Source of the DNA: Tribonema minus
Taxonomy: Eukaryota; Sar; Xanthophyceae; Tribonematales; Tribonemataceae
DNA: 64,000 bases
Direction of reading: 5' to 3'
Assembly: GCA_017506865.1 (NCBI GenBank)
Contig: JAFCMP010000553.1
Location: forward strand, 186,001-250,000
Of the stretch, positions 1 to 64,000 are shown in pieces (position 1 is the first letter of the stretch; every line of letters starts with the position of its first letter). The translations under genes and the position numbers were made by a program. Under the pieces are notes generated by a model. The model was not told where the DNA came from. It searched no databases and saw nothing but the letters and a program-made list of their open reading frames with translations.

Positions 1-330
1 GGGCATACGTTGTATCACTGAAAACCAGCATGGGGGCAACTCCTTTCTGGTGAAGCAAGTTATTTGCCAATGGCCTGGGCAGTGCCTGAGTTATTTTTTT
101 CGTGACCACCTCGGTGCAGTGACGCATAGTGTTGCTTCACATTGTCTCCATAGGGGGTAACCAATAGCCTAAGGGTATTTTGTGCTTCTGCAGCACTTAC
201 CAGCTCAGTGCGACATGAGCATGCAAATATGCTTAGGAGCACATACCATCAGTGTGGTTAATGACGTCGCTACCCGTAACGACGTATGTAGAAGGTAACA
301 AGGGAGTACAAAGGATTCTCAGACCATCAC
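1..330. other. No gene recognised
   Basis: I see no supported coding region in this stretch. Short open frames lack family resemblance or splice context. It ends at the first inverted-repeat-bounded element. Confidence 0.4.
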
Positions 331-917
331 CGTATTACCGGCTAACCCTAGAATAAGGGTTAGCTAACCCTTGCTTTAGCCCTAGCCTAACCCTAGCCCT
401 TCGAGAGAACAACGTTGATGCCAGCTATGGCTGTTGTTTCGTTTCTTGGCAACGAAAGCTTGAGGTTCGGCCTTCCGCTTCTTGGTGGCATCGACGGCCT
501 GCTGTTTGTTGTTGGCCGACTTCACTGCATCATTCACGGCCTGCTGCACGTATCTGGCAGGTCGTCCTTGCGTGTGCAATCCGCGCTCCCCGTTTGAGTG
601 CGCGCGCAAAGAGGCGCGACAGCTGATTGCCACCAAACGCACAGTGGCACTGCCAGAGCTTGCATTGCCATGTGCTGCCCTTAGCGCTGGCTGCGCAGTC
701 GGCAGAAAACCCCACGCTCTTCTCATTACGCGCTCCTCTGCGCTCCGCAACATGCAAACAGCAACTTCAGAAGCGAAGCAGAGCAACTTTTGCCTGCACT
801 TCAATACTTGTTGCTGGAAGAACATGATCGTTGGCCTTAACCCTAGTTACAAAAACTTCAACCCTTTTTGTGAACTTCAACAACACCCTAAGCCCTAAAC
901 CCTAGCCGGTAATACCG
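331..917. mobile_element. TIR-bounded element with telomere-like borders
   Basis: The left border at 331 (CGTATTACCGGCTA) and the right border near 903-917 are inverted copies of each other, giving a unit of about 590 bp. Just inside each border are degenerate telomere-like words (ccctaa, ccctaaa). The interior carries a 147-codon ATG-started open frame on the minus strand (825 to 382) whose C-terminal half is rich in Lys, Ala and Gln with an NLS-like KKRKAE segment. I do not recognise it and it may be spurious. The size matches the second TIR element at 10005-10594. Calling it a mobile element is inference from the inverted ends alone; no clear target-site duplication is visible. Confidence 0.4.
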
Positions 918-1914
918 CATGGTAACAGGATTCCGAGTAGTAACGTATACGTGCGTTCGTACGCACTCGAGACAGCCGGTATTAACCACACTGCATACCA
1001 TCATGATGCACCACAGGCTGTTGTACATACTTGGTGACGTATACGCTGGTTGGTTCCCTCATTTGACTTGCGTTGGCCGCAAACTTTGTTGCATTCTCCT
1101 AATGTACTTATACTATGTAAGTGCACACGTCAGAGATAGCGTGTACACCCGTGGCACGGGTACGAGTACGAGATTTTCATGCGCATTTTACCTTTAAACC
1201 CGAGGCCACGGAACAACCTGTACACGTAGCCTGATGTGTGAAGCTCTCACCAGTATTTCAATACTCGTACGCGTACTTGTCAAAAATTTTCTTGCGCTAT
1301 GCGTGACCCGTCCGATGATGGCACTACGCGCCATCTCTGACACATGTGCAGAGTAGCATAAAAAGCTAGGCACTCCCGAAATGCCGCTTCACCACTCCGG
1401 TGCATTTTTTAGCTGCTGTCTGTGTTTTGCATAGGCATCTAAGGTATCGCACTGCGGAGCAGAATGCAGTGCACTCCATGGACAAGTCAGCTGTGCTCGT
1501 GTTCTCGCAATACAGGAACGAAATGACTCTGCCTATTTGATCAGGATGTAGATGTGTGACAGGGGGGTAAGTCTTCCTACCATTATGATACGTCTGGGCT
1601 TTCAGGCAAGTACAGCAGTTTGACCATTGGTGATGAAAAGCTGCACACACATTGTCAGAAGCTTGTGCGTATGGATGCGTAGGCGATCTGCAAACTGATG
1701 CAAGCACCTATTTGACTGCTGCAACTTCACTGCTTCTGCTTCACATCTTGAAACGACCAAGGTATGATGTTGGGCTCTGGCACCTGCGACAAGAGACCCA
1801 TTATTGACGGTGCACTGTGGTGGGTAGCACATCGCCAGGCGTCATCATGGTGCTGAGGAGATCATTACATGACGTGGGTCGATCCTAATGTCGCAATTTG
1901 CTGATCGGTTGCAG
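918..1914. other. No gene recognised
   Basis: About 1 kb between the TIR element and the first ubiquitin-like exon. I looked here for the missing 5' exons of the plus-strand ubiquitin-like paralog (DUF1399-type motifs such as VWHAH) and found none. No other supported feature. Confidence 0.4.
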
Positions 1915-3756
1915 GGACCTGCTGTGGGACGGTCGCAACCTCACCACCCAATCAGCGCTCAGGTCAACGCTGGCGCAGCGGGCGCTGCCGCCCGAGTGCA
2001 CGCTGGTGGTAGCGCGCGCTGCTACGGGTTCTCGGATGACGGTTACCGTGAAGAAATTGACAGGGGAATCAATCGGGTTCAGCGTCATGCCAATGTGGTG
2101 CGTACTTCCTTACCTTCTACATTGTTGTAGCACTAGAAACACTCAAAGATTATGTAACATGAAGGTACTACATTTACGCACACTGGTGGTGACACGTGCT
2201 GTGATTTCCCGCATGCGGATATATGTGAAGACCCTGTTAGGCAAGAACCTCGCGTTCGACGTCATTCCAACGTGGTAAGTCACGGTGCTTGATCGCAATG
2301 TTGCGTGAAATAGGCCTCAAGATTGAATACTTCGTGAAAACAAATTCATGGAATGCTTTCTGACACATGGCACCAAAGACCGGCAGATTTGTCATAGGCA
2401 TTGACCCCGTGGCTGTACTGTGAACCGCGTGCACTAGTCCAGATCTGGTTGCAACTACTAGTAGTCAAAGCTGTGGCAGCAGCAGGCTTGAATGTAGGCG
2501 ACCAGTGTGGCCACAGCCTCAATGGTCCCCTGACAGAAGCCTACACACCTCTGGCAGCAACTTGAAGGTCATGCTGTCGCACCTGCCAGTTTTGTAATTC
2601 AGCTTGTTTGATGGCTCATGTCTCAATTTTTGCCCTGGGCATGGTGCACCCATGGGCAGAACTGCATTGCCCGCTGCAAGACAGTCCATTGCAGGCCAGA
2701 CGGTAGCTTGCAGCTTTAGTTCATAGCTGATCGAATGCTAATTGAGAGAAAATTAAAGCACTTCGAGGCGATGAAAGTGTCCTGGTCGCCAGCGGGTATT
2801 TACATCAGCGTTAAGATTTTTCTGACGTGCGTGAGTACTGGCAACATCAACATATAATAACATCCAGTGATGATGCTCCAACTCGAAGCTATTGGCTCAG
2901 CATATATAGAGCATCATATTGGCACCAATGCCTTGTGGTGCAAATTGATGTGCATAATGTGCTTATTCAGCTTTTCTCAGCTGTCAAGCACAGCCAGTCA
3001 TTGACAGCACCGAGGCGCTGTATTGGCAGCCTCCCACAAGTTTCTGCTAGGAGCGCCTATCTGTTGCGTGTGCGCAAACGAGGATACTCCCAGAAACGCC
3101 AGGGCTGGTACAGAGTGGGTGTCACTCAGTCTTGACCACATAATATGTGTATGTAGGCTCTGATTTGTCGCGGTTTCAGGCTCAGGTGTGAAGGATGCGA
3201 TTCTTTGTGTTGTGATATATTACACACCCCATTTTCAGCAATCATTCCTCTCAAGGGTCATTTGCAAAAGCACCTATGTAAGCTTACAGTCACTGTGGCC
3301 CTGTCGCTTTGCCATTCAATGTTGAGTGTGGCTTGTGGTGGTTCATCGAGCGGACATCAAGGGTCGGGCAGAACAGAAACTTCAAGTTAAACATGATTCG
3401 GCAGCTGTGCACTGCTATACCTCACTGCTTCCCTCGTGACGATTCTCATGTCTCCGTATTTCTTTGTCCGTGTATTCAACAGTGCAGCTATAGCTTCATA
3501 TACTTGAAGAAAAACTATGCAGTTTACATCTGTCTGCAGCAACATGCCGCACCCATGGTGCTCATGGCGCATTGTTGCTTGTCACAGGCTAGTGTGCGAC
3601 CTCAAGATGCAGGTTATGGAGAAGGAAGGCATACCAGAGGATCAGCAGCGCCTCATTTTTGCCGGCAAGCAAATGGAGGACGGCAGCACCTTGGCCAGCA
3701 ATGGAATACGCCATCAATCGATGGTGTACTTGTTGTTGAGGCTAAGCGGGTGCTGA
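1915..3756 (+). pseudogene. Partial ubiquitin-like repeat gene, inverted paralog of the 5465-11266 gene
   Basis: Two well-defined exons survive. Exon 1 runs from 1915 to 2097, after acceptor gttgcag and before donor gtgcgt. It encodes the second half of one ubiquitin-like fold (DLLWDGRNLTTQSALRSTLA) and the first half of the next (MTVTVKKLTGESIGF). The terminal exon, 3588-3756, encodes [20 protein letters not shown] and ends LLLRLSGC then TGA. Ubiquitin has [20 protein letters not shown] and ends LRLRGG, so the match is clear. Both junctions are phase 2, so the exons join in frame through a Trp codon. Between them, 2190-2274 is a second, truncated copy of the exon 1 end with its own donor gtaagt. 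No start codon or N-terminal DUF1399 exon is visible upstream, so this looks like a 5'-truncated duplicate. It could still be expressed as a short ubiquitin-like protein. Confidence 0.6.
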
Positions 3757-5464
3757 GGCTTGCCATGGCGCCTGCGATGCACCTTCGGACGCATGCAGCA
3801 TACACCCCTGCCAGCCTGTTGAGGAGCGGGCAGTAAGTACACTTGCATCGATTGTGTCATGTATACATGTGTGTCCGGCAAGAGACAGGGTGGAAGCCTG
3901 TAGAACTGTGTTTTTGTATGCAAGGATACTGTAGCCACCCATTCTCAGATCTACGACATATCACATGATGTCATGTCAGAATTCTCAGACCTACGATATG
4001 TCACATCAGAATCAACCACCTGACAGCCCAATAGCATGTTGCATTACATCCATCATCACGAGTGGGGGCTTGTGCATTGCTCTTCTGTCACTGCTTCATG
4101 AATGCGCGCTGCAACTTCTGATCTGCACATGGCATTGATGCAACTGCATTATACGCCCACTCCTCGTCAAGAAGCATTTGCGGAACCGCTGCAGCAGACC
4201 TGCAGTGCAGAAACTTCAGCAGCACTGCACTAAATGTTGCATCTGGGCCCACCCTCAACCTACAGCTGCTGTTGACATGGCACAGGCTACCAGGTCTCGG
4301 GCCTATCATGCCGCCACTGGGAGCAAAAATATTGAGGTCAGCCTCTCTCATGGTCCAATTACATGACATCACACACGTCCCCCGCTCATTTTTGTGTGCT
4401 ACTGAGCTGGTGCATCATTTTATACATCATTGATCACGTGGTCAGCAATTTAACATTTTTGTTTGTTTTTAAAACGCTACACTCACCTCTCTCTACACCC
4501 GCCTCTTCTTAAAAAAAAAAAATCAGTTCAAGCCGTTGTGAAAACAAAGCCCTGTATCGCGACAAAAATGCATCATGAACACTGATTGGATGCCGATAGC
4601 AGCGCAAAAAAAATGTGCCAACAATTGATGACTTTTAAGAGCATAGTCATGTATCAGCCTGATTTGGCGTTGGTGTTTAAGTTTTCAAAAGAGGAATGTT
4701 CTTGCAACAAAACATGAGAAAGCTGTAGTCCCAGTTGTTTACATGAAGGTGTATGTTTATTACTGGTGCATCACGCGCGCAGGCATGCCCTTGGTTGATC
4801 CTGATGCTTGTTGCAATGCACTTGCATGCTTATCATGTGCTGGGGCGTGCCGACTGATGATGATGTCGTGTGTGATCGCTCAAGCTACTGTACCAGACTG
4901 CCCTGGATTATGGACTTGTACCCCAAGGGAGCCGGTTTGTCCTATGCAATCGTGCTCCTGAATATTCAGCAGCCTACGGTCTGCACTGTACACCATTGCC
5001 GCAGCTGCCTGTGTGCGACGTGAGCCTGCGACATATCGCCATCAGCTGCGACGCACTGCAGCTCACGCAGCCGATCACTTCCTTTGATCCTAGAAGCGAA
5101 GGCTGAGAGCAGTCATGATAGTGTTGTTGGCCCCGTGGCATGCACCCCCTGACATTTCACAATCGCTTGTCGAGTTCCAAATGGCACAGCGCAAGCCATG
5201 CGCTAGCCTATGCACCAGTGGTTGCTAGGAGCCTACCATGAGCCGTGCCGTACCCGAGCTTGCGCAAATTGTACATGCATGCAACCATCACTGTGACGAG
5301 CAGGGTCACGCACTGCTGCGCTGCTCCATCATCTGCGAGCGCTAAAAGAAGTTCAGCAACATTGCTCTTGACAGTTACAAAGTGTGCTCTCTCGTTTCCG
5401 CCGCATACTGCACTGGGAGTGCTGCATGCGTCTTAAGGGCATGACGCACACACAATAGCACAGC
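3757..5464. other. Spacer between convergent ubiquitin-like genes
   Basis: This 1.7-kb stretch separates the stop codons of two tail-to-tail ubiquitin-like loci. The sequence near 3950-4010 repeats a short phrase (cagatctacgacatatcaca, then a close copy). Otherwise I see nothing supported. Confidence 0.4.
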
Positions 5465-8400
5465 TCAGCATGCGGACAGTCTCAGCATGAGGTCCACGGT
5501 GGATCCATCCACAATACTGTAGCTGGTCAAAGTGCGGCCGTCCCCCAGCCGCATGCCCGCAAAAATGAGGTGCTGCTGGCGCACCGGTATGCTTAACTTG
5601 ACATCCGGTTGCTGCTTGAGGTCCTCTGCTGACCTGATGATGTTGAGCAGCAAAGCACAGAATAAGCTGTTACAGTTGTCACAGGCATGGCATAGCGTTG
5701 TGGCCCTATGAGAGTTGCGCATTGCTGCAGCCTGTCAGAGTACTGTCCTGACAGACATAACGGGCAATGTCACATCTTCTGGAAGTAAGTTGCGGCAACT
5801 CCCGGCCATCAACGATATGGCATGCTCAGCCATCGAGCTGAATGCATACGGCTTGTGGATGTCGCTTGCAGTGATCATGTTGCGGGTGCTCAGCCCGCCA
5901 CACCCCTAGCAGTGCGTTGCCACGTCAGTACCTTAAAAGGGGCTTTCATTGACCTTCAACTGAAAGCAAATGCCATTACCGTGCAGCTGTCCTACGTACA
6001 GTAGGAGGACATTGGCACATGGACGAATACTGCCTGCACAACCAAACTTGTCCGCAACAGTGAGATTGTGATGTCACCAGACCCCGCACAGAGCACTTAG
6101 ACTAGTCTAGCCATCTGCATTTGACATGACCTCAGGCGTGTCGGCAGGTGCGGTGCCAGTCACTATGACAATGGCGGCATCCATGCATGCAGGAGGTGCT
6201 TCAGATCTTCAAGCTACACAAAATCCAAAACCACTCGTGCTGCTGGGTCAATAAAAACAAGGTGAACAAACACGCACCATGTTGGCACGACGCTGAACTC
6301 GGTTCGCTTCCCATTCAGGGTCTTCACCGCAATCCTCCTTCGAGAACCACTGGCAGCGCGCACCACCACGAGCGTGCACTCGGGCGGCAGCGCCAGCTGC
6401 GCCAGCGTGGAGCTGAGTGCCGCTTGGGTGGTGAGGTTGCGACCCTCGAACAGCAGGTCCCTGCACCCACAGATTGCAAAGGCACAATTGGCATGCGTCA
6501 CTTCTGCATGATGATGCCTGATGATGTGGTCACGCGCACAGTCCTCATCCAGAGTATTCGGCTGCAGTGTGCAGATCACACGATGATGAGACTGAGTCTG
6601 CCGCTGCGGCAGCCCTACACTGGTTCCTGTCGTTGAGTTTGCTTAATTTCAACAAGGTGACTGTTTGTATGCTTGCACACGCGCTCCTGTCACACAGTGT
6701 TGCAACACAAGAGCATGTCTGTACGGTCCTTCCATAATGTCAGCATGCCCCAGCATCCTTGAGACTGCACGCCCTGCAGCTCATAAAAATGCTGAAGCGG
6801 TTGCGCAGCATCATACTTCAAGTACACTTCTGGAGTACATTTAAGCAAGCGAAATGTGCAATACAAGTTACAATATCTGTGCCGCAGATTACATTGAACG
6901 GGCACAGATGGGCACATCCCGCAAGTACTGAAGGTCTGAAATGTGTTGCAGCAGATGCATCGCAATGGTGCAACAAAAGTACTTGGACAATTGTCACACT
7001 AAATTCTCTTAAAACTAAGAGGCATTGCTGCTGTGCTACAGTAGCAGCTAGCTTAAGGAATTTCACCAACAGAACGTATGGCTACACGTTTACATGCGCT
7101 GAACGCTGCAGGTCCGGCCCGGCCTCAGCAGAAAAATGTTTATGTGGCTGCACAGTGTACCTACGCGAATTGCTTCAGGTAGGCCGCTACTGCAGGATTG
7201 TGGCATGTCACATCGCGAGCTCTAAGAGAGGTGAAGCACGCTGCCAGTGATTTGTCTGCCAGTCTGAGATCTGCTACAGCATTGCACACCATGTGCCAGA
7301 GACAGCTATTTATCTCACCTTGCCAGAGAGAGCTACTTAGGTAGTCAGCTCAGTTTACGGAATTCGATGCATGAGGCTGCAGCATCAGTACTGCACTGTA
7401 ACAGTTGTGCCGAGTCACTACAGCCCTGGCTTGAATTGCAAACTGCAAAACTCACCAGCTCTCAGTCCGCTCCAGCACCTCCATGCTTGACAGGCCCGGC
7501 GGAGATTGGTCTCGGTGCAGCTTCTTGCAGTGGCGGTAAACCTGTAGGAGCGAGTCAGTGGGCTGGAAGTAGCGCGGAGGCGTGTCGTTCATGCCATCGA
7601 CGCCGCTCCACACGCACGTGATGCGCAGCGGAGCGCTGAGGCGCTTGACCTGTGATACATACATGCAAGCCCACAACAGGGTAGCGTCAGTAAGCACGAT
7701 TCGAGACATGCAGCGGGCCGCACAAGGCGCTTGATCCGCCGAGTGTGCAATGGCTGCACATATTGATGTGTATCACCGTACAGCACTCATTGTAGACTTT
7801 GAATTCACAGTTGACAGGACGACAGAGCGGATGCGGTCGGCGTGGCATCAAGCAAGCAGTATGAACAATCCTATGGGGGGTGATCTGTCAAGGAGCGCGA
7901 GGCTCTGCAGCACAAGTGGTCACACACGGCAGGCATCACACCACTGTGAAAGTCGCTCAAGCGCGGTGTTAACGGACCCCCCCCCTATGTGACGATCCGC
8001 TGTGCTAGCTCTGTGTGGCACCACAGAGCAGGGGCACTCCGAGTGACTCAAGCAAGCATTGCACTGAAGATGCCAGCAGCGCTGAATCAGATCTTGCGCC
8101 CATGCAATTCATTAACCTTTACAAAGCGCACTGCGCAACAGGGTGGGCCACACTGTCAGCAGGCGCTCACCACGATGCGCGTGCCGGGATCTTTCATGCC
8201 CTCGCCTTGCTCATCCTCGTTCCAGGCAAACACGGGGGCGCACAAGCTGACCGGGTACAGATCGGAGGCGCTGCGCCCTTGTTCCACCAAATCAACGTCC
8301 TGCAGCAACAGAACACTGCCATCCGGCCACGTGGTAGGCAGCAGCGCTCGCAGCAGGGTGCCCGGTGCTGCGCGGACGCCATTGGGCACCTGCACCATAA

Positions 8401-11266
8401 AGCACCAATTGCCACAAAAACTATGAGATTCATGTGCCCAGAAATGAAGTGAGTGGATCCATACCTTGCAGGTGGCCTTACTGACCAGTGATGGTTCACT
8501 GGCGATCATGTTCCAGGCAGTGGCAATCAGTGGCTAGCAGGTCAGAGAGACTGCTGCAGTAGGTGATGCATCCAGTCTGAGCCGTTAAACAATTGCTGAT
8601 GGCAAACAGAACCAGATGTGCGCATTTCCAAGCGCACTAGCTACGCCCAGAAAATGTGAAGCTGACGAAACACAGAACCAAAACGTAGGACAGCGCCAGC
8701 TTGAATTTTACTGTACTACCTCGACAAGCACGCTACCGCATTACCGTAGGTCCTCGATATGCACATTTTGAACTTCAGAATCTGCAGGCTGCTTTGCAGT
8801 CGTGCGCCAGTCATTCTGCAAATGTGGTAAAGAAGGCAACTCTGCGCTGCGCATGCTGTCAACACACATTGCACGCCTGAGACAGGGCAAAGGCTTATGG
8901 AACTTGCCGAATCAGTCCACAGAACGAAACCCAAGCGTGTCAAAGATCGTCTGATGCCCTTCCGTGCTTTCACTAGCAGCCCTCTTGTTGATCGCACTAT
9001 AATCAAACCTCATTGCTAGCAAGAAGCCTCCCAGCATACGGCACGAATTGCCAACAGTGTGCGCTCCATGGCGGTTGGTGTTGCCGCTGCGCACGCAGTT
9101 CCTCAACCAGAGATTCGACAGCAACATATGGTGCCAGTGCCATCCCCACCAAGCCTCACCAGCTCAGTGCCCGCAGCATCGACGAATGTGATGACGCGCT
9201 GAGCCGTGACATTGCTGCCCGAGGGCGCGCGCGCCGGCGCCTGCGGCACCGGGAAAATGATGAGAACCACCTCCGAGTCCTGGTGCTCCCACCACGTGGT
9301 CTTGCTCAATGGGCACGCATCGATCATGTAACCGCCCTGGGAGAGGGAGCACAGCATGGTGCGGACGGCGCCCGCGCGGTTCAGCCCTGCCAGCCGCTGC
9401 TGCCGGAGGTGCTGCACCGCAGCCTCCCTGAAGTCGCCAACTGTCTGAGTGCTGTAGCCGTAGAACCGATGGTCACCGTCATCTGCGCAGTACAGCAAGG
9501 ATTCCTGGGATTTATGATGATGGCGTATTGGTCGTCAGCAGCTGCTGCAGCTTCACAGCACATGGAGTGAGTAACTTGACAGTGAAGGCAGGTGGGCAGA
9601 AAGAAAGGCAGTAGAAGTAGCAGTAGAAGTAGCAGTAGAAGCAGACCCCCTAGGTGCGCTCTGGCTCATTTATTCGGCAATCGGAATGCCACTGATTGAA
9701 GACAACGCGCATGCAGGACTGGCCTATGAGAAAAAACCTGCACTATGGAACATCTGAGCAAGCACGCCCCGCATGACAGGTATGTGGTGTCAGTGATACA
9801 GCGGTGGCATTGTACCTGCTGCACAGCATAGTAAAGTGTACACATGAAGCATACTCTACTTGCAAAGCAGTCGGTTCGCATTATACACAAGCACGCTCTG
9901 CAAAGACAAAAGACTGCTCCGTGACAAGGACGGGCCACAGCCACGTAGGGCCCTTTGGCACCTTACAGCGCATGGTAATGCAGGAAGACAACAACACACA
10001 GCCATACCGTAGATCACGGAGTATAAAAAACCCCTTTTACATAAGACCCCCCCATCGTATAATGTAGTATAAGGCCTTCCGTTTCCCTAGGGAGGCGTGT
10101 GCGCGCAAGACCGGGGGTACGCTGTATAAGACCGGGGTAAGCACGTGTTGTATAGGACCGGGTTGTAAGTAGACAAAGGAACATGGCAGTTACGCAAACT
10201 TCAAGTCGTTTCGGCATAGTTCAGCGCGAGGGACAAGTTGTGATGCAGCGTCAAAGCAGGTGGTGTGAGCTGCATTGCTGCGCAATGCCTCTGCAGACGT
10301 GAGTTTGTAGTGCTAAGGGCGTGTCTGAACGAGGCGTGCTAGATTAGGAGCTGCAGAACGTTCGTTGTGGCCTGCTGCTTGCACAGCTGTGTGCTGCAGT
10401 ATAGCCTGCTGCTTGCACAGCTGTGTGCTGCAATATATATCATGCGATAGCATGCTACCGCAGCCACACACGCGCGTGCAAGACGGGGGGTACATTGTAT
10501 AAGACTCCCCCCCCGTATAAGACCCCCCGTCTTCCGAACACGGGCCTCGCAGCATGCTAAAACGGGGGGGGGGGTATACTCCGTGATCCACGGTAAGCAT
10601 GCTCTGGAATGTCGACCGGTGACAGTCGTGTAAGGCCCACTGGGACCTTAGAGCCCATGGTGCCGCAGAAAGACACTGTCAGCAACAGCTAACCGCACAC
10701 GCCAAGCATCTGAGCACCCGCTTACCTGGACCATACTCTGCAAGGCCTGTTGGCGGGTCCTCACCCAGGTAGAAGTCCACAGCGTCCTCTCCTGGCCAAA
10801 ATGTGCGCACCATGACATACTTCACTGCGCCAGCCTCGCCACCCCAGATGCTGGAGGGAGGTGCATCTCCGCCGAAAGTTGCCAAGTAGAGGTTGAGGGT
10901 GTGCGCCAAGCGCCGCTCGTAGTCTGGCTGCTCGCTCAGCATGGGATTGTGGTGGATGCGCCCACCACCAGGGAGCAGCACCTGCTGAAACGCCTCATAG
11001 CTGCGGGTGTCAAGCACATGAGCGTGCCAGACTTCGTCAATCTGCGGAGAGGGCGCCAAGCCCACCCCAGGCTCTAGAAGTCCGTGCTCTACCTTCAGCT
11101 GCATAAACTTCAGGTATTCTTGGGTAAGCTCATTGGATTTAGCTGGTGTCTTGTGCAGGACCTCTCTGCAGAGCTTGTCAACCCTCTCCCTAACTCGTTG
11201 CAGGGTCCCAGCAGTGGCTGCCTGTGCCACGCCCAGCAGGTCTCCCGCGCGACGCCTGGTGCCCAT
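5465..11266 (-). CDS. DUF1399 (GRDP-like) protein fused to ubiquitin-like domains
   Basis: Six exons join in frame: 11266-10726, 9482-9160, 8389-8171, 7649-7456, 6460-6278 and 5633-5465, giving about 542 residues. I chose the ATG at 11264-11266 (context aagATGG). Residues about 45-120 match the glycine-rich-domain-containing-protein-like family (DUF1399): YLKFMQLKV, then IDEVWHAHVLDTRSYEAF and GGRIHHNPML. The middle exons look like diverged ubiquitin-like folds (TQTVGDFREAAVQHL; WDLLFEGRNLTTQAALSSTL). The last 77 residues form a clear ubiquitin-like domain (RRIAVKTLNGKRTEF, then RQQHLIFAGMRLGDGRTL) ending LMLRLSAC. The terminal Gly-Gly used for conjugation is absent, so this is more likely a ubiquitin-fold scaffold than a modifier precursor. 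Introns carry a TIR element (10005-10594) and a decayed copy of an exon end (about 5940-6037). The biochemical role is unknown. The domain calls are confident at both ends of the protein and weaker in the middle. Confidence 0.8.
5940..6037 (-). repeat. Decayed duplicate of the upstream exon 3' end (pseudo-exon)
   Basis: Inside the last intron of the DUF1399/ubiquitin-like gene, the minus strand reads ANVLLLYVGQLHGNG followed by ICFQLKVNESPF and an in-frame TAA. This lines up with the end of the preceding exon (CTLVVVRAASG... AVKTLNGKRTEF). The two neighbouring exons splice perfectly without it, so I read it as a non-functional tandem copy. Confidence 0.4.
9611..9645. repeat. Short tandem repeat, unit AGTAGAAGTAGC
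   Basis: About three near-perfect 12-bp units in the first intron of the DUF1399/ubiquitin-like gene. Confidence 0.8.
10005..10594. mobile_element. MITE-like TIR element in the first intron of the DUF1399/ubiquitin-like gene
   Basis: The left end TACCGTAGATCACGGAGTAT at 10005 and the right end at 10571-10594 are inverted copies with one mismatch over about 20 bp. Both are bounded by TA, consistent with a TA target duplication. The inside has no convincing ORF. It holds several GTATAAGACC-type words followed by C-runs (10121-10165, 10495-10530) and a 31-bp direct repeat near 10370-10435 (cctgctgcttgcacagctgt, twice). It is non-autonomous by content. A superfamily cannot be assigned by eye. 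Confidence 0.6.
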
Positions 11267-11952
11267 CTTCGACAAGAACGTCTGTGTGCTCACACTTCTC
11301 GAAGAATCGTCACGCTCGGCAGCCTGGTGATCCGCTCCAGGCCTCTGAGTGTATCAGATCTGCATAAACATCCTGCCAGACTTCAACAAGCTTACCAAAA
11401 AAAAAGATCGCGCGGAGTACCTTGTGTTGCATGATCATTGCGTTGCTACTGTAAGCTCATCAAGCCACCATGCCATTCGATTTGAAGCCACCATGCTGAT
11501 CAGGCCGCTTCGGACCATGTTGCCCTAAATGCCATGGTGACCTGCCATGGTCACTGTGCTGCATGACCAAAGCAAATGGACTTAGACTTACTCATCGCAT
11601 GCTAACCCAGCCAAGCCATCCATGGTACACATACTGAGCATGCTGGACGTTCTGCTGTGCAAGCTGACATTGGACCAGTACTTGTTTCGCAATGCATGCA
11701 GTACAGATGCGACTGCACATTCGCCTTCGAATGTCCGACAAAATATGATGGCATTTAATTTGCTCACTCAAGAAACCAGGCGCAGACCAATATTATTGCA
11801 GAGCTGAGCGCATGAAATTAGCATTTGCCATATGCCAGTTACTGATGTTGTCTGTGGCGCAAGGATGACACGCGCGCAGGGGAGGTCATGCCATGCATGG
11901 CGCAGTCACTGGTGCCCACAGCTTCCGCTCTGCCGTATGACCCGTGTGCTGG

Positions 11953-14900
11953 CTAGCCTGCCTGACCATCCTGGTCCGTGAAATAGGTTTGGATGAGGGT
12001 GTGCTCAGCACCCAGTCCCAACTTCAGCAGCGGCAGCGCGCCTCGTGCATGTTCAAGGGACCGTCTGTGGTCGCCTGCAGCTTCTAGCATGTCGGCAGCA
12101 CGCAGCAGCTGCAGCAAGAATGGCAGCGGCAAGACATTCAGCATCGCAGCAGAAGTCAGATATCCCAAACAGAAAGAAAGCGCTTTGGACAGACCATGCA
12201 ATATGTTGTGGTTGCTCTAAACACCATAGCCTGCGCCTTGCAGGAAAACTGTGGTCGGGTAAAGTGTTGCGCAGCAGCATGCTAAGGGCAAACTGCCCTG
12301 AAGAATTCAGTGACGATGACGTGTCGCCCACTTTGGCTTTGGAGGACTAACCGGAAAATGAGGATTGAAGTAGATGAACTCTAACAGACGCATGTATTTT
12401 CAACAATGCACAATCAGAGACATCCTTGAGGTACTCCAAGCACGGTATGTAGACATCAAAGCAATCATGATCACCCGCATCTTTGATGTAGAGTTTTGAC
12501 GCCAATGTCATATTGAAGCTGGGAGGGGGGCTGCAATGACCATCGTCAGTTCAACATCAGTGCAGTGCTTGGTCTGCTGCACGAGGTATGCGTAGCGATC
12601 TATGTGCGCGCCTTCAAAAAGTTCAGGAATCCTTTGAAAGACTCTGATTCAGAAGTTGTGCTACAAACAACAGCCTGCGATTTGAATGGGCAACTCTCAT
12701 AAGATAAATGTGGAGGAATGCTTGTGAATTATGTAACGTGTTGAATTGTTTGGATTTTTGAAAAATCATTTTTCAACTACTTAAGCCCTCGGGTTTGAAT
12801 CTTCAACTGGCAGTACTGCCAACATCGTGGTGAGATGGTGACGATGGCCCCACCTTCAGTCCAACAAGTGGGTGCTCCGGTCTGCCAAAGGAGGCATAGC
12901 AGGCCGCAGTCGCGTCCGCTTCCAAGGCAGCATACCTGCCCCTGTCCCGTAACTGTGGTGTGCTCATGCTGTGCAGCTGGTACAGACGCATGTGGTGCAG
13001 GCCGTCCTTGCGGAAGTGCCGTCCAAGCCACTGACGGACCACATCGCAGCAAGAATGGAGGATATGAGGAAGTGACCACGTATCACAGAAGCACGTCATA
13101 TCAGCATGTGCAGTCACAACTGAAAGTTGCAAGACCTGGCATCATACCAACATGTGGTGATGCGTAAATCTGTGCACACACCAGCAACTCCAAAAGGCCA
13201 GGCTCGCCATGCCTGCCGATTGGCAGGGGCACATGACACAGCCCACTGCCATGAAAGTGCTATCAAAAATCACTGCTTTGGGAAAAACAAGACTTTCGGC
13301 AGTACCAGTATTTCTTTTATAAATACAAGTCCGCAAGTACCAAAGGACCACTTGAAGTATTTTTCAAGTCCTTGTCTTTGCGCGTACATGCGGATGCTCA
13401 CATTCACAGACATTTGTTCAGCATTTTGACTGCCGCAAGAGGACTTCGCTGTACAAGCAGTGCTAACGCCACGCATCCAGAGAGACTACAGCGGCCAGAT
13501 GCACCAGCTGGTGCACTGTTTTACACAGAGAAGTATCAAGCAACGGACGTGACGGACATGGGCATAGGGCACGTTGTCTGTGTTTGTACTGGACTCATGA
13601 AGGCGGCTTTGCATCCCTTGCATGGCGTGCTACATGACTTGCAATACGTTGTGCATATGGTTTTGAAACTTACTGAAGATCAGACTCGGGCACTGCTGAA
13701 CACGAAGGCAGACTGCTGTGGTGCTTGACATGGTTTGCACATTTCTAGGTTCTGGTCAAGTAGGTACCGAGCAACGTGCCCACTGACAGGCTATCCAACC
13801 AGAGTTCAGGTAAATCGGAGAGCGGGACTGCGCTGTGTATCCCCACCCTCCATTCTGCACTACAAAATTCAGGTCACAGCTCATACCCCCATCTTGCGTC
13901 AGCAGTTTCAAGGGCAGATTGTCCACTTCGTCACTTCATGTGGTTTGAACCTCACACAACCGATGTCCGGCGTGAGCATGGCTGACTGCAGGGTTTGAGG
14001 TGGGAGCGCACACACCAGCACGCACCAACTCGCCGACCAACAGCTGACGTACTGGGAGGGCATACGCCGCTAGAGCTGCTGATGCCAAGGACATGACAAA
14101 AATGTCTTCTATGCAAAAGCTTTTGTGCCCCACCTAATTGGCGCCCAACACTGCATCACGCGCCAGCCATCACATGAAACATTCATGCAAACTCATAAAT
14201 TCATGAGGATTCGCAGCTGACAGACAAGGCGTGCGCACATGCATTTTTTGAGCCCGCTGCACCAACATGCTAAAGGCAGTAAAGCACTTACATCTTCTAT
14301 GGCATCCAGGTCCTGGTGCCCTGGACATTTGTCACCCTTCGCTAGGGAGGCTTCATGATGCTCGTGCGGCAGCACTGTTTCTGCACGCTCGATGAGCGGG
14401 TTGATGTGTGCCGCAGGCTGCGCGCACCCGCACCTGCGCAGTGCACGCGCAGGCAGGAACGAGCAATGCTGAAGTTGAGCTCGCTGAACTGTCAGCACCG
14501 CATGAGCTCACGTCGCCTATCAACATACCATCCAGAAGTGAGAAATCGATGATTGATCTTGGCCATGTTGAACTAGGGGCTTTGCATGCTCAGGGCCAAG
14601 CAAGGCTGCTGGAGCACCGCACTGCAGCGCTGTTGTTGTTGAGCATGCGCATGTGTCTGCCGCCGGAGCTGCGTGCTGCCGCGTCTGCATGGCACTCTCA
14701 GGCCGATGACGTCTGGTGGCCCCCACGTGGGTTTAGGGTAAGGCATGGCAAATAAGGGGGGGTCTTGAAGGCAATTTCAAAAGCACAGAGCAAACTGCGC
14801 CTGGACAGGGGGTGCTTGGATTAAGCCCACCCCCTGCTCACAGGAGGTACAGCGGCTTTGTTGCGCCCTTGCATCATCTGCGTTACTCAGAGGACGCGCC

Positions 14901-17900
14901 TCGCATCACATGACATTACAAATTGATTGAGCCTCTTCTGGGCTAGCAATTACAGCATTGCGGCCACCACAAAGCGATTCCAAAATGTGCAGCAGACGCA
15001 ATGATGCTCCCTGTGCATTCTGCGTGCGCAGCGCCCAAGATTGCGGGGGGGGGGGGGGTCGTCATCGCTGTCGAATACTTCTATGATACCAACCTGCCCC
15101 AAAAACCGCTGCCCCAAAAACCGCTCATCTCATACGCATTGAAACTACTGCGCAATCGACACACTAACCATGCCAAGCTACCTATCCCTGAAAGCTCAAG
15201 TTCGGCTGCGGCGCACAACTGCCTACCTGGTACACACCATCACATCGCTGACTGCTGCATCCCCATGTCTTGAGGGGGTGGGGGGGACCATGATGCCGTC
15301 GCAGCGAGCGCCAACATCTGGGTGAGCGCTGCCACTATTTCTAGCGTCAGCATAATTCTCAGCGTTGCTGATCTTCTGAGTGCTGCTGCTTGGACCTACG
15401 TCGCCATTTCGGCCAGCGCTGCCAAATGAGCACGCCGTGTCGCCAATGATGTTGCTGCTGCTGCTGCTGCCAGGGTGCGTGCCATTTTGCGACTGAGCAC
15501 TGCCACCAGTTTCAGCGCTGCCACCATTCAGTTCCGCGCCTCCACAAGGTTGAGCACTGGCACTTGGGCGACTGCTGCCGCAGCAGGCGACGCGCGCCAG
15601 CCGCGCGTCGCCGCCCGCAGCGCCGCCACAGCAGCGCGCGCAGTCGCAGTCAAAGAAGTACGATGCCTTGAGCTCTCGTCTTCGCGCAGCTGTGATGCTC
15701 TGTGAGGATGTGCGTAGGGGCAGCGCTCATCAGCAAGTAAAGGCATATGATAGACAAATCAAATGTGAAGGAAGATGATTTTCGCAGGCAAACGCAGTCA
15801 TGACGGATGAAGTCGATTATCTCAAGTCCCTGATGCGTACAACCGTGAGCAGTGCGATGGCACCCACTGAAAAGCTTTCATGCATGAGTGAACGGACAAA
15901 CAGATAAGCACCATGTGTGTGCAGTGGTACATAGGCATAACCGCCATGTCTCCGTCCAGCACACAACAGACACTGTGCACCATGAAAATTTGGTATCATG
16001 TCGCCTATCACAGTGCATACGCGTTTGTCATCTACCTCTCGCCCCCTGGGGGCGGTGGCACTAAGTAAGCTTCAAGACCAGAACAACTTGAGCACTTTCC
16101 TTTGTCTCCTCCTCACCTCTAGCGGCACATACGATATGGTCAGCTCCTGCCCACGTTTTACTGGGTGGATGCAGCGAACGTGCAGCACGCGCCCCACATG
16201 AAACTGGTGGCAGTTGGCGCGGCACGAGTGGTTGAACGGCACCGCCGCCGCGTAGAAACCCGTCCCGATGGGGCGGACGCAGTCGTCGCAGACCCTGTGC
16301 AGTACGCGGTGTGTACATGTCGCAAAAATCAGAAAATAAAGTGAGAGGTGAGGGTTGTGAAACGTGCGGCAATGCAGCAATCGCTCTTGGAAGCTGAAGT
16401 CACGCGATGTAGCTTCTGGTAGCAAGCTTGACATCCACCACGTGGGCTGTTTCGCGCTTAGCACCTTGCTGTACGCATTCCAGCATCTGCACCTGTAGGC
16501 GGACACAACATCACTACCGCCAGTACTTGAAGGCTACATTGAATTGTTCATGTATCATGCTGCATTATGCACCAGAAGCAACGAATGCAATGAAAGTATG
16601 ACATCAGTTCGCACTGCCATCTCCACACCCCCGAGCCACTGCAATGTTTTCAGCAAAACATCATCACCACCTGTGGCTACCACACGTACACAGAGATTAG
16701 CGATATGCACCAATGTGTGGCCAAAAGATGGTGTGGCTTGCCCGCCCGACTCTGCATGGTTTTTGAAAGCCTCACGTGAAAGCGTTGCACGCCAGACCTC
16801 CAAGCAGCCGCGCCGCCGCCGCCGCATCTTTCATCCACCGCTGCCGCAGCGCATCCGGCAAAGTATCGCCGCCACTTGCGACCGCCAGCGCAAGCTGCCC
16901 AATTGTGTGCAGCCGCTCAACATCCGCTGCACTGCGGTCACCCATGTGATCGCGCAGCGCTTTCAGCTGCGCTAACAGCTCCAATCCGCTGCTGCCGCCG
17001 CTGTGTTCGCCTCCGCTGCCGCCGCTGCTGTCACCGCCTCCGTTACCGCTGCCGCTGTCAAGACCGCTGCCGCCGCCAGCGCCGCTGCTGCCGCCGCTGC
17101 CAGCTGCACCGCCACCGCTGCTGCCGCTGCTGCCGTCCGCGCCCTCGCAGGCGAGCTGCATGAGGCGCGCTGCCAGGCGCACGGTGGGCGTTGGCAGCGC
17201 TCTGCGCGCAGCGCTCAGCTTTGCCGTCATCCTGCACTCATTCTTGTGCTGCCGCCAGTCGTGGCGCTGGCAGTTGCGGCTGCGCATCGATGCGACACGG
17301 CATGTGCGTGGAATTCAGCACAGCAGAGCGCATTGTATATGGCAAGTAGGGATCGTTTTCTTCAGCGCACAGCATGGTACGCTGTACAGAGCCATCACAG
17401 TGCTAGCTGTTGCAGCTGTGCAATGTTGCAAGGGCAAGCGTTTCATCATCAGACTTTAATGGTGGATGTGAGAATAGTGGCCAGTGCGTGCATGCACAAT
17501 ACTGCTGGATGTTGCGCTTGTACATACGCATGCTCTCATAGTGCAGCATCAATCACTTCAAGACAGTATGATATCGATACTGATGCCACAAGCCATGCAA
17601 TAGGGTCGTGTGCTACGAGGGGGGGGGGAGATTGCTGCTTGTCCAGATCAGGACATCATGGCAAAAGCTGCATGAGCGATGAGGCACCGCGTCGCAGTGA
17701 TGGCAAAATCACCTGCAGTAGTAGACAGCCTGGCATGCATTGCAGCGCTGCAGCTGCCCCGCCTCCGCCGCTGCCGTGCGCACACGAAAACACCATGCAC
17801 AGCAGTTCTCGGCCGCTTCATCGAAGACCACGGCTGCTGCAGGTTCCACAATCATGACCTGCGTAGCACACAATGACGGACACTGAGGAGCCTGACAATG

Positions 17901-18205
17901 GCTGCACAGTTGGCTGTGAATTTGTGCTGCTGACGACATGAAGCATAGCTGCACATTGCAAGCCCAAGATTTGTCGTCATGCAGCGTCGCGACAGTCGCA
18001 TAGTCATCAAAGCAGCACCTTCACCTGCACATCAATACTTGACCTTCCTGGCAATTTACTGAGTACGAAATAGATAGAGGCATATTTGCATGGTATCACA
18101 GCAGAAACTCACCGTGTCGCCGGGGCTTAGATCGCGTGTGGCAGCATAGCACCTGCCTTTCAGCGGATCAACCACTTCTTCCAAGGGCCACGATCCTGTT
18201 GGCAT
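11953..18205 (-). CDS. SMYD-type SET and MYND domain lysine methyltransferase
   Basis: Eight exons join in frame: 18205-18113, 17858-17713, 17279-16776, 16294-16117, 15699-15227, 14433-14292, 13030-12854 and 12108-11953, giving about 622 residues. Residues 51-95 form a MYND zinc finger (CAWC, CNACQAVYYC, then SRNCQRHDWRQHKNEC), split by an intron. The SET core follows: CNAFT, then FNHSCRANC at 268-276, GQELTISYV, and the post-SET motif YFFDCDCARCC at 321-331. The C-terminus carries the TPR-like SMYD region (GRPEHPLVGLK; LKLGLGAEHTLI). SMYD proteins methylate lysines on histones or other proteins using S-adenosylmethionine. Usual length is 430-490 residues. The excess is a Ser/Gly-rich insert in exon 3 and a Gly/Ser/Ala-rich insert in exon 5. 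The direct join of exons 6 and 7 across 1.26 kb keeps the frame, but a small exon there is possible. The start ATG (caccATGCC) lies 160 bp from the divergent WD40 gene. Confidence 0.85.
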
Positions 18206-18365
18206 GGTGCGTTCCTACCAGGCAGGATCAGCAGCGCGCTTCAGCGCATTCTTGCTCGCAGGAAGATGCTCGCAGGAGTTTCTCTCTCATAGCAGGATTT
18301 GAGGGAGAGTCACGGCCCGTGTAGTTCGAGTTGAACTATTTTTTGGTGAAGGGACTTGGGACCCA
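18206..18365. promoter_or_regulatory. Putative bidirectional promoter
   Basis: Only 160 bp separate the start codons of the divergent SMYD (-) and WD40 (+) genes, so their promoters must overlap unless one start is misplaced. I see no convincing TATA box. Co-expression is inference. Confidence 0.45.
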
Positions 18366-19937
18366 ATGAGACCTGGACCGCTGCTCTTTCTCGTCAAGGT
18401 CGCTCTTATACGGTACTCTGCAGCAGCTCTCCCCCAAGCAGCACTACCAGCAGCAACATTCACAGGCCATGCAGCTGGAATCCTGTCCCTCTGCTCGTTC
18501 AGTTTGCGCGGCAGACCCTTGCTAGCCAGCGGTGGCCACGACAAAGCCATTCGTTTCTGGTCCTCCTCACCTGATGGTACCCAGCTGCAGCACGTGGGGG
18601 CTATAACGGACCTTCCAGGGTCTGTGTTCTCTCTTGCCGCCATTCACTCCGTGAGCACAGATGGCGTAAGTCAAGCAACCAGTCTAGTCTCTGGCGGCGG
18701 CACGGAGCGTGAGGCCAGAATCTGGGAGCTCAGCGGCGATGCAGCTGGCGAGGTGAACGCTGTGTGCACGGCCGTTCTGCTGGGGCACACAGGGTGGGTG
18801 CGCAGTGCAGTAGCCAGCCCTGGCTGCAGCAGCAGTGCCAGTTGCGGAGCGGCGGTGTACACGGTCGGCTGCAACTTTGTCAAGCGCTGGCGACCACAGG
18901 GCAGCAACGGCGAGCGCGCTCGCGGAGGAATTGGCGACAGCATTGGCGGCAAGGGGAGCAGTGCCGCTGGGACCAGCAGTGGTCGAGTCAGCAGCATCAG
19001 CAGGAAATCTGGCAACCGCAGCACCCGCGCAAGCAGCAGCGGCAGCAGCATTAACACCAGCACCAGCACAGCTGGTGACGACAAAGGCAGCAGCAGTGCC
19101 CGCGCTGTGTTTGTAAGCACCACGGCCACTGGCTACGAGCATGCCGGTGACCTCAGCGCTGGAGGCGACATCCTGGCGCTGGAGCTGTGCGCATCGCGCC
19201 TCTTTGCAGGCATCATCGATGGCCACATCGCCATCTGGGACTTACCACGTGTCGCAGCTGCATCACCTGCTGACCAGGGCGCTGCAAACGCAGACACCGC
19301 CATGCCTGTTGCAAGTGTGCCAACAAGAGTGGCAATGCCACAGCCCATCAGCCGGGGCTCATTTGCAGCGCATGCAGGCAGGGTGACCGCACTTTGCAGT
19401 GGCAGTAGCAGCTTCGGCAGCGGAAGCAGCAGCGGTGCCAGCGGCAGCGATGCAGCTGTCCTGTTCTCAGTGGGGTATGATGGTTACCTGCGATGCTGGA
19501 AGGCCAACACAGATGCGGACGCGATCACTAGCAGTGGGCTGCATTTACTGGCGGAGTGCGATCTCACAAGCTTCGGCAGCGGCGGTGGCAGCAGCACACG
19601 CGATAACAACGGCAGTAGCAGCAGCAGCTCCGCCGCTGGCCGCACCGACGGCGGTGGCAGCAGCAGCAGCGCCGGCGGCGGTAGCAGTATCGCAGACAGA
19701 GCGCTGGCACTTGAGATCACGCCTGACCATGATAGAGCAATATGCGGCATGTCAAGTGGCGATGTGGTTGAAGTAGCAATAGAACGATGCGGTCACAATG
19801 CACATACAGTGCGCTTGGGCGCTGTAACGCGGCTACGGCGGCACGCAGCAGCCGTGTCTGCTGTGGCAGTTGCAGATGGAGTCCGCGTAAGCGCTGCTAC
19901 TGACGGCACGTTGTGTTGTTGGCGCAGCGGTGAATGA
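18366..19937 (+). CDS. WD40-repeat protein, single exon
   Basis: An uninterrupted 523-codon frame from ATG 18366 to TGA 19935-19937. WD40 blades are recognisable as FTGHAAGILSLCSF ... SGGHDKAIRFW, LGHTGWVRSAV ... VKRW, GGDILALEL ... IDGHIAIWDLP, FAAHAGRVTAL ... GYDGYLRCW, a weak fifth (ALEITPDHDRAICG), and LRRHAAAVSAV ... DGTLCCW at the C-terminus. The blades are separated by long Ser/Gly-rich low-complexity inserts (about residues 180-245 and 400-445) made of AGC/GGC codon runs. It probably forms a beta-propeller scaffold; the partner cannot be told from sequence. The lack of introns contrasts with its neighbours. It shares its upstream region with the SMYD gene. Confidence 0.8.
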   Translation: MRPGPLLFLVKVALIRYSAAALPQAALPAATFTGHAAGILSLCSFSLRGRPLLASGGHDKAIRFWSSSPDGTQLQHVGAITDLPGSVFSLAAIHSVSTDGVSQATSLVSGGGTEREARIWELSGDAAGEVNAVCTAVLLGHTGWVRSAVASPGCSSSASCGAAVYTVGCNFVKRWRPQGSNGERARGGIGDSIGGKGSSAAGTSSGRVSSISRKSGNRSTRASSSGSSINTSTSTAGDDKGSSSARAVFVSTTATGYEHAGDLSAGGDILALELCASRLFAGIIDGHIAIWDLPRVAAASPADQGAANADTAMPVASVPTRVAMPQPISRGSFAAHAGRVTALCSGSSSFGSGSSSGASGSDAAVLFSVGYDGYLRCWKANTDADAITSSGLHLLAECDLTSFGSGGGSSTRDNNGSSSSSSAAGRTDGGGSSSSAGGGSSIADRALALEITPDHDRAICGMSSGDVVEVAIERCGHNAHTVRLGAVTRLRRHAAAVSAVAVADGVRVSAATDGTLCCWRSGE

Positions 19938-20874
19938 TACATTCCTGCTGCATTTTTGATGGCCCATTTTCAATGGTGTTGGTGAAACCTACATTTGTGT
20001 GTGTGTTGATTCTGTCACTTTCAAAGCGATTGATTGTGATGGAGCCAACGGGGGCATGTCATGCTGCCTTGAATACGCAGGCGTTGATGTTCACCAGCAA
20101 GCTCAAATCAGTCATCTTTGCATGGCATGTGGTTGTGGTACTGATGTGGCATCATGGCATTCATCAGATGATCATATGCGCGTGCACACTTGTGCGTTGT
20201 TATTCAATGCAGAATGCATTTTGTAAACGCATAAAGCCCGTTGTGGTGACCGTGGTGCTGTCATAAAGAAACGCCAACACATGGTCGTTCCCTCCTCCGT
20301 CATTGCTCCATTTACATACACAAAGCCTTCGCGGTGTCTACAATCAGAGCTACACTGTCGCCGGCGCTGTTCACAATTGTTAAGGCTTGCACAGCGGTTG
20401 ATGTTGCACCTGCACATGTGTGTCTGCGGCTTGGGTCATAAATTGACGGGGGGGAGTTCCGGTAAGGCCCCGGGCCAGGAGTATGGTGGACGATGCCCTG
20501 TGCGAAGATGGGCTGTATGCTACATATAGCATACCTAGATTGGCATCATGCAGCGTATGCAGTATACTATAGTAGAAGTGGTCTAACATTTGCGATGCAT
20601 GAGCTTCATGTGTGAGTGTACGTACCCTCAATGTCACATACCATGTCCTCTGTTCATAGGGTTTCCACCCCTCAAGCGGAAATGAAGAAAGTATGCTCAA
20701 TGACATGTGGTCCATAGGGGGCGTGTCAACCGCAGCAACTTGAAGCACACAGACTCGAAAGAGAGAGAAAGCAGAGCAGCAGGAGCAGCAGCAGCAGCAG
20801 GGCGGCAGCAGCGGCGGCTTGCTTCAAGAAGCTGGCGCGAGGAGAAACAGCAAGCACCAAAGAACGCACCGAGC
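19938..20874. other. Intergenic, no gene recognised
   Basis: About 0.9 kb between the WD40 stop codon and the kinase-gene ATG. The 3' part (20750-20870) is purine- and CAG-rich and could be 5' UTR. No supported coding region. Confidence 0.4.
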
Positions 20875-23800
20875 ATGGTTCGCGGTTCAACCTACGCCGA
20901 TAATGCCGCCAACAGGGCGTTAGGACGAGCCGGCATGCCCATGGGCAGCGCACCGGTCTCTCGTGCATCCGGCACTTCTAGCGCTCGGTCAGGAGGTAGC
21001 AGCGGTAGGGTTTATGCAGACAATCCTTCAAACAGGGCTATCGGCCGAGCCGGCATGCCCATGGGCAGCGCACCTATCTCTCGTGGGTCCAGCGTCAGCA
21101 GCACGCCCAGGGTGTACGCAGACAATCCCTCAAACAGGGCTATAAGCCGAGCCGGCATGCCGATGGGCAGTGCACCTGTCTCTCGTGGGTCTAGCATCAG
21201 CAACACTCCTGCGCGTGTCGCAATTGAAAGGGTGTACGCACACAATCCCTCGAACAGAGCTTTAGGCCGAGCCGGCATGCCGATGGGCAGCGCGCCTGTC
21301 TCTCGCGGATTCAGCGTCAGCACTCCTGCAAGTGTTACGGTCGAAAGGATATATGCAGACAATGCCTCAAACAGAGCCCTAGGCCGAGCCGGCATGCCAA
21401 TGGGCAGCGCACCTGTCTCTCGTGGGTCCAGCGTCAGCAGCACTGCACCCAGCGCGGCCAATCACCCGGCGACAGCAGGGCGAGGCACGGCCACTGTGAC
21501 AGCTGCGGCCGCTACCACCGCGACTGCACCAAAGCTCTACGCCGACAACGTCTTCAACCGTCGCATGGGACGCGTGGGCCTCCCACTGGGTTCAGCGGTC
21601 GTGTCTCGTGGCCGAAACGTGTCCGCAGCAACTAACGTGTCCGCCAAGGTACCAGCCACGATGGCGCCAGCAGCTAGTTCGAGGGTCTACGTTGACAATG
21701 CGCACAACCGCCGTGTGGGACGGGTAGGGCAGCCAACCGGCACGGCGGTCATCTCTCGTGGATCCAGCGGCAGGCGCAGCCGTCCTACGGCCGTCGACAC
21801 AAACAACATATGGAAGCCCCTAGTAAACTACGACTACGAGGTATGTGCCATAGGTTACCACCTGCCGTTGCTGCATTCAGGTAATGTTCCGTACAGCATG
21901 CACTCTCAGGCTAATGCTTTGCTGACCTATCAATGATACCATTAACATAGTGCACAGTGGCTGGTGCAATGAGGCACTGCATGCCACTGGCAGTTAAGTG
22001 TCCCCGCCTCTTTCTGTGTTTGAAAATAACTTCGCCCTCTCAAGCAACACCGCCGCACGCAAAAAGACTTGCTGAGGTCCACCGCAGCCACTAGTCTCTT
22101 GCTGCATTGATATCTTCAACTTGAAGGGCAAATGCTGCTGGCTGCACATGGTAAAATTACGCACAGTGTCAAGTGCTTGACTCACACACCCTACTCCTGC
22201 TGTTGCTGACCTCGGGCAGCTTGCTCTGATTTCTGTAACATTGGCGCTTACATGCACCCATGCTTATCTGCTACTATGACTTGAACCTGTTTCAGTATCA
22301 TTGCAACGGACGCCACGGCGCAACATGACGCAAAGACCTATTAAGCATGACCGCTCATCGTCGCTGCTCAGCTCTGCTACCGATCTCTTCGTGGATTGAC
22401 ATTGAAGTATAACAGTTCTGCGCTCTTAAAGTAGACCATAGGTGCAACACACTGTATAGCATGCCCTAAATCTGGTGTGCTTTTTGTCAACATGAGGAGC
22501 TTTGGCTACTTACAAGCCCAGGACCGCCCCCTTAAGGCTTTACTGTACCACTTCCTTGGTTGGCAAGTTGACAGTACCTTCAAAGCAGCACAGCGAGTTC
22601 AAGCTAGCGTGCGATGCCATACTCTCAGTACTCATGAGCACTGCTGTGCTCCACCGCGCACGCATTGCAGGACCCTTGCGAGGACAACCGCTACGACAGC
22701 CTCCTCGACTTCTATCACACGCTGAGGGAAATCCACCAGGACGACCCCGACTTTGTCCAGCGCTGCGACCGGGCAAAGGGCATTCTCAACCGCCATGACG
22801 CGTCTTACACCCTCACTCAGCCGGCCACGGGCCTGCACCGCCCTACATGGCTCAACGGCGGAGAGGTTGTCGACTTTGCGGACCTGGCGCTCGGCGAACG
22901 CATCGGCAGCGGCGGCTTCGGGGATGTGCATGTCGCCGTCTGGAAGGGGAGCTACGCCGTGGCGGTCAAGGTGCTGCGCACGCAGAGGGTGAGCGCGTCG
23001 AAGGCGCAGGCGTTTCAGAGGGAGGTGCTCCAGTTCTCGTCGCTGCAGCACCCCGCCATCCTCGAATTCTACGGCGCGTGCGTCTTGAGCCCGCACCTGG
23101 CCATCGTCATGGAGTTCATGCCGGCGGGCTCGCTGTACGACGTGCTACACGTCGAGGAGCGGCCGCTGAGCACACGGCGGCAGGTGCAGATGTGCGACGA
23201 CATCCTGCGCGCGCTGGCGTACATGCACGGCTGCTCTGTCGTTCACCGCGACCTCAAGAGCACCAACGTGCTGGTGACGGAGGACTTTGAGCACTGCAAG
23301 GTGTCGGACTTTGGCTGCGCGCTCAACGACGAGAGCCAGACGAGCGCGTCGGTGGTCGCGGTTGTTGGCACGCTGCTGTACAGCACGCCTGAGCTACTGG
23401 CAGGGGACTTCCTGAGCAGGGACCAGCTCAAGCCTGTGGACGTTTACGCAGCTGGTGAGGCATTGTAATTCAATAGCAGCTTGATGTAGAGCTGCCACAT
23501 GTTAGTCGCACTGACGTTGATGATGGAAATGGCATCTGAGCAGTCGTGCAGCCCTTCGCTCGGAGCTTCTTGGAGCATGCATGAACTCCTACTACTATAG
23601 GGCCTGTGCATGGAACTGCGCCGCTGCCCCAACTTTTGAAAGCCCACTTTGAAAGCTCTGCCATGAGACTGCAGTGCCTTCACGTAGAACATGCATGTTT
23701 ACTTGATACAGATGTCCCAGTGCACTCAACGACTGAGCTAACTGCCAATGAGCACCAGCAGCGCCTGCCCACTACGGCTTCCAGTCGCATCACATGCTGA

Positions 23801-24435
23801 CGGGATTCTTGTGCTGCATCATCATTACATTGTTGACTGTCGTCCTGTTGTGCATGTGCTTCGCAGTCGTGGTGCGCCGTCAACAAGCTTTCGGGTTTAG
23901 CGTGCTTAATGATCGGCCAATGAGCACCAGTAGCTGCTGCCTGCTGCATGGACTGTGCGCCAAATGCTGATGCAATTTTGTTCCTGGCTCATTGCGAAAT
24001 GTCCCTGGTTCATACGCACATGACCAGGCGTACTCACGACCGCACTGTCAATGAGCACCAGCAGTAGTTGCAGGGCTTTCTGCATGCGTGAGTTGCCATC
24101 GTGCCGCATGCTAAAAAGGCGTTCTTGCTGACTGGCTGTGTCCATGGCATGTGTATGCTGCAGGTGTGCTGATGTCCGAGCTGTTCACTGGCCAGCAGCC
24201 GTTCGTTGGGCTGACTGCTAATCAGGTGCGCAGGGCAGTGTGCGACGGGACCAGGCCATCATTGGCTGGAGTCGCTCGCATGCCGGCTAGTCTGCAGAAG
24301 CTGATCGAGGACTGCTGGGCGCATGAGCCGGCCAGGCGCCCATCTGCGGAGAGTTGTGTGACCACGTTCAAGAGGTCTACGCCAGCGGCACTTGCCTCCA
24401 TGAGGAGGAGAGCAGTAGTCGCTGATGAGACCTAG
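20875..24435 (+). CDS. TKL-type protein kinase with seven N-terminal YADN repeats
   Basis: Three exons join in frame: 20875-21840, 22671-23454 and 24164-24435, about 673 residues. ATG 20875 has context gagcATGG. Exon 1 (322 codons) encodes seven imperfect repeats of about 30 conserved residues with the core VYADNPSNRAIGRAGMPMGS followed by APVSRGSS; the last two are more diverged (LYADNVFNRRMGRVGLPLGS). Spacers are Ser/Thr/Ala-rich. Exon 2 opens with DPCEDNRYDSLLDF and then the kinase: glycine loop IGSGGFGDVHVAVW (about 400), catalytic VAVKVL Lys (about 422), HRDLKSTNVLV (about 514) and SDFGCAL (about 535). Exon 3 supplies lobe C (VLMSELFTGQQPF, LIEDCWAHEPARRPS). All catalytic residues are present, so it should be active on Ser/Thr. 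Linking exon 1 to the kinase rests on donor gag|gtatgt, acceptor ttgcag and shared phase 0. An extra exon in the 830-bp intron, or two separate genes, is possible. Confidence 0.8.
23745..24075. repeat. Dispersed intron repeat AATGAGCACCAG
   Basis: The phrase aatgagcaccagcag recurs with small changes at about 23747, 23920 and 24052 within the second intron of the kinase gene. Confidence 0.6.
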
Positions 24436-24479
24436 GTTCAACGTTGGACATGAGATTCACAATTTCACGCTGATGCCTG

Positions 24480-25470
24480 CCGCTTGAATAGTGTGACGAC
24501 TTGCACCACATCATCAGGTGTCTGGTCAATGCTGCTGCTGTTGATATGCTGTCAGTAAGCTGCAATGCCATGGCCTGCCGTGACGTCCTTTGTAGCCTCT
24601 GATTCACCTGACAGGTGACCAAGCTGCTGCAAAGACATTCAGATGCTGTCGCATCGTTTGCTTGTTGCAGTGTCTGTATATACAGTGCCATGAAGTCTCA
24701 CAGTGAGACCCTGCGCTCGTCACACCTGTCTTTCATTAAGGTTGTCTTTGAGGATGACAGATCACTGGATATAGCACACACCTGCACACCAGAGCGATTC
24801 GTCCACGACATCTTCCTTTTGACTTCAACTTCAACCCACGAATTTGGGAACTTCAACTCCACGAGAGAGAGATTTAATGTGCACTTTTAGACAAAATCTT
24901 CTGCTCATCAGACTGTGCCTGCATGCATGGCGCACCTGCTCGAGGACAGCAGTGTGCTGAAAGCAGGCTTCTCCCTCAGCACAGATGCACAGTACCTCCG
25001 AGAAAGCAATGGCATAGGGCCGCAGGCTGGCAGTCCAGTCTCTCTTGCATCAAGTCACAATATGTATACCCGTGTGTGACTACGTGCAACCACTACTAGT
25101 AGCGCCAGTGACTGCATGGTTTACCACTGGCACTGGCCAACACCAGTAGCAAAACTTGAAGCAATTGATCGCAGGTGCTGCGGGCATCGCAGAAAGGAAC
25201 AGTCTCTGCAAGAAGAATATATCGCTGATGCCTCAGGCTGCCAACGCTTGAATAGTGCGACGCCTTGCACACATCATCAGGTGTCTAGTCAATATTGCAT
25301 ATGCTGCTGCTGTTGATATGCTGGCAGTGACTCGGAGCTGCAATGCCATAGTGACATTGAGGATGACACACATCAGCTTTCCGCGAGATCTTGACTTCAA
25401 GTTCAACACCAAAATTTATTGGGAACTTCAACTGCTGAAGTTAAAGAACTCCGTGAGAGAGAGGCCAAGA
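24480..25470. repeat. Diverged direct duplication downstream of the kinase gene
   Basis: Sequence at 24485-24570 (cttgaatagtgtgacgactt, then catcatcaggtgtctggtca) recurs at 25248-25330. Sequence at 24740-24875 (gaggatgacag ... gacttcaacttcaac ... gagagagag) recurs at 25358-25462. The order is kept, so this is a direct duplication roughly 0.6-0.77 kb apart. I see no coding content. Confidence 0.65.
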
Positions 25471-25529
25471 AGTCAGCCATCTCTCATGCAGCTGCCCTGC
25501 AAACACATCACTCGGCGCCAGCGATAGAG

Positions 25530-26495
25530 GCGTTGAGCAGAGGAAGGTGCGTCGAAACTTTCGAAGCTTAGTTCGACTCTAGTGAGTCCTAGTCAGCGTT
25601 GATTTGCTTTCTTGCTTGCTCTGGTTTCGCATCAAGGTGTGCCTCAAGCTGTGTCCATCAGAGAGCCTATGGCGTATTCGCTCGTGTAAGATGCTGGCTT
25701 TGCCCAAATGCAGCCGCTGCAGCAAATGTCCCTGCACATTGGCAAGCCAAAAGCGGTGCTTTGCTTGCGAGTGCCTGCATCCAGTGTCGTCGAAAACTTG
25801 CAGAATTCCTCGTTGAACAGCTACTTCGCAAAAGCAGAAGTCATTTCACGAAGGCGGGTGTCAGGCTGCATCACTCCAAATACACCAGCTCTTACTGTCG
25901 GCCGGCATGCTGCGTGATTGTGTCGTCTTATCATGCAAGATTTGACATGCTTTGCTCCGAACTTTGTGCGGACGTTACAACTGTCCATTGCAGCCTGCAT
26001 GCATCACTGCAACAACCTCGTTGGATGTGGTCATGGGTGCATTGCGCCACTGAGCCTTGGCACAGCGTGGCCAAGACTTGAATCCCATCAAAATATGTGT
26101 CCGCGCAGGCCCCACCTCTGCGCGCGGCTCAGAGCGGCGATGCGCAGCAACACCTGAGCGGTGCCACACGCTGCTGAGCACTGCGTCACCAACGGCATCG
26201 ACCTCAGCACTGCATGACGCAGCGTGACTGTCTCTCTCACACAAAATGCGCACACTGGCGCGCTACCGCTGCACGCTGCCCGTGCGCTGCAGGATCTCTC
26301 TGTGCTCCTGAACGGAGGCGCTTTATTGCTGGCCGCCGCGCTGCGCTGAGCACTGCGAATTCAAGGAGGGAGGGGGCTAGCAAAAGACTCGGCAGGGCGG
26401 CATACTGTCATCAAGAGGGCGCTAAATCAAAGCAGCAGATCTGAGCGCTGTGATTGAAGGACAGGGGAGGGCTGTGCTGTGCTGAGCACTGGGGT
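25530..26495. other. No gene recognised upstream of SNF8
   Basis: Short open frames only, none with family resemblance. The interval grades into the GCTGAGCACTG-rich tandem repeat that precedes SNF8. Confidence 0.35.
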
Positions 26496-26790
26496 GTGAG
26501 AGCTAGCGCTGAGCGACGTGGCAGTGCTGAGCACTGTCGTTGCTGCATTAGCGTCGAGCGACGCCACAGGGCTGAACGCTGTGGCAGAACGATACTGCGC
26601 GGCGGAACAGCGCTGAGAACTGGCGTTTGAGGGCTAGCGCGGAGCGACGTGTGGCAGTGCTGAGCACTGTCGTTGTCGCATTAGCGCTGAGCGACAAAGC
26701 ACTGCTAATTACTGTGGCAGAACGGTACTGCTCTGCGGAACAGCGCTGAGAACTGACGTTCGAGGGTGAACGCGGCGCCACGCAGCAGCG
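26496..26790. repeat. 133-bp tandem repeat upstream of the SNF8 start codon
   Basis: Two clear units with a partial third. The phrase gcagtgctgagcactgtcgt starts at 26521 and again at 26654, giving a 133-bp period. Each unit contains agctagcgc(t/g)gagcgacgt and gcggaacagcgctgagaact. It ends about 45 bp before the SNF8 ATG, so it occupies the position of the 5' UTR or core promoter. Confidence 0.75.
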
Positions 26791-26832
26791 CAGCAGCGCG
26801 GAGCACTGTTGTTTGAAGGAGGACGCTGAGCG

Positions 26833-29800
26833 ATGCGGCGGCGCGGCGTGGGCGTCGCGGCGGTGAAGCACAGGGCGCGCGAGAAGGACGCCTTTGAGGT
26901 GGTGGGCCAGGCGGCTGCGGCGGAGAACATGGCACATGTGCAGGTACGCCGTGTTACGTGCCTCAACCATGTCTTACGTTTTTCAACTTAAAGTGCACAT
27001 TCTACTGCGGACAACATGGCGCACGTGCAGGTACTCCGTGTTACGTGCCTCAACCATCTCTTGGCTTCTCACTTCATGTGCGAGCCTGCGTGGCTTGCTA
27101 GAAGGACGTCTCTGAAGTGGTGGGCCAGGCGGCAGCGGCGGAGAACATGACATAGTTGCATGCCATGTCGCAGACATGTCCCAATGGGTCCTTGTTTTAG
27201 CTCTAGATTGGTTGTGTATGCAAGTTGTCGGTGGCGCTGCAGCGGAGAACATGGCGCTCGTGCACGTACGTTGTGTTGCATACCCAAGCCATGTCTTGCA
27301 AGCAAGCCATATTTCATGGCTTGCGCGCCATTTTTCATAACACAACATAGTGCACACAGTGTTTGTGGAAAGCTATGGCTCACGGCTCCATACTTTCCCA
27401 GATCACTGATCATCAACATTGTGTGACAGCAGAGGGGTGCTGCATATAAGCGCTGCTGCATTTCAAGCTGAAGGCTGCTGCCTGCTGAGTGCTGCTTCAG
27501 TTTGTGCGATGACCTGCTGCATTTCAAGCGCTGCTGCATTTAAAGCCGAGCGTCGCTTATTTTCCAATGCTGCTGTTCAAGCTGAGCGTTGCTGCTTTTT
27601 GAGCACTGCTGCACTGTGAACCTTGTCACTACATTGTCAACGCTCAACGTGTGGCATTCTGAACTGCGCGTTGCTGCATCCTAAGCGCTGCCACATTTGA
27701 GCGCTGCTGCAGGCCACGCTGGAGACGTTCAAGGGGCACTTGGAGGATTTTGCGCGCAAGTACAAGAAGTCCATCAACCAGGACCCAGCCTTCCGTCAGC
27801 AGTTCCAGACCATGTGTGCGAGCATTGGGTGAGTGCGCTGCACCCTGATTGCAGGAAACAGGGCCACTACAAGCTCACAAAGCTCAAGCCGCTCTGCATG
27901 AGCATCGGCAACGCTTATTGATGAATCGTAAGTAAAGTATTAACTCTTATGTGTCAATGCTGCGGGTGTGCTGAAAGCGCTAAGCGGTGTCAATTCTGGT
28001 TGCTTCGCTTGGTTGGGGTGAGGCCAGGGGGATGGGCAAAGGCCGGCACGGTGCTCTGCGCGAGCAGTGCAGACCACATAATTGTGCTTCACATCGTGCA
28101 AGTGCAATGCCTCTTGAGGTAGTTGCCGTCTGTGCTTCCGCCATTACTCCTGAAAAATCTGCTGTAAGTGCTCTGTGAGCCAAGTGTGCGCTGGCTTCTA
28201 ATTAGGGCTGCAGGGCGAGAAAAAGGCTTCGTCACATTTGAAGAGTTGCTCAAAACGCAGCGTTACTGCATGTTTGCGCATCTATGCAGAGACAGACAGC
28301 TGGCAGCTGACAAGGGCTTTTTCGGCAAATGTATTGCTTTTCACTGCATCAACAGCTGCTCACTGCCACTGGACATTGCTTATGCTATGCTCAAGCTGTG
28401 TCTGAATGTATGCGCGTCTGCGCAGAGTGGACCCGCTGGCGTCTAATAAGGGCTTCTGAGCGGAAGTCCTGCTTTTCACTGCATAACAGCTACTCAAAGC
28501 CACTGGACATTGCTTGGACTATTATAACATTGTGACTGTGTGTATGCGCACCTGCGCAGAGTGGACCCGCTGGCATCCAACAAGGGCTTCTGGGCGGAAG
28601 TCCTGGGGGTGGGCGACTTCTACTACGAGCTCGCGGTGCAGATCACGGAGGTGTGCATTGCGACGCGCGAGACCAACGGCGGCCTTATGGCGCTGCAGGA
28701 GCTGCTGCAGCGCCTGCGCGCGCGCCGCAGCAAGAAGAGCCCCGCCATTTCCCTGGACGACATCAAGCGCGCGATAGGTGGGTAAAAGCAAGTGCTTCAA
28801 ATTACACCAACCCTGACTGTAAACTAGCTCTCGTTCTGGCCCCAGATCCAACTTCAAGGAGCCTGCGCGCGCGCCGCAACAAGAAGAGCCCCGCCATTTC
28901 CCTGGAGGACATCAAGCGCGCGATAGGTGGGTCAAAGCAAATGCTGCAAATACACCTACTCTAATTGCAGCCCTGAACCTGGTCTTAGCCGTGACCTTCA
29001 GCAGCGCCTGTGCGCGCTGCGCAGCGAGAAGGGCCTCGCCATTTCTTTGGACGACATCAAGCGCGCGATAGGTGGGCGTATGCACAAAATGTCCTTCATG
29101 TTGCACTTACTTGGCCCCGAGCTCAAGTCCTAGTCTTAGTCGTGACCCTAAGCAGCGCCTGCGCGCGCGGCGCAGTAGGAAGAGCACGCGATCTCTCTGG
29201 ACGACATCAAGCGCGCGATAGGTGGGCGAAAGCAAATGCTTCAAATCACACCTTACATTGAAGTCTCCTGCGTTTTTTGCCTGCACATCAGAGGTTGCTA
29301 ATTTTACCGCGCCATTGTGTTGCAGCTGCTGCCTCGCACCAACTGCGCAGCCCCAGATTCGAACGGGCCTCACTGTTTGCATGCACTACTTGGACTACAC
29401 TTTTTCTTTTTTTGCAGGAATGGGTGCTGCGGGCGCTTCTGCATGAATTTCACAGCATATGCCACTGCGTACATGTTCGCTGTCAAAGCATGCAAGCTCA
29501 ATGCGCACCGTATGCTTTTGCGTTCGGCTACTTCAGTCAGCAATGGTCACCTTCACCACCAAACTGCAGTACCTGGAAATTGGTGGTCTGCCTACATGCA
29601 TCAAATATCTACTTCACAGCCCAGCTGCGGTATCTGAACATTGCTGCTCTGCCTCCCTGCAAACTGTCTGCCCCTGCAGCCAAGCTCAAAGTGCTGGGCA
29701 GAGGGTTTGCGCTAGTAGAGGTGGGCAAGACGCAGATGGTGCTCAGCGTGCCAAGGGAGCTGAGCAATGATGCGTCTGCGGTCTTACAGGTGGGGCATGC

Positions 29801-30923
29801 ATATTCACCCCTATGTCCGAGGGAAGTGTGATGTTGAAGTAATCTGAATCTACCACAGCCTACAGTAGTTGATGGACGCACTTCTTCTGTGATGGGCGGA
29901 GGATGGCACTTATACTTCGCAGGCTTACAGTACTTGATTGACGCATTACTCTGCTTATAGTGCCAGCGTATGGGACACACACATGCGGTATGTGCAATGA
30001 TGCTTCAATTTCACCTGGTACATGAGGTCGAGTGAGCTACTAGGATGTTCATTTTGCTGCAGCGATTGATTGATGCTCTGTGACCAAATGATAATCGGCT
30101 AATCAGGCAAGCATCTGAAGGTATGCACAGTCGCCTGTACTCCATGACAGTGCTTCAGAGCTTATGTCAGCGCCAACATCCCGCACTAGGACTGTACAAA
30201 TCAAGAAGGCATTAAGTGTACAAGCATCCATGTGTCAGCGCAGGCATGTGCCAGGGACAGTCACCCATGGCATTGACGCATTTGGGCCCTTCATTTCACA
30301 TACTTCATGTGCGCTCCTTGGGGGGCACACCGCTGAGTGCTGCACTGCCCCCTCATGCGGGCCCAAAAGCATTTTGTGATAAGCATCGGTGGAACGGATG
30401 CAGCAACGCTCATCACGTGAGTCGGTCCAACAAATCTGGCCGTTGGCCACTTTGTCAACTGCTTCTAATGTGCGCTGCGCAACAGTCAGAGGCGTGCCCT
30501 GCAACCATTTCGTCCACCTCAATGGAGATGCCTGCAGCACAGCTGCAGAGCGCAGCAGATGCGCCAACATGCTGGTCAGGGCTGTGTTACACGAGGCAAC
30601 CCTAACCCTAACCCTAACCCTAACCTGCTGATCTGTGCTCTGCGCCGTTAACGCCCCTCATCCAAATTCTTTGAGTGCCCTTCTGTTTCGTGTTTGAGCG
30701 AGAGCAGGCCGCAGAAGGCTCCGGGCACGCTAGCGTACGCGCACTCTGCGTTGGCCTCAGTTGGACGCAGGACCGCGCTCGCCGCGCCCTCACGGCACTC
30801 GCGCAAGACGGCATGGCCTGGGTTGACGAGCAGGCTCCGGGGGGCGAGCCCCTCTTCTTCTTCCCCTCGCTCTGGAAGGGGGAGCACTTGCTGGGGGGAG
30901 GGGCTGAGGGGGGGGAGCAGTAG
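26833..30923 (+). CDS. SNF8: ESCRT-II subunit SNF8/VPS22
   Basis: Five exons join in frame: 26833-26943, 27713-27828, 28560-28777, 29680-29789 and 30708-30923, giving 256 residues; animal SNF8 is about 258. The protein starts [15 protein letters not shown] (family MHRRGVGAGAI) and continues [18 protein letters not shown], then [84 protein letters not shown] and [11 protein letters not shown]. These are the two winged-helix domains of the EAP30 family. SNF8 forms ESCRT-II with VPS25 and VPS36 on endosomes and works in sorting ubiquitinated membrane proteins into multivesicular bodies. All four introns use GT/AG. Introns 1 to 3 are crowded with decayed copies of the adjoining exon borders, and intron 4 holds a telomere-type tract 82 bp before exon 5. 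The C-terminus is Gly-rich and may vary. Confidence 0.93.
27002..27270 (+). repeat. Three decayed copies of the SNF8 exon 1 3' end
   Basis: The end of exon 1 (gcggagaacatggcacatgt, then gcag|gtacgcc) recurs at about 27008-27040 (acaacatggcgcacgtgcag, then gtactccgtgttacgtgcc), at 27101-27156 (gaaggacgtctctgaagtgg, then ggagaacatgaca, donor lost) and at 27229-27275 (gcagcggagaacatggcgct, then cgtgcacgtacg). They lie downstream of the true exon, within intron 1. Confidence 0.8.
27440..27712 (+). repeat. Degenerate array of acceptor-like AGCGCTGCTGCA units before SNF8 exon 2
   Basis: The sequence immediately before exon 2 (gagcgctgctgcag) is preceded by many variants of the same word (aagcgctgctgcatttcaag, gagcgttgctgctttttgag, gcgttgctgcatcctaagcg) at roughly 30-bp intervals. 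It reads as repeated duplication of the 3' splice-site region. Confidence 0.6.
28175..28480 (+). repeat. Decayed copies of the SNF8 exon 3 5' start
   Basis: The true acceptor and exon start (gcgcag|agtggacccgctgg) is preceded by a near-identical copy at 28425-28478 (tgcgcagagtggacccgctg, then gcgtctaataagggcttctg), with an in-frame TGA where the exon has TGG. A more diverged copy lies at about 28262-28330, and possibly another at about 28178-28215. The period is roughly 130-150 bp. Confidence 0.8.
28840..29225 (+). repeat. Three tandem copies of the SNF8 exon 3 3' end with donor
   Basis: The last 70-80 bp of exon 3 (encoding [20 protein letters not shown], then I and donor gtgggt) recur ending at 28927, 29072 and 29222. 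Copies 2 and 3 keep the reading frame ([34 protein letters not shown]). Copy 4 has lost one base and is frameshifted. Each copy is followed by a GTGGG-type donor. Units are about 145-150 bp. Confidence 0.85.
29555..29680 (+). repeat. Duplicated segment before SNF8 exon 4
   Basis: The stretch at about 29560-29605 (ccaaactgcagtacctggaa, ttggtggtctgcctacatgc) recurs diverged at about 29618-29665 (cccagctgcggtatctgaac, ttgctgctctgcctccctgc) just upstream of the true acceptor at 29678-29679. Confidence 0.55.
30598..30625. repeat. Interstitial telomere tract (CCCTAA)4
   Basis: A perfect 28-bp run of CCCTAA units in SNF8 intron 4, 82 bp before exon 5. On the opposite strand this is TTAGGG, the canonical telomere unit of many eukaryotes. 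Confidence 0.9.
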
Positions 30924-32043
30924 CCCCGGTTTGCCCCCTTGTCCTCCCTTATTTGGGCAAAAACGGTCGTGAGAGGCATTTGCAGCAAGGTCCCTGTTGG
31001 CCCCAGGCGACTGTGCTTGCTTGCAATGAGGGAGCCTCTGACGGCCTTGTCCCTCAAGGGGAGTGGCTGGGGGAGATGTGGGAAGGGGGGGGGGAGGGGG
31101 GGACGAGAGATTGCCCTCAGCTGTCACGTGCCGACGTGTGCTCACCAGGGCCTGAAGGATGCTTTCAATGGAGTGGCACAGCTTTTTCGTTGCGGTCAAT
31201 GAAGCAGGGGAGGCACGCTCTCCCTCCCCGGATGAGATGGGATCCATCTTCAAGACTGACGCGTGCGTAATCATCCCTCGGGTTTGCGGCAAGCTAAACT
31301 TGCAGTCGCTGCTTAGCGACACCACGCAGCGGCAAAGCCCCCTCCCCTTCGCGCTCGCAGCACCTTGCTAAGGAACGTTGGAGCACCATCAATAGCAGCA
31401 CGAGGGCTGGAAGCAGGACCTGTCTCCTCACCCCCCCTCCTTATACATTAACAAAGGAATCTACATGCTGGAAAGGGACCTTGTGGTCTCATGGCAAGCT
31501 GCCAGTGTACAGAGCTCGATGCGCACAGCTAAAATGTACAAATGGCATCCCCTGTGCCAGGGATGTTGGATGTTTGTCAATTGCGGTCCCAGTTTGTGCC
31601 ATGCCCAATGCTGTTGCGCATGCAGTGCCATTTGCGTCTGAGACTCCCAAGTGTTTCTGTTATTCAATGATACTTCAAGTACATTGAAATAATAAAAAGC
31701 ACATGAGTTTGTATGTACAACAGCGTCCCAAGCTCCTCAACGCCGAAAGGCGTGGCAGCGAATGCGGCTGGTTTGGTGAGTGAGCTGGGCTGCAGGGCTT
31801 GCAGGAGCTAGCACCAGCGGCCCTCAGGTGATGCCAGCGTGCGTAGCCCCTTCGAGAGAACTTCAAACGTGTGGTGGTGTCTCGGAAGCCCTAACTGGCG
31901 TGCGGAGGAGGGACAGGCAGCGGCTTGGCGTGCTTGGAGAGCAAGCGGAGTCGGCTGCACGCCACGGCACCAACCACAAGTTACTCTCAGCGGTAAATGG
32001 CAATATCTTGTCAGGCTTGCAGCCTGCGGTGAGCCGTGACCTC
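30924..32043. other. No gene recognised; G-rich tracts
   Basis: Downstream of SNF8. It contains long G runs (30880-30920 within and after the stop codon, and 31080-31105) able to form G-quadruplexes. Open frames here have no recognisable motif. Confidence 0.35.
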
Positions 32044-32690
32044 GCTCATCAAGGAGGCGATGCTTTACTTAGTTATGTAGCCTTTCTCTCTAGCGTCAGC
32101 GCCTGGCGCCCAGTGACTCCCTCTGCTTATCTCTATGATATCGGGGTTCACGTAGATAGCCACAATCTCCAGTTCAGGGCCCATCATGGTGACCTTGGCC
32201 TGCATGAAAACTTTGAGATGGAGTCTGCGTGGAGCTGGGTGGCCCTTAGAAGGGTCTGTCTGCGGGGGGAGAGTCTTGCAGCTTTGTTTGGTATCCCTGC
32301 TAGTGTGTGGGGGACAGTCGCTTGCGGATGCTTTGTTGGGGGTGATATGGGAGGCCCGGTGAACCACCGTCCCGCTCATCAAGGAGGCGATGCTTTGCTT
32401 AGTTATATAGCCTTTCTTTCTAGCGTCAGCGCCTGGCGCCCAGTGACTCCCTCTGCTTATCTTTATGATATCGGGGTTCACGTAGATAGCCACAATCTCC
32501 AGTTCAGGGCCCATTATGGTGACCTTGGCCTGCATGAAAACTTTGAGATGGAGTCTGCGTGGAGCTGAGTGGCCCTAAGACGGGTCTGTCTGTGGGGGGA
32601 GAGTCTTGTAGCTTTGTTTGGTATCCCTGCTAGTATGTGGGGGACAGTCGCTTGCGGGTGCTTTGTTGGGGGTGATGTGGGGGGCGGGGT
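32044..32690. repeat. 330-bp tandem duplication
   Basis: Two head-to-tail copies start at 32044 and 32374 (gctcatcaaggaggcgatgc) and are nearly identical; differences are mostly C/T or G/A changes. An open frame crosses the junction on both strands. On the minus strand it reads MGPELEIVAIYVNPDI and HWAPGADA in each copy; on the plus strand AWRPVTPSAYLYDIGVHVDS. I recognise neither, and cannot say which strand, if any, codes. Confidence 0.85.
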
Positions 32691-33055
32691 GTGGCGTGCA
32701 AGCTTTGCATGCTACATCCAAGAGTGAGAACATGGCGACACACCTACAACATGGCATTTCCACAGCCACAAGTGGAATATAATAAAAGTACAGTAGCATG
32801 TGCTGCGACGGGAAAGTTCTGGGCCTGTCGTACCATACCTAGCAGTGGTCTAGGGACAGCTGCGCATCAAAGCCCGCCTGTCACTGAGCTTCAGCGTTCG
32901 AAAATGCTTCCAAAAGGATGCTTGTCCCGACACATTGCATACATTGAAGCCCTATCACGAGGGGGTTGATCAATGATTTCGAGAACCAACCTATTTCAAA
33001 AAGCGAATGTAATCGCTTGCAAGTTGTGAGTGTTGAGCGGGATCCCGGATCGATC

Positions 33056-34303
33056 ATGGCAGCCAACCCGATCTTGAGCGTCGCCCCCGATGTCCTGGGT
33101 TTCTTGCCTCCGACCTTGATTACCAGGAGCACCTGCCACGCCTTCCACGATATCTTGGAGCACGGTCCTGCACCACGAAAGCACCAGACCGTGGCAGCGG
33201 ATGCTGTCGGCAGCACCAGCCTAATTCTGTGGGCAGTGCAGAACGGCATGGATGCCGAAATGGCGCAGAGCTCATGCATTCACAGGGGCGATATGGGAGC
33301 ATTGCTGCTGCTCCGCCGCACCCACGCGACAGAACAAACATGGCACGCGGAAATTGCTGCCGAGAGGGGACATCTGCAGCTGGTGCAGTGGCTGCGAAAG
33401 CGCTGTCCCGTTGATGATGAAGACACAGAACTGTGCAGCGCCGCTGCAAGAGGCGGTCAGCTTGAGGTGCTGCAGTGGCTGCGGCGGGAGGGCTGCGCCT
33501 GGGATGCCTGCACGTGCTCATCCGCGGCTGGCGGCGGTCACCTTGCGGTACTGCAGTGGGCGCGTGCACACGGGTGCCCCTGGGATAGAGACACGTGCAA
33601 GAACGCCGCAGCTGACGGGCACCTTGCGGTTCTCCGGTGGGCGCACGCCAACGGGTGCCCCTGGGACCAGACAACATGCTCACAGGCGGCACGCAGCGGG
33701 CACCTTGCGCTACTGCAGTGGGCGCGCGCCAACGCGTGTCCCTGGATTGCGGACACGTGCTCATCCGCGGCTGCCGGCGGGCATCTCCACGTACTGCAGT
33801 GGGCACGCGCCAGCGGGTGCCCCTGGGACGAGGAAGTATGCGACTCCGCTGCGGCGGGCGGCCACCTTGCGGTGCTGCAGTGGGCGCGCGCCAACGGGTG
33901 TCCATGGAACGAAGAGACATGCAGCTATGCAGCGGGGGGTGGACACCTAGAAGTGCTGCAATGGGCACACGAAAACGGGTGCCCCTGGGACGTGCGTACG
34001 TGCAGCTACGCTGCAAGCAGCGGGTACCTTGGGGTGCTGCAGTGGGCGCGAGCCAATGGCTGCCCTTGGGACAGCAATACATGCGACCTCGCTGCCGGAA
34101 GGGGTCACCTGGAGGTGCTGCAGTGGGTGCGCGCCAACGGGTGTCCCTGGAGTGAGCGCACTATCTTATACGCCGAGCGATTAGGCCATCAGGAGACCGC
34201 AGATTGGGCACGGGCCAATGGGTGCCCCGAGCCTGATAAATGTGGGACATCTGATGATGACTCGTATGACCCTCATGACGATACTCAGGGCTTCAGCGAC
34301 TAG
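33056..34303 (+). CDS. Ankyrin-repeat protein A (GCPWD type), intact
   Basis: A single exon of 415 codons from ATG 33056. The N-terminus (MAANPILSVAPDVLGFLPPT, then a short helix with STCHAFHDIL) resembles an F-box-like helix pair, which is inference. Eleven ankyrin repeats of 27 residues (81 bp) follow, with consensus C-AA-GGHLAVLQWARANGCPWD. The last unit is atypical (GHQETADWARANGCPEPD). A short acidic tail follows (DDDSYDPHDDTQGFSD). It is the best preserved of three paralogs in this window. Ankyrin repeats mediate protein binding; the partner is unknown. Long antisense frames across the repeats are a by-product of the 81-bp periodicity. Confidence 0.85.
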   Translation: MAANPILSVAPDVLGFLPPTLITRSTCHAFHDILEHGPAPRKHQTVAADAVGSTSLILWAVQNGMDAEMAQSSCIHRGDMGALLLLRRTHATEQTWHAEIAAERGHLQLVQWLRKRCPVDDEDTELCSAAARGGQLEVLQWLRREGCAWDACTCSSAAGGGHLAVLQWARAHGCPWDRDTCKNAAADGHLAVLRWAHANGCPWDQTTCSQAARSGHLALLQWARANACPWIADTCSSAAAGGHLHVLQWARASGCPWDEEVCDSAAAGGHLAVLQWARANGCPWNEETCSYAAGGGHLEVLQWAHENGCPWDVRTCSYAASSGYLGVLQWARANGCPWDSNTCDLAAGRGHLEVLQWVRANGCPWSERTILYAERLGHQETADWARANGCPEPDKCGTSDDDSYDPHDDTQGFSD

Positions 34304-35100
34304 GACATGAGCACGGAAGGACTTGAACGTTTCGACCGTAATAGCGGCGGCCCTGGTGAGTAGCCTTAAGTGAGGGTACATGCTGTTTTGATATGGCGTG
34401 TCGCTCATACTCTAGTACATACTCCCGTGTGTGCGGTCAGGTGCTTCATCGTGTAGAACGTACACTGGTAGGCTCGCGTGCTGGCAGTAAATGAACGTGT
34501 GTTAGCGCTTGCAGTTTGTCCGGAATGAAGCCGTGTTAGAGTCATGCTGCTGCTGTATGTGCAGTGCTGCTGATGCTGCTTTCAATGCTGTTGATGCGTA
34601 TGACAGTAGCAGTGGTGAAGTGGTGTGCATGTTTATAGGCGTGTGTCAGGTGCAATGCTGCTCACAATGTTGCATTGCATTAGAGCCACAATAATTGAAC
34701 TTGGCTGATGACATGACCTGTTTTGTCAGCTGTACTGTTTGCGCGGTGTCAAGATCGCACCACAAAGCAGCAAGGCGATGTCACATTGCATCTGCGTTGA
34801 TGAGGGCATGATGTATGCTGACTTGAACTTGAAGCCGAAGGTACTATTAGTAATTACCTAAGTCACACCCAGATGCTGGCCCCTGGCCCTCTCGTATGAT
34901 GGCGCAAGTACTCCGAATACTCTCATCTCTGCCAGCAAAGGGCACTGCCACTGCCCCAGCCGCAGAGTAGCATTTTATGTGCTGTATGCAATAAACTCCA
35001 CCATCGGTACTCAGTTATCACTGGTTGTCTCCGCAGCTCAGACACAGGCGGGACAACTGCTCAGCGCATGAGAACTTGAAGTAGCTACTGCACGAGTGCT
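34304..35100. other. Conserved spacer between ankyrin gene A and locus X1
   Basis: No gene, but the sequence is part of the segmental duplication. Phrases such as gatagcggcggccctggtga, ggcagtaaatgaacgtgtgt and cctgttttgtcagctgtact recur after ankyrin genes B and C. Confidence 0.6.
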
Positions 35101-36612
35101 GAGCGCTGCTCTTGTGCAGGGCGCACAACGATATTTTCCTGCCGGGGCTTGAGGTAAGTGTGCTGTCATCCATCATGTACCACATCAACGCTCAGCTCTT
35201 GCAGCCTCGCTCAACGCGCTGCCTCAAAATAGCCTCGAGAGGGTTCTGGGAGCGCAGCCTTGAAGTTCAAGTGCGCCAGAGTGCTGTGCTGCTCTTCAAC
35301 ATGCGGCGAATCGTTCTCAGGTTTCACCTGCTGGAGCTGGACGTGCGTGCTGCAGCGCTCAGGTAAACCAGCATTGCTCAGCCATTGCTTCAGAGCGGCC
35401 ACGCAGGAATCTTGAGCGCACAGTATGCGCAAATATCGTGCAATGCACGGCTGCTGGCCATGCGTGGTGGCGGCCACAAGAGTGAGTGCGTCTCACGCGC
35501 TCAGCCAGTGCAGCCTCGCACAGCGCATCGCCATGAAGTAGCCGCATATAGCTGGCCGCTGCTTTTCAGCAAGAAGAGACCAGTGCGCGTGCTGCACATG
35601 TCACTGAGTGTCATGTGAGATGCGCTTCGAGTTCCTTCACCAATGGCTGACTGGCGTTGCAGGTGCAGTGCGCACGCTGGTGAAGAATCTGGTCAGTGCT
35701 CAGCTTTATCCATTGGCAAGTTCGACAAGTTGTGTTGGGCATCAGCGTGCAACAGGTTCAACAAGTTGTGGTGGGCATCAGCGCGCAACAAACTGTTGTG
35801 TGAGCGCTGCACTGGCGCTGCCGTGATGCATCAACGCGGTGTGCATCCCCCCCGTTAAGCAATCCCCCCCCCCCCCCCCCCTGCTCGCAGCTTCGTCGTA
35901 AATGGCATGACATGTCGTCTGCGTAGTGTTTGGCAGCGCTGTGCAGCAACAGCATTCAGAACAGCAGTGCACCTCCACAGTTGACGTTGAAGGCACTGTT
36001 TCACTCACGCTTCGTGCGCGACCCCCGGCTACCGCAGTTTGACAATGTTGTAAGCGGCGATGACATGTCACCAGCGCAGTGTGTAGAAGCGCTCCGCAGC
36101 ATCGTCACAGCAGCGCTCACCAACACGGCAGGGGGTCCTGCAGCGCCCCAACCCCCCCTAGCGTGCCGTTACGACCCCCGGTCGCGCTTGCCGCCGGGCA
36201 TGAGCGCCGTTCCGGAAGGCAGGGACGGTTCCGTGCACATTCCTGTGGACTCCAACTTGCGCGCTGGCGGCTCGCTTTGCCAAGGGGCCCGCGGCGGCGG
36301 CCCTCGGATAGGGGTATGCATGTAGACTACTAAGTTAGAAAGTGCAAGTGAGACGCGCTTAGGCGTGCTGCTTATGCTCTGCGTCTCCCAGCAAGTTACG
36401 TTGCATTGCGGCCAAAGCGCGCTTGTCGCGATGCAGCGGGTGCAGTGTGTCTGCTGTGTGTTTTGTGATTCAGCAGTGGACACTGAGCTTGCAGTGCACG
36501 TGAAGCGTGCTGCTTGCAATGCAGCGCTGACCCTTTGTCCTCTGCTGTGGTCACGTGCTCTAACTCTTGCCCTGACCTTGCAACGTGCATGCACCCTTTA
36601 CTGCAAATTGGA
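35101..36612 (+). pseudogene. Locus X, copy 1, 5' part
   Basis: Homologous to 43.7-45.1 kb and 52.8-54.25 kb. Exon-like blocks shared by the copies: about 35273-35365 (NMRRIVLRFHLLELDVRAAA, donor gtaaac), 35664-35692 (VRTLVKNL), 35891 onward (LRRKWHDM, stop TAG in this copy), 36039-36125 (FDNVVSGDDMSPAQCVEALR) after acceptor ctaccgcag, and 36478-36530 (VDTELAVHVKRAACNAAL). The protein family is not recognised. Frames are broken between copies and several acceptors are weak, so this copy may be dead. Homology to the other copies stops near 36612, where foreign DNA begins. Confidence 0.45.
35864..35881 (+). repeat. 18-C homopolymer at a putative 3' splice site
   Basis: A run of 18 C followed by tgctcgcag. 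The same position in X2 (44430-44450) and X3 (53500-53522) also has a long C-rich tract before tgct(c/t)gcag, so the tract looks like a retained polypyrimidine tract. Confidence 0.7.
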
Positions 36613-37843
36613 CCAGCACCGGCAGGCTGGTCAGGGCGCCCAGTTCTGATGGCAGGGTTGCCAATGGTCAGATGCGATGGGCAGGCATGTGATGGCAGAG
36701 GTCAGCTCCATGCCATGCTTTCACATCAACAGAAACACTCACTCAGTGCCCATGACCTAGGGAACGTCTTGAAGTGTCGCAAGATGCTGGACAGGGTAAT
36801 CTTACTGTCGTGTAAATTGCAATCTGGTCAAATTCGACCACACCTGATGTGACACTGGTGTTAGAGCAAGTTACAACAACAAGTGGTAACTAGATTTCAG
36901 TGCGTGCATCGTGACTGTCTTGGCGGCATCGCAAGTGAACATCTGGCTATCGTAGCTGCACTCGTGAATGGAGCGACACACCAGCGCTCATGAGCTGGGT
37001 AATTCGACATTTTCACTTCAATGCCTCTAGTCAACTCCTGATTTAAAGGCAGACCTAAGATCGCACACGCATCAGATGAGGGAGGAACAGGCACACGGGA
37101 ATGCAGTCTTGGCTGCCACGCTTGTTGTTTTCAGCACCCGGTGGTCAATCCGTGACGTTCTTGGGTGGGCAAGACAGCCTACAAACAAGGTGCTGCACAG
37201 CCTGCGCAGCACCCCAGCAAGTCAGTGCAAGGCACCATAATTGAAGTAGAAACACCATGAAACAAACGCGCATACAAGATCCACAGCACATGCGAGACAT
37301 GCCAACTGCAGTGCACGGCACAAGAAACTGCATGAGATCCGCACAGCATCTGTAAATGTACTTCATTCAAAGAGATCCGCCCAGCATCTGTAAATGTACT
37401 TCATTCAAAGCTCTGGCAGCCGCTTGCCCTGCCAGTTCGACATTTCTCGCAATCTTGGCTGGCAAAACACTGTCATTAGCAGAAGTCGGGTCGGAGCTCC
37501 ACACACACACTGGCAGCAGGACTGAAGAATCAGAGCCCGGCCCGTCACATGTTCATACACTACTGATGCAAAGAAAAGAAGCTGAGCAACGCACACTGCG
37601 CCGTGTGGCGTGAGCGACGGCGGGCGGCAGAGGGCATGCGCCCACCAACTACAGCCTGTGAGCACTTGCGCGCCGGCGATGCTGCGTCACAACAGGAGGA
37701 GACTACGATCACAGTGCAGCCTTGTCACTAGGGATGAACAGCCGTGCACTACTTCAGTTCTTCGGGGCTGGCCAAGCTGGCTGAAACAAAGAACTGTGAA
37801 TTGTAGTCTAGCAGCGGAGAGAAGAAGAGCCGGACGCGGATGC
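36613..37843. other. Interruption of locus X1; no gene recognised
   Basis: Sequence absent from X2 and X3. It contains a 38-bp tandem repeat (37334-37410) and no supported coding region apart from the SnoaL gene that follows on the minus strand. Confidence 0.4.
37334..37410. repeat. 38-bp tandem repeat, two copies
   Basis: The units start gagatccgcacagcatctgt and gagatccgcccagcatctgt, at 37334 and 37372, with one mismatch. Confidence 0.85.
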
Positions 37844-38495
37844 CTAGTTCCACGCCAGGTACTCCGCATGGGTGTCCACGACGTGCGTGAACGCGGCCAC
37901 CTTGCCTGCCTCGTCGAACTCCCACAGCATGCAGCAGTGCTCGTCATGGAACTCCTTTTTGGTGTCCTTGTGCACGTACTTGACCTCCAGCCAGGCCATG
38001 ACGTGCTCGCCGCCGTCGAAGAGCTTCTTGACCTCGAACACCTGGAAGTCCATCTTGTCCGCCAGGAGCTGGAAGAAGGCTCCGATCTCGTCGCGGCTGT
38101 TGCGGGGCACCAGGACAGGGATGCCGTGGCCCTGGTTGTGGGTGTGGTCCCACTTCACTTTGTCGGCCAGGCTGTCGAGAATGAAGGGGATGTTGCCCTC
38201 GCCTGCGGCAAGCGGGGAAGCGTGTGTAAGAGAGGGAGTGAGAAAGATCATTCAACTGCATAAAGCTATATTGCGTGTGCATCGCGAACTCGTGAGTGCT
38301 GGTGCTTCTGCTTGTGTACCGCAAATGGCATGTGTTTACAAGAATGTCAACGCATGCACTCTGAGCGGCCGCCCTCAGAGCCGCCAGGGTGTTGCACTCA
38401 CTGCAGACACGATGTCGGACATTGTTCATACTTTGAAGGCTTAGCTTACCGAAAGCCTTGTACAAAGCCTCCACTGCCGCGACGTTGCTGGACAT
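37844..38495 (-). CDS. SnoaL-like / NTF2-fold protein
   Basis: Two exons: 38495-38450 (ATG, MSSNVAAVEALYKAF) and 38202-37844. They join in phase 1 through a Gly codon to give 134 residues. The sequence follows the small NTF2/SnoaL (ketosteroid-isomerase-like) fold: a first helix with GNIPFILDSLADKVKWDH, a strand region with NSRDEIGAFFQLLADKMDF, then FDGGEHVMAWLEVKYVHK and MLWEFDEAGKVAAFTHVVDT. Many such proteins are bacterial or algal enzymes or binding proteins of unknown substrate. The donor is ttcg|gtaagc and the acceptor ccgcag. Codon use is strongly C/G-ending. It sits in the DNA that interrupts locus X1, antisense to it. Confidence 0.88.
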
Positions 38496-39302
38496 GATGC
38501 TGGTAGCTGAGGGTATGTCGCCGTTGTGTGAGGAAGCTGCTGTGAGTGAGCAAGTAACAAGATTGCTTCGCAACAAGATTGCTTCGCTCGCAGTTTGTTG
38601 TTTCAGAGAGTTCCCGAGCTCAGTTGGGCTACTAGAATGAACAGGGGCGGCGGCGGCAGGAGATGTGACTCCATGGCTGTACAGTAGCCTATATGCACAG
38701 ACTGGACTTATGCTACACTGAGAATGCTGTCCTGTGTGGCTGCTGCTGCTGCTGTAGGTGATCCACAGTTATATATTTACTTTTATTCTCAGCGCGAAAG
38801 CCCGATCTAACTTGAAGCTTGCTGGAGGTAGTACCTACATCTTACACACAAGGAAGGCCCTCCCTAAAACCTCCGGAGGTAGGGGGCGAGGGACCCCTAC
38901 TGCATGTTGACATGTCGACAAACAGGTGTAAGTTGCGCTCAGCGGGTCACAGAGACCGTAACGGTTGCCCACCTCAGCAAACATCATATCCAACTCCTGC
39001 GTTCAACTTGAATCTTTGATCATGACTACGTACATGCGGCCAGCAAGAATTCTGCCTTGCTGCTAGACGGTGCTTTTTCCTGCTCAAGCATATCCAAAAA
39101 ACATACCTCTTTAACTCTATCCCAACTTCAAAGCCGTTACGCTTCCAGGCGGAATTTTTTTTAACAAGGAAGAGCCGCAGCCGAATGGCATCGGACTTGA
39201 AGCTTGCTGTACGATATCTACATGTTGTGTGACAGTCATTAAGTGTCTCAACGACAACAACTCAAACGCCGCTGCCGTCAAACGGCATCTCGGGATCCTC
39301 CC
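38496..39302. other. No gene recognised
   Basis: Two copies of the phrase acttgaagcttgctg occur at about 38810 and 39197, each followed by tac(c/g)ata-like words and atctaca. No coding region is supported. Confidence 0.35.
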
Positions 39303-40220
39303 CTACATCCTCAGGAGGCTCCTCCATGTGCCCCCCCCCCCCTGAATTCTGCCATGTGTGTCATGACACGGCCGGTTACGCCATGTGGAGCGCTGCGGAC
39401 AGTGCCGAGTGTCAGTGCGCCATGGCGATGCACTTAAGAGCTTTAGGGCGCGCTCCTCCGGGCACTGACATCCTGCTGCCAGCAGTGCCAGTGGCATACT
39501 GTCGCCACAGCCTCGAGCAGCTTCCGCCCCTGCTCCGGAGTCCCCGATGCTGCCAAAAGACCCGATTGCCAAATTTGTGGCAAGTTTGTGGCAATTCTGG
39601 TCATAATGACCAGAATAGTGGAATTATTTGGCGGCCTCTTGGTCGCGGCAGCAGCGTTCGGGGTCTGCAGCAGCTGCAGTCTTCGCCGCCCGCGACGCCA
39701 CCTGCCAGACTGAGTGTGCCTCGAAGCAGGTGACGTCCACCATGAGCGGTCGGTGACCTGTCGGGTCGTCGTAGCCGGTCACCGGGAAGGCGTTGGCAGG
39801 CAACACGATGTCCATCCTGCGACTCCTCGGCGGCCCGGCGGATCCCAGAAACGGCGTGTAGTCCTCGTCCACTGGTGGCACCAGTCCCGTTTTGAGGTCA
39901 CCCGGGCCGGGCCGTGTGGTATTTCCGCAGGATGCGCTGCGTGGCCCTCTTGACGTTACTGCCACAGAGTGGACGTTGGTGTCGTGCGCCTTGACGCGTG
40001 GCGCTTGACACAGCCGTGCATGCAGAGTGCCGCCCGGCGCCTTCCCGCACAGCTTGCAGCGTGTCGTCTGCTCTTCTACTCCGATAATTACTATAAAAGC
40101 ATTTGACGGCCAGCTGCCAGGACAGGCCATCGAACAAAGCCCGGCAACTTGAAGTTGAAGCAACAACATAACATGAGAATTTTTGCATTTGCATGCCAGC
40201 ATACCTTGCGCCATAACCAT
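39303..40220 (-). pseudogene. Non-LTR-type retrotransposon relic (3' end of reverse-transcriptase ORF)
   Basis: The minus strand encodes a Cys/His motif (TRCKLCGKAPGGTLHARLCQ), then RRMDIVLPANAF and RPLMVDVTCFEAHS, and after an Ala-rich helix an RDQEAAK stretch. This order (C..C...H...C, then R-D-I-V, then VDVT) is the usual tail of LINE-like reverse-transcriptase ORFs. A stop codon at 39624-39626 interrupts it, and the same frame continues downstream with LAIGSFGSIGDSGAGAEAAR. This also fits the family, where a GxxG region follows a K...Y segment. So this is an inactivated 3' fragment; no catalytic YADD region is present in the window. Confidence 0.6.
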
Positions 40221-40299
40221 GTAATTGGATGAGTGTCGGACTCATCGGATGCAAATCTAGACTGCGAGGCTCAGCCTACTCTTAGCGTTGGATGTCAGA

Positions 40300-40990
40300 G
40301 TCCTAGGCGGTGTGCAAGCACAACCCAATCACATACATCTCTTCAAGTAGTTCGATTGCGCTCCACTGCCTCCATCAGCGCCAACTTGAACTTCCACCAG
40401 GGGCCCACGCGCAGCTGCTGCTGCTACTGCTGCCGCCGCCGCCGCCGCCACCACCACTGGTGGCACCACAGCGCTCACGCCGCGCGCCACCACGAGCGGC
40501 GCGGCCACTTTTTGCACCATCACCGCCGACCTGCCGCCCTGCAACGCCGCAACTTCCGCCGGCGGAGGCACCAACAGCAGTGCTCACCAGTTGCCACCGC
40601 CGTCGTCACGGTCCGACGACGACGTGCCCGCACTTGTGGAGAACGTTGACGATGACGTCAGTACTTAATAAGTATCAAGTTCAACTCAAACTTCAGCTTC
40701 AAGCCTTGGATGCCGCGGCGACGTCCCACTCTGTCGCTGCGTGAACGATTTCGTGTGGCACAGCTGATGCCTGCAATAGGGCACGAGGGCAGCGGCGGCG
40801 GCAGCAGCGACAGCGTGGAGCACTGCTTCGATGAGGAAGAGCGTGAGGTGCGCGCGATCGCGGCGCAGGCAAACCGCGCACGCCGCGCTGATACCTGACT
40901 TTGCGTGCGCGGAGGAAGAGGACAAGGCCGGCGTCGTCTCACTCTACATTGATGCAGTTTCTAGGTTGGCAGGGGAGTCCCTTAGGCTAT
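40300..40990 (+). pseudogene. Locus X, copy 1, 3' part
   Basis: Homologous to 48.85-49.68 kb. Shared blocks: ALTPRAT then CTITADLPPCNAATSAGGGT and DVPALVENVDDD (compare ALTPRAPVRHCEQRGRFLTI then TTDLPAFDATDSAGGS in X2), and the 3' end GSGGGSSDSVEHCFDEEERE followed by DFACAEEEDKAGVVSLYI. The X2 ending is GGGGGDSLEHCCDEEA then DFACAEEEDEDGVVLL and stop. It is separated from the X1 5' part by 3.6 kb of unrelated DNA. Confidence 0.45.
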
Positions 40991-41722
40991 CTTTGTAGTG
41001 CTGTGCGCTGTTCGTGCTGAGGCTCTTGCCTGAACTCTAGGCCTGGGGTGCTTGGCATCCCAGGCGGAGCAGTGAGTGTTGAAAACGTGGCAACGGCAGT
41101 GATATGTGCCCCTCTATCACTTCAAGTTCTTGTGCGCTGCGCCCTGGTAGCAATGGAGCTGTGACTGGGGCAGAACTGCAGCGGCAGCATTTTCACATCA
41201 GCTTGTTGAAATTGAGCAATTGATATGACCCATTTCTTTTTTCCCATGCAAAGGTCTGCAGCAACTCTGGGGGCGGAGTTGCGTTTTGGCAGGGGGGGGT
41301 TTTGCATTTTGGCAGGGGGGGTTGTTGCAGTTTTAAGACAATTGAGTATAATATGATGCACATTGGTGGGCAAGGGTGCATACCACCAGCAAGTTCTGTC
41401 AGTGAGCACCAGGGGGTGCTTCATGATGTGACAACATCGGGTGGTCTGGGTAGGAGCTCTTGACTGCTCAGAATTCACTTCAATTTTTTGAAAATAGATC
41501 CTGCCGCTTGAAGCAAACAATAGCATGCATATGCCCGTGGCCCCGACTGGAGCAGACAAATGGAGTGTACATGAGAATCAGATTCACTGACTGACACGGT
41601 GTGTGTGTTCGCAAAACCCGTTATTAGCTGTACTTCCAATTTGAACTTGACTCGAGAAAAAGCAGGCCATAAAAGGCAGTCCACACAGTTCTCAAGACTT
41701 CACTTTGATTGAGGTGATCACC
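40991..41722. other. Conserved upstream region of ankyrin gene B
   Basis: No gene. The stretch at 41220-41722 is duplicated upstream of ankyrin gene C (50450-51085): caaaggtctgcagcaactct, gcataccaccagcaagttct, gaagcaaacaatagcatgca and ccgttattagctgtacttcc recur in order. Ankyrin gene A lacks it. It probably contains the promoter. Confidence 0.6.
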
Positions 41723-42745
41723 ATGGCAGCCAACCCGATCCTGAGTGTCGCCTCCCATGTCCTGGGTTTCTTGCCTCCGACGCTCATGGCCAGGAGCACT
41801 TGCCGCACCTTCCACGACATATCTTGCATGGTCCACCACCACGGAAGCACCAGACCGTGGCGGCGGATGCTGTCAGCAGCACCAGCCTTGTTCTGTGGGC
41901 AGTGCAGCACGGCATGGATCCTGCCTTGGCGCAGACCTCGTGCATACGCAGGGGAGATATGGCAGCATTACTGCAGCTCCGCAGCACCCACGACAGATGT
42001 GCTGCCGCGGCACACCGAAATTGCTGCCGAAAGGGGACGTCTGCAGCTGGCGCAGTGGCTGCTAGAGCGCTGTCCTGTAAATGACGAGGACATATATCTG
42101 TGCAGAGCTGCTGCAAGAGGCGGTCAGCTCGCAGTGCTGCAGTGGCTGCGCCAGGTCGGCAGCGCTTGGGATGAGCAAATACCCAGAGCTGCAGCAGCAG
42201 GCGGGCATCTTGCGGTGCTGCAGTGGGCGCATGCCAACGGGTGTCCCTGGGACGAGTTCATATGCGCGTCTGCTGCCAGGGGAGGACACCTCGGTATTCT
42301 GCAGTGGGCCCGTGCACAGGGCTGTCCTTGGGACAGCGCCACGTGCATGTGTGCTGCGGAAGGCGGGCACCTTGCGGTGCTGCAGTGGGCACGCGCCAAC
42401 ACGTGTCCGTGGGGCGTGGAGACATGCAGCCGTGCAGCGGAGCGCGGTCATCTTGACGTCCTGGTTTGGGCGCGCGCCAACGGAGCCCCATGGGACGAGG
42501 AAACGTGCTGTGACGCTGCGCAGCACGGGCACCTGGATGTGCTGCAGTGGGCGCGTGCGAATGGCTGCCCTTGGGGCGGCTCAACATGCAACTCAGCTGG
42601 TTTTGGGGGTCGCCTGGAGGTGCTGCAATGGGCGCGCGCCAACGGGTGTCCCTGGGGTGAGTACACCATCTCATACGCCGAGCACCACGGCCATCAGGAG
42701 ATAGTGGATTGGGCACGTGCCAATGGGTGCCCAGAGCCCAACTGA
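41723..42745 (+). CDS. Ankyrin-repeat protein B (GCPWD type) with an internal frame change
   Basis: Paralog of A, 340 codons from ATG 41723, with nine 27-residue ankyrin units. The N-terminus (MAANPILSVASHVLGFLPPT) and everything from TEIAAERGRLQLAQWLLERC onward match A. Between about residues 34 and 93 the frame is shifted: the conserved APRKHQTVAADAV and STSLVLWAVQHGMDPA sequence lies in another frame, so the product reads unrelated residues there. The open frame is nevertheless uninterrupted, because a second indel restores it. Either the segment tolerates change or the gene is newly decaying. Confidence 0.7.
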   Translation: MAANPILSVASHVLGFLPPTLMARSTCRTFHDISCMVHHHGSTRPWRRMLSAAPALFCGQCSTAWILPWRRPRAYAGEIWQHYCSSAAPTTDVLPRHTEIAAERGRLQLAQWLLERCPVNDEDIYLCRAAARGGQLAVLQWLRQVGSAWDEQIPRAAAAGGHLAVLQWAHANGCPWDEFICASAARGGHLGILQWARAQGCPWDSATCMCAAEGGHLAVLQWARANTCPWGVETCSRAAERGHLDVLVWARANGAPWDEETCCDAAQHGHLDVLQWARANGCPWGGSTCNSAGFGGRLEVLQWARANGCPWGEYTISYAEHHGHQEIVDWARANGCPEPN

Positions 42746-43700
42746 GGCACAGCTACGTATCTATCACTTTCCGTGACGATAGCTGGGGCTTTGCCGAGGA
42801 TGACGTGAGCGAGGCGGGTTGTTACAGGTCCCATCAGGATAGCGGCGGCCCTGGTGAGTAGCCTTGGTGAGGGTACATACATGCTGTGTCAGGTATGGCA
42901 TACCCGCGCATACATACATGCATACTCCCATGTGTGCGGTCAAGTGCTTCATCGTATTGGCGTACACCGTGTGGCGGGCTCGCTTGCTGGCAGTAAATGA
43001 ACGTGTGTTAGCGCTTGCAGTTTGTCCGAGATGAAGTTGTGTCAGAGTCATGCTGCTGCTGCTGCACGTGCTGCTGAGGCTGCTTTCAATGCTCGCAATA
43101 CACAGTGTACAAAGTAGCAGCCTGAGTGTTGGAGATTCGTGCATGCGCATGGGCATTTACGTCAAGTACGATGCTGCTCAAGATGTCAAGTGCAATGCAG
43201 CATGCTCATGATCTTACTTTGCATTTTGCAGAGCAATCACAATTGCAACTGGCGGCACCACATGATGGCATCACCTGTTTTGTCAGCTGTAATGTTTGCG
43301 TGGTGTCAAGATTGCTCCACAAACTTTAAGCTGCAAAGCGATGCCACACTGCCTCCACATTGCTGATCCTTGAGAGCATACTGGATGCTGACTCGGAGTT
43401 GACGCAAAAGGTAAGTCACGCCTGCAGAAGGTGGCTGATGCTCGCCCTTCTCGTTCAGGCGCAAACACTCTCATGTTTGCCAATGAAGGTGTGCTGGCAT
43501 TGCCTCGGCTTTTCATCTTTGCCAGCAATCATCATGGTGCTCTGGCACTGCCCCAGCCGCCAAGTATGTGCTGTATAGAACACCCTCCACCATCGGTACT
43601 CAGTCAGCGCTGGTTGTCTCCGCAGCTCAGACACGGGCGGGGCAATTGCCCAGCGCATGAGAACCTGAAGTAGTGCTGAGCGCTGAGTGCTGCTCTTGTG
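42746..43700. other. Conserved spacer between ankyrin gene B and locus X2
   Basis: Duplicate of the spacer after ankyrin gene A. No coding region is supported. Confidence 0.5.
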
Positions 43701-46700
43701 CATGGCGCAGGACATCATTGCGGTGCGTCCGACTGCTGGGGCCTGAGCCTGAGGTGCGTGTGCTGTCCATCTACTACATCAACGCTCAGCTCTTGCAGCC
43801 TGGGCAATATTGCTGAAAGTTCTGCCTCAAATGGCTATATCAGAGTTCTGAGCGCGCAGCCTTCAAGTTAAAGTACGCCACACCAGAGTGCTGAGCGCTG
43901 CGAGTCAATGTGCAGCGCGATGTCATTGGGTTGTGCCTGCTGGAGTGGCTGGAGGTGCGTGCCGCAGCAGCGCTCAGGTACAGCAGCATTGCTCAGCGCG
44001 TTGCCTCATAGCACCCGCGCAGCCACATGAGCCCATGCTATGTGCACTTGGCAAGTGTCGTGTAATGCACGGCTGCTGGCCATGCGCGCGGCGGCAGCAA
44101 GTGCGTCACTTGGCTCAGCCACTGCAGTCTCGCTCAGCGCATCACCTTGAAGTAGCCGCATAAGTACTACTAGTAGTAGCTGGCCACTGCTCATCTGCAT
44201 GAGGAGACCAGAGCGCGCGCTGCACACGAGTGTCATGCAAGATGCGCTTCCTTCTCCGATGGCTAGCTGGCAGGGCAGGTGCGCACGGTGGTCAAGAATC
44301 TGGTCAGTGCCCAGCTTTTTGAGTTGTGTTGGGCATGAACGCGCACCAAAGTGTTTTGTGAGCGCTGCACTGGCGTTGCCGTGATGCATAAATGCGGTGT
44401 GCATCCCGCCCGGTGTGCATCCCTCTCCCCCCCCTCCCCCTGCTTGCAGCTCCATCGTAAATGGCAATAAATGTCGCCTGCGCAGTGCATGGAAGCGCTG
44501 TGCAGCAACAGCACTCAGCACTGCAAGTCACCAGTTGGCTTTGATGTCAGATGCCATTACACTCACGCTTTGTGCGCAACCCCCACCTACCGCAGCTTGT
44601 TGTGAACGGCGACGACGTGTTGCCCGCGCAGTGCGTGGAAGCGCTCCGCAGCATAGTCACAGCAGCGCTCACCGACACGTCACGGCGCCGCGCATCCCCC
44701 AAAACCCCCAGTCTGGCCGCCACAACCCCTGCGTCGCGTTCGCCGCTAAGCCATGTGCGCCGTTCCCGAGGGCGAGGACAGTTCCGCAGTCTGTGCACGT
44801 TTCTGCGGAAATGGATTCAACGCGGCGGCGGCCCGCTTCGCCGAGGGGGCCCGCGACGGCCCTTGGACAGGGGTATGCATGTAGTGCAGGTGAGACGCAC
44901 TGAGGCATGCTACTTTGCTCTACGCCTGCCAATGAGGTTTTTGCATGCCGGCCGACGCGCACTTGTCGCGATGCAGCGGGTGTGATGCGTCTGCTGCATG
45001 GTTCACGTGAAGTGGACACTGAGCTTGCAGTGCAGCTGAAGCGTGCTGCTTGCAATGCAGCGCCCCCTCTTTCGCCTCTCCGCTGTCACAGCGGCCACGT
45101 GCTCTAACCCTAGAAGCCCTTGCCCTGCAAGATGCAGGGGCTCCTCACTGTCAGACGCAGTGATCGGGACTTCTCATGGAGACCTTCTCTGTCTTCCATG
45201 CCTTTTTGGGGCTCAAGCTCAGCGCTCAGTAGCGCTGCGCAAAAGTCACACACGTCCTCCCCCCCTTTTCGGTATTTGCTGTGATCGCCTCCGATTCAGA
45301 GTGCGACTTGAGCGAGCCCGAGTCCACACACTGCGCGCGAGCAACGTCCGTCCTTGCATCCCCGCTCACTGGCAGCAACGCTCCAATCAGCCGCAGCATC
45401 AGCAACACTGCTCAGACAGGGGGGGTCAACGTTGAGGGGCTTGCAGAGAGGGCATGCGTCGGGCGCTGCGTGTGCCAGTGGCGCGCGCTGCATGCACTGG
45501 CAGTGAGCCAGACCGCGAGCAGCGTCAATTTGATCTTTGTTGTGCAGGACCTGTTTGGCGGCGAGGGTGTGCTCAGCTTAGGCTTCAACTTATCAAGGCC
45601 ATGCACGCCGCGCTGCATTTGGCTGGCAGCGGCCTGACGCTCACGGTGAGTGAGTCTGGATCTTGACTCGCGTGATGACTGTTTGACACGAGGCTCACCA
45701 AGGCAAGGTCCTGCGCTGCCTCATCGCTAGCGGCCTGACACTTGCGGTGGAGTGGGTCTGGCACTGGCAAGTCCTGACTCGTGCGATGACTGTTGGCTAG
45801 AAAGTGGACAAGGCGATGCGCGGCGTGCGGCCGCCGATACGCCTTGCCGGCAGCAGCCTGATAACACAAATTGCTAACTTCTCATGAGGCTTGCCTTCAA
45901 GTTGTGTCATGATGTGCGTCAGTAGATTAAACTGACACGCAAGCTCACGGTGAGCAGGTTCCTGGCAAACTATGACTTGCCAACAGTGTGTGACACTGTG
46001 CAAGTCACGGCAACGAGTTGTTCGATTTGTTTAAACTGTGCTGCCGATGCAGCTCCCCATGCATCGCTGTAAGTTGCACTGCTAAGGCGGCGGGCTCGAC
46101 CTGCTGCCACCGTGACTGCGCCCCCTACCGATAATCACGGCAATGTACTTTGAGCCACAACTACTTACCACACCACCTCACTGCTGAGCACTGCCAATGA
46201 TGAACGCCATACCTACGTACTCAATCGTCGCAATGCTGTGCACTGCTGATGGCGTACTTCAACTTCGCACTGCTGAGCACTCACGCGAGAATTCGCTGTT
46301 GCTGTCCATTGGCAATTGGCAGGCCACAGTGACATATGTGTATGATGTCCACTAGTCCAGCAACGCCCCCCCCCCTGTCCCTTTAATGACCGTGTGCACG
46401 ACGCTCAAGGAGGTCATCGCTTTCTGTCCTTCAGGGCCACCGCGTACTACCTCAACGGGGCGCAGCAGCAGCAGCAGCAGCAGCAGCGCGCCACTGCACC
46501 GCCCGCACTCAACTTTAAGTTGGCCATGACGTGAGGGTGACTCAGAGTGGGGCGGCACCGCTTGCACATGCGCGTGCAACAAAGTGGCTGACTTGACGAT
46601 CTGCGCAAGCAAGGATGCAATATCTGCTTTGCAAGCGTCGCCGATGAGTTATGATGTCAAATCTGGCTGGTTGCAAGCACATGGCAAGAACCTGCAGGGG

Positions 46701-49675
46701 GAAGTTTGGTACGTATACTGGGAAATTGATGCCATGCCCCACTGCCCATGGGCGCTACGTGCTCGGAATCTTAGCAAGCAGAAAGCGAGCCTGCTTGTTG
46801 CGTTCAAGTTGCATGTCCTATGCCGTGTGCAAGCTCAACTCCAACATGTTTGTAACAGTGCACCGCTGCCTCCATCTGTTGCAGCGCTGGCGGCACCAAC
46901 TACAACCAGGGCTCACGCGCAGCACCACTGCGCTCACGCTGCATGCCCCAGTGCGCCACTACGAGCAGCGCGGCCGCTTGTTCACCATCGCAAGACCTTT
47001 GGCGGCGAGGGTGTGCAAATCAAGGCCACGCGCGCTGCGCTTGCCGCTGACACATTTGACCGCCAGCAGCCTTGCGCTCACAGTGAGTATATTCAATGAG
47101 CCTTTACTTGTATCATGACTCACTGACGGAGAGTGAGTCTCCTTGACTCTGAAGTCTTGCCATGGCTCATGAGTAGAAAGTGTAACGAGGCGCCGCGCAC
47201 CGCGGCACTGTTGGTGCGCCTCTCCGCCAGCTGCCTGACGGCCACATTGCGTGAGCTTATGAATCATCAAGCTTGACTTGGGTGACAATTTGTACGTGAA
47301 GGCACTGATTCTTGAAGTTGGTGGGGCTTTGCCGCTGATGCGCTTCAGCACGGATAGTTGAAGTTGGTCGGGCTTTGCCGCTTTAATGCGCTTCATTGTC
47401 AGCGGCCGGATGCTTGCGCTGTTAGTGAATAGTTTCAATGATGACAGCGCATAGCGCCACCACCGAGCCGGAAGTGGACCACCAAGCGACGAGGAAGGCG
47501 CAATGCGCGAGAGCATGTGTTGCTTGCCAAGAAGCGAAGTGGGAGCACCATATTTGTGAAACCGGTCCGAGGTGGCACTTCAGTGCTTATGTGGGACCAA
47601 CGTCAAGTTGAACATGTGCTGAGCTCTGCTCTCTCAGATGAGTGTTGAGACATGTGATGGCTCCTGAGTACTACTAGAGAGTCATCAACGCCATGTGCGC
47701 TGCAGCTCTACTGCTGGTACGCCTCATTGCCAAACAGCGTGATGCAAACAGTTTTTAACATTATGATGAGGCTCGGCTTGTATTCTTTGACGATGTGCGC
47801 AAGCAGGTGAAACTCAGGCTGACACACGCCCACGGTGAGCAGGTTCTTGCATCGAGTTGTTGAAGTTGTCACTCGGAACGGCACTGTGCCGCCAATGCAG
47901 CTCTCCACGCATCGCTGTAAGTCATACTGCTGAGGCAGTGAGCTCGACCTGCCGCCGCTGCCCCACCCACAGGTCACGATGACGGACGCTTCTGCCATAT
48001 ATACACTTGCTGCATCACCCCACTGCTGAGCACTGCCGATGACGAGCGCCATACTTCAAGTACTTGAAGTACGTGCTACTTCGAAGTTCCTGATCGCTGC
48101 ACTGCTGAGTGTGCGAGCTCCATCCGCTGCTACGGTCCCACTGGCAGGGCACTATGCTAAACGCATGTGACCACAACCACTTCAGCAACGCCCCGTCTGC
48201 CATATTGCGACTTTTTGCATGATGCTCAATCAGCTGTGATTGGCAACGGCAGATCTGACCAGCATCGAGAGCACCGTCACTACAAGTGCTTGGGCTTCAG
48301 TTGTCAGTTTTGCACCAGATTTGATGCAACCAGCGCGCTCCCCCCCCGCCCCGGCCTTTCTGCTTATCGCAGGTCGCGACAACAAACGCTTACGACATCT
48401 ACCACTGCATCGACGTTGCAGAGGTCGTCGAGGGACCCCCTGCCCCCTCATGACCGTGTGCACAACCCTCAAGGCGGTGATCGCCTTTTTGCCCTAAGGC
48501 TCTAAGGCCGCTGCGCATCTCGCTGTGGCGCCGTTGCAGCAGCAGCGCGCTGCGGCACCGCCTCAGTCAGGCAGCGATGGCCGCCATGTGGGGGTGAGTG
48601 GAACATAACCGCTTGCAGTTGTGAGCGCGATGGCTGTTGCCGGGCTAGTAATCTGCCAGTGATCAGCTGCGCCGTGAGGGCAAAGGTCCTGATTTGCAAC
48701 TTGAAGTGCTCGCAAAAGCACTAGACAGCATGTGTGCAAGCACCAACATGGGAATCATTCAATTTGCATGCCAGCACACCATGCGCCATACCATTCTAAA
48801 GTGATGCTTGCAAGAAGCAAGAAACGTTAGGCCTCAGGGAGCCTGCTCATAGCGTTGGATGTTCAAAATTTAATCTGTATGCAGTGTGCAGCACATTCCA
48901 ACATCTCCTCAACTGCGCTCTGCTGCCTCCATCTGTTGCAGGGCCGGCAGCGCCAACTACCTCCAGGGATCGCGTGCAGCCGCCACCGCTGCTGCCACAC
49001 GCAGCTGCCGCCGCCGCAGCCGCCACCGCGCTCACGCCGCGCGCCCCCGTGCGACACTGTGAGCAGCGCGGCCGCTTCCTCACCATCACTACCGACCTGC
49101 CGGCCTTCGACGCCACAGACTCCGCAGGCGGCAGCGCCAACAGCAGCGCTCATCCGCTACCACAGTCCGGCGGTGATGTGCTCGCGCTTGTGGATGTCAG
49201 CGACGGCGTTGTTCAGACTTCACTTCAAACTTCATCGGGTTCCTTACGCCGCGGCGAGCCGACTCGGTCGGCTCCGCCGGCTCGCTGCTGCTCTTGGATG
49301 ACCCACTCAACCTCATGGAGAGGCTGGGGGGGTCACCAGGGAGGTCCAAGTGCGGCTTACCATGCAGCGGCGGCGGCGGTGGTGGCGGCAGCAGCAGCGT
49401 GGCATCGCTCAGCGGCAGCGGCAGCGCGGCACTGTCACACGCGCGCACGCGGCTGCGGTGCGCGGCCACTGTGTGGGCGCCTTCATTGCGCCGCCGATGC
49501 CTGCAGACGGGCGCAAGAGCGGCGGTGGAGGCGGAGACAGCTTGGAGCACTGCTGCGATGAGGAAGCTCGAGGCCGCACGCGATCGCGGCGCAGGCAAAG
49601 GCTGTGCACACTGCGCTGATGCGTGACTTCGCGTGCGCAGAGGAAGAGGACGAGGACGGCGTTGTCTTGCTCTAG
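43700..49675 (+). CDS. Locus X, copy 2 (fullest copy), multi-exon gene of unknown family
   Basis: The only copy with 5', middle and 3' blocks together. Blocks seen: about 43907-43978 (LRVNVQRDVIGLCLLEWLEV, donor gtacag), 44281-44303 (VRTVVKNL), 44597-44690 (LVVNGDDVLPAQCVEALRSI), about 45013-45065 (VDTELAVQLKRAACNAA), 45549-45640 (QDLFGGEGV, then SGLTLT-type end and donor gtgagt), weaker copies of that last block at about 45700-45860 and 46990-47085, then 46880-46990 (ALTLHAPVRHYEQRGRLFTI), 48405-48505 (MTVCTTLKAVIAFLP), 48945-49198 (ALTPRAPVRHCEQRGRFLTI) and the 3' end DFACAEEEDEDGVVLL then TAG near 49672. I cannot assign a family or a continuous reading frame. Conservation of splice-flanked protein blocks in three copies suggests a real ancestral gene. 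Confidence 0.4.
48052..48071. repeat. Perfect 20-bp palindrome built on ACTTCAAGT
   Basis: tacttcaagtacttgaagta is its own reverse complement. The ACTTCAA/TTGAAGT word recurs across the whole window. Confidence 0.85.
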
Positions 49676-51085
49676 TTAGCCCTAGCTGTAGCCGTAGCCC
49701 TGTCCGCTGCTGTAGTTGAGTATCAATTGAGTCGCAGCCCTAGTGATTTGTTCAACTTGCAATGGCCATATGCCCGCCGGCGGGCAGTGTCCTGCCAGTG
49801 GGGCAATCCCCTCCTGTCGACTTTGTGTGCCAGTGGTAGCTGCATGATTTTTCGTTGTAGTTGCTAGCTCGGGGTATGCCTGCAGGAGTGTCCCCATCGT
49901 CGTAGTGTTGTGAGCTGTTTGCGCTGAGGCTCTTGCCCAGTGCTCAACTTCGGATACACCAGAGGCATTGCACCAAGTGCAGCAGCTGTGAGTTTACACT
50001 AAAGTAGGACCAGAAACTAGTCTATTGGCTGCAACTTTCATGTTCGTGTACAACAGTGTGTAGCCCTTGCTGGCAAAGACTTGACATCAAGCTGCCTAGG
50101 AACGATCGCGTGCACACGGGAAACGTTATTTGAGTGTTGAGTTGTGCATTCAAGTTGATGCAGCGGATCAGCTCTGCAGCTGTTGTTGGTGAGCTGGCGC
50201 TTAGTGCATGCAGACACGCTGGTTGCAGATATGAACTGGTGTTTGTGATGGGTTTCGCTCCCCAACATCTGTCTGCTCTCACCTGCCTCTTGCGGTTACG
50301 TTCGACCACTGAACATCTGCTGATACTGGCCAGCTGCTTGAGAGTGTTGGACTATACCATGCGTATGGTACAGTCCCAGTGGTGAGTACGGCACTTGGGT
50401 GCGTCGGATGGGCTAACAACTTCATTGCCATCGATGTGATCTGTTTCTTCTCTCCCCCATGCAAAGGTCTTGAGCAATTCTGGGAAGCAGAGTTGCGTTT
50501 TGGTAGGAGGGTTGTGGTTTCTGTGCATGCACTCTGGTTGGCAATGGTGCATACCATCAGCAAGTTCTGAGTATACTAGAATTGCGATGCAGCAGTGCTT
50601 CATGATGTGATCACTTCCAGTGGGTGTTCATGGTAGGAACTCTTGACTGCTTAGAATTCACTTCAAGCTTTTTGAACATGGTTGTCATGCCGCTTGAAGC
50701 AAACAATATATGGCATGCATATGCCCGGGGCCCATTATGCTTCGCTGGAGCAGACGATGGAGTGTGCTTGAGTAGCAGATTTGTTATCCTTTCAGCTGGC
50801 AGTCCCCGCGGTGATGACTGGGGTGATATTTATGCTGAACTTCATGTTGTAACGTCGACGTCCCGAGCTTTGAGGCCTCAACCACTTCATCTTTGCAGTT
50901 CAAATGTCATGTCATGGCCTTTGACTGACACACTGACACGTGGTGTGTATGTTCGCGAAACCCGTTATTAGCTGTACTTCCAATTAACTTGAAAAATGAA
51001 AAAGGGAGACACAGAGAAGCAGCACAAAAGCATAGGGTCAGTCCACATAGTTCTCGATATCTCACTTTGAGTGAGGTGATCAATC
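49676..51085. other. Spacer between locus X2 and ankyrin gene C
   Basis: No gene recognised. The 3' part (50450-51085) is the homolog of the region upstream of ankyrin gene B. Confidence 0.5.
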
Positions 51086-52020
51086 ATGGCCGCCAATCCG
51101 ATCTTGAGCGTCGCCCCCGATGTCCTGGCTTTTTTGCCTCCGACGCTCATGGCTAGGAGCACTTGCCGCACATTTCACGATATCCTAGACAATGGTCCGG
51201 CTCCACGAAAGCACCAGACCGTGGCTGCAGATGCTGTCGGCAGCACCAGCCTTGTTCTGTGGGCGGTGCAGAACGGCACCTCGTGCATCCGCAGGGGCGA
51301 TGTGGCAGCATTATTTTTTATTATTACATTCAGCTCCGCAACACCCACACGCCACCATTGTATCCGCAACACACTGTTGTTGCTGCTGAGCGGGGACATT
51401 TGCAGCTTGTGAAGTGGCTACGAGAGCGCTGTCGTTATGGTCACCAGGGCCCAAAGTTTTGCACAGCTGCTCAAGGCGGTCAGCTCGCAGTGTTGCAGTG
51501 GCTGCGCCAGGTCGGCAGCGCCTGGGACACCGAGGTACCCAGTGCTGCCGCGGAAGGCGGGCACCTCGAGGTGCTGCAGTGGGCGCATGCCAACAGGTGT
51601 CCCTGGGATGCATGCACATGCTTATCAGCAGCGCACGGCGGGCATCTTGCGGTGCTGCAGTGGGCACGCGCCAATGGGTGCCCCTGGGACCAGGAGACGT
51701 GCACAGTTACTGCAGCGGGCGGGCACCTCGATGTCCTGCAGTGGGCACGCGCCAACGGTTGCCCATGGGATACCAATACATGCAGTTACGCTGCGTACAG
51801 CAGGCAGCTTCAGGCGCTGCAGTGGGCACGTGCCAATGGCTGCCCTTGGGATGGCGACACATGCAGCTTCGCCGCCAAGCGCGGGCACCTGGAGGTTCTG
51901 CAGTGGGCCCGTGCAAACGGGTGTCCCTGGGACAGAGGTACCATATCAAACGCCGAGCAAGCAGGCCATCAGGAGATAGCGGATTGGGCACGCGCCAATG
52001 GGTGCCCAGAGCCCATCTGA
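51086..52020 (+). pseudogene. Ankyrin-repeat gene C, frameshifted
   Basis: Paralog of A and B. The first part (51086-51320, MAANPILSVAPDVLAFLPPT ... SSTLVLWAVQNG-like) is in one frame and stops at 51410-51412. The ankyrin part (eight units, from VAAERGHLQLVKWLRERC to EPI and TGA at 52018-52020) is in another frame. The break coincides with an A/T-rich insert near 51312-51335 (attttttattattacatt) absent from A and B. Without an intron there the protein is disrupted. The ankyrin part alone could still be made from an internal start. Confidence 0.7.
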
Positions 52021-52820
52021 GGCACAGTTATGTATCTTCATCAGCATAGCGGCATTTACAGGCCCCCATCAGGATAGGTGAGCAGCCTTAGTGAGGGTAC
52101 ATGCATGGTGTGTCAGGTCTAGCATACCTGCGCATACATACATACATACATACATACTCCCGTGTGTGCGGTCAGGTGCTTCATCGTTTAGGACGTACAC
52201 TAGTAGGCTCGCATGCTTACAGTGAATGAACATGCGGTGGCAATTGCAGCTTGTTCGAGATCCAGTTATGTCAGAGTCATGGTGCTGCTGCTGCTTGTGC
52301 TGCTGATGCTGCTTTCGTCCTGGCAAGGCGTACAATAGTAGCAGTCACTGTGATGGAGTGGCGTGCATGTATATAGCCGTTTGTCAAGTGCAATGCTGCT
52401 CACAAATTGAATGTTGCATTACATTTGAGTCACCACAAGTACTGTTCGCTGATGACATGACCTGTCTTGTAAGCTGTACTGTTTGCGTGGTGTCAAGATC
52501 GCTCCACAAAGCAGCAACGCGATGTCATTGATGGGGGTATGAAGTATGTTGTCAGTGAGCTGAATTCTTAAGCAAAAGGTAAGTCACACATACAGTAGGG
52601 AGCTGATGCTTGCCCAACTCATTTGGCGCAAGTACCCAAATAATCTGATTAAGGCCAGGCAAGGCGCGTTGGCGCTGCCCCAGCCGCAAAGTATGTGCTG
52701 TGTGCAACAAACTACACCAGCGGTACTCAGTGAATGCTGGTTGTCTCCGCTCAGCCACAAGTGGGGCAACTTCTCAGTGCAACGGAACTTGAAGTAGCTC
52801 CACGAGTGCCAAGCATTGCT
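52021..52820. other. Conserved spacer between ankyrin gene C and locus X3
   Basis: Third copy of the spacer, with a short (ATAC)n run near 52137-52158. No coding region is supported. Confidence 0.5.
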
Positions 52821-55021
52821 CTTGTGCGTAGTGCGCGGCATTCTTCAAGTTGGGGTGCGCCTGCTGGAGCCTGAGCTTGAGGTGCCAGCACCGCCTGACT
52901 GTTTACTACATCACCGCTAAGCTCTTGCAGCCGTGCTGAATGCTCCGCCTCAGAATGGCCTTATGAAGGTTCTGCGAGCGGATCCTTCGAGTTGAAGTAC
53001 GCCGCGCCAGAGTGCTGAGTGCTGCGATTCAGCATGCAGCGCGACGTCATTTGGGTGCCTCTGCTGGAGCGGCCGGAGGTGCGTGCTGCAGCAGCGCTCA
53101 GGTACAGCAGCATTGCTCAGCGCGTTGCCTCATAGCAACTGCACAGGCGTTAGACATCCCGCGGTACGCGCGAGTGTTGTGTAATGCACGGCTGCTGGCC
53201 ATGCGCGGTGGCGGCAGCAAGTGTGTCGCATGGCTCAGCCACTGCAGCCTCACTCAGCGCATCGCCTTGAAGTAGCCACGTCAGAGCTGGCCGCTGCTTT
53301 CCTGCATGAAAAGATAATATTGGTACGCGTGCTGCACAGGAGTGTCATGTGCGGCGTGCTTCCTTCATCGATGGCTAGCTGGGGTTGCCGGTGCGCACGG
53401 TGGTCAGGAATCTGGTCAGTGCTCAGCTTCTCTAGAGTTGTGCTGGGCATCAGTGATGCCTAAATGCGGTGTGCATCCTCCCCGTTGTCACAGTGCACCC
53501 CCCCCCCCTCCCCCCTGCTCGCAGCTTCGTCGTAAATGGCATGACATGTTGCCTGCGCAGTGTTTGGAAGCGCTGTGCAGCAATAGCACTCAGCACTGTA
53601 CAGCAGCACTGCACGTCACCAGTTGAAATTGATTACGCCATCACACTCGCGCTTCGTGCGCAACCCCCACCTACCGCAGGTTTGCCATCAACGGCAACAG
53701 CATGTTGCCTGTGCAGTGTGTAGAAGCGCTCCGCAGCACCGTCACAGCAGAGCTCACCGACACATGTACGTACAACAGGGGGGGCCGCATCTCCCGGAAA
53801 TCCCCCAGTCTGGCCGTTACGACCCCTCTGTCGCACTCGCGACCGGGCCATGAGTGCCGTTCCCGAGGGGGAGACGGTTCCGAAGTCTGTGCATGATTCC
53901 GTGGAACTGGACTCGATGCGGCGTCGGCCCAAATTGCCGAGGGGCCCGCGGCGGCCCGCAGATAGGGGTATGCACGTACAGGTGAGACGCGCTGCGGCAT
54001 GCTGCGATCGCTCTGCGCCTGCCAGTGCGTTACTTTGCATTGCGGCCGACGCGCGCTTGTCGCGATGCAGCGGGTGCGGTGCGTCCGCTGCGTGCTTTTG
54101 TGATTCAGAAGTGGACACTGCGCTCAGCTTGCAGTGCAGCTGAAGCGTGCTGCTTGCACTGCAGTGCTGGCCCGTTGCCCCTCTGCTGTTGTCACGCGCT
54201 CTAACCCTTGCCCTGACCTTGCATCGTGCACGCACCCTTTACTGCAATGTGCAGTGAAGAGGACTTCTCATGATGGAGACTCACTTTCAATGCCTTTCAA
54301 AGCCATGGCTAGACCTCCAGGTGCTGGACGATTTAAAATTCAAACACCTCTACCCCCTTTTCTGGTTTCGCTGCTGCAGATGTGCCAGACCGCCTCCGAC
54401 TCGGAGTGCGCCTGAACTTGAAGCTCTGAGAGCGAGTCCGAGTCCACACACCACGCTCGCGCAATATTCGTCCCCGCATCCCCACTGACCGGCAGCACTG
54501 CTCTAAACAGCAGCAGCATCAGCAGCAGCATCAGCAGCAGCACTGGTCAGACCGAGGTCCAACATGGAGGGAAATTGGCCAGAGCCCTTACGTTATGCGC
54601 TGCGTGTGGCGAGCGCTGCATGCGGCAAGCCGGACTGCAAGCGGCGCCGACCCGTACTTCATTGTGCAGGACCTGTTTGGCGGCCAGGGTGTGCTTATCA
54701 AGGCCATGCGCACCGCGCTGCATTTGACTACCAGCGGCCTGACGCTCACGGTCAGTGAGTCTGGATCTGGACTTGCGTGATGACTGGTTGACACAAGGCT
54801 CACTAAGGCAAGGTCCTACGCTGCCTTGTCGCCAGCGGCCTGACGCTTTAAAGATGGACCGGATCTGGGCAAGCCCTGACTCGTGTGATGACTGGTGAGT
54901 AGAAAGTCAGACAAGGTGATGCGCGCTGCGCGGCCGCCGATACCCCTCGTCGGCAGCGGCCTGATAGAACCAGTTGCTAACTTCTGATGAGGCTTGCCTT
55001 CAAGTTGTTTCATGATGTGCG
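52820..55021 (+). pseudogene. Locus X, copy 3, truncated
   Basis: Blocks present: about 53030-53101 (MQRDVIWVPLLERPEVRAAA), 53391-53413 (acceptor mutated to gccg), 53524 onward (KWHDMLPAQCLEAL), 53680-53765 (after acceptor ctaccgcag), about 54113-54165 and 54645-54750 (ADPYFIVQDLFGGQGVLIKA, ending SGLTLT). Homology with X2 stops at about 55021 (catgatgtgcg), so the remaining middle and 3' blocks are missing. The lost splice acceptor and truncation argue that it is dead. Confidence 0.5.
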
Positions 55022-55098
55022 TTGCGCTCTTGCACCGTGTTGCCTTGCTGTACACACATGAACTGCAGCAGGAGCAGGTGCAGAGCAGAAGAAAGTGG

Positions 55099-55684
55099 TC
55101 ATGTTGATAGTTCGAGTGTTGCCAGAAGCAGCGAACTATCGCAGGCCGCATGCCGACTACAGCATCGCATCAAACGGGATACCTGCACCCCTCGAAGCCC
55201 TGCCAGCTTCATGATGACCACGTCCTGCCCGTCTTCTGACATCTGCTTGAACATCTCAATGACGCGGTCCTCAACCTGAGCCTTGCGTTTGTTGGTGTGC
55301 GCAGAGTTTTCGCAGCCCCTGCTCCCGTCGCTGGCGTCTGAACAAGAGGGCAGCTCCAAACGCAGGTGTTGAGTATCCTCTGCGCGCTCTAAGCTACGCG
55401 CAGAGCTGTCACTGCTGTCAGTGTCAGATGAATCATCATTTTTGGCAGTTGGCCCTCCGAACACTGCCGCGACTGCTGTTGCTGCCAGGCGTCTGCATTG
55501 ATGGCTTCGGAGCGATTCCAGCACGCCGAAACTGCCTGGGCTTGCCCATTTTATTTGTCTTGTGTAGTGTGTGCTGTTTCGTGTATGTGTGTGGCAGGGT
55601 GGCAGTGAAAATTGGGCACTGCCACTTTTCTTGCCAAACTTCAAGAACTTTTCTAACTGTAGGCTTCAGATTTCGAAGTGCCAT
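55099..55684 (-). CDS. Unrecognised protein, one half of a divergent ORF pair
   Basis: Two overlapping minus-strand frames. One begins at an ATG near 55552 as MGKPRQFRRAGIAPKPSMQT. The other carries GGPTAKNDDSSDTDSSDSSA, an acidic/Ser-rich stretch, then RKAQVEDRVIEMFKQMSEDG and MKLAGLRGVQ, ending at a donor-like cag|gtatcc near 55180. The basic start and the helical second part could be one protein joined by a short intron or broken by a frameshift. I recognise no family. Its neighbour on the plus strand starts about 135 bp away. Confidence 0.4.
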
Positions 55685-55686
55685 GC

Positions 55687-56730
55687 ATGAGCCAGAGAGT
55701 GTACATTCTCATCGTGCCAGCTGGTGTGGCGTCAGTGGAAGCACTCCAGCGGTTCGGTGCGCTAATAACTGTGAAGCGTCTGAAAAGCACGCCCACATCT
55801 GTTCGCTCTCGTTTGCGTTGCCCTGAACGCACATTCTTCTTGCAACCACGCAGAGCTCAGCATCCTGGTGTGTTGAATGTTGATGGCTTGCTGCCCAGTC
55901 CAGTGCGTAGTTTGCCTGGAAGGCCTGCTGCAAACTATGTTGCGCATGCTACGGACGCAGGTCCAGTGATAGAAGCGCGTTTGTTGTCACTTGCTGAAAT
56001 GGCAGTGCTCATGATGTTCTATCATGGTCTACCAGACTGTGCGTCTCGCAATGACATAATCCGGTACATTGCAGACTTGTTCATCCCAGAGATTGCGTTT
56101 CACTTGTTTGTGGCCATAGAGGCTTCCGGCCATTGCACATTGCCCGAGCAACAGGTACGTTTGCTCCGCAAGTCAGACGTGATTTTGCGGCATTCTGTAG
56201 ATTGCCCACCGCCATCTTGTTTGGCAGGCAGCAACGGTTCGTTGGTGCATGCCATTTCTGCGAATAGTGCCGAAAATCCAGTACATGTGCACGGCTCGGT
56301 GGCCATGGCACAAGGAATCTGTGCCAAGGCACATGATACAGAGTATCCCACAATGCCCATAGTTTCAATGCACAGTGTACGGAAAGAGTCAGAGCCAGAC
56401 TTGACTGTGGCTCAGCCAGAGCTGGCTGATATCATGGAAGAAGCTGACTCTAGTTCAGACTCTGACTCTGACTCACAATCTTGTGTTCATCTCTGCGATG
56501 ATGCAGAGAGTATGGACATCGATGATGACAATAGTGCGCCAACAGCCTGCACACATGCACTGGGCAAGTGTGTACCAGCGGCGTGTGAAATCTGGCTAGG
56601 TGCTGTTGCTACACTCCAACCATGGCATTGCAACACATGTGCAACAGCAGCAGAGCTGAGGCGCAGCGGTGCCTGCTGCTATTTATCCTATCCTGCCACC
56701 TGGGAAGCTACCCAAGTGCTGCTGCTATAG
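55687..56730 (+). CDS. Unrecognised 347-residue protein with an acidic tract
   Basis: A single-exon frame from ATG 55687 to TAG 56728-56730. It begins MSQRVYILIVPAGVASVEAL, has a middle region with LLSLAEMAVLMMFYHGLPDC and DIIRYIADLFIPEIAFHLFV, and a Ser/Asp-rich acidic tract (EEADSSSDSDSDSQSC) followed by a Cys-containing end. No known motif is visible. Base composition is less GC-rich at third positions than SNF8 or SnoaL. It lies just beyond the break of the segmental array, divergent to another unrecognised frame, so a transposon origin is possible. Confidence 0.5.
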   Translation: MSQRVYILIVPAGVASVEALQRFGALITVKRLKSTPTSVRSRLRCPERTFFLQPRRAQHPGVLNVDGLLPSPVRSLPGRPAANYVAHATDAGPVIEARLLSLAEMAVLMMFYHGLPDCASRNDIIRYIADLFIPEIAFHLFVAIEASGHCTLPEQQVRLLRKSDVILRHSVDCPPPSCLAGSNGSLVHAISANSAENPVHVHGSVAMAQGICAKAHDTEYPTMPIVSMHSVRKESEPDLTVAQPELADIMEEADSSSDSDSDSQSCVHLCDDAESMDIDDDNSAPTACTHALGKCVPAACEIWLGAVATLQPWHCNTCATAAELRRSGACCYLSYPATWEATQVLLL

Positions 56731-57422
56731 TAACAATGCAGGGCAATGGTCAGAACAGCGAGCAATATCAAATGCATCTGCAGGAGGCCAGTCCCTGTGC
56801 GCAGTGTTGGCTTGCCTGGCGACTGCCATCAAGAAGTGAATGCAGCAACGCAAAGCTTACTGTTGGTCAGAATGTGCAAAACCAGCAGAGCTCAATCATG
56901 ACCGCAGGATCATGCATCAACATCTGCGGTGCACCTAGTGAACCCAAACTGTTACTCAGCGCAAGGCACACTGCCATAAGTGTGCCCACACACACAGACC
57001 ATGCATGTCGCTAGCTCGTAAACAACAACCTCATTTAATGACATATGTACAGGCTTAACAGATGACAAGGAATGTGCGCACATGTGTGATGATTGCAGAG
57101 ACCGATGCAAGCTGTGTAGCAATATGAAGGCAAACATCATTAAACACGGCACAGCCGAGTCTCTCAGAGTCAAAGTCTTCATTGATTTTCGTATTCAAAT
57201 GTCTGTTTCTTGGCAACTGCCAGTGTCTGGCGCTGCCGTGACGCTTCTTGGCAAATAGCATGCACTGAACGGTTTCACTGTACGGATGTGGCACTGCCAC
57301 GGCGTCAAGCTCGCCACATGACCCCCACTCATTAGCAAACACATTACATACATGCAAGCGCTACAAGTTCAAGTTGGTGCCGCCACGCTCACGTGGGCTT
57401 GGGCTTGGACTTCAAGAAGAGC
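56731..57422. other. No gene recognised
   Basis: A minus-strand frame at 57055-57357 has some protein-like character (HVCNVFANEWGSCGELDAVA) but no motif or splice support. Confidence 0.35.
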
Positions 57423-58214
57423 CTAACTGTTGTTGGCGATCTCCAGAATGTACTGCGCCATGGAGCGCTGCTTGGCGTTTTTGTTGCTGGAGTTGACGAC
57501 TCCGTTCGACAGGCTGTAGGCTGTCCAGACCTTGTCGATGATGCTCATGGCAGAGCCTGCGCCTGGAGCCATCATGTCCACGCCGGCAAATATGATCTCC
57601 TGTGCGATGATGCGTGTAAGGGCTCGTTAGCAGGTGTTCTGAAGCACAGGATGTGTACTGATGAACGCCCATATGCATAGCAGGCACAGGTGGCATTGGC
57701 TGCTGGGGTCAGTGCATGCCTCTTCCTGGCCGTCACTGCTGCACTCAGCATCTTGTGACGTCATACATACGAGGGGCTCAAACCTCAATTATGTAAGGTG
57801 GAAGTGCCAACACATGAAGTAACTCTGTTGCTGGAAGCCATGCAAGGGCGTGTTGTTCTGCCTTAGTCCCATGCATGCAACCTACGGCGACGTCGAAAGC
57901 CAGTGACAAATCTCAGAGGAGCCCTCGCCATCAGAGAGGCAGTGCAGTACTGGGGGCATGTTGGCAGATGCCTCAGAACGGCAATTTGTGTACACGCTCA
58001 TGTATCCGTTTGTAGTACCTAGCGTACGTGGGACACACAGCAAGGCTTACAGCCTGTGACAGCGCGCAAGGCTGCTCAGTTCACTCACTTTCGCAGACTG
58101 AAGGCCAGCCGATGTTGCAGCCTGCTCGGCGATGATGTCGGCCCACTTGTCGGCGTTGGCTTTGGGGCAAGTGCGGATGTTGTGCCCACTCTTGTGGCAG
58201 CAGGAGCACGGCAT
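57423..58214 (-). CDS. Small CCHC zinc-knuckle protein (100 residues)
   Basis: Two exons: 58214-58089 (42 codons, ATG in context aaaccATGCC) and 57599-57423, joined in phase 0 (donor aaa|gtgagt, acceptor gcacag). The N-terminus is a zinc knuckle, MPCSCCHKSGHNIRTCPK, with spacing CX2CX4HX4C. The rest is helical: WADIIAEQAATSAGLQ, then EIIFAGVDMMAPGAGSAMSI, IDKVWTAYSLSNG and a C-terminal MAQYILEIANNS. Zinc knuckles bind single-stranded nucleic acid or protein; the role here is unknown. It is short, but splice sites, frame and biased codon use all agree. An additional small exon in the 490-bp intron cannot be ruled out. Confidence 0.75.
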
Positions 58215-58499
58215 GGTTTGAATATGCGCCTGTGTGGTTTTTCACAAAAGTTTCTGCTGTCGCGGTGCTGTTGTGTGTGAGTGTTGCGACTCTCGCGTGT
58301 CCTGCTGTGTGGGTGTGCGCGTTACATATTGCACCAAGTCCGCGGCATTTCACAGGCATAACGCCTCGGACGTAAATCGGGCTGCCGATCATCTGCGCAA
58401 GCTCGTAAAGTTATTACGGTTACGAAGTGTAACCCCCTATTACATGAAAATTCCCATGTAATTTTTGTTCTTGCATTTTGTCAACATGCTTGCAAATTG

Positions 58500-59125
58500 T
58501 CAACACTAGTGTTCTGAGCCGAAGTCGGCCTGGTCGGCTAAGCCGGCGAAGCCGAAAGACCAGCCAACCAGGATGTTGGCTACTCGGCTTTTTTTCATTT
58601 GGCCTGCACACGGTATAAAGCCTGCCTGACAGCAGGGATAGAGGAGGTCATGGCTGCAATATGGTAATATGATCAGGGCGTGCTGCTGGTGCTGTTGCTG
58701 CCTGTGTGTTCCGGACGTTGTGGCAGCAGTAGAGAAAATTAGTATACGCAAGCGCAGCAGATCGGCCCCATTGCGACTTGCCCTGCTGCTAGTGTGGCTG
58801 ACTGTCACTGGGGACATGGTCGCTTGTGGCAGTCTCTCTACTGCTGCTGCCTGCAAGCTGCTGGCTGCACTTGTTTGGGTGTGATGGCTGAAGCTCAGTG
58901 TTTAGTCAGAAGACGATGTTCCGGAAGCTACTGCGTGAGACGGTGTGATAATCTGCTGCCAGCAGCAGCAGCAGCACCACCACCACCAGCTCAAAGCAGG
59001 CCACCGCGCAGCAGCAGCAGCAGCAGGAGCAACAAGAATCTGCGCGCGCGCGCAGCAGCAGTTTGACCGTTTTCAGCCTCAAAGGCGCCAAAAGCCGACA
59101 AAAGCCGACTTAGCCGATGGCAGTC
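58500..59125. repeat. Possible inverted-repeat element rich in GGCTAAGCCG words
   Basis: The left part (58515-58590) has gtcggctaagccggcgaagc and the right part (59085-59120) has the inverse, aaaagccgacttagccgatg. Between them are CAG/CAC trinucleotide runs (58960-59035). It could be a decayed foldback element; support is modest. Confidence 0.3.
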
Positions 59126-59395
59126 ATCTAAGATCCGGGTATGAAATCACCTCACAGAGGGACTCCTGGGCCGCGTCCTGCATACAGCTGTCAGGCCAGC
59201 ACTGCAAGTGTGGTGTCTGTACATGTATGCTTCAAACATGTAAATGCTCCAAACATTGCGTATGCATGCTCGATTTGAGTCTAGATGGTGGGCGTGTACG
59301 CTTTGACAATGTCATCGAATGTGATGGTTTTTGAAGGCCATGTACCATCATCCTGCGACATCTGCCTTGTTGTAAAGGAGCTCACGTAATTTTGC

Positions 59396-59815
59396 ATGGT
59401 GCGCGTACATGCCGAACATTCCGAATCTTTAGTCAGAAATAGTTTCCACAGAGCAAAAGCAAAAAGCAGGATGGAGCAGGCGCATGAGGGTGTGCTGAGA
59501 GGTCAATATGCTGACATGAAGGCGGTCAAGGGGGAAGCATTAGCGCTGGCCACGCTGCTCAGGCCCGTGGTGTTCGTGAGATACAACCCTGACTCCAGAG
59601 ATGTGGACGGTGTACGCCAGCGTCGGACTCGCGCGGCAAAAGAGGCAGACCTGATGAGCGTGCTGAGCCACATTGAAAGTGGTGAATTAGGACTGCCACA
59701 CCCTCTCAACCTGGTGTATGTCAACTACAGCAGCATGTTAGACAATGTGCCTGTAGTAAATTATGATCCAGATTTCTCATCTCAGATGCGCGAGTGCATT
59801 GTGCAGACCAGGTGA
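59396..59815 (+). CDS. Small protein with RYNPD motif
   Basis: A 139-codon frame from ATG 59396; the internal ATG at 59471 (MEQAHEGVLRGQYADM) is a likely alternative start, because the first 25 codons come from a stray copy of the 121-bp satellite. The core is LRPVVFVRYNPDSRDVDG, then RTRAAKEADLMSVLSHI, PLNLVYVNYSS and VVNYDPDF. The pattern hydrophobic-R-(F/Y)-NPD followed by a helix and a Y-x-Y strand is like small nuclease-like or zinc-finger-associated proteins I know from giant viruses and algae, but I cannot name a family firmly. The end (accag|gtgaat) could also be a donor, so more exons may follow. Confidence 0.5.
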   Translation: MVRVHAEHSESLVRNSFHRAKAKSRMEQAHEGVLRGQYADMKAVKGEALALATLLRPVVFVRYNPDSRDVDGVRQRRTRAAKEADLMSVLSHIESGELGLPHPLNLVYVNYSSMLDNVPVVNYDPDFSSQMRECIVQTR

Positions 59816-60158
59816 ATGGAAGTATGTACACTATGCCCTTTAAGTGATGGCGTTGTGCATGCTGCTGTCGCTGTTGTATCATACGATGACTGGTGCTTGG
59901 GGACAAAGACATGTGGGTGTGCACAACCAAGGCAGCCATGCAGGCACCAGCAACAGCAGCAATGAACGCACCAGTGCTGATGTACATCTATGCTGTGCAT
60001 CGCTGTCACCTATAGGTATGCCATAGAGGTATGCCATAGAGGTGAGCGTTGCCACGCCAATGGCTGAGGGAGGTTTGCACAGCAGCGCCTATGTACACCT
60101 GTGTGTAGTGTCAACATCTTTGCACACCCTCACTACACAACTGCCGCTGCCGTCACCC

Positions 60159-62712
60159 CTACACGTCATTAAACCTGCCTACACGGCAATTGGCAGAGTG
60201 GCGCCAGTCAGCAATCGCAGCGCTCCCCACTCCCCTCCTGATGACCTTGTGCGTGCAGTGCCGCCGCAGCCCAGCACCGTCCCCGTTACCTCTTGCCATA
60301 ATCCATACGTCCTCTTGCTCCACAGTGAAGAAGAAGCGTGGCAGGTGCGCCGAGTCGGGCTTGAGCTCCACTTCGGCGGCAGTCGTGGATTTGGTAACAA
60401 CTGTGGCGATAGTATCTCCACATCCGCCATTTTCGTTCGCATCCTTGTGGGCGCTGAGCTCCGCCAAACGCTGCCGATTGTAGGTCATGATCGCCATTGT
60501 CGACTCCGCTCCAGGGTGAGCCCCGCCGGCATGCAGCAGTTGCAGCACGCGGCGCTCGCACTCGTAGACCAGGGCGCTCTGCGGCATCGGCACAGCGTTG
60601 AAGTAGTTCTTATACGTCCTGTTGGTGGTGATGTGGGTGTTGAAGATGGGGTTGTCAGGGCGCTGCATGACGCTGGCAAACTCGCTGCTGTCGACCGCGA
60701 GCCCGTACAGGTCCCGCGGCACGAACACGATCTTGTCGTTCTGGCCGCCGGGGTCACTCCCCCAGGCTCTGTGGCTCTCCTCCGCCGAAAAAGAAGTGAC
60801 GTGTGCGCTCAGCGCAGCGCAGTGGCGTCCTCCACCACGGCTGAGCGATACTTGAACAGTGTCTGGTGGCCGATTGCCTCGGCAAACGCCTCCACAGCCG
60901 CACGGTCGGCGGCGCTGATGGGTTCGCTATTGTCACCGTGCGTGGGATTGATGAGCTCGCCCGTGTGCATGTCAAAGCAGAGGCGCACCCTGGCGCCTCT
61001 GCCACCTCTGCTGGCGCTGCCGCCGCCTCTGCTGCTGCCTCCGCTACGACCGCTGCCGCCACTGCTGCTGCCTGTGGGCGCCGCCAGAAGGGCACTGCGA
61101 GCAGCGCGCGCCGCAGTGGCCGCCCGTGCCATCCTCACCCAGAACACCGTGTCCACTGCGGCGACCGCCTTAGCCACCGCCTGCGCGACGCCAGGCACCT
61201 GAGAGGACTGGCGGTCACGAAGCAGCGACTGAATGCGACGCTTCTTGGTGGGGGTGCGGACGACCTGCAGCGGGAGCGGCATCAAGGGCGGATGCTGTCA
61301 ACAGGATGCCCGAATCTTTGGTCAGAAATAGTTTCCACAGAGCAAAAGCAAAAACGGAGAGGGACGACGCTCTCCTGATTTCTGCAGTTGCCAAAGATAT
61401 TCAATCTCAAGTTGGAAGTTCTGGCCAAGCCCCGAATCTTTAGTCGGAAATAGTTTGCACAGAGCAAAAGCAAAATGGGCGAGGGACGACGCTCTCCTGA
61501 TTTCTGCAATTGCCAGAAATATTCAACCTCAACTTTGAAGTTCTGGCCATCCCTGAATCTTTTGTCAGATTTACTTTTCACAGAGCAAAAGCAAAATGGG
61601 CGAGGGACGACGCTCTCCTGATTTCTGCAATTGCCAGAAATATTGAACCTCAACTTTGAAGTTCTGGACATCCCCGAATCTTTTGTCGGATTTACTTTTC
61701 ACAGAGCAAAAGCAAAATGGGCGAGGGACGACGCTCTCCTGATTTCTGCAATTGCCAGAAATATTGAACCTCAACTTTGAAGTTCTGGACATCCCCGAAT
61801 CTTTTGTCGGATTTACTCTTCACAGAGCAAAAGCAAAATGAGCGAGGGACGACGCTCTCCTGATTTCTGCAATTGCCAGAAATATTCAACCTCAACTTTG
61901 AAGTTCTGGACATCCCCGAATCTTTTGTCGGATTTACTTTTCACAGAGCAAAAGCAAAATGGGCGAGGGACGACGCTCTCCTGATTTCTGCAATTGCCAG
62001 AAATATTCAACCCCAACTTTGAAGGAGCGCAGTACCTACTTGCCTCAGGCTCGCTATCATCGTCGCCGACCTGCTCCGGCTCCGGCTCCTGCTGTGGCTC
62101 TGGCTCCGGCTCCTGCTGTGGCTCCGGCTCCTGCTGTGGCTCCGGCTCCGGCTCAGCTTCAGACCCCGCTCCTCCGTGCTGCTTGTGTTGCTGCCCCCCT
62201 GAGTGCCACCCGGCTGCTGTTGTACTCCTCGCAGTGACTGCGCCAGTTTGAGTTGCTGTACCCATTGAGGCGGTGTGATGTTGTACCGTGGCAGCGCCTG
62301 TGAGTGTATGCACATGAGGTGGCAGATGTGTCAGTGACTTCGTACGGCAGGCAGCACAATGCTGGCGCGTAGTGCTCCGGCAGAGCTGCACATGCTGCCT
62401 TGCGCGAGCTTACAACCCTGAACATGCAGCAATGTTCACCTGGATGATGGGCTTCTTGTCGCCAGTGTCAGCCAGCAGACCCAGCAGGACCTTGATGCTC
62501 TCCAGACGTTTTGGTTTGGTGGGCCAGTCCACCGTCATTGTCACACTAAAGTCCTGCGGCCTGCTGCGTTGCTTCCACGTCAACCATGAGTGAGCGTCGA
62601 TGACATCCTTGAATACCTTGGGTAGAGTCAGGTGTTGTTTAACGGACTGCTTCAGCAGTGTGGAGTAGAGTGCGTCCACTTGCTCCTGCATGCCTGCGCG
62701 TGAGTACATCAA
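60159..62712 (-). CDS. Unrecognised multi-exon protein with satellite-bearing intron
   Basis: Minus-strand blocks in order: about 62700-62440 (QVDALYSTLLKQSVKQHLTL, HSWLTWKQRSRPQDFSVTMT, ending KKPIIQ with donor cag|gtgaac); about 62391-62042 (Pro/Glu/Gln tract EPEPQQEPEPQQ, then VGDDDSEPEA with donor gtaggt); about 61285-60855 (VDTVFWVRMARAATAARAAR, a Gly/Ser tract, VRLCFDMHTGELINPTHGDN, AIGHQTLFK with donor gtatcg); and about 60766-60159 (GSDPGGQNDKIVFVPRDLYG, HITTNRTYKNYFNAVPMPQS, LPRFFFTVEQEDVWIMARGN). The last junction keeps the frame. The joins and total length are provisional. I recognise no family. The intron between blocks 2 and 3 holds six 121-bp satellite units. Confidence 0.45.
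61305..62035. repeat. 121-bp tandem satellite, six units
   Basis: The phrase cacagagcaaaagcaaaa recurs at about 61336, 61458, 61579, 61700, 61821 and 61942, giving a 121-bp period. Each unit runs from ccgaatcttt to gaagttctgg. Units 3 to 6 are nearly identical; unit 1 is the most diverged. Because 121 is not divisible by three, open frames pass through successive units in changing frame on the minus strand; these are not genes. Confidence 0.92.
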
Positions 62713-64000
62713 ATAGCATTATGTATATGTAAGTGATAGGTGATGATGACTGTCACGGCATGGGCACGTGCAGCGCGCATGACATGTGCTGCGCGGCACC
62801 GCACTGCTCGCATGCCATCCAAATCAGCGGGACATGTACCAAATCTCACAGTAGGTCAGCGTATCGGATCGTATCAACTTGTTGATACAGTTGAGGAGGC
62901 GAACACAGGACTTGCACTGCAGAGTAATCCGGCCTCGTCAGAGGCCATCAGTGCCGCTGCCGCTGCTCAATCACATGCCTTGAGCAGGACCACGTATTGA
63001 CTGTATCAACATTGGTGATAGAGATAACGGGGCGAGCGTAGGTGGCTCCTTTGTGGTGAACTGCCTCCTTAGCGACAGCAGCAGCAGTGTGCCACGGGCG
63101 TCAACTTTATCGACATGGTGATAACGTTGCCAGGAGGGGACGTATCGCTTTGCTGTCATGTTTAACGGTGCGAGTGCAGGACAGCAGCTCTCCTTGACAG
63201 CAGCAGAAAGCAGCCTCCCACCCGCGGCTTGCCAAATCGCTTACATCTGACACTTTGTCACGGGGTGAGCTCAAGACTCACCTGCAGTGCACTCCTTCCA
63301 GCCGCCGGCTGCAGTGCACCCTCCCCAGGCAGCAGATTAGTCAGCAAACCCTCTCAGCGTAGCAGCCTACCCCAGAAAGCACAAGCGTCGTACTTCAACA
63401 GAAAGCACAAGCGTCGTACTTCAACAGAAAGCACAAGCGTCGTACTTCAACTCTTGGCACAAAACACACTTGAACTTTGCAAGCAGCACCAGTACGTACG
63501 CCTTTTGGTGCCTGAAGCAATAAGGTAACCAATGCAACAATGCAATATCAGCACCATGAGTAGCGCCTGCCACCTGCCGCACTTGCAGGTGTCTGCATCT
63601 GATAAACTTAACTTATTGCCGGCCTTCGTTTCCACGCCCGCCTTCTCTCAGGGTGTATCAAGGCACACGCCAATTATGGACGCGGACACTGTGAGGAGAG
63701 CGGGTGGCGACAGATGTGAGTAAGGGCTGCTTCTGAGTGTGGTCGTAACAGTCACGAGCACACGAGAGCCATTCTTAGCAGCGGCAACATGTCAGCAGCA
63801 AGCACAAAGGACTGTGGTGCATTTGTGTGCGCAAACGCGTGGTGCCACATCCAGCAGAAGAAGTTTTCACACAGCGCGACTTGCCCACTTCAGGCAATAC
63901 ATGTTGCACATTCTCTCCACACGCCTGACACGCTGCATCGGCGAAGACCTGTAATGGAAGTTACCACATTCTAGCCTTATTGTTTGCAACTGTGATTGCA
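62713..64000. other. No gene recognised; holds a 26-bp tandem repeat
   Basis: Apart from the tandem repeat at 63373-63450 I see no supported coding region. A short stretch near 62999-63160 has the repeated word tatcaac/tatcgac with ggtgata. Confidence 0.35.
63373..63450. repeat. 26-bp tandem repeat, three perfect copies
   Basis: The unit is cagaaagcacaagcgtcgta followed by cttcaa. It contains the ACTTCAA word found throughout the window. Confidence 0.9.

Follow-up and report, generated by a model that had tools for sequence, protein, structure and literature searches.

Tandem copies of exon borders in introns of SNF8 and other genes of Tribonema minus suggest intron lengthening by duplication across splice junctions

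The introns of SNF8 in Tribonema minus (Xanthophyceae) contain decaying copies of the ends and starts of the adjoining exons, and copies of the same kind flank exons of other genes in this genome. They occur in many introns and always on the intron side, which suggests that these introns have lengthened as small tandem duplications repeatedly took in splice junctions. Tandem duplications of 80-200 bp likely recur, and those falling within or across intron edges would survive, decay approximately neutrally, and leave decoy splice sites behind. Intron length is usually ascribed to transposons or small indels. This genome would preserve a record of intron growth by successive junction duplications that has a direction and a rough order, as well as two paralogues of which one carries arrays and the other hardly any. 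Both how introns lengthen and how cells handle ladders of near-perfect decoy sites could thus be tested directly in one organism. In the open-licence PMC literature, searched through titles and the openings of abstracts, no description of intron growth by exon-border duplication was found among the matches listed.

Exon-border copies in the SNF8 introns

Within the window, that is, the whole 64,000-nucleotide stretch analyzed (contig JAFCMP010000553.1, positions 186,001 to 250,000), SNF8 consists of five forward-strand exons (exon 1, 26833..26943, assigned to EAP30; exon 2, 27713..27828; exon 3, 28560..28777; exon 4, 29680..29789; exon 5, including the stop codon, 30708..30923) separated by introns of 769, 731, 902, and 918 bp, with GT-AG borders throughout. 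The spliced reading frame of 771 bp is open across all exons, and the EAP30 domain spans most of the predicted protein (PF04157, 1.2e-53, profile positions 1-219 of 219), which also matches human SNF8 (PDB 2zme) at 2.6e-70. The gene is a member of the SNF8/VPS22 (ESCRT-II) family.

A preliminary description of this locus, made from the sequence alone, had reported ladders of exon-border copies, most of which were recovered on the forward strand. Downstream of exon 1 lie three decayed copies of its end, two of them donor-like as reported: 27007..27062 (shift +87; 91% identity over 56 bp, about 24 bp of which are exonic, donor kept), 27097..27160 (shift +218; roughly the last 64 bp of the exon, 86% over 64 bp, with the donor gone and two stops in the exon's frame), and 27236..27297 (shift +322; 79% over 62 bp, donor-like GTACG). 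Upstream of exon 3, where at least two copies of the exon start had been described, one of them near-identical with a stop codon, there is a copy of the acceptor and first 46 bp at 28398..28471, the exonic part of which (28426-28471) is 91% identical and contains one stop codon, and a weaker copy 270 bp upstream (28262..28319; 72% over 58 bp). The three expected copies of the exon 3 end all retain the donor GT: 28861..28951 (66 bp exonic, 97%, indel-free), 28993..29096 (79 bp, 86%, indel-free), and 29152..29252 (70 bp, 89%, one 1-bp gap). Spacings are irregular at exon 1; around exon 3 they measure 136/134 and 149/145/150 bp, in line with the reported ladders of about 130-150 bp.

Other parts of the description require correction. 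Acceptor regions were said to be repeated before exons 2 and 4; repeats are indeed present there (27438..27549, shift 77 bp; 29551..29661, shift 61 bp, both on the forward strand), but they contain no exon 2 or exon 4 sequence. A 41-bp, 73% identical pair (27433-27473/27684-27724) does take in the exon 2 acceptor and may well be due to chance. Repeat arrays account for 221 of 769, 294 of 731, 476 of 902, and 0 of 918 bp in introns 1 to 4; thus, introns 1-3 are partly made of repeats, but the statement that the SNF8 introns are built from exon-border copies was too strong. At the score that yields 34 repeats in the window, none was found in Markov-resampled pieces of the window. A 131-bp duplication is also present upstream of the SNF8 gene.

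Exon-border copies in other genes

The survey covered 70 predicted exons of 12 genes from the same genome, including 10 chaperonin genes chosen irrespective of repeats, with C4 chosen partly for its overlapping profile matches. Outside SNF8, the borders are predictions by a gene finder that had been trained on these same data, and some lack AG or GT (e.g., C51 1846); the single GG donor among 46 introns stems from a hand-set exon end in C511. One C511 exon (2117-2360) was left out of the codon counts and the exon-flank survey because its hand-set end is absent from the predicted set. Copies were present at 31 of the 70 exons. The matches comprised 55 exon ends downstream, 36 exon starts upstream, 8 mid-exon segments, and none in the opposite sense, in agreement with the earlier claim that copies lie only on the intron side. 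Neither control, comparing each of the 70 exons with the flanks of one exon from another gene or with its own reversed flanks, produced a single match. The exon-border copies are real and extend beyond SNF8.

Introns with border arrays are longer than those without (median 734 bp, n = 18, vs. 388 bp, n = 19; one-sided p = 0.0036), also in the chaperonin genes alone (700 bp, n = 14, vs. 388 bp, n = 17; p = 0.0073). Two Cpn60 paralogues with five intron positions in common illustrate the difference: in C516, 6 of 7 exons have copies, 9 of 12 inner junctions bear arrays, and introns average 1124 bp, whereas in C511 none of 5 tested exons has copies, a single array touches a junction, and introns average 486 bp. 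Copying is gene-specific, with 4 of the 12 genes nearly free of copies (2 of 24 exons, vs. 29 of 46 in the other eight, a grouping made after seeing the data). This heterogeneity (permutation p = 0.004) counts against the preferred explanation. GC3 does not separate the array-poor genes (0.64-0.94) from the array-rich ones (0.73-0.90).

As a genome-wide census, overlapping protein-profile matches (tables inspected visually, with a minimum of 20 overlapping profile positions in a single gene) proved too blunt because many copies are short. Such overlaps were seen for PF00118 in C5, C51 (two), C135, and a doubtful C279 pair (56 matches), for PF00133 in C445 and a doubtful C4 pair (28 matches), and for PF00225 in C246 and C511 (132 matches), with none among the 16 matches to PF00562. 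PF00504 (92 matches; overlaps in C79, C1, C150, C516, and C30, which run counter to the usual direction in C79 and C1 at least) was set aside because its helices are similar to one another.

Architecture of the arrays and proposed mechanism

The arrays are arranged head-to-tail on the same strand, consistent with the lack of matches in reversed flanks, and the smallest shift falls between 80 and 200 bp in 31 of 34. The exonic share at the array edge ranges from ~10 to 135 bp, and therefore there is no fixed breakpoint. Several arrays align beyond one unit length, as tandem duplicates do, and the larger ones show homology across the whole unit (e.g., 387 bp aligned at a shift of 149). In several others the homology falls short of the unit (e.g., 56 bp aligned at a shift of 87); an aligned stretch below the shift, found in some two-copy cases, is unlike a fresh tandem duplicate and speaks against the preferred explanation. 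Splice dinucleotides persist in many copies: 42 of the 53 donor copies still have GT or GC, and 24 of the 33 acceptor copies still have AG.

These features agree with the earlier proposal of tandem duplication across splice junctions, which would be the mutational step. Short duplications with units mostly of the above size would repeatedly span the exon-intron junction, and splicing would stay with the outermost junction, so that every added unit would remain intronic and the intron would lengthen. The outer splice sites are probably those still in use. Exon ends would thereby accumulate downstream of donors and exon starts upstream of acceptors, selection would purge duplications within exons, and the copies, decaying approximately neutrally, would persist as decoy sites. 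One-sidedness by itself calls for no special process because an extra junction-spanning copy that spares the protein must be intronic.

Whether duplication favors exon edges

The arrays may, for the most part, originate at exon edges, and growth of introns outward from the exons was proposed earlier. Of 25 multi-copy arrays, 17 have a nearest copy that resembles the exon more closely than the farthest copy does (7 opposite, 1 tie), and this, together with the greater length of affected introns, fits outward growth. A stronger version, in which duplication occurs preferentially at exon-intron borders (with co-transcriptional breaks, R-loops, or a composition step as possible causes) and does not strike at random with selection as the sole filter, is a credible but doubtful alternative. 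Among the 46 known introns, 30 of 34 arrays include a junction, where the lengths of units and introns would predict 16.4, as do all 18 arrays from pairs of at least 85% identity (11.0 expected), and the concentration of copies in eight genes points the same way. However, exon-anchored copies remain detectable longer because they decay more slowly, and if their detection is favored 1.6-, 2.2-, or 3-fold, p rises to 0.0003, 0.005, and 0.03, and to 0.002, 0.01, and 0.03. Furthermore, of 22 arrays in an arbitrarily chosen 70-kb stretch, where the gene finder called only 28 strong exons, 15 overlap no such exon, and the 131-bp duplication lies outside the SNF8 gene. An exon-masked search, in which 16 of 29 arrays began no more than 12 bp from a junction, where 2.1 would be expected, was not relied on, its null being too strict. 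An edge preference beyond geometry and detection bias is thus suggested, not proved.

Decay of the copies and selection

Exon-copy comparisons yielded 264 synonymous, 269 missense, and 13 stop differences; here and below, codons with multiple changes were counted once and copy pairs are non-independent. The missense-to-synonymous ratio of 1.02 compares with 1.2-1.5 expected for a constrained exon and a free copy, by our own estimate half of the computed 2.3-2.9, and rises to 1.26 without two odd arrays (C516 exon 4 and C51 1846), left out post hoc. Several observations count against purely neutral decay. Copy-copy differences (333 missense, 274 synonymous) fall below the neutral 2.3-2.9, and pairs of intronic copies differ by 0.138 substitutions per site in their exonic parts vs. 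0.210 in their intronic parts. Among copies with exonic identity of at least 0.90, the intron part is recognizable in 38 of 53, against ~52 in a simulation that takes no account of regression to the mean. Ungapped identity at acceptors drops from 0.88, 0.94, and 0.79 at positions -3 to -1 to 0.42 and 0.39 at -5 and -6, with 0.58 at -7 and -8. On these grounds, the copies may also be subject to conversion from the exon, to constraint, or to faster turnover of intron sequence. We entertain, with considerable reserve, a gene-specific process that favors exon-edge duplication, with introns growing from both exons and conversion refreshing the copies over the selected stretch (exon plus CAG or GT). 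If true, edge-favoring duplication with conversion would be a way of lengthening introns that has not been described before, and it would keep supplying decoy splice sites and raw exons.

That selection maintains the intronic copies as functional alternative exon ends or mini-exons appears unlikely. The persisting splice dinucleotides would fit such a role, as would the two odd arrays (C516 exon 4, copy-copy, 64 synonymous and 23 missense; C51 1846, exon-copy, 37 and 9). Against it, SNF8 copies carry stops and a frameshift, indels occur in copies, start copies in five arrays, read by eye, share no common donor at the inner end, and missense and synonymous changes are about equally numerous over all arrays together. 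Protein-level selection on all copies is rejected overall by the codon counts, these two arrays excepted.

Relation to known systems

Serial junction duplication resembles AGGT-type intron gain (reviewed in PMC3443670) in that short within-gene tandem duplication is followed by splicing that picks among duplicated sites and leaves the protein unchanged; there, an exonic AGGT segment is duplicated to yield a new intron, whereas here the unit straddles a junction already present and lengthens the intron that is there. It is highly improbable that such gain (the Rogers model) produced the present arrays, even though 29 of the 46 known introns have AG|GT donors and one C516 intron (8702-9346 of L044) corresponds to uninterrupted exon in C511. 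The model predicts an exon-end copy beside the acceptor or an exon-start copy beside the donor, but none of the 59 copies comes within 15 bp of the opposite splice site, and the units here contain intron sequence. Rogers-type gain is rejected for these ladders; it could have created some introns.

In the potato RdRp gene (PMC4974935), tandem duplication likewise copied upstream intron-exon structure including splice signals, but as a single event giving a new intron and an exonic piece; here, it would be serial, affect several genes, and add no exon. Duplication is also shared with novel introns that arise from tandemly duplicated coding sequence with a proto-splice site, where intron position shifts; here, positions are constant, as in the Cpn60 paralogues, and length changes.

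In minisatellites and intronic internal tandem repeats, units lie head-to-tail and identity falls with age. The present arrays share this layout and loss of identity, but their units are tied to exon edges, lie on one side only, and include coding sequence together with splice sites. A dispersed repeat, an introner-type or other transposable element, or an assembly error has next to no likelihood, common as short-range repeats are in the sampled stretches: each array resembles its own exon, none of the 70 exons matched the flanks of one exon from another gene, a 701-bp query (exon 3 with its end copies) matched only the SNF8 locus (2 matches) in a genome-wide search that passes over very common words, and exon-copy identities range from 76 to 98%, and therefore the copies are not simple assembly duplicates.

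Exon-border copies in SNF8

The SNF8/VPS22 gene (26833-30923 of the window, forward strand) has five exons, GT-AG introns throughout and, once spliced, a 771-bp open frame, whose product matched the EAP30 family in a profile search (1.2e-53) and human SNF8 in the PDB (2.6e-70). Self-comparison of the gene revealed three tandem arrays that include splice junctions. In line with the preliminary description, the end of exon 1 is copied three times downstream (at +87, +218 and +322 bp), the start of exon 3 is copied twice upstream, in a 134-136 bp unit present three times including the exon, and the end of exon 3 is copied three times downstream, in a 145-150 bp unit present four times including the exon itself. 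The better copy of the exon 3 start is 91% identical to the exon, the three copies of the exon 3 end are 97, 86 and 89% identical, and the long copy of exon 1 is 86% identical. One copy from exon 1 and one of the exon 3 start contain stop codons, and a 1-base gap is present in the last of the copies of the exon 3 end. Repeats also precede exons 2 and 4, as had been reported, but they are intronic rather than acceptor copies, the sole exception being a weak 41-bp, 73% pair at the exon 2 acceptor. In introns 1-4, the arrays account for 221 of 769, 294 of 731, 476 of 902 and 0 of 918 bp, respectively. The exon 3 region had no match outside SNF8 in the assembly (158 Mb in 554 contigs, of which C550 includes the window) in a search that passes over very common words, which argues against the copies being a dispersed repeat. 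Across the window, 34 self-repeat hits were obtained at a score at which Markov-resampled window pieces gave none. Intron 4 carries a telomere-like short repeat, (AACCCT), of 4.7 copies (30598-30625). A 131-bp tandem duplication lies directly upstream of the gene (26481-26813), and five of the seven occurrences of the motif GCTGAGCACTG in the window are at 26173-26669.

Exon-border copies in other genes

The conserved, multi-exon chaperonin family PF00118 was chosen for a survey. A profile search of the genome returned 56 exon matches, some of which hit the same profile positions twice within one gene; the extra copy then follows the end of an exon or precedes the start of one. We sampled all ten chaperonin genes, one tRNA-synthetase gene and SNF8, with exons outside SNF8 predicted by a small HMM-based gene finder that used the profile matches as anchors, and searched up to 1.3 kb on each side of the 70 exons, ending at the next known exon. 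Copies of exon ends were found downstream (55 matches) and of exon starts upstream (36), with eight mid-exon matches (four per side); in these flanks, no exon end was matched upstream and no exon start downstream. At least one copy was present at 31 of the 70 exons (start copied in 18, end in 25), and no matches were obtained when each exon was compared with the flanks of one exon from another gene or with its own flanks reversed. The core of the original observation stands, and it reaches beyond SNF8 to other genes. Splicing and selection are enough to produce the one-sidedness; one point of interest is the variation in copy frequency between genes (permutation p 0.004). Among introns whose flanking exons are both known, 4 of 46 predicted donors have GC in place of GT; so do 10 of 63 predicted exon ends when those of last exons are included. 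The gene finder imposes no penalty on GC. Chlorophyll-binding proteins gave 92 exon matches in the genome, which points to a photosynthetic eukaryote as its source; those at C79:1260591-1261277 and C1:1236836-1237498 (two other contigs) overlap closely in a direction contrary to the exon-border rule.

Possible preference for exon edges

Random tandem duplication outside exons would often take in a junction, because the units are ~80-200 bp and the introns a few hundred bp. In 46 introns, 30 of 34 arrays include a junction versus 16.4 expected (p 7e-8), and with pairs restricted to an identity of 85% or more, all 18 arrays do (11.0 expected, p 8e-6). Because copies of a constrained exon stay recognisable longer, we multiplied the expected odds by 1.6, 2.2 and 3 (binomial at mean probability), which gave p 0.0003, 0.005 and 0.03 for the former count and 0.002, 0.01 and 0.03 for the latter. 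In an arbitrary 70-kb stretch of contig C544, 15 of 22 arrays had no overlap with a strong predicted exon; the gene finder identified no more than 28 strong exons there, which makes this a weak negative. Arrays occupied 0-44% of the sequence in the chaperonin regions and 1.5-20% in each 10-kb block of the C544 stretch. These counts do no more than suggest a preference of duplications for exon edges, which is a further point of interest.

Ageing of the copies

Exons and their copies differ by 264 synonymous, 269 missense and 13 stop codon changes. If the exon is constrained and the copy free, we would anticipate a missense-to-synonymous ratio of ~1.2-1.5, half the neutral 2.3-2.9, because the exon contributes synonymous changes. 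The observed ratio is 1.02, or 1.26 without two odd arrays (C51 1846 and C516 exon 4), and by this measure most copies look to be evolving neutrally. Between copies of one exon (274 synonymous, 333 missense, 14 stops) the ratio is 1.22, or 1.62 without the same arrays, both below neutral, as expected if the exon gave birth to copies at different times. In 17 of 25 multi-copy arrays, similarity to the exon is higher for the nearest copy than for the farthest (reverse in 7, tie in 1). The odd arrays show 37 synonymous to 9 missense changes against the exon (C51 1846) and 64 to 23 between copies (C516 exon 4). In the latter (6330-7437 of L044, a stretch of C516), copies downstream of the exon end mostly preserve the protein and differ at synonymous sites, and the working exon has Cys where the paralogue and the better copies have Arg.

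Exonic parts of copies are better preserved than neighbouring intron parts. In alignments spanning both, divergence is 0.088 exonic versus 0.199 intronic between exon and copy (ratio 0.44; our expectation ~0.63) and 0.138 versus 0.210 between copies (0.66; expectation 0.63-1). Copies found via their exonic part, a selection that favours exonic identity, are 0.84-0.85 identical to each other in exonic and 0.64-0.67 in intronic sequence (unrelated, 0.55); for those found via their intron part the gap is far smaller (means 0.73 and 0.70, misplaced junctions included). Ungapped identity of acceptor copies is 0.88, 0.94 and 0.79 at -3, -2 and -1, 0.42 at -5, 0.39 at -6 and 0.58 at -7 and -8. An intron part could be recognised in 38 of the 53 copies whose exonic identity is 0.90 or higher; a simple simulation, which takes no account of regression to the mean, gave ~52. 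This unequal ageing, also a point of interest, could equally stem from conversion by the exon, from weak constraint acting on copied splice sites or from a higher rate of intron turnover.

Intron length and known routes of intron gain

Among the 37 introns that lie between known exons, junction-spanning arrays are present in 18, interior arrays only in 2 and no array in 17. Median length is 734 bp with border arrays (n=18) versus 388 bp without (n=19; one-sided p 0.0036), and 700 (n=14) versus 388 bp (n=17; p 0.0073) in chaperonin genes only. The Cpn60 paralogues on contigs C511 (stretch L037) and C516 share five intron positions. In the C516 gene, 6 of 7 exons carry copies and introns average 1124 bp; in the C511 gene, none of the 5 exons tested does, one array touches a junction over 10 bp, and introns average 486 bp. 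An additional C516 intron (8702-9346 of L044) is absent from C511; the predicted exon of the Cpn60 gene on C544 crosses the same site uninterrupted, which favours a putative gain in C516, three paralogues being too few for a firm conclusion.

Introns are known to arise through tandem genomic duplication (PMC3443670, PMC4974935, PMC2891723). The AGGT form of this process predicts that the copy adjoins the opposite splice site. None of 59 copies does so, which rejects AGGT-type gain as their source. In the potato case, an intron-exon structure was duplicated once, making a new intron. Among the papers listed by searches of one open-licence library, none described introns that grow serially and on one side at numerous junctions. 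The mutational step is thus already familiar and its scale, direction and consequence are not; the preliminary interpretation is right in outline.

Other repeats in the window

Young tandem arrays occur at 61306-62024 (122 bp, ~6 copies, 89-95%) and 32043-32691 (330 bp, two copies, 95%). An 81-bp (27-residue) repeat occurs in three long frames: 32966-34303 is ankyrin by Pfam, and 41705-42745 and 51163-52020 appear similar by eye.
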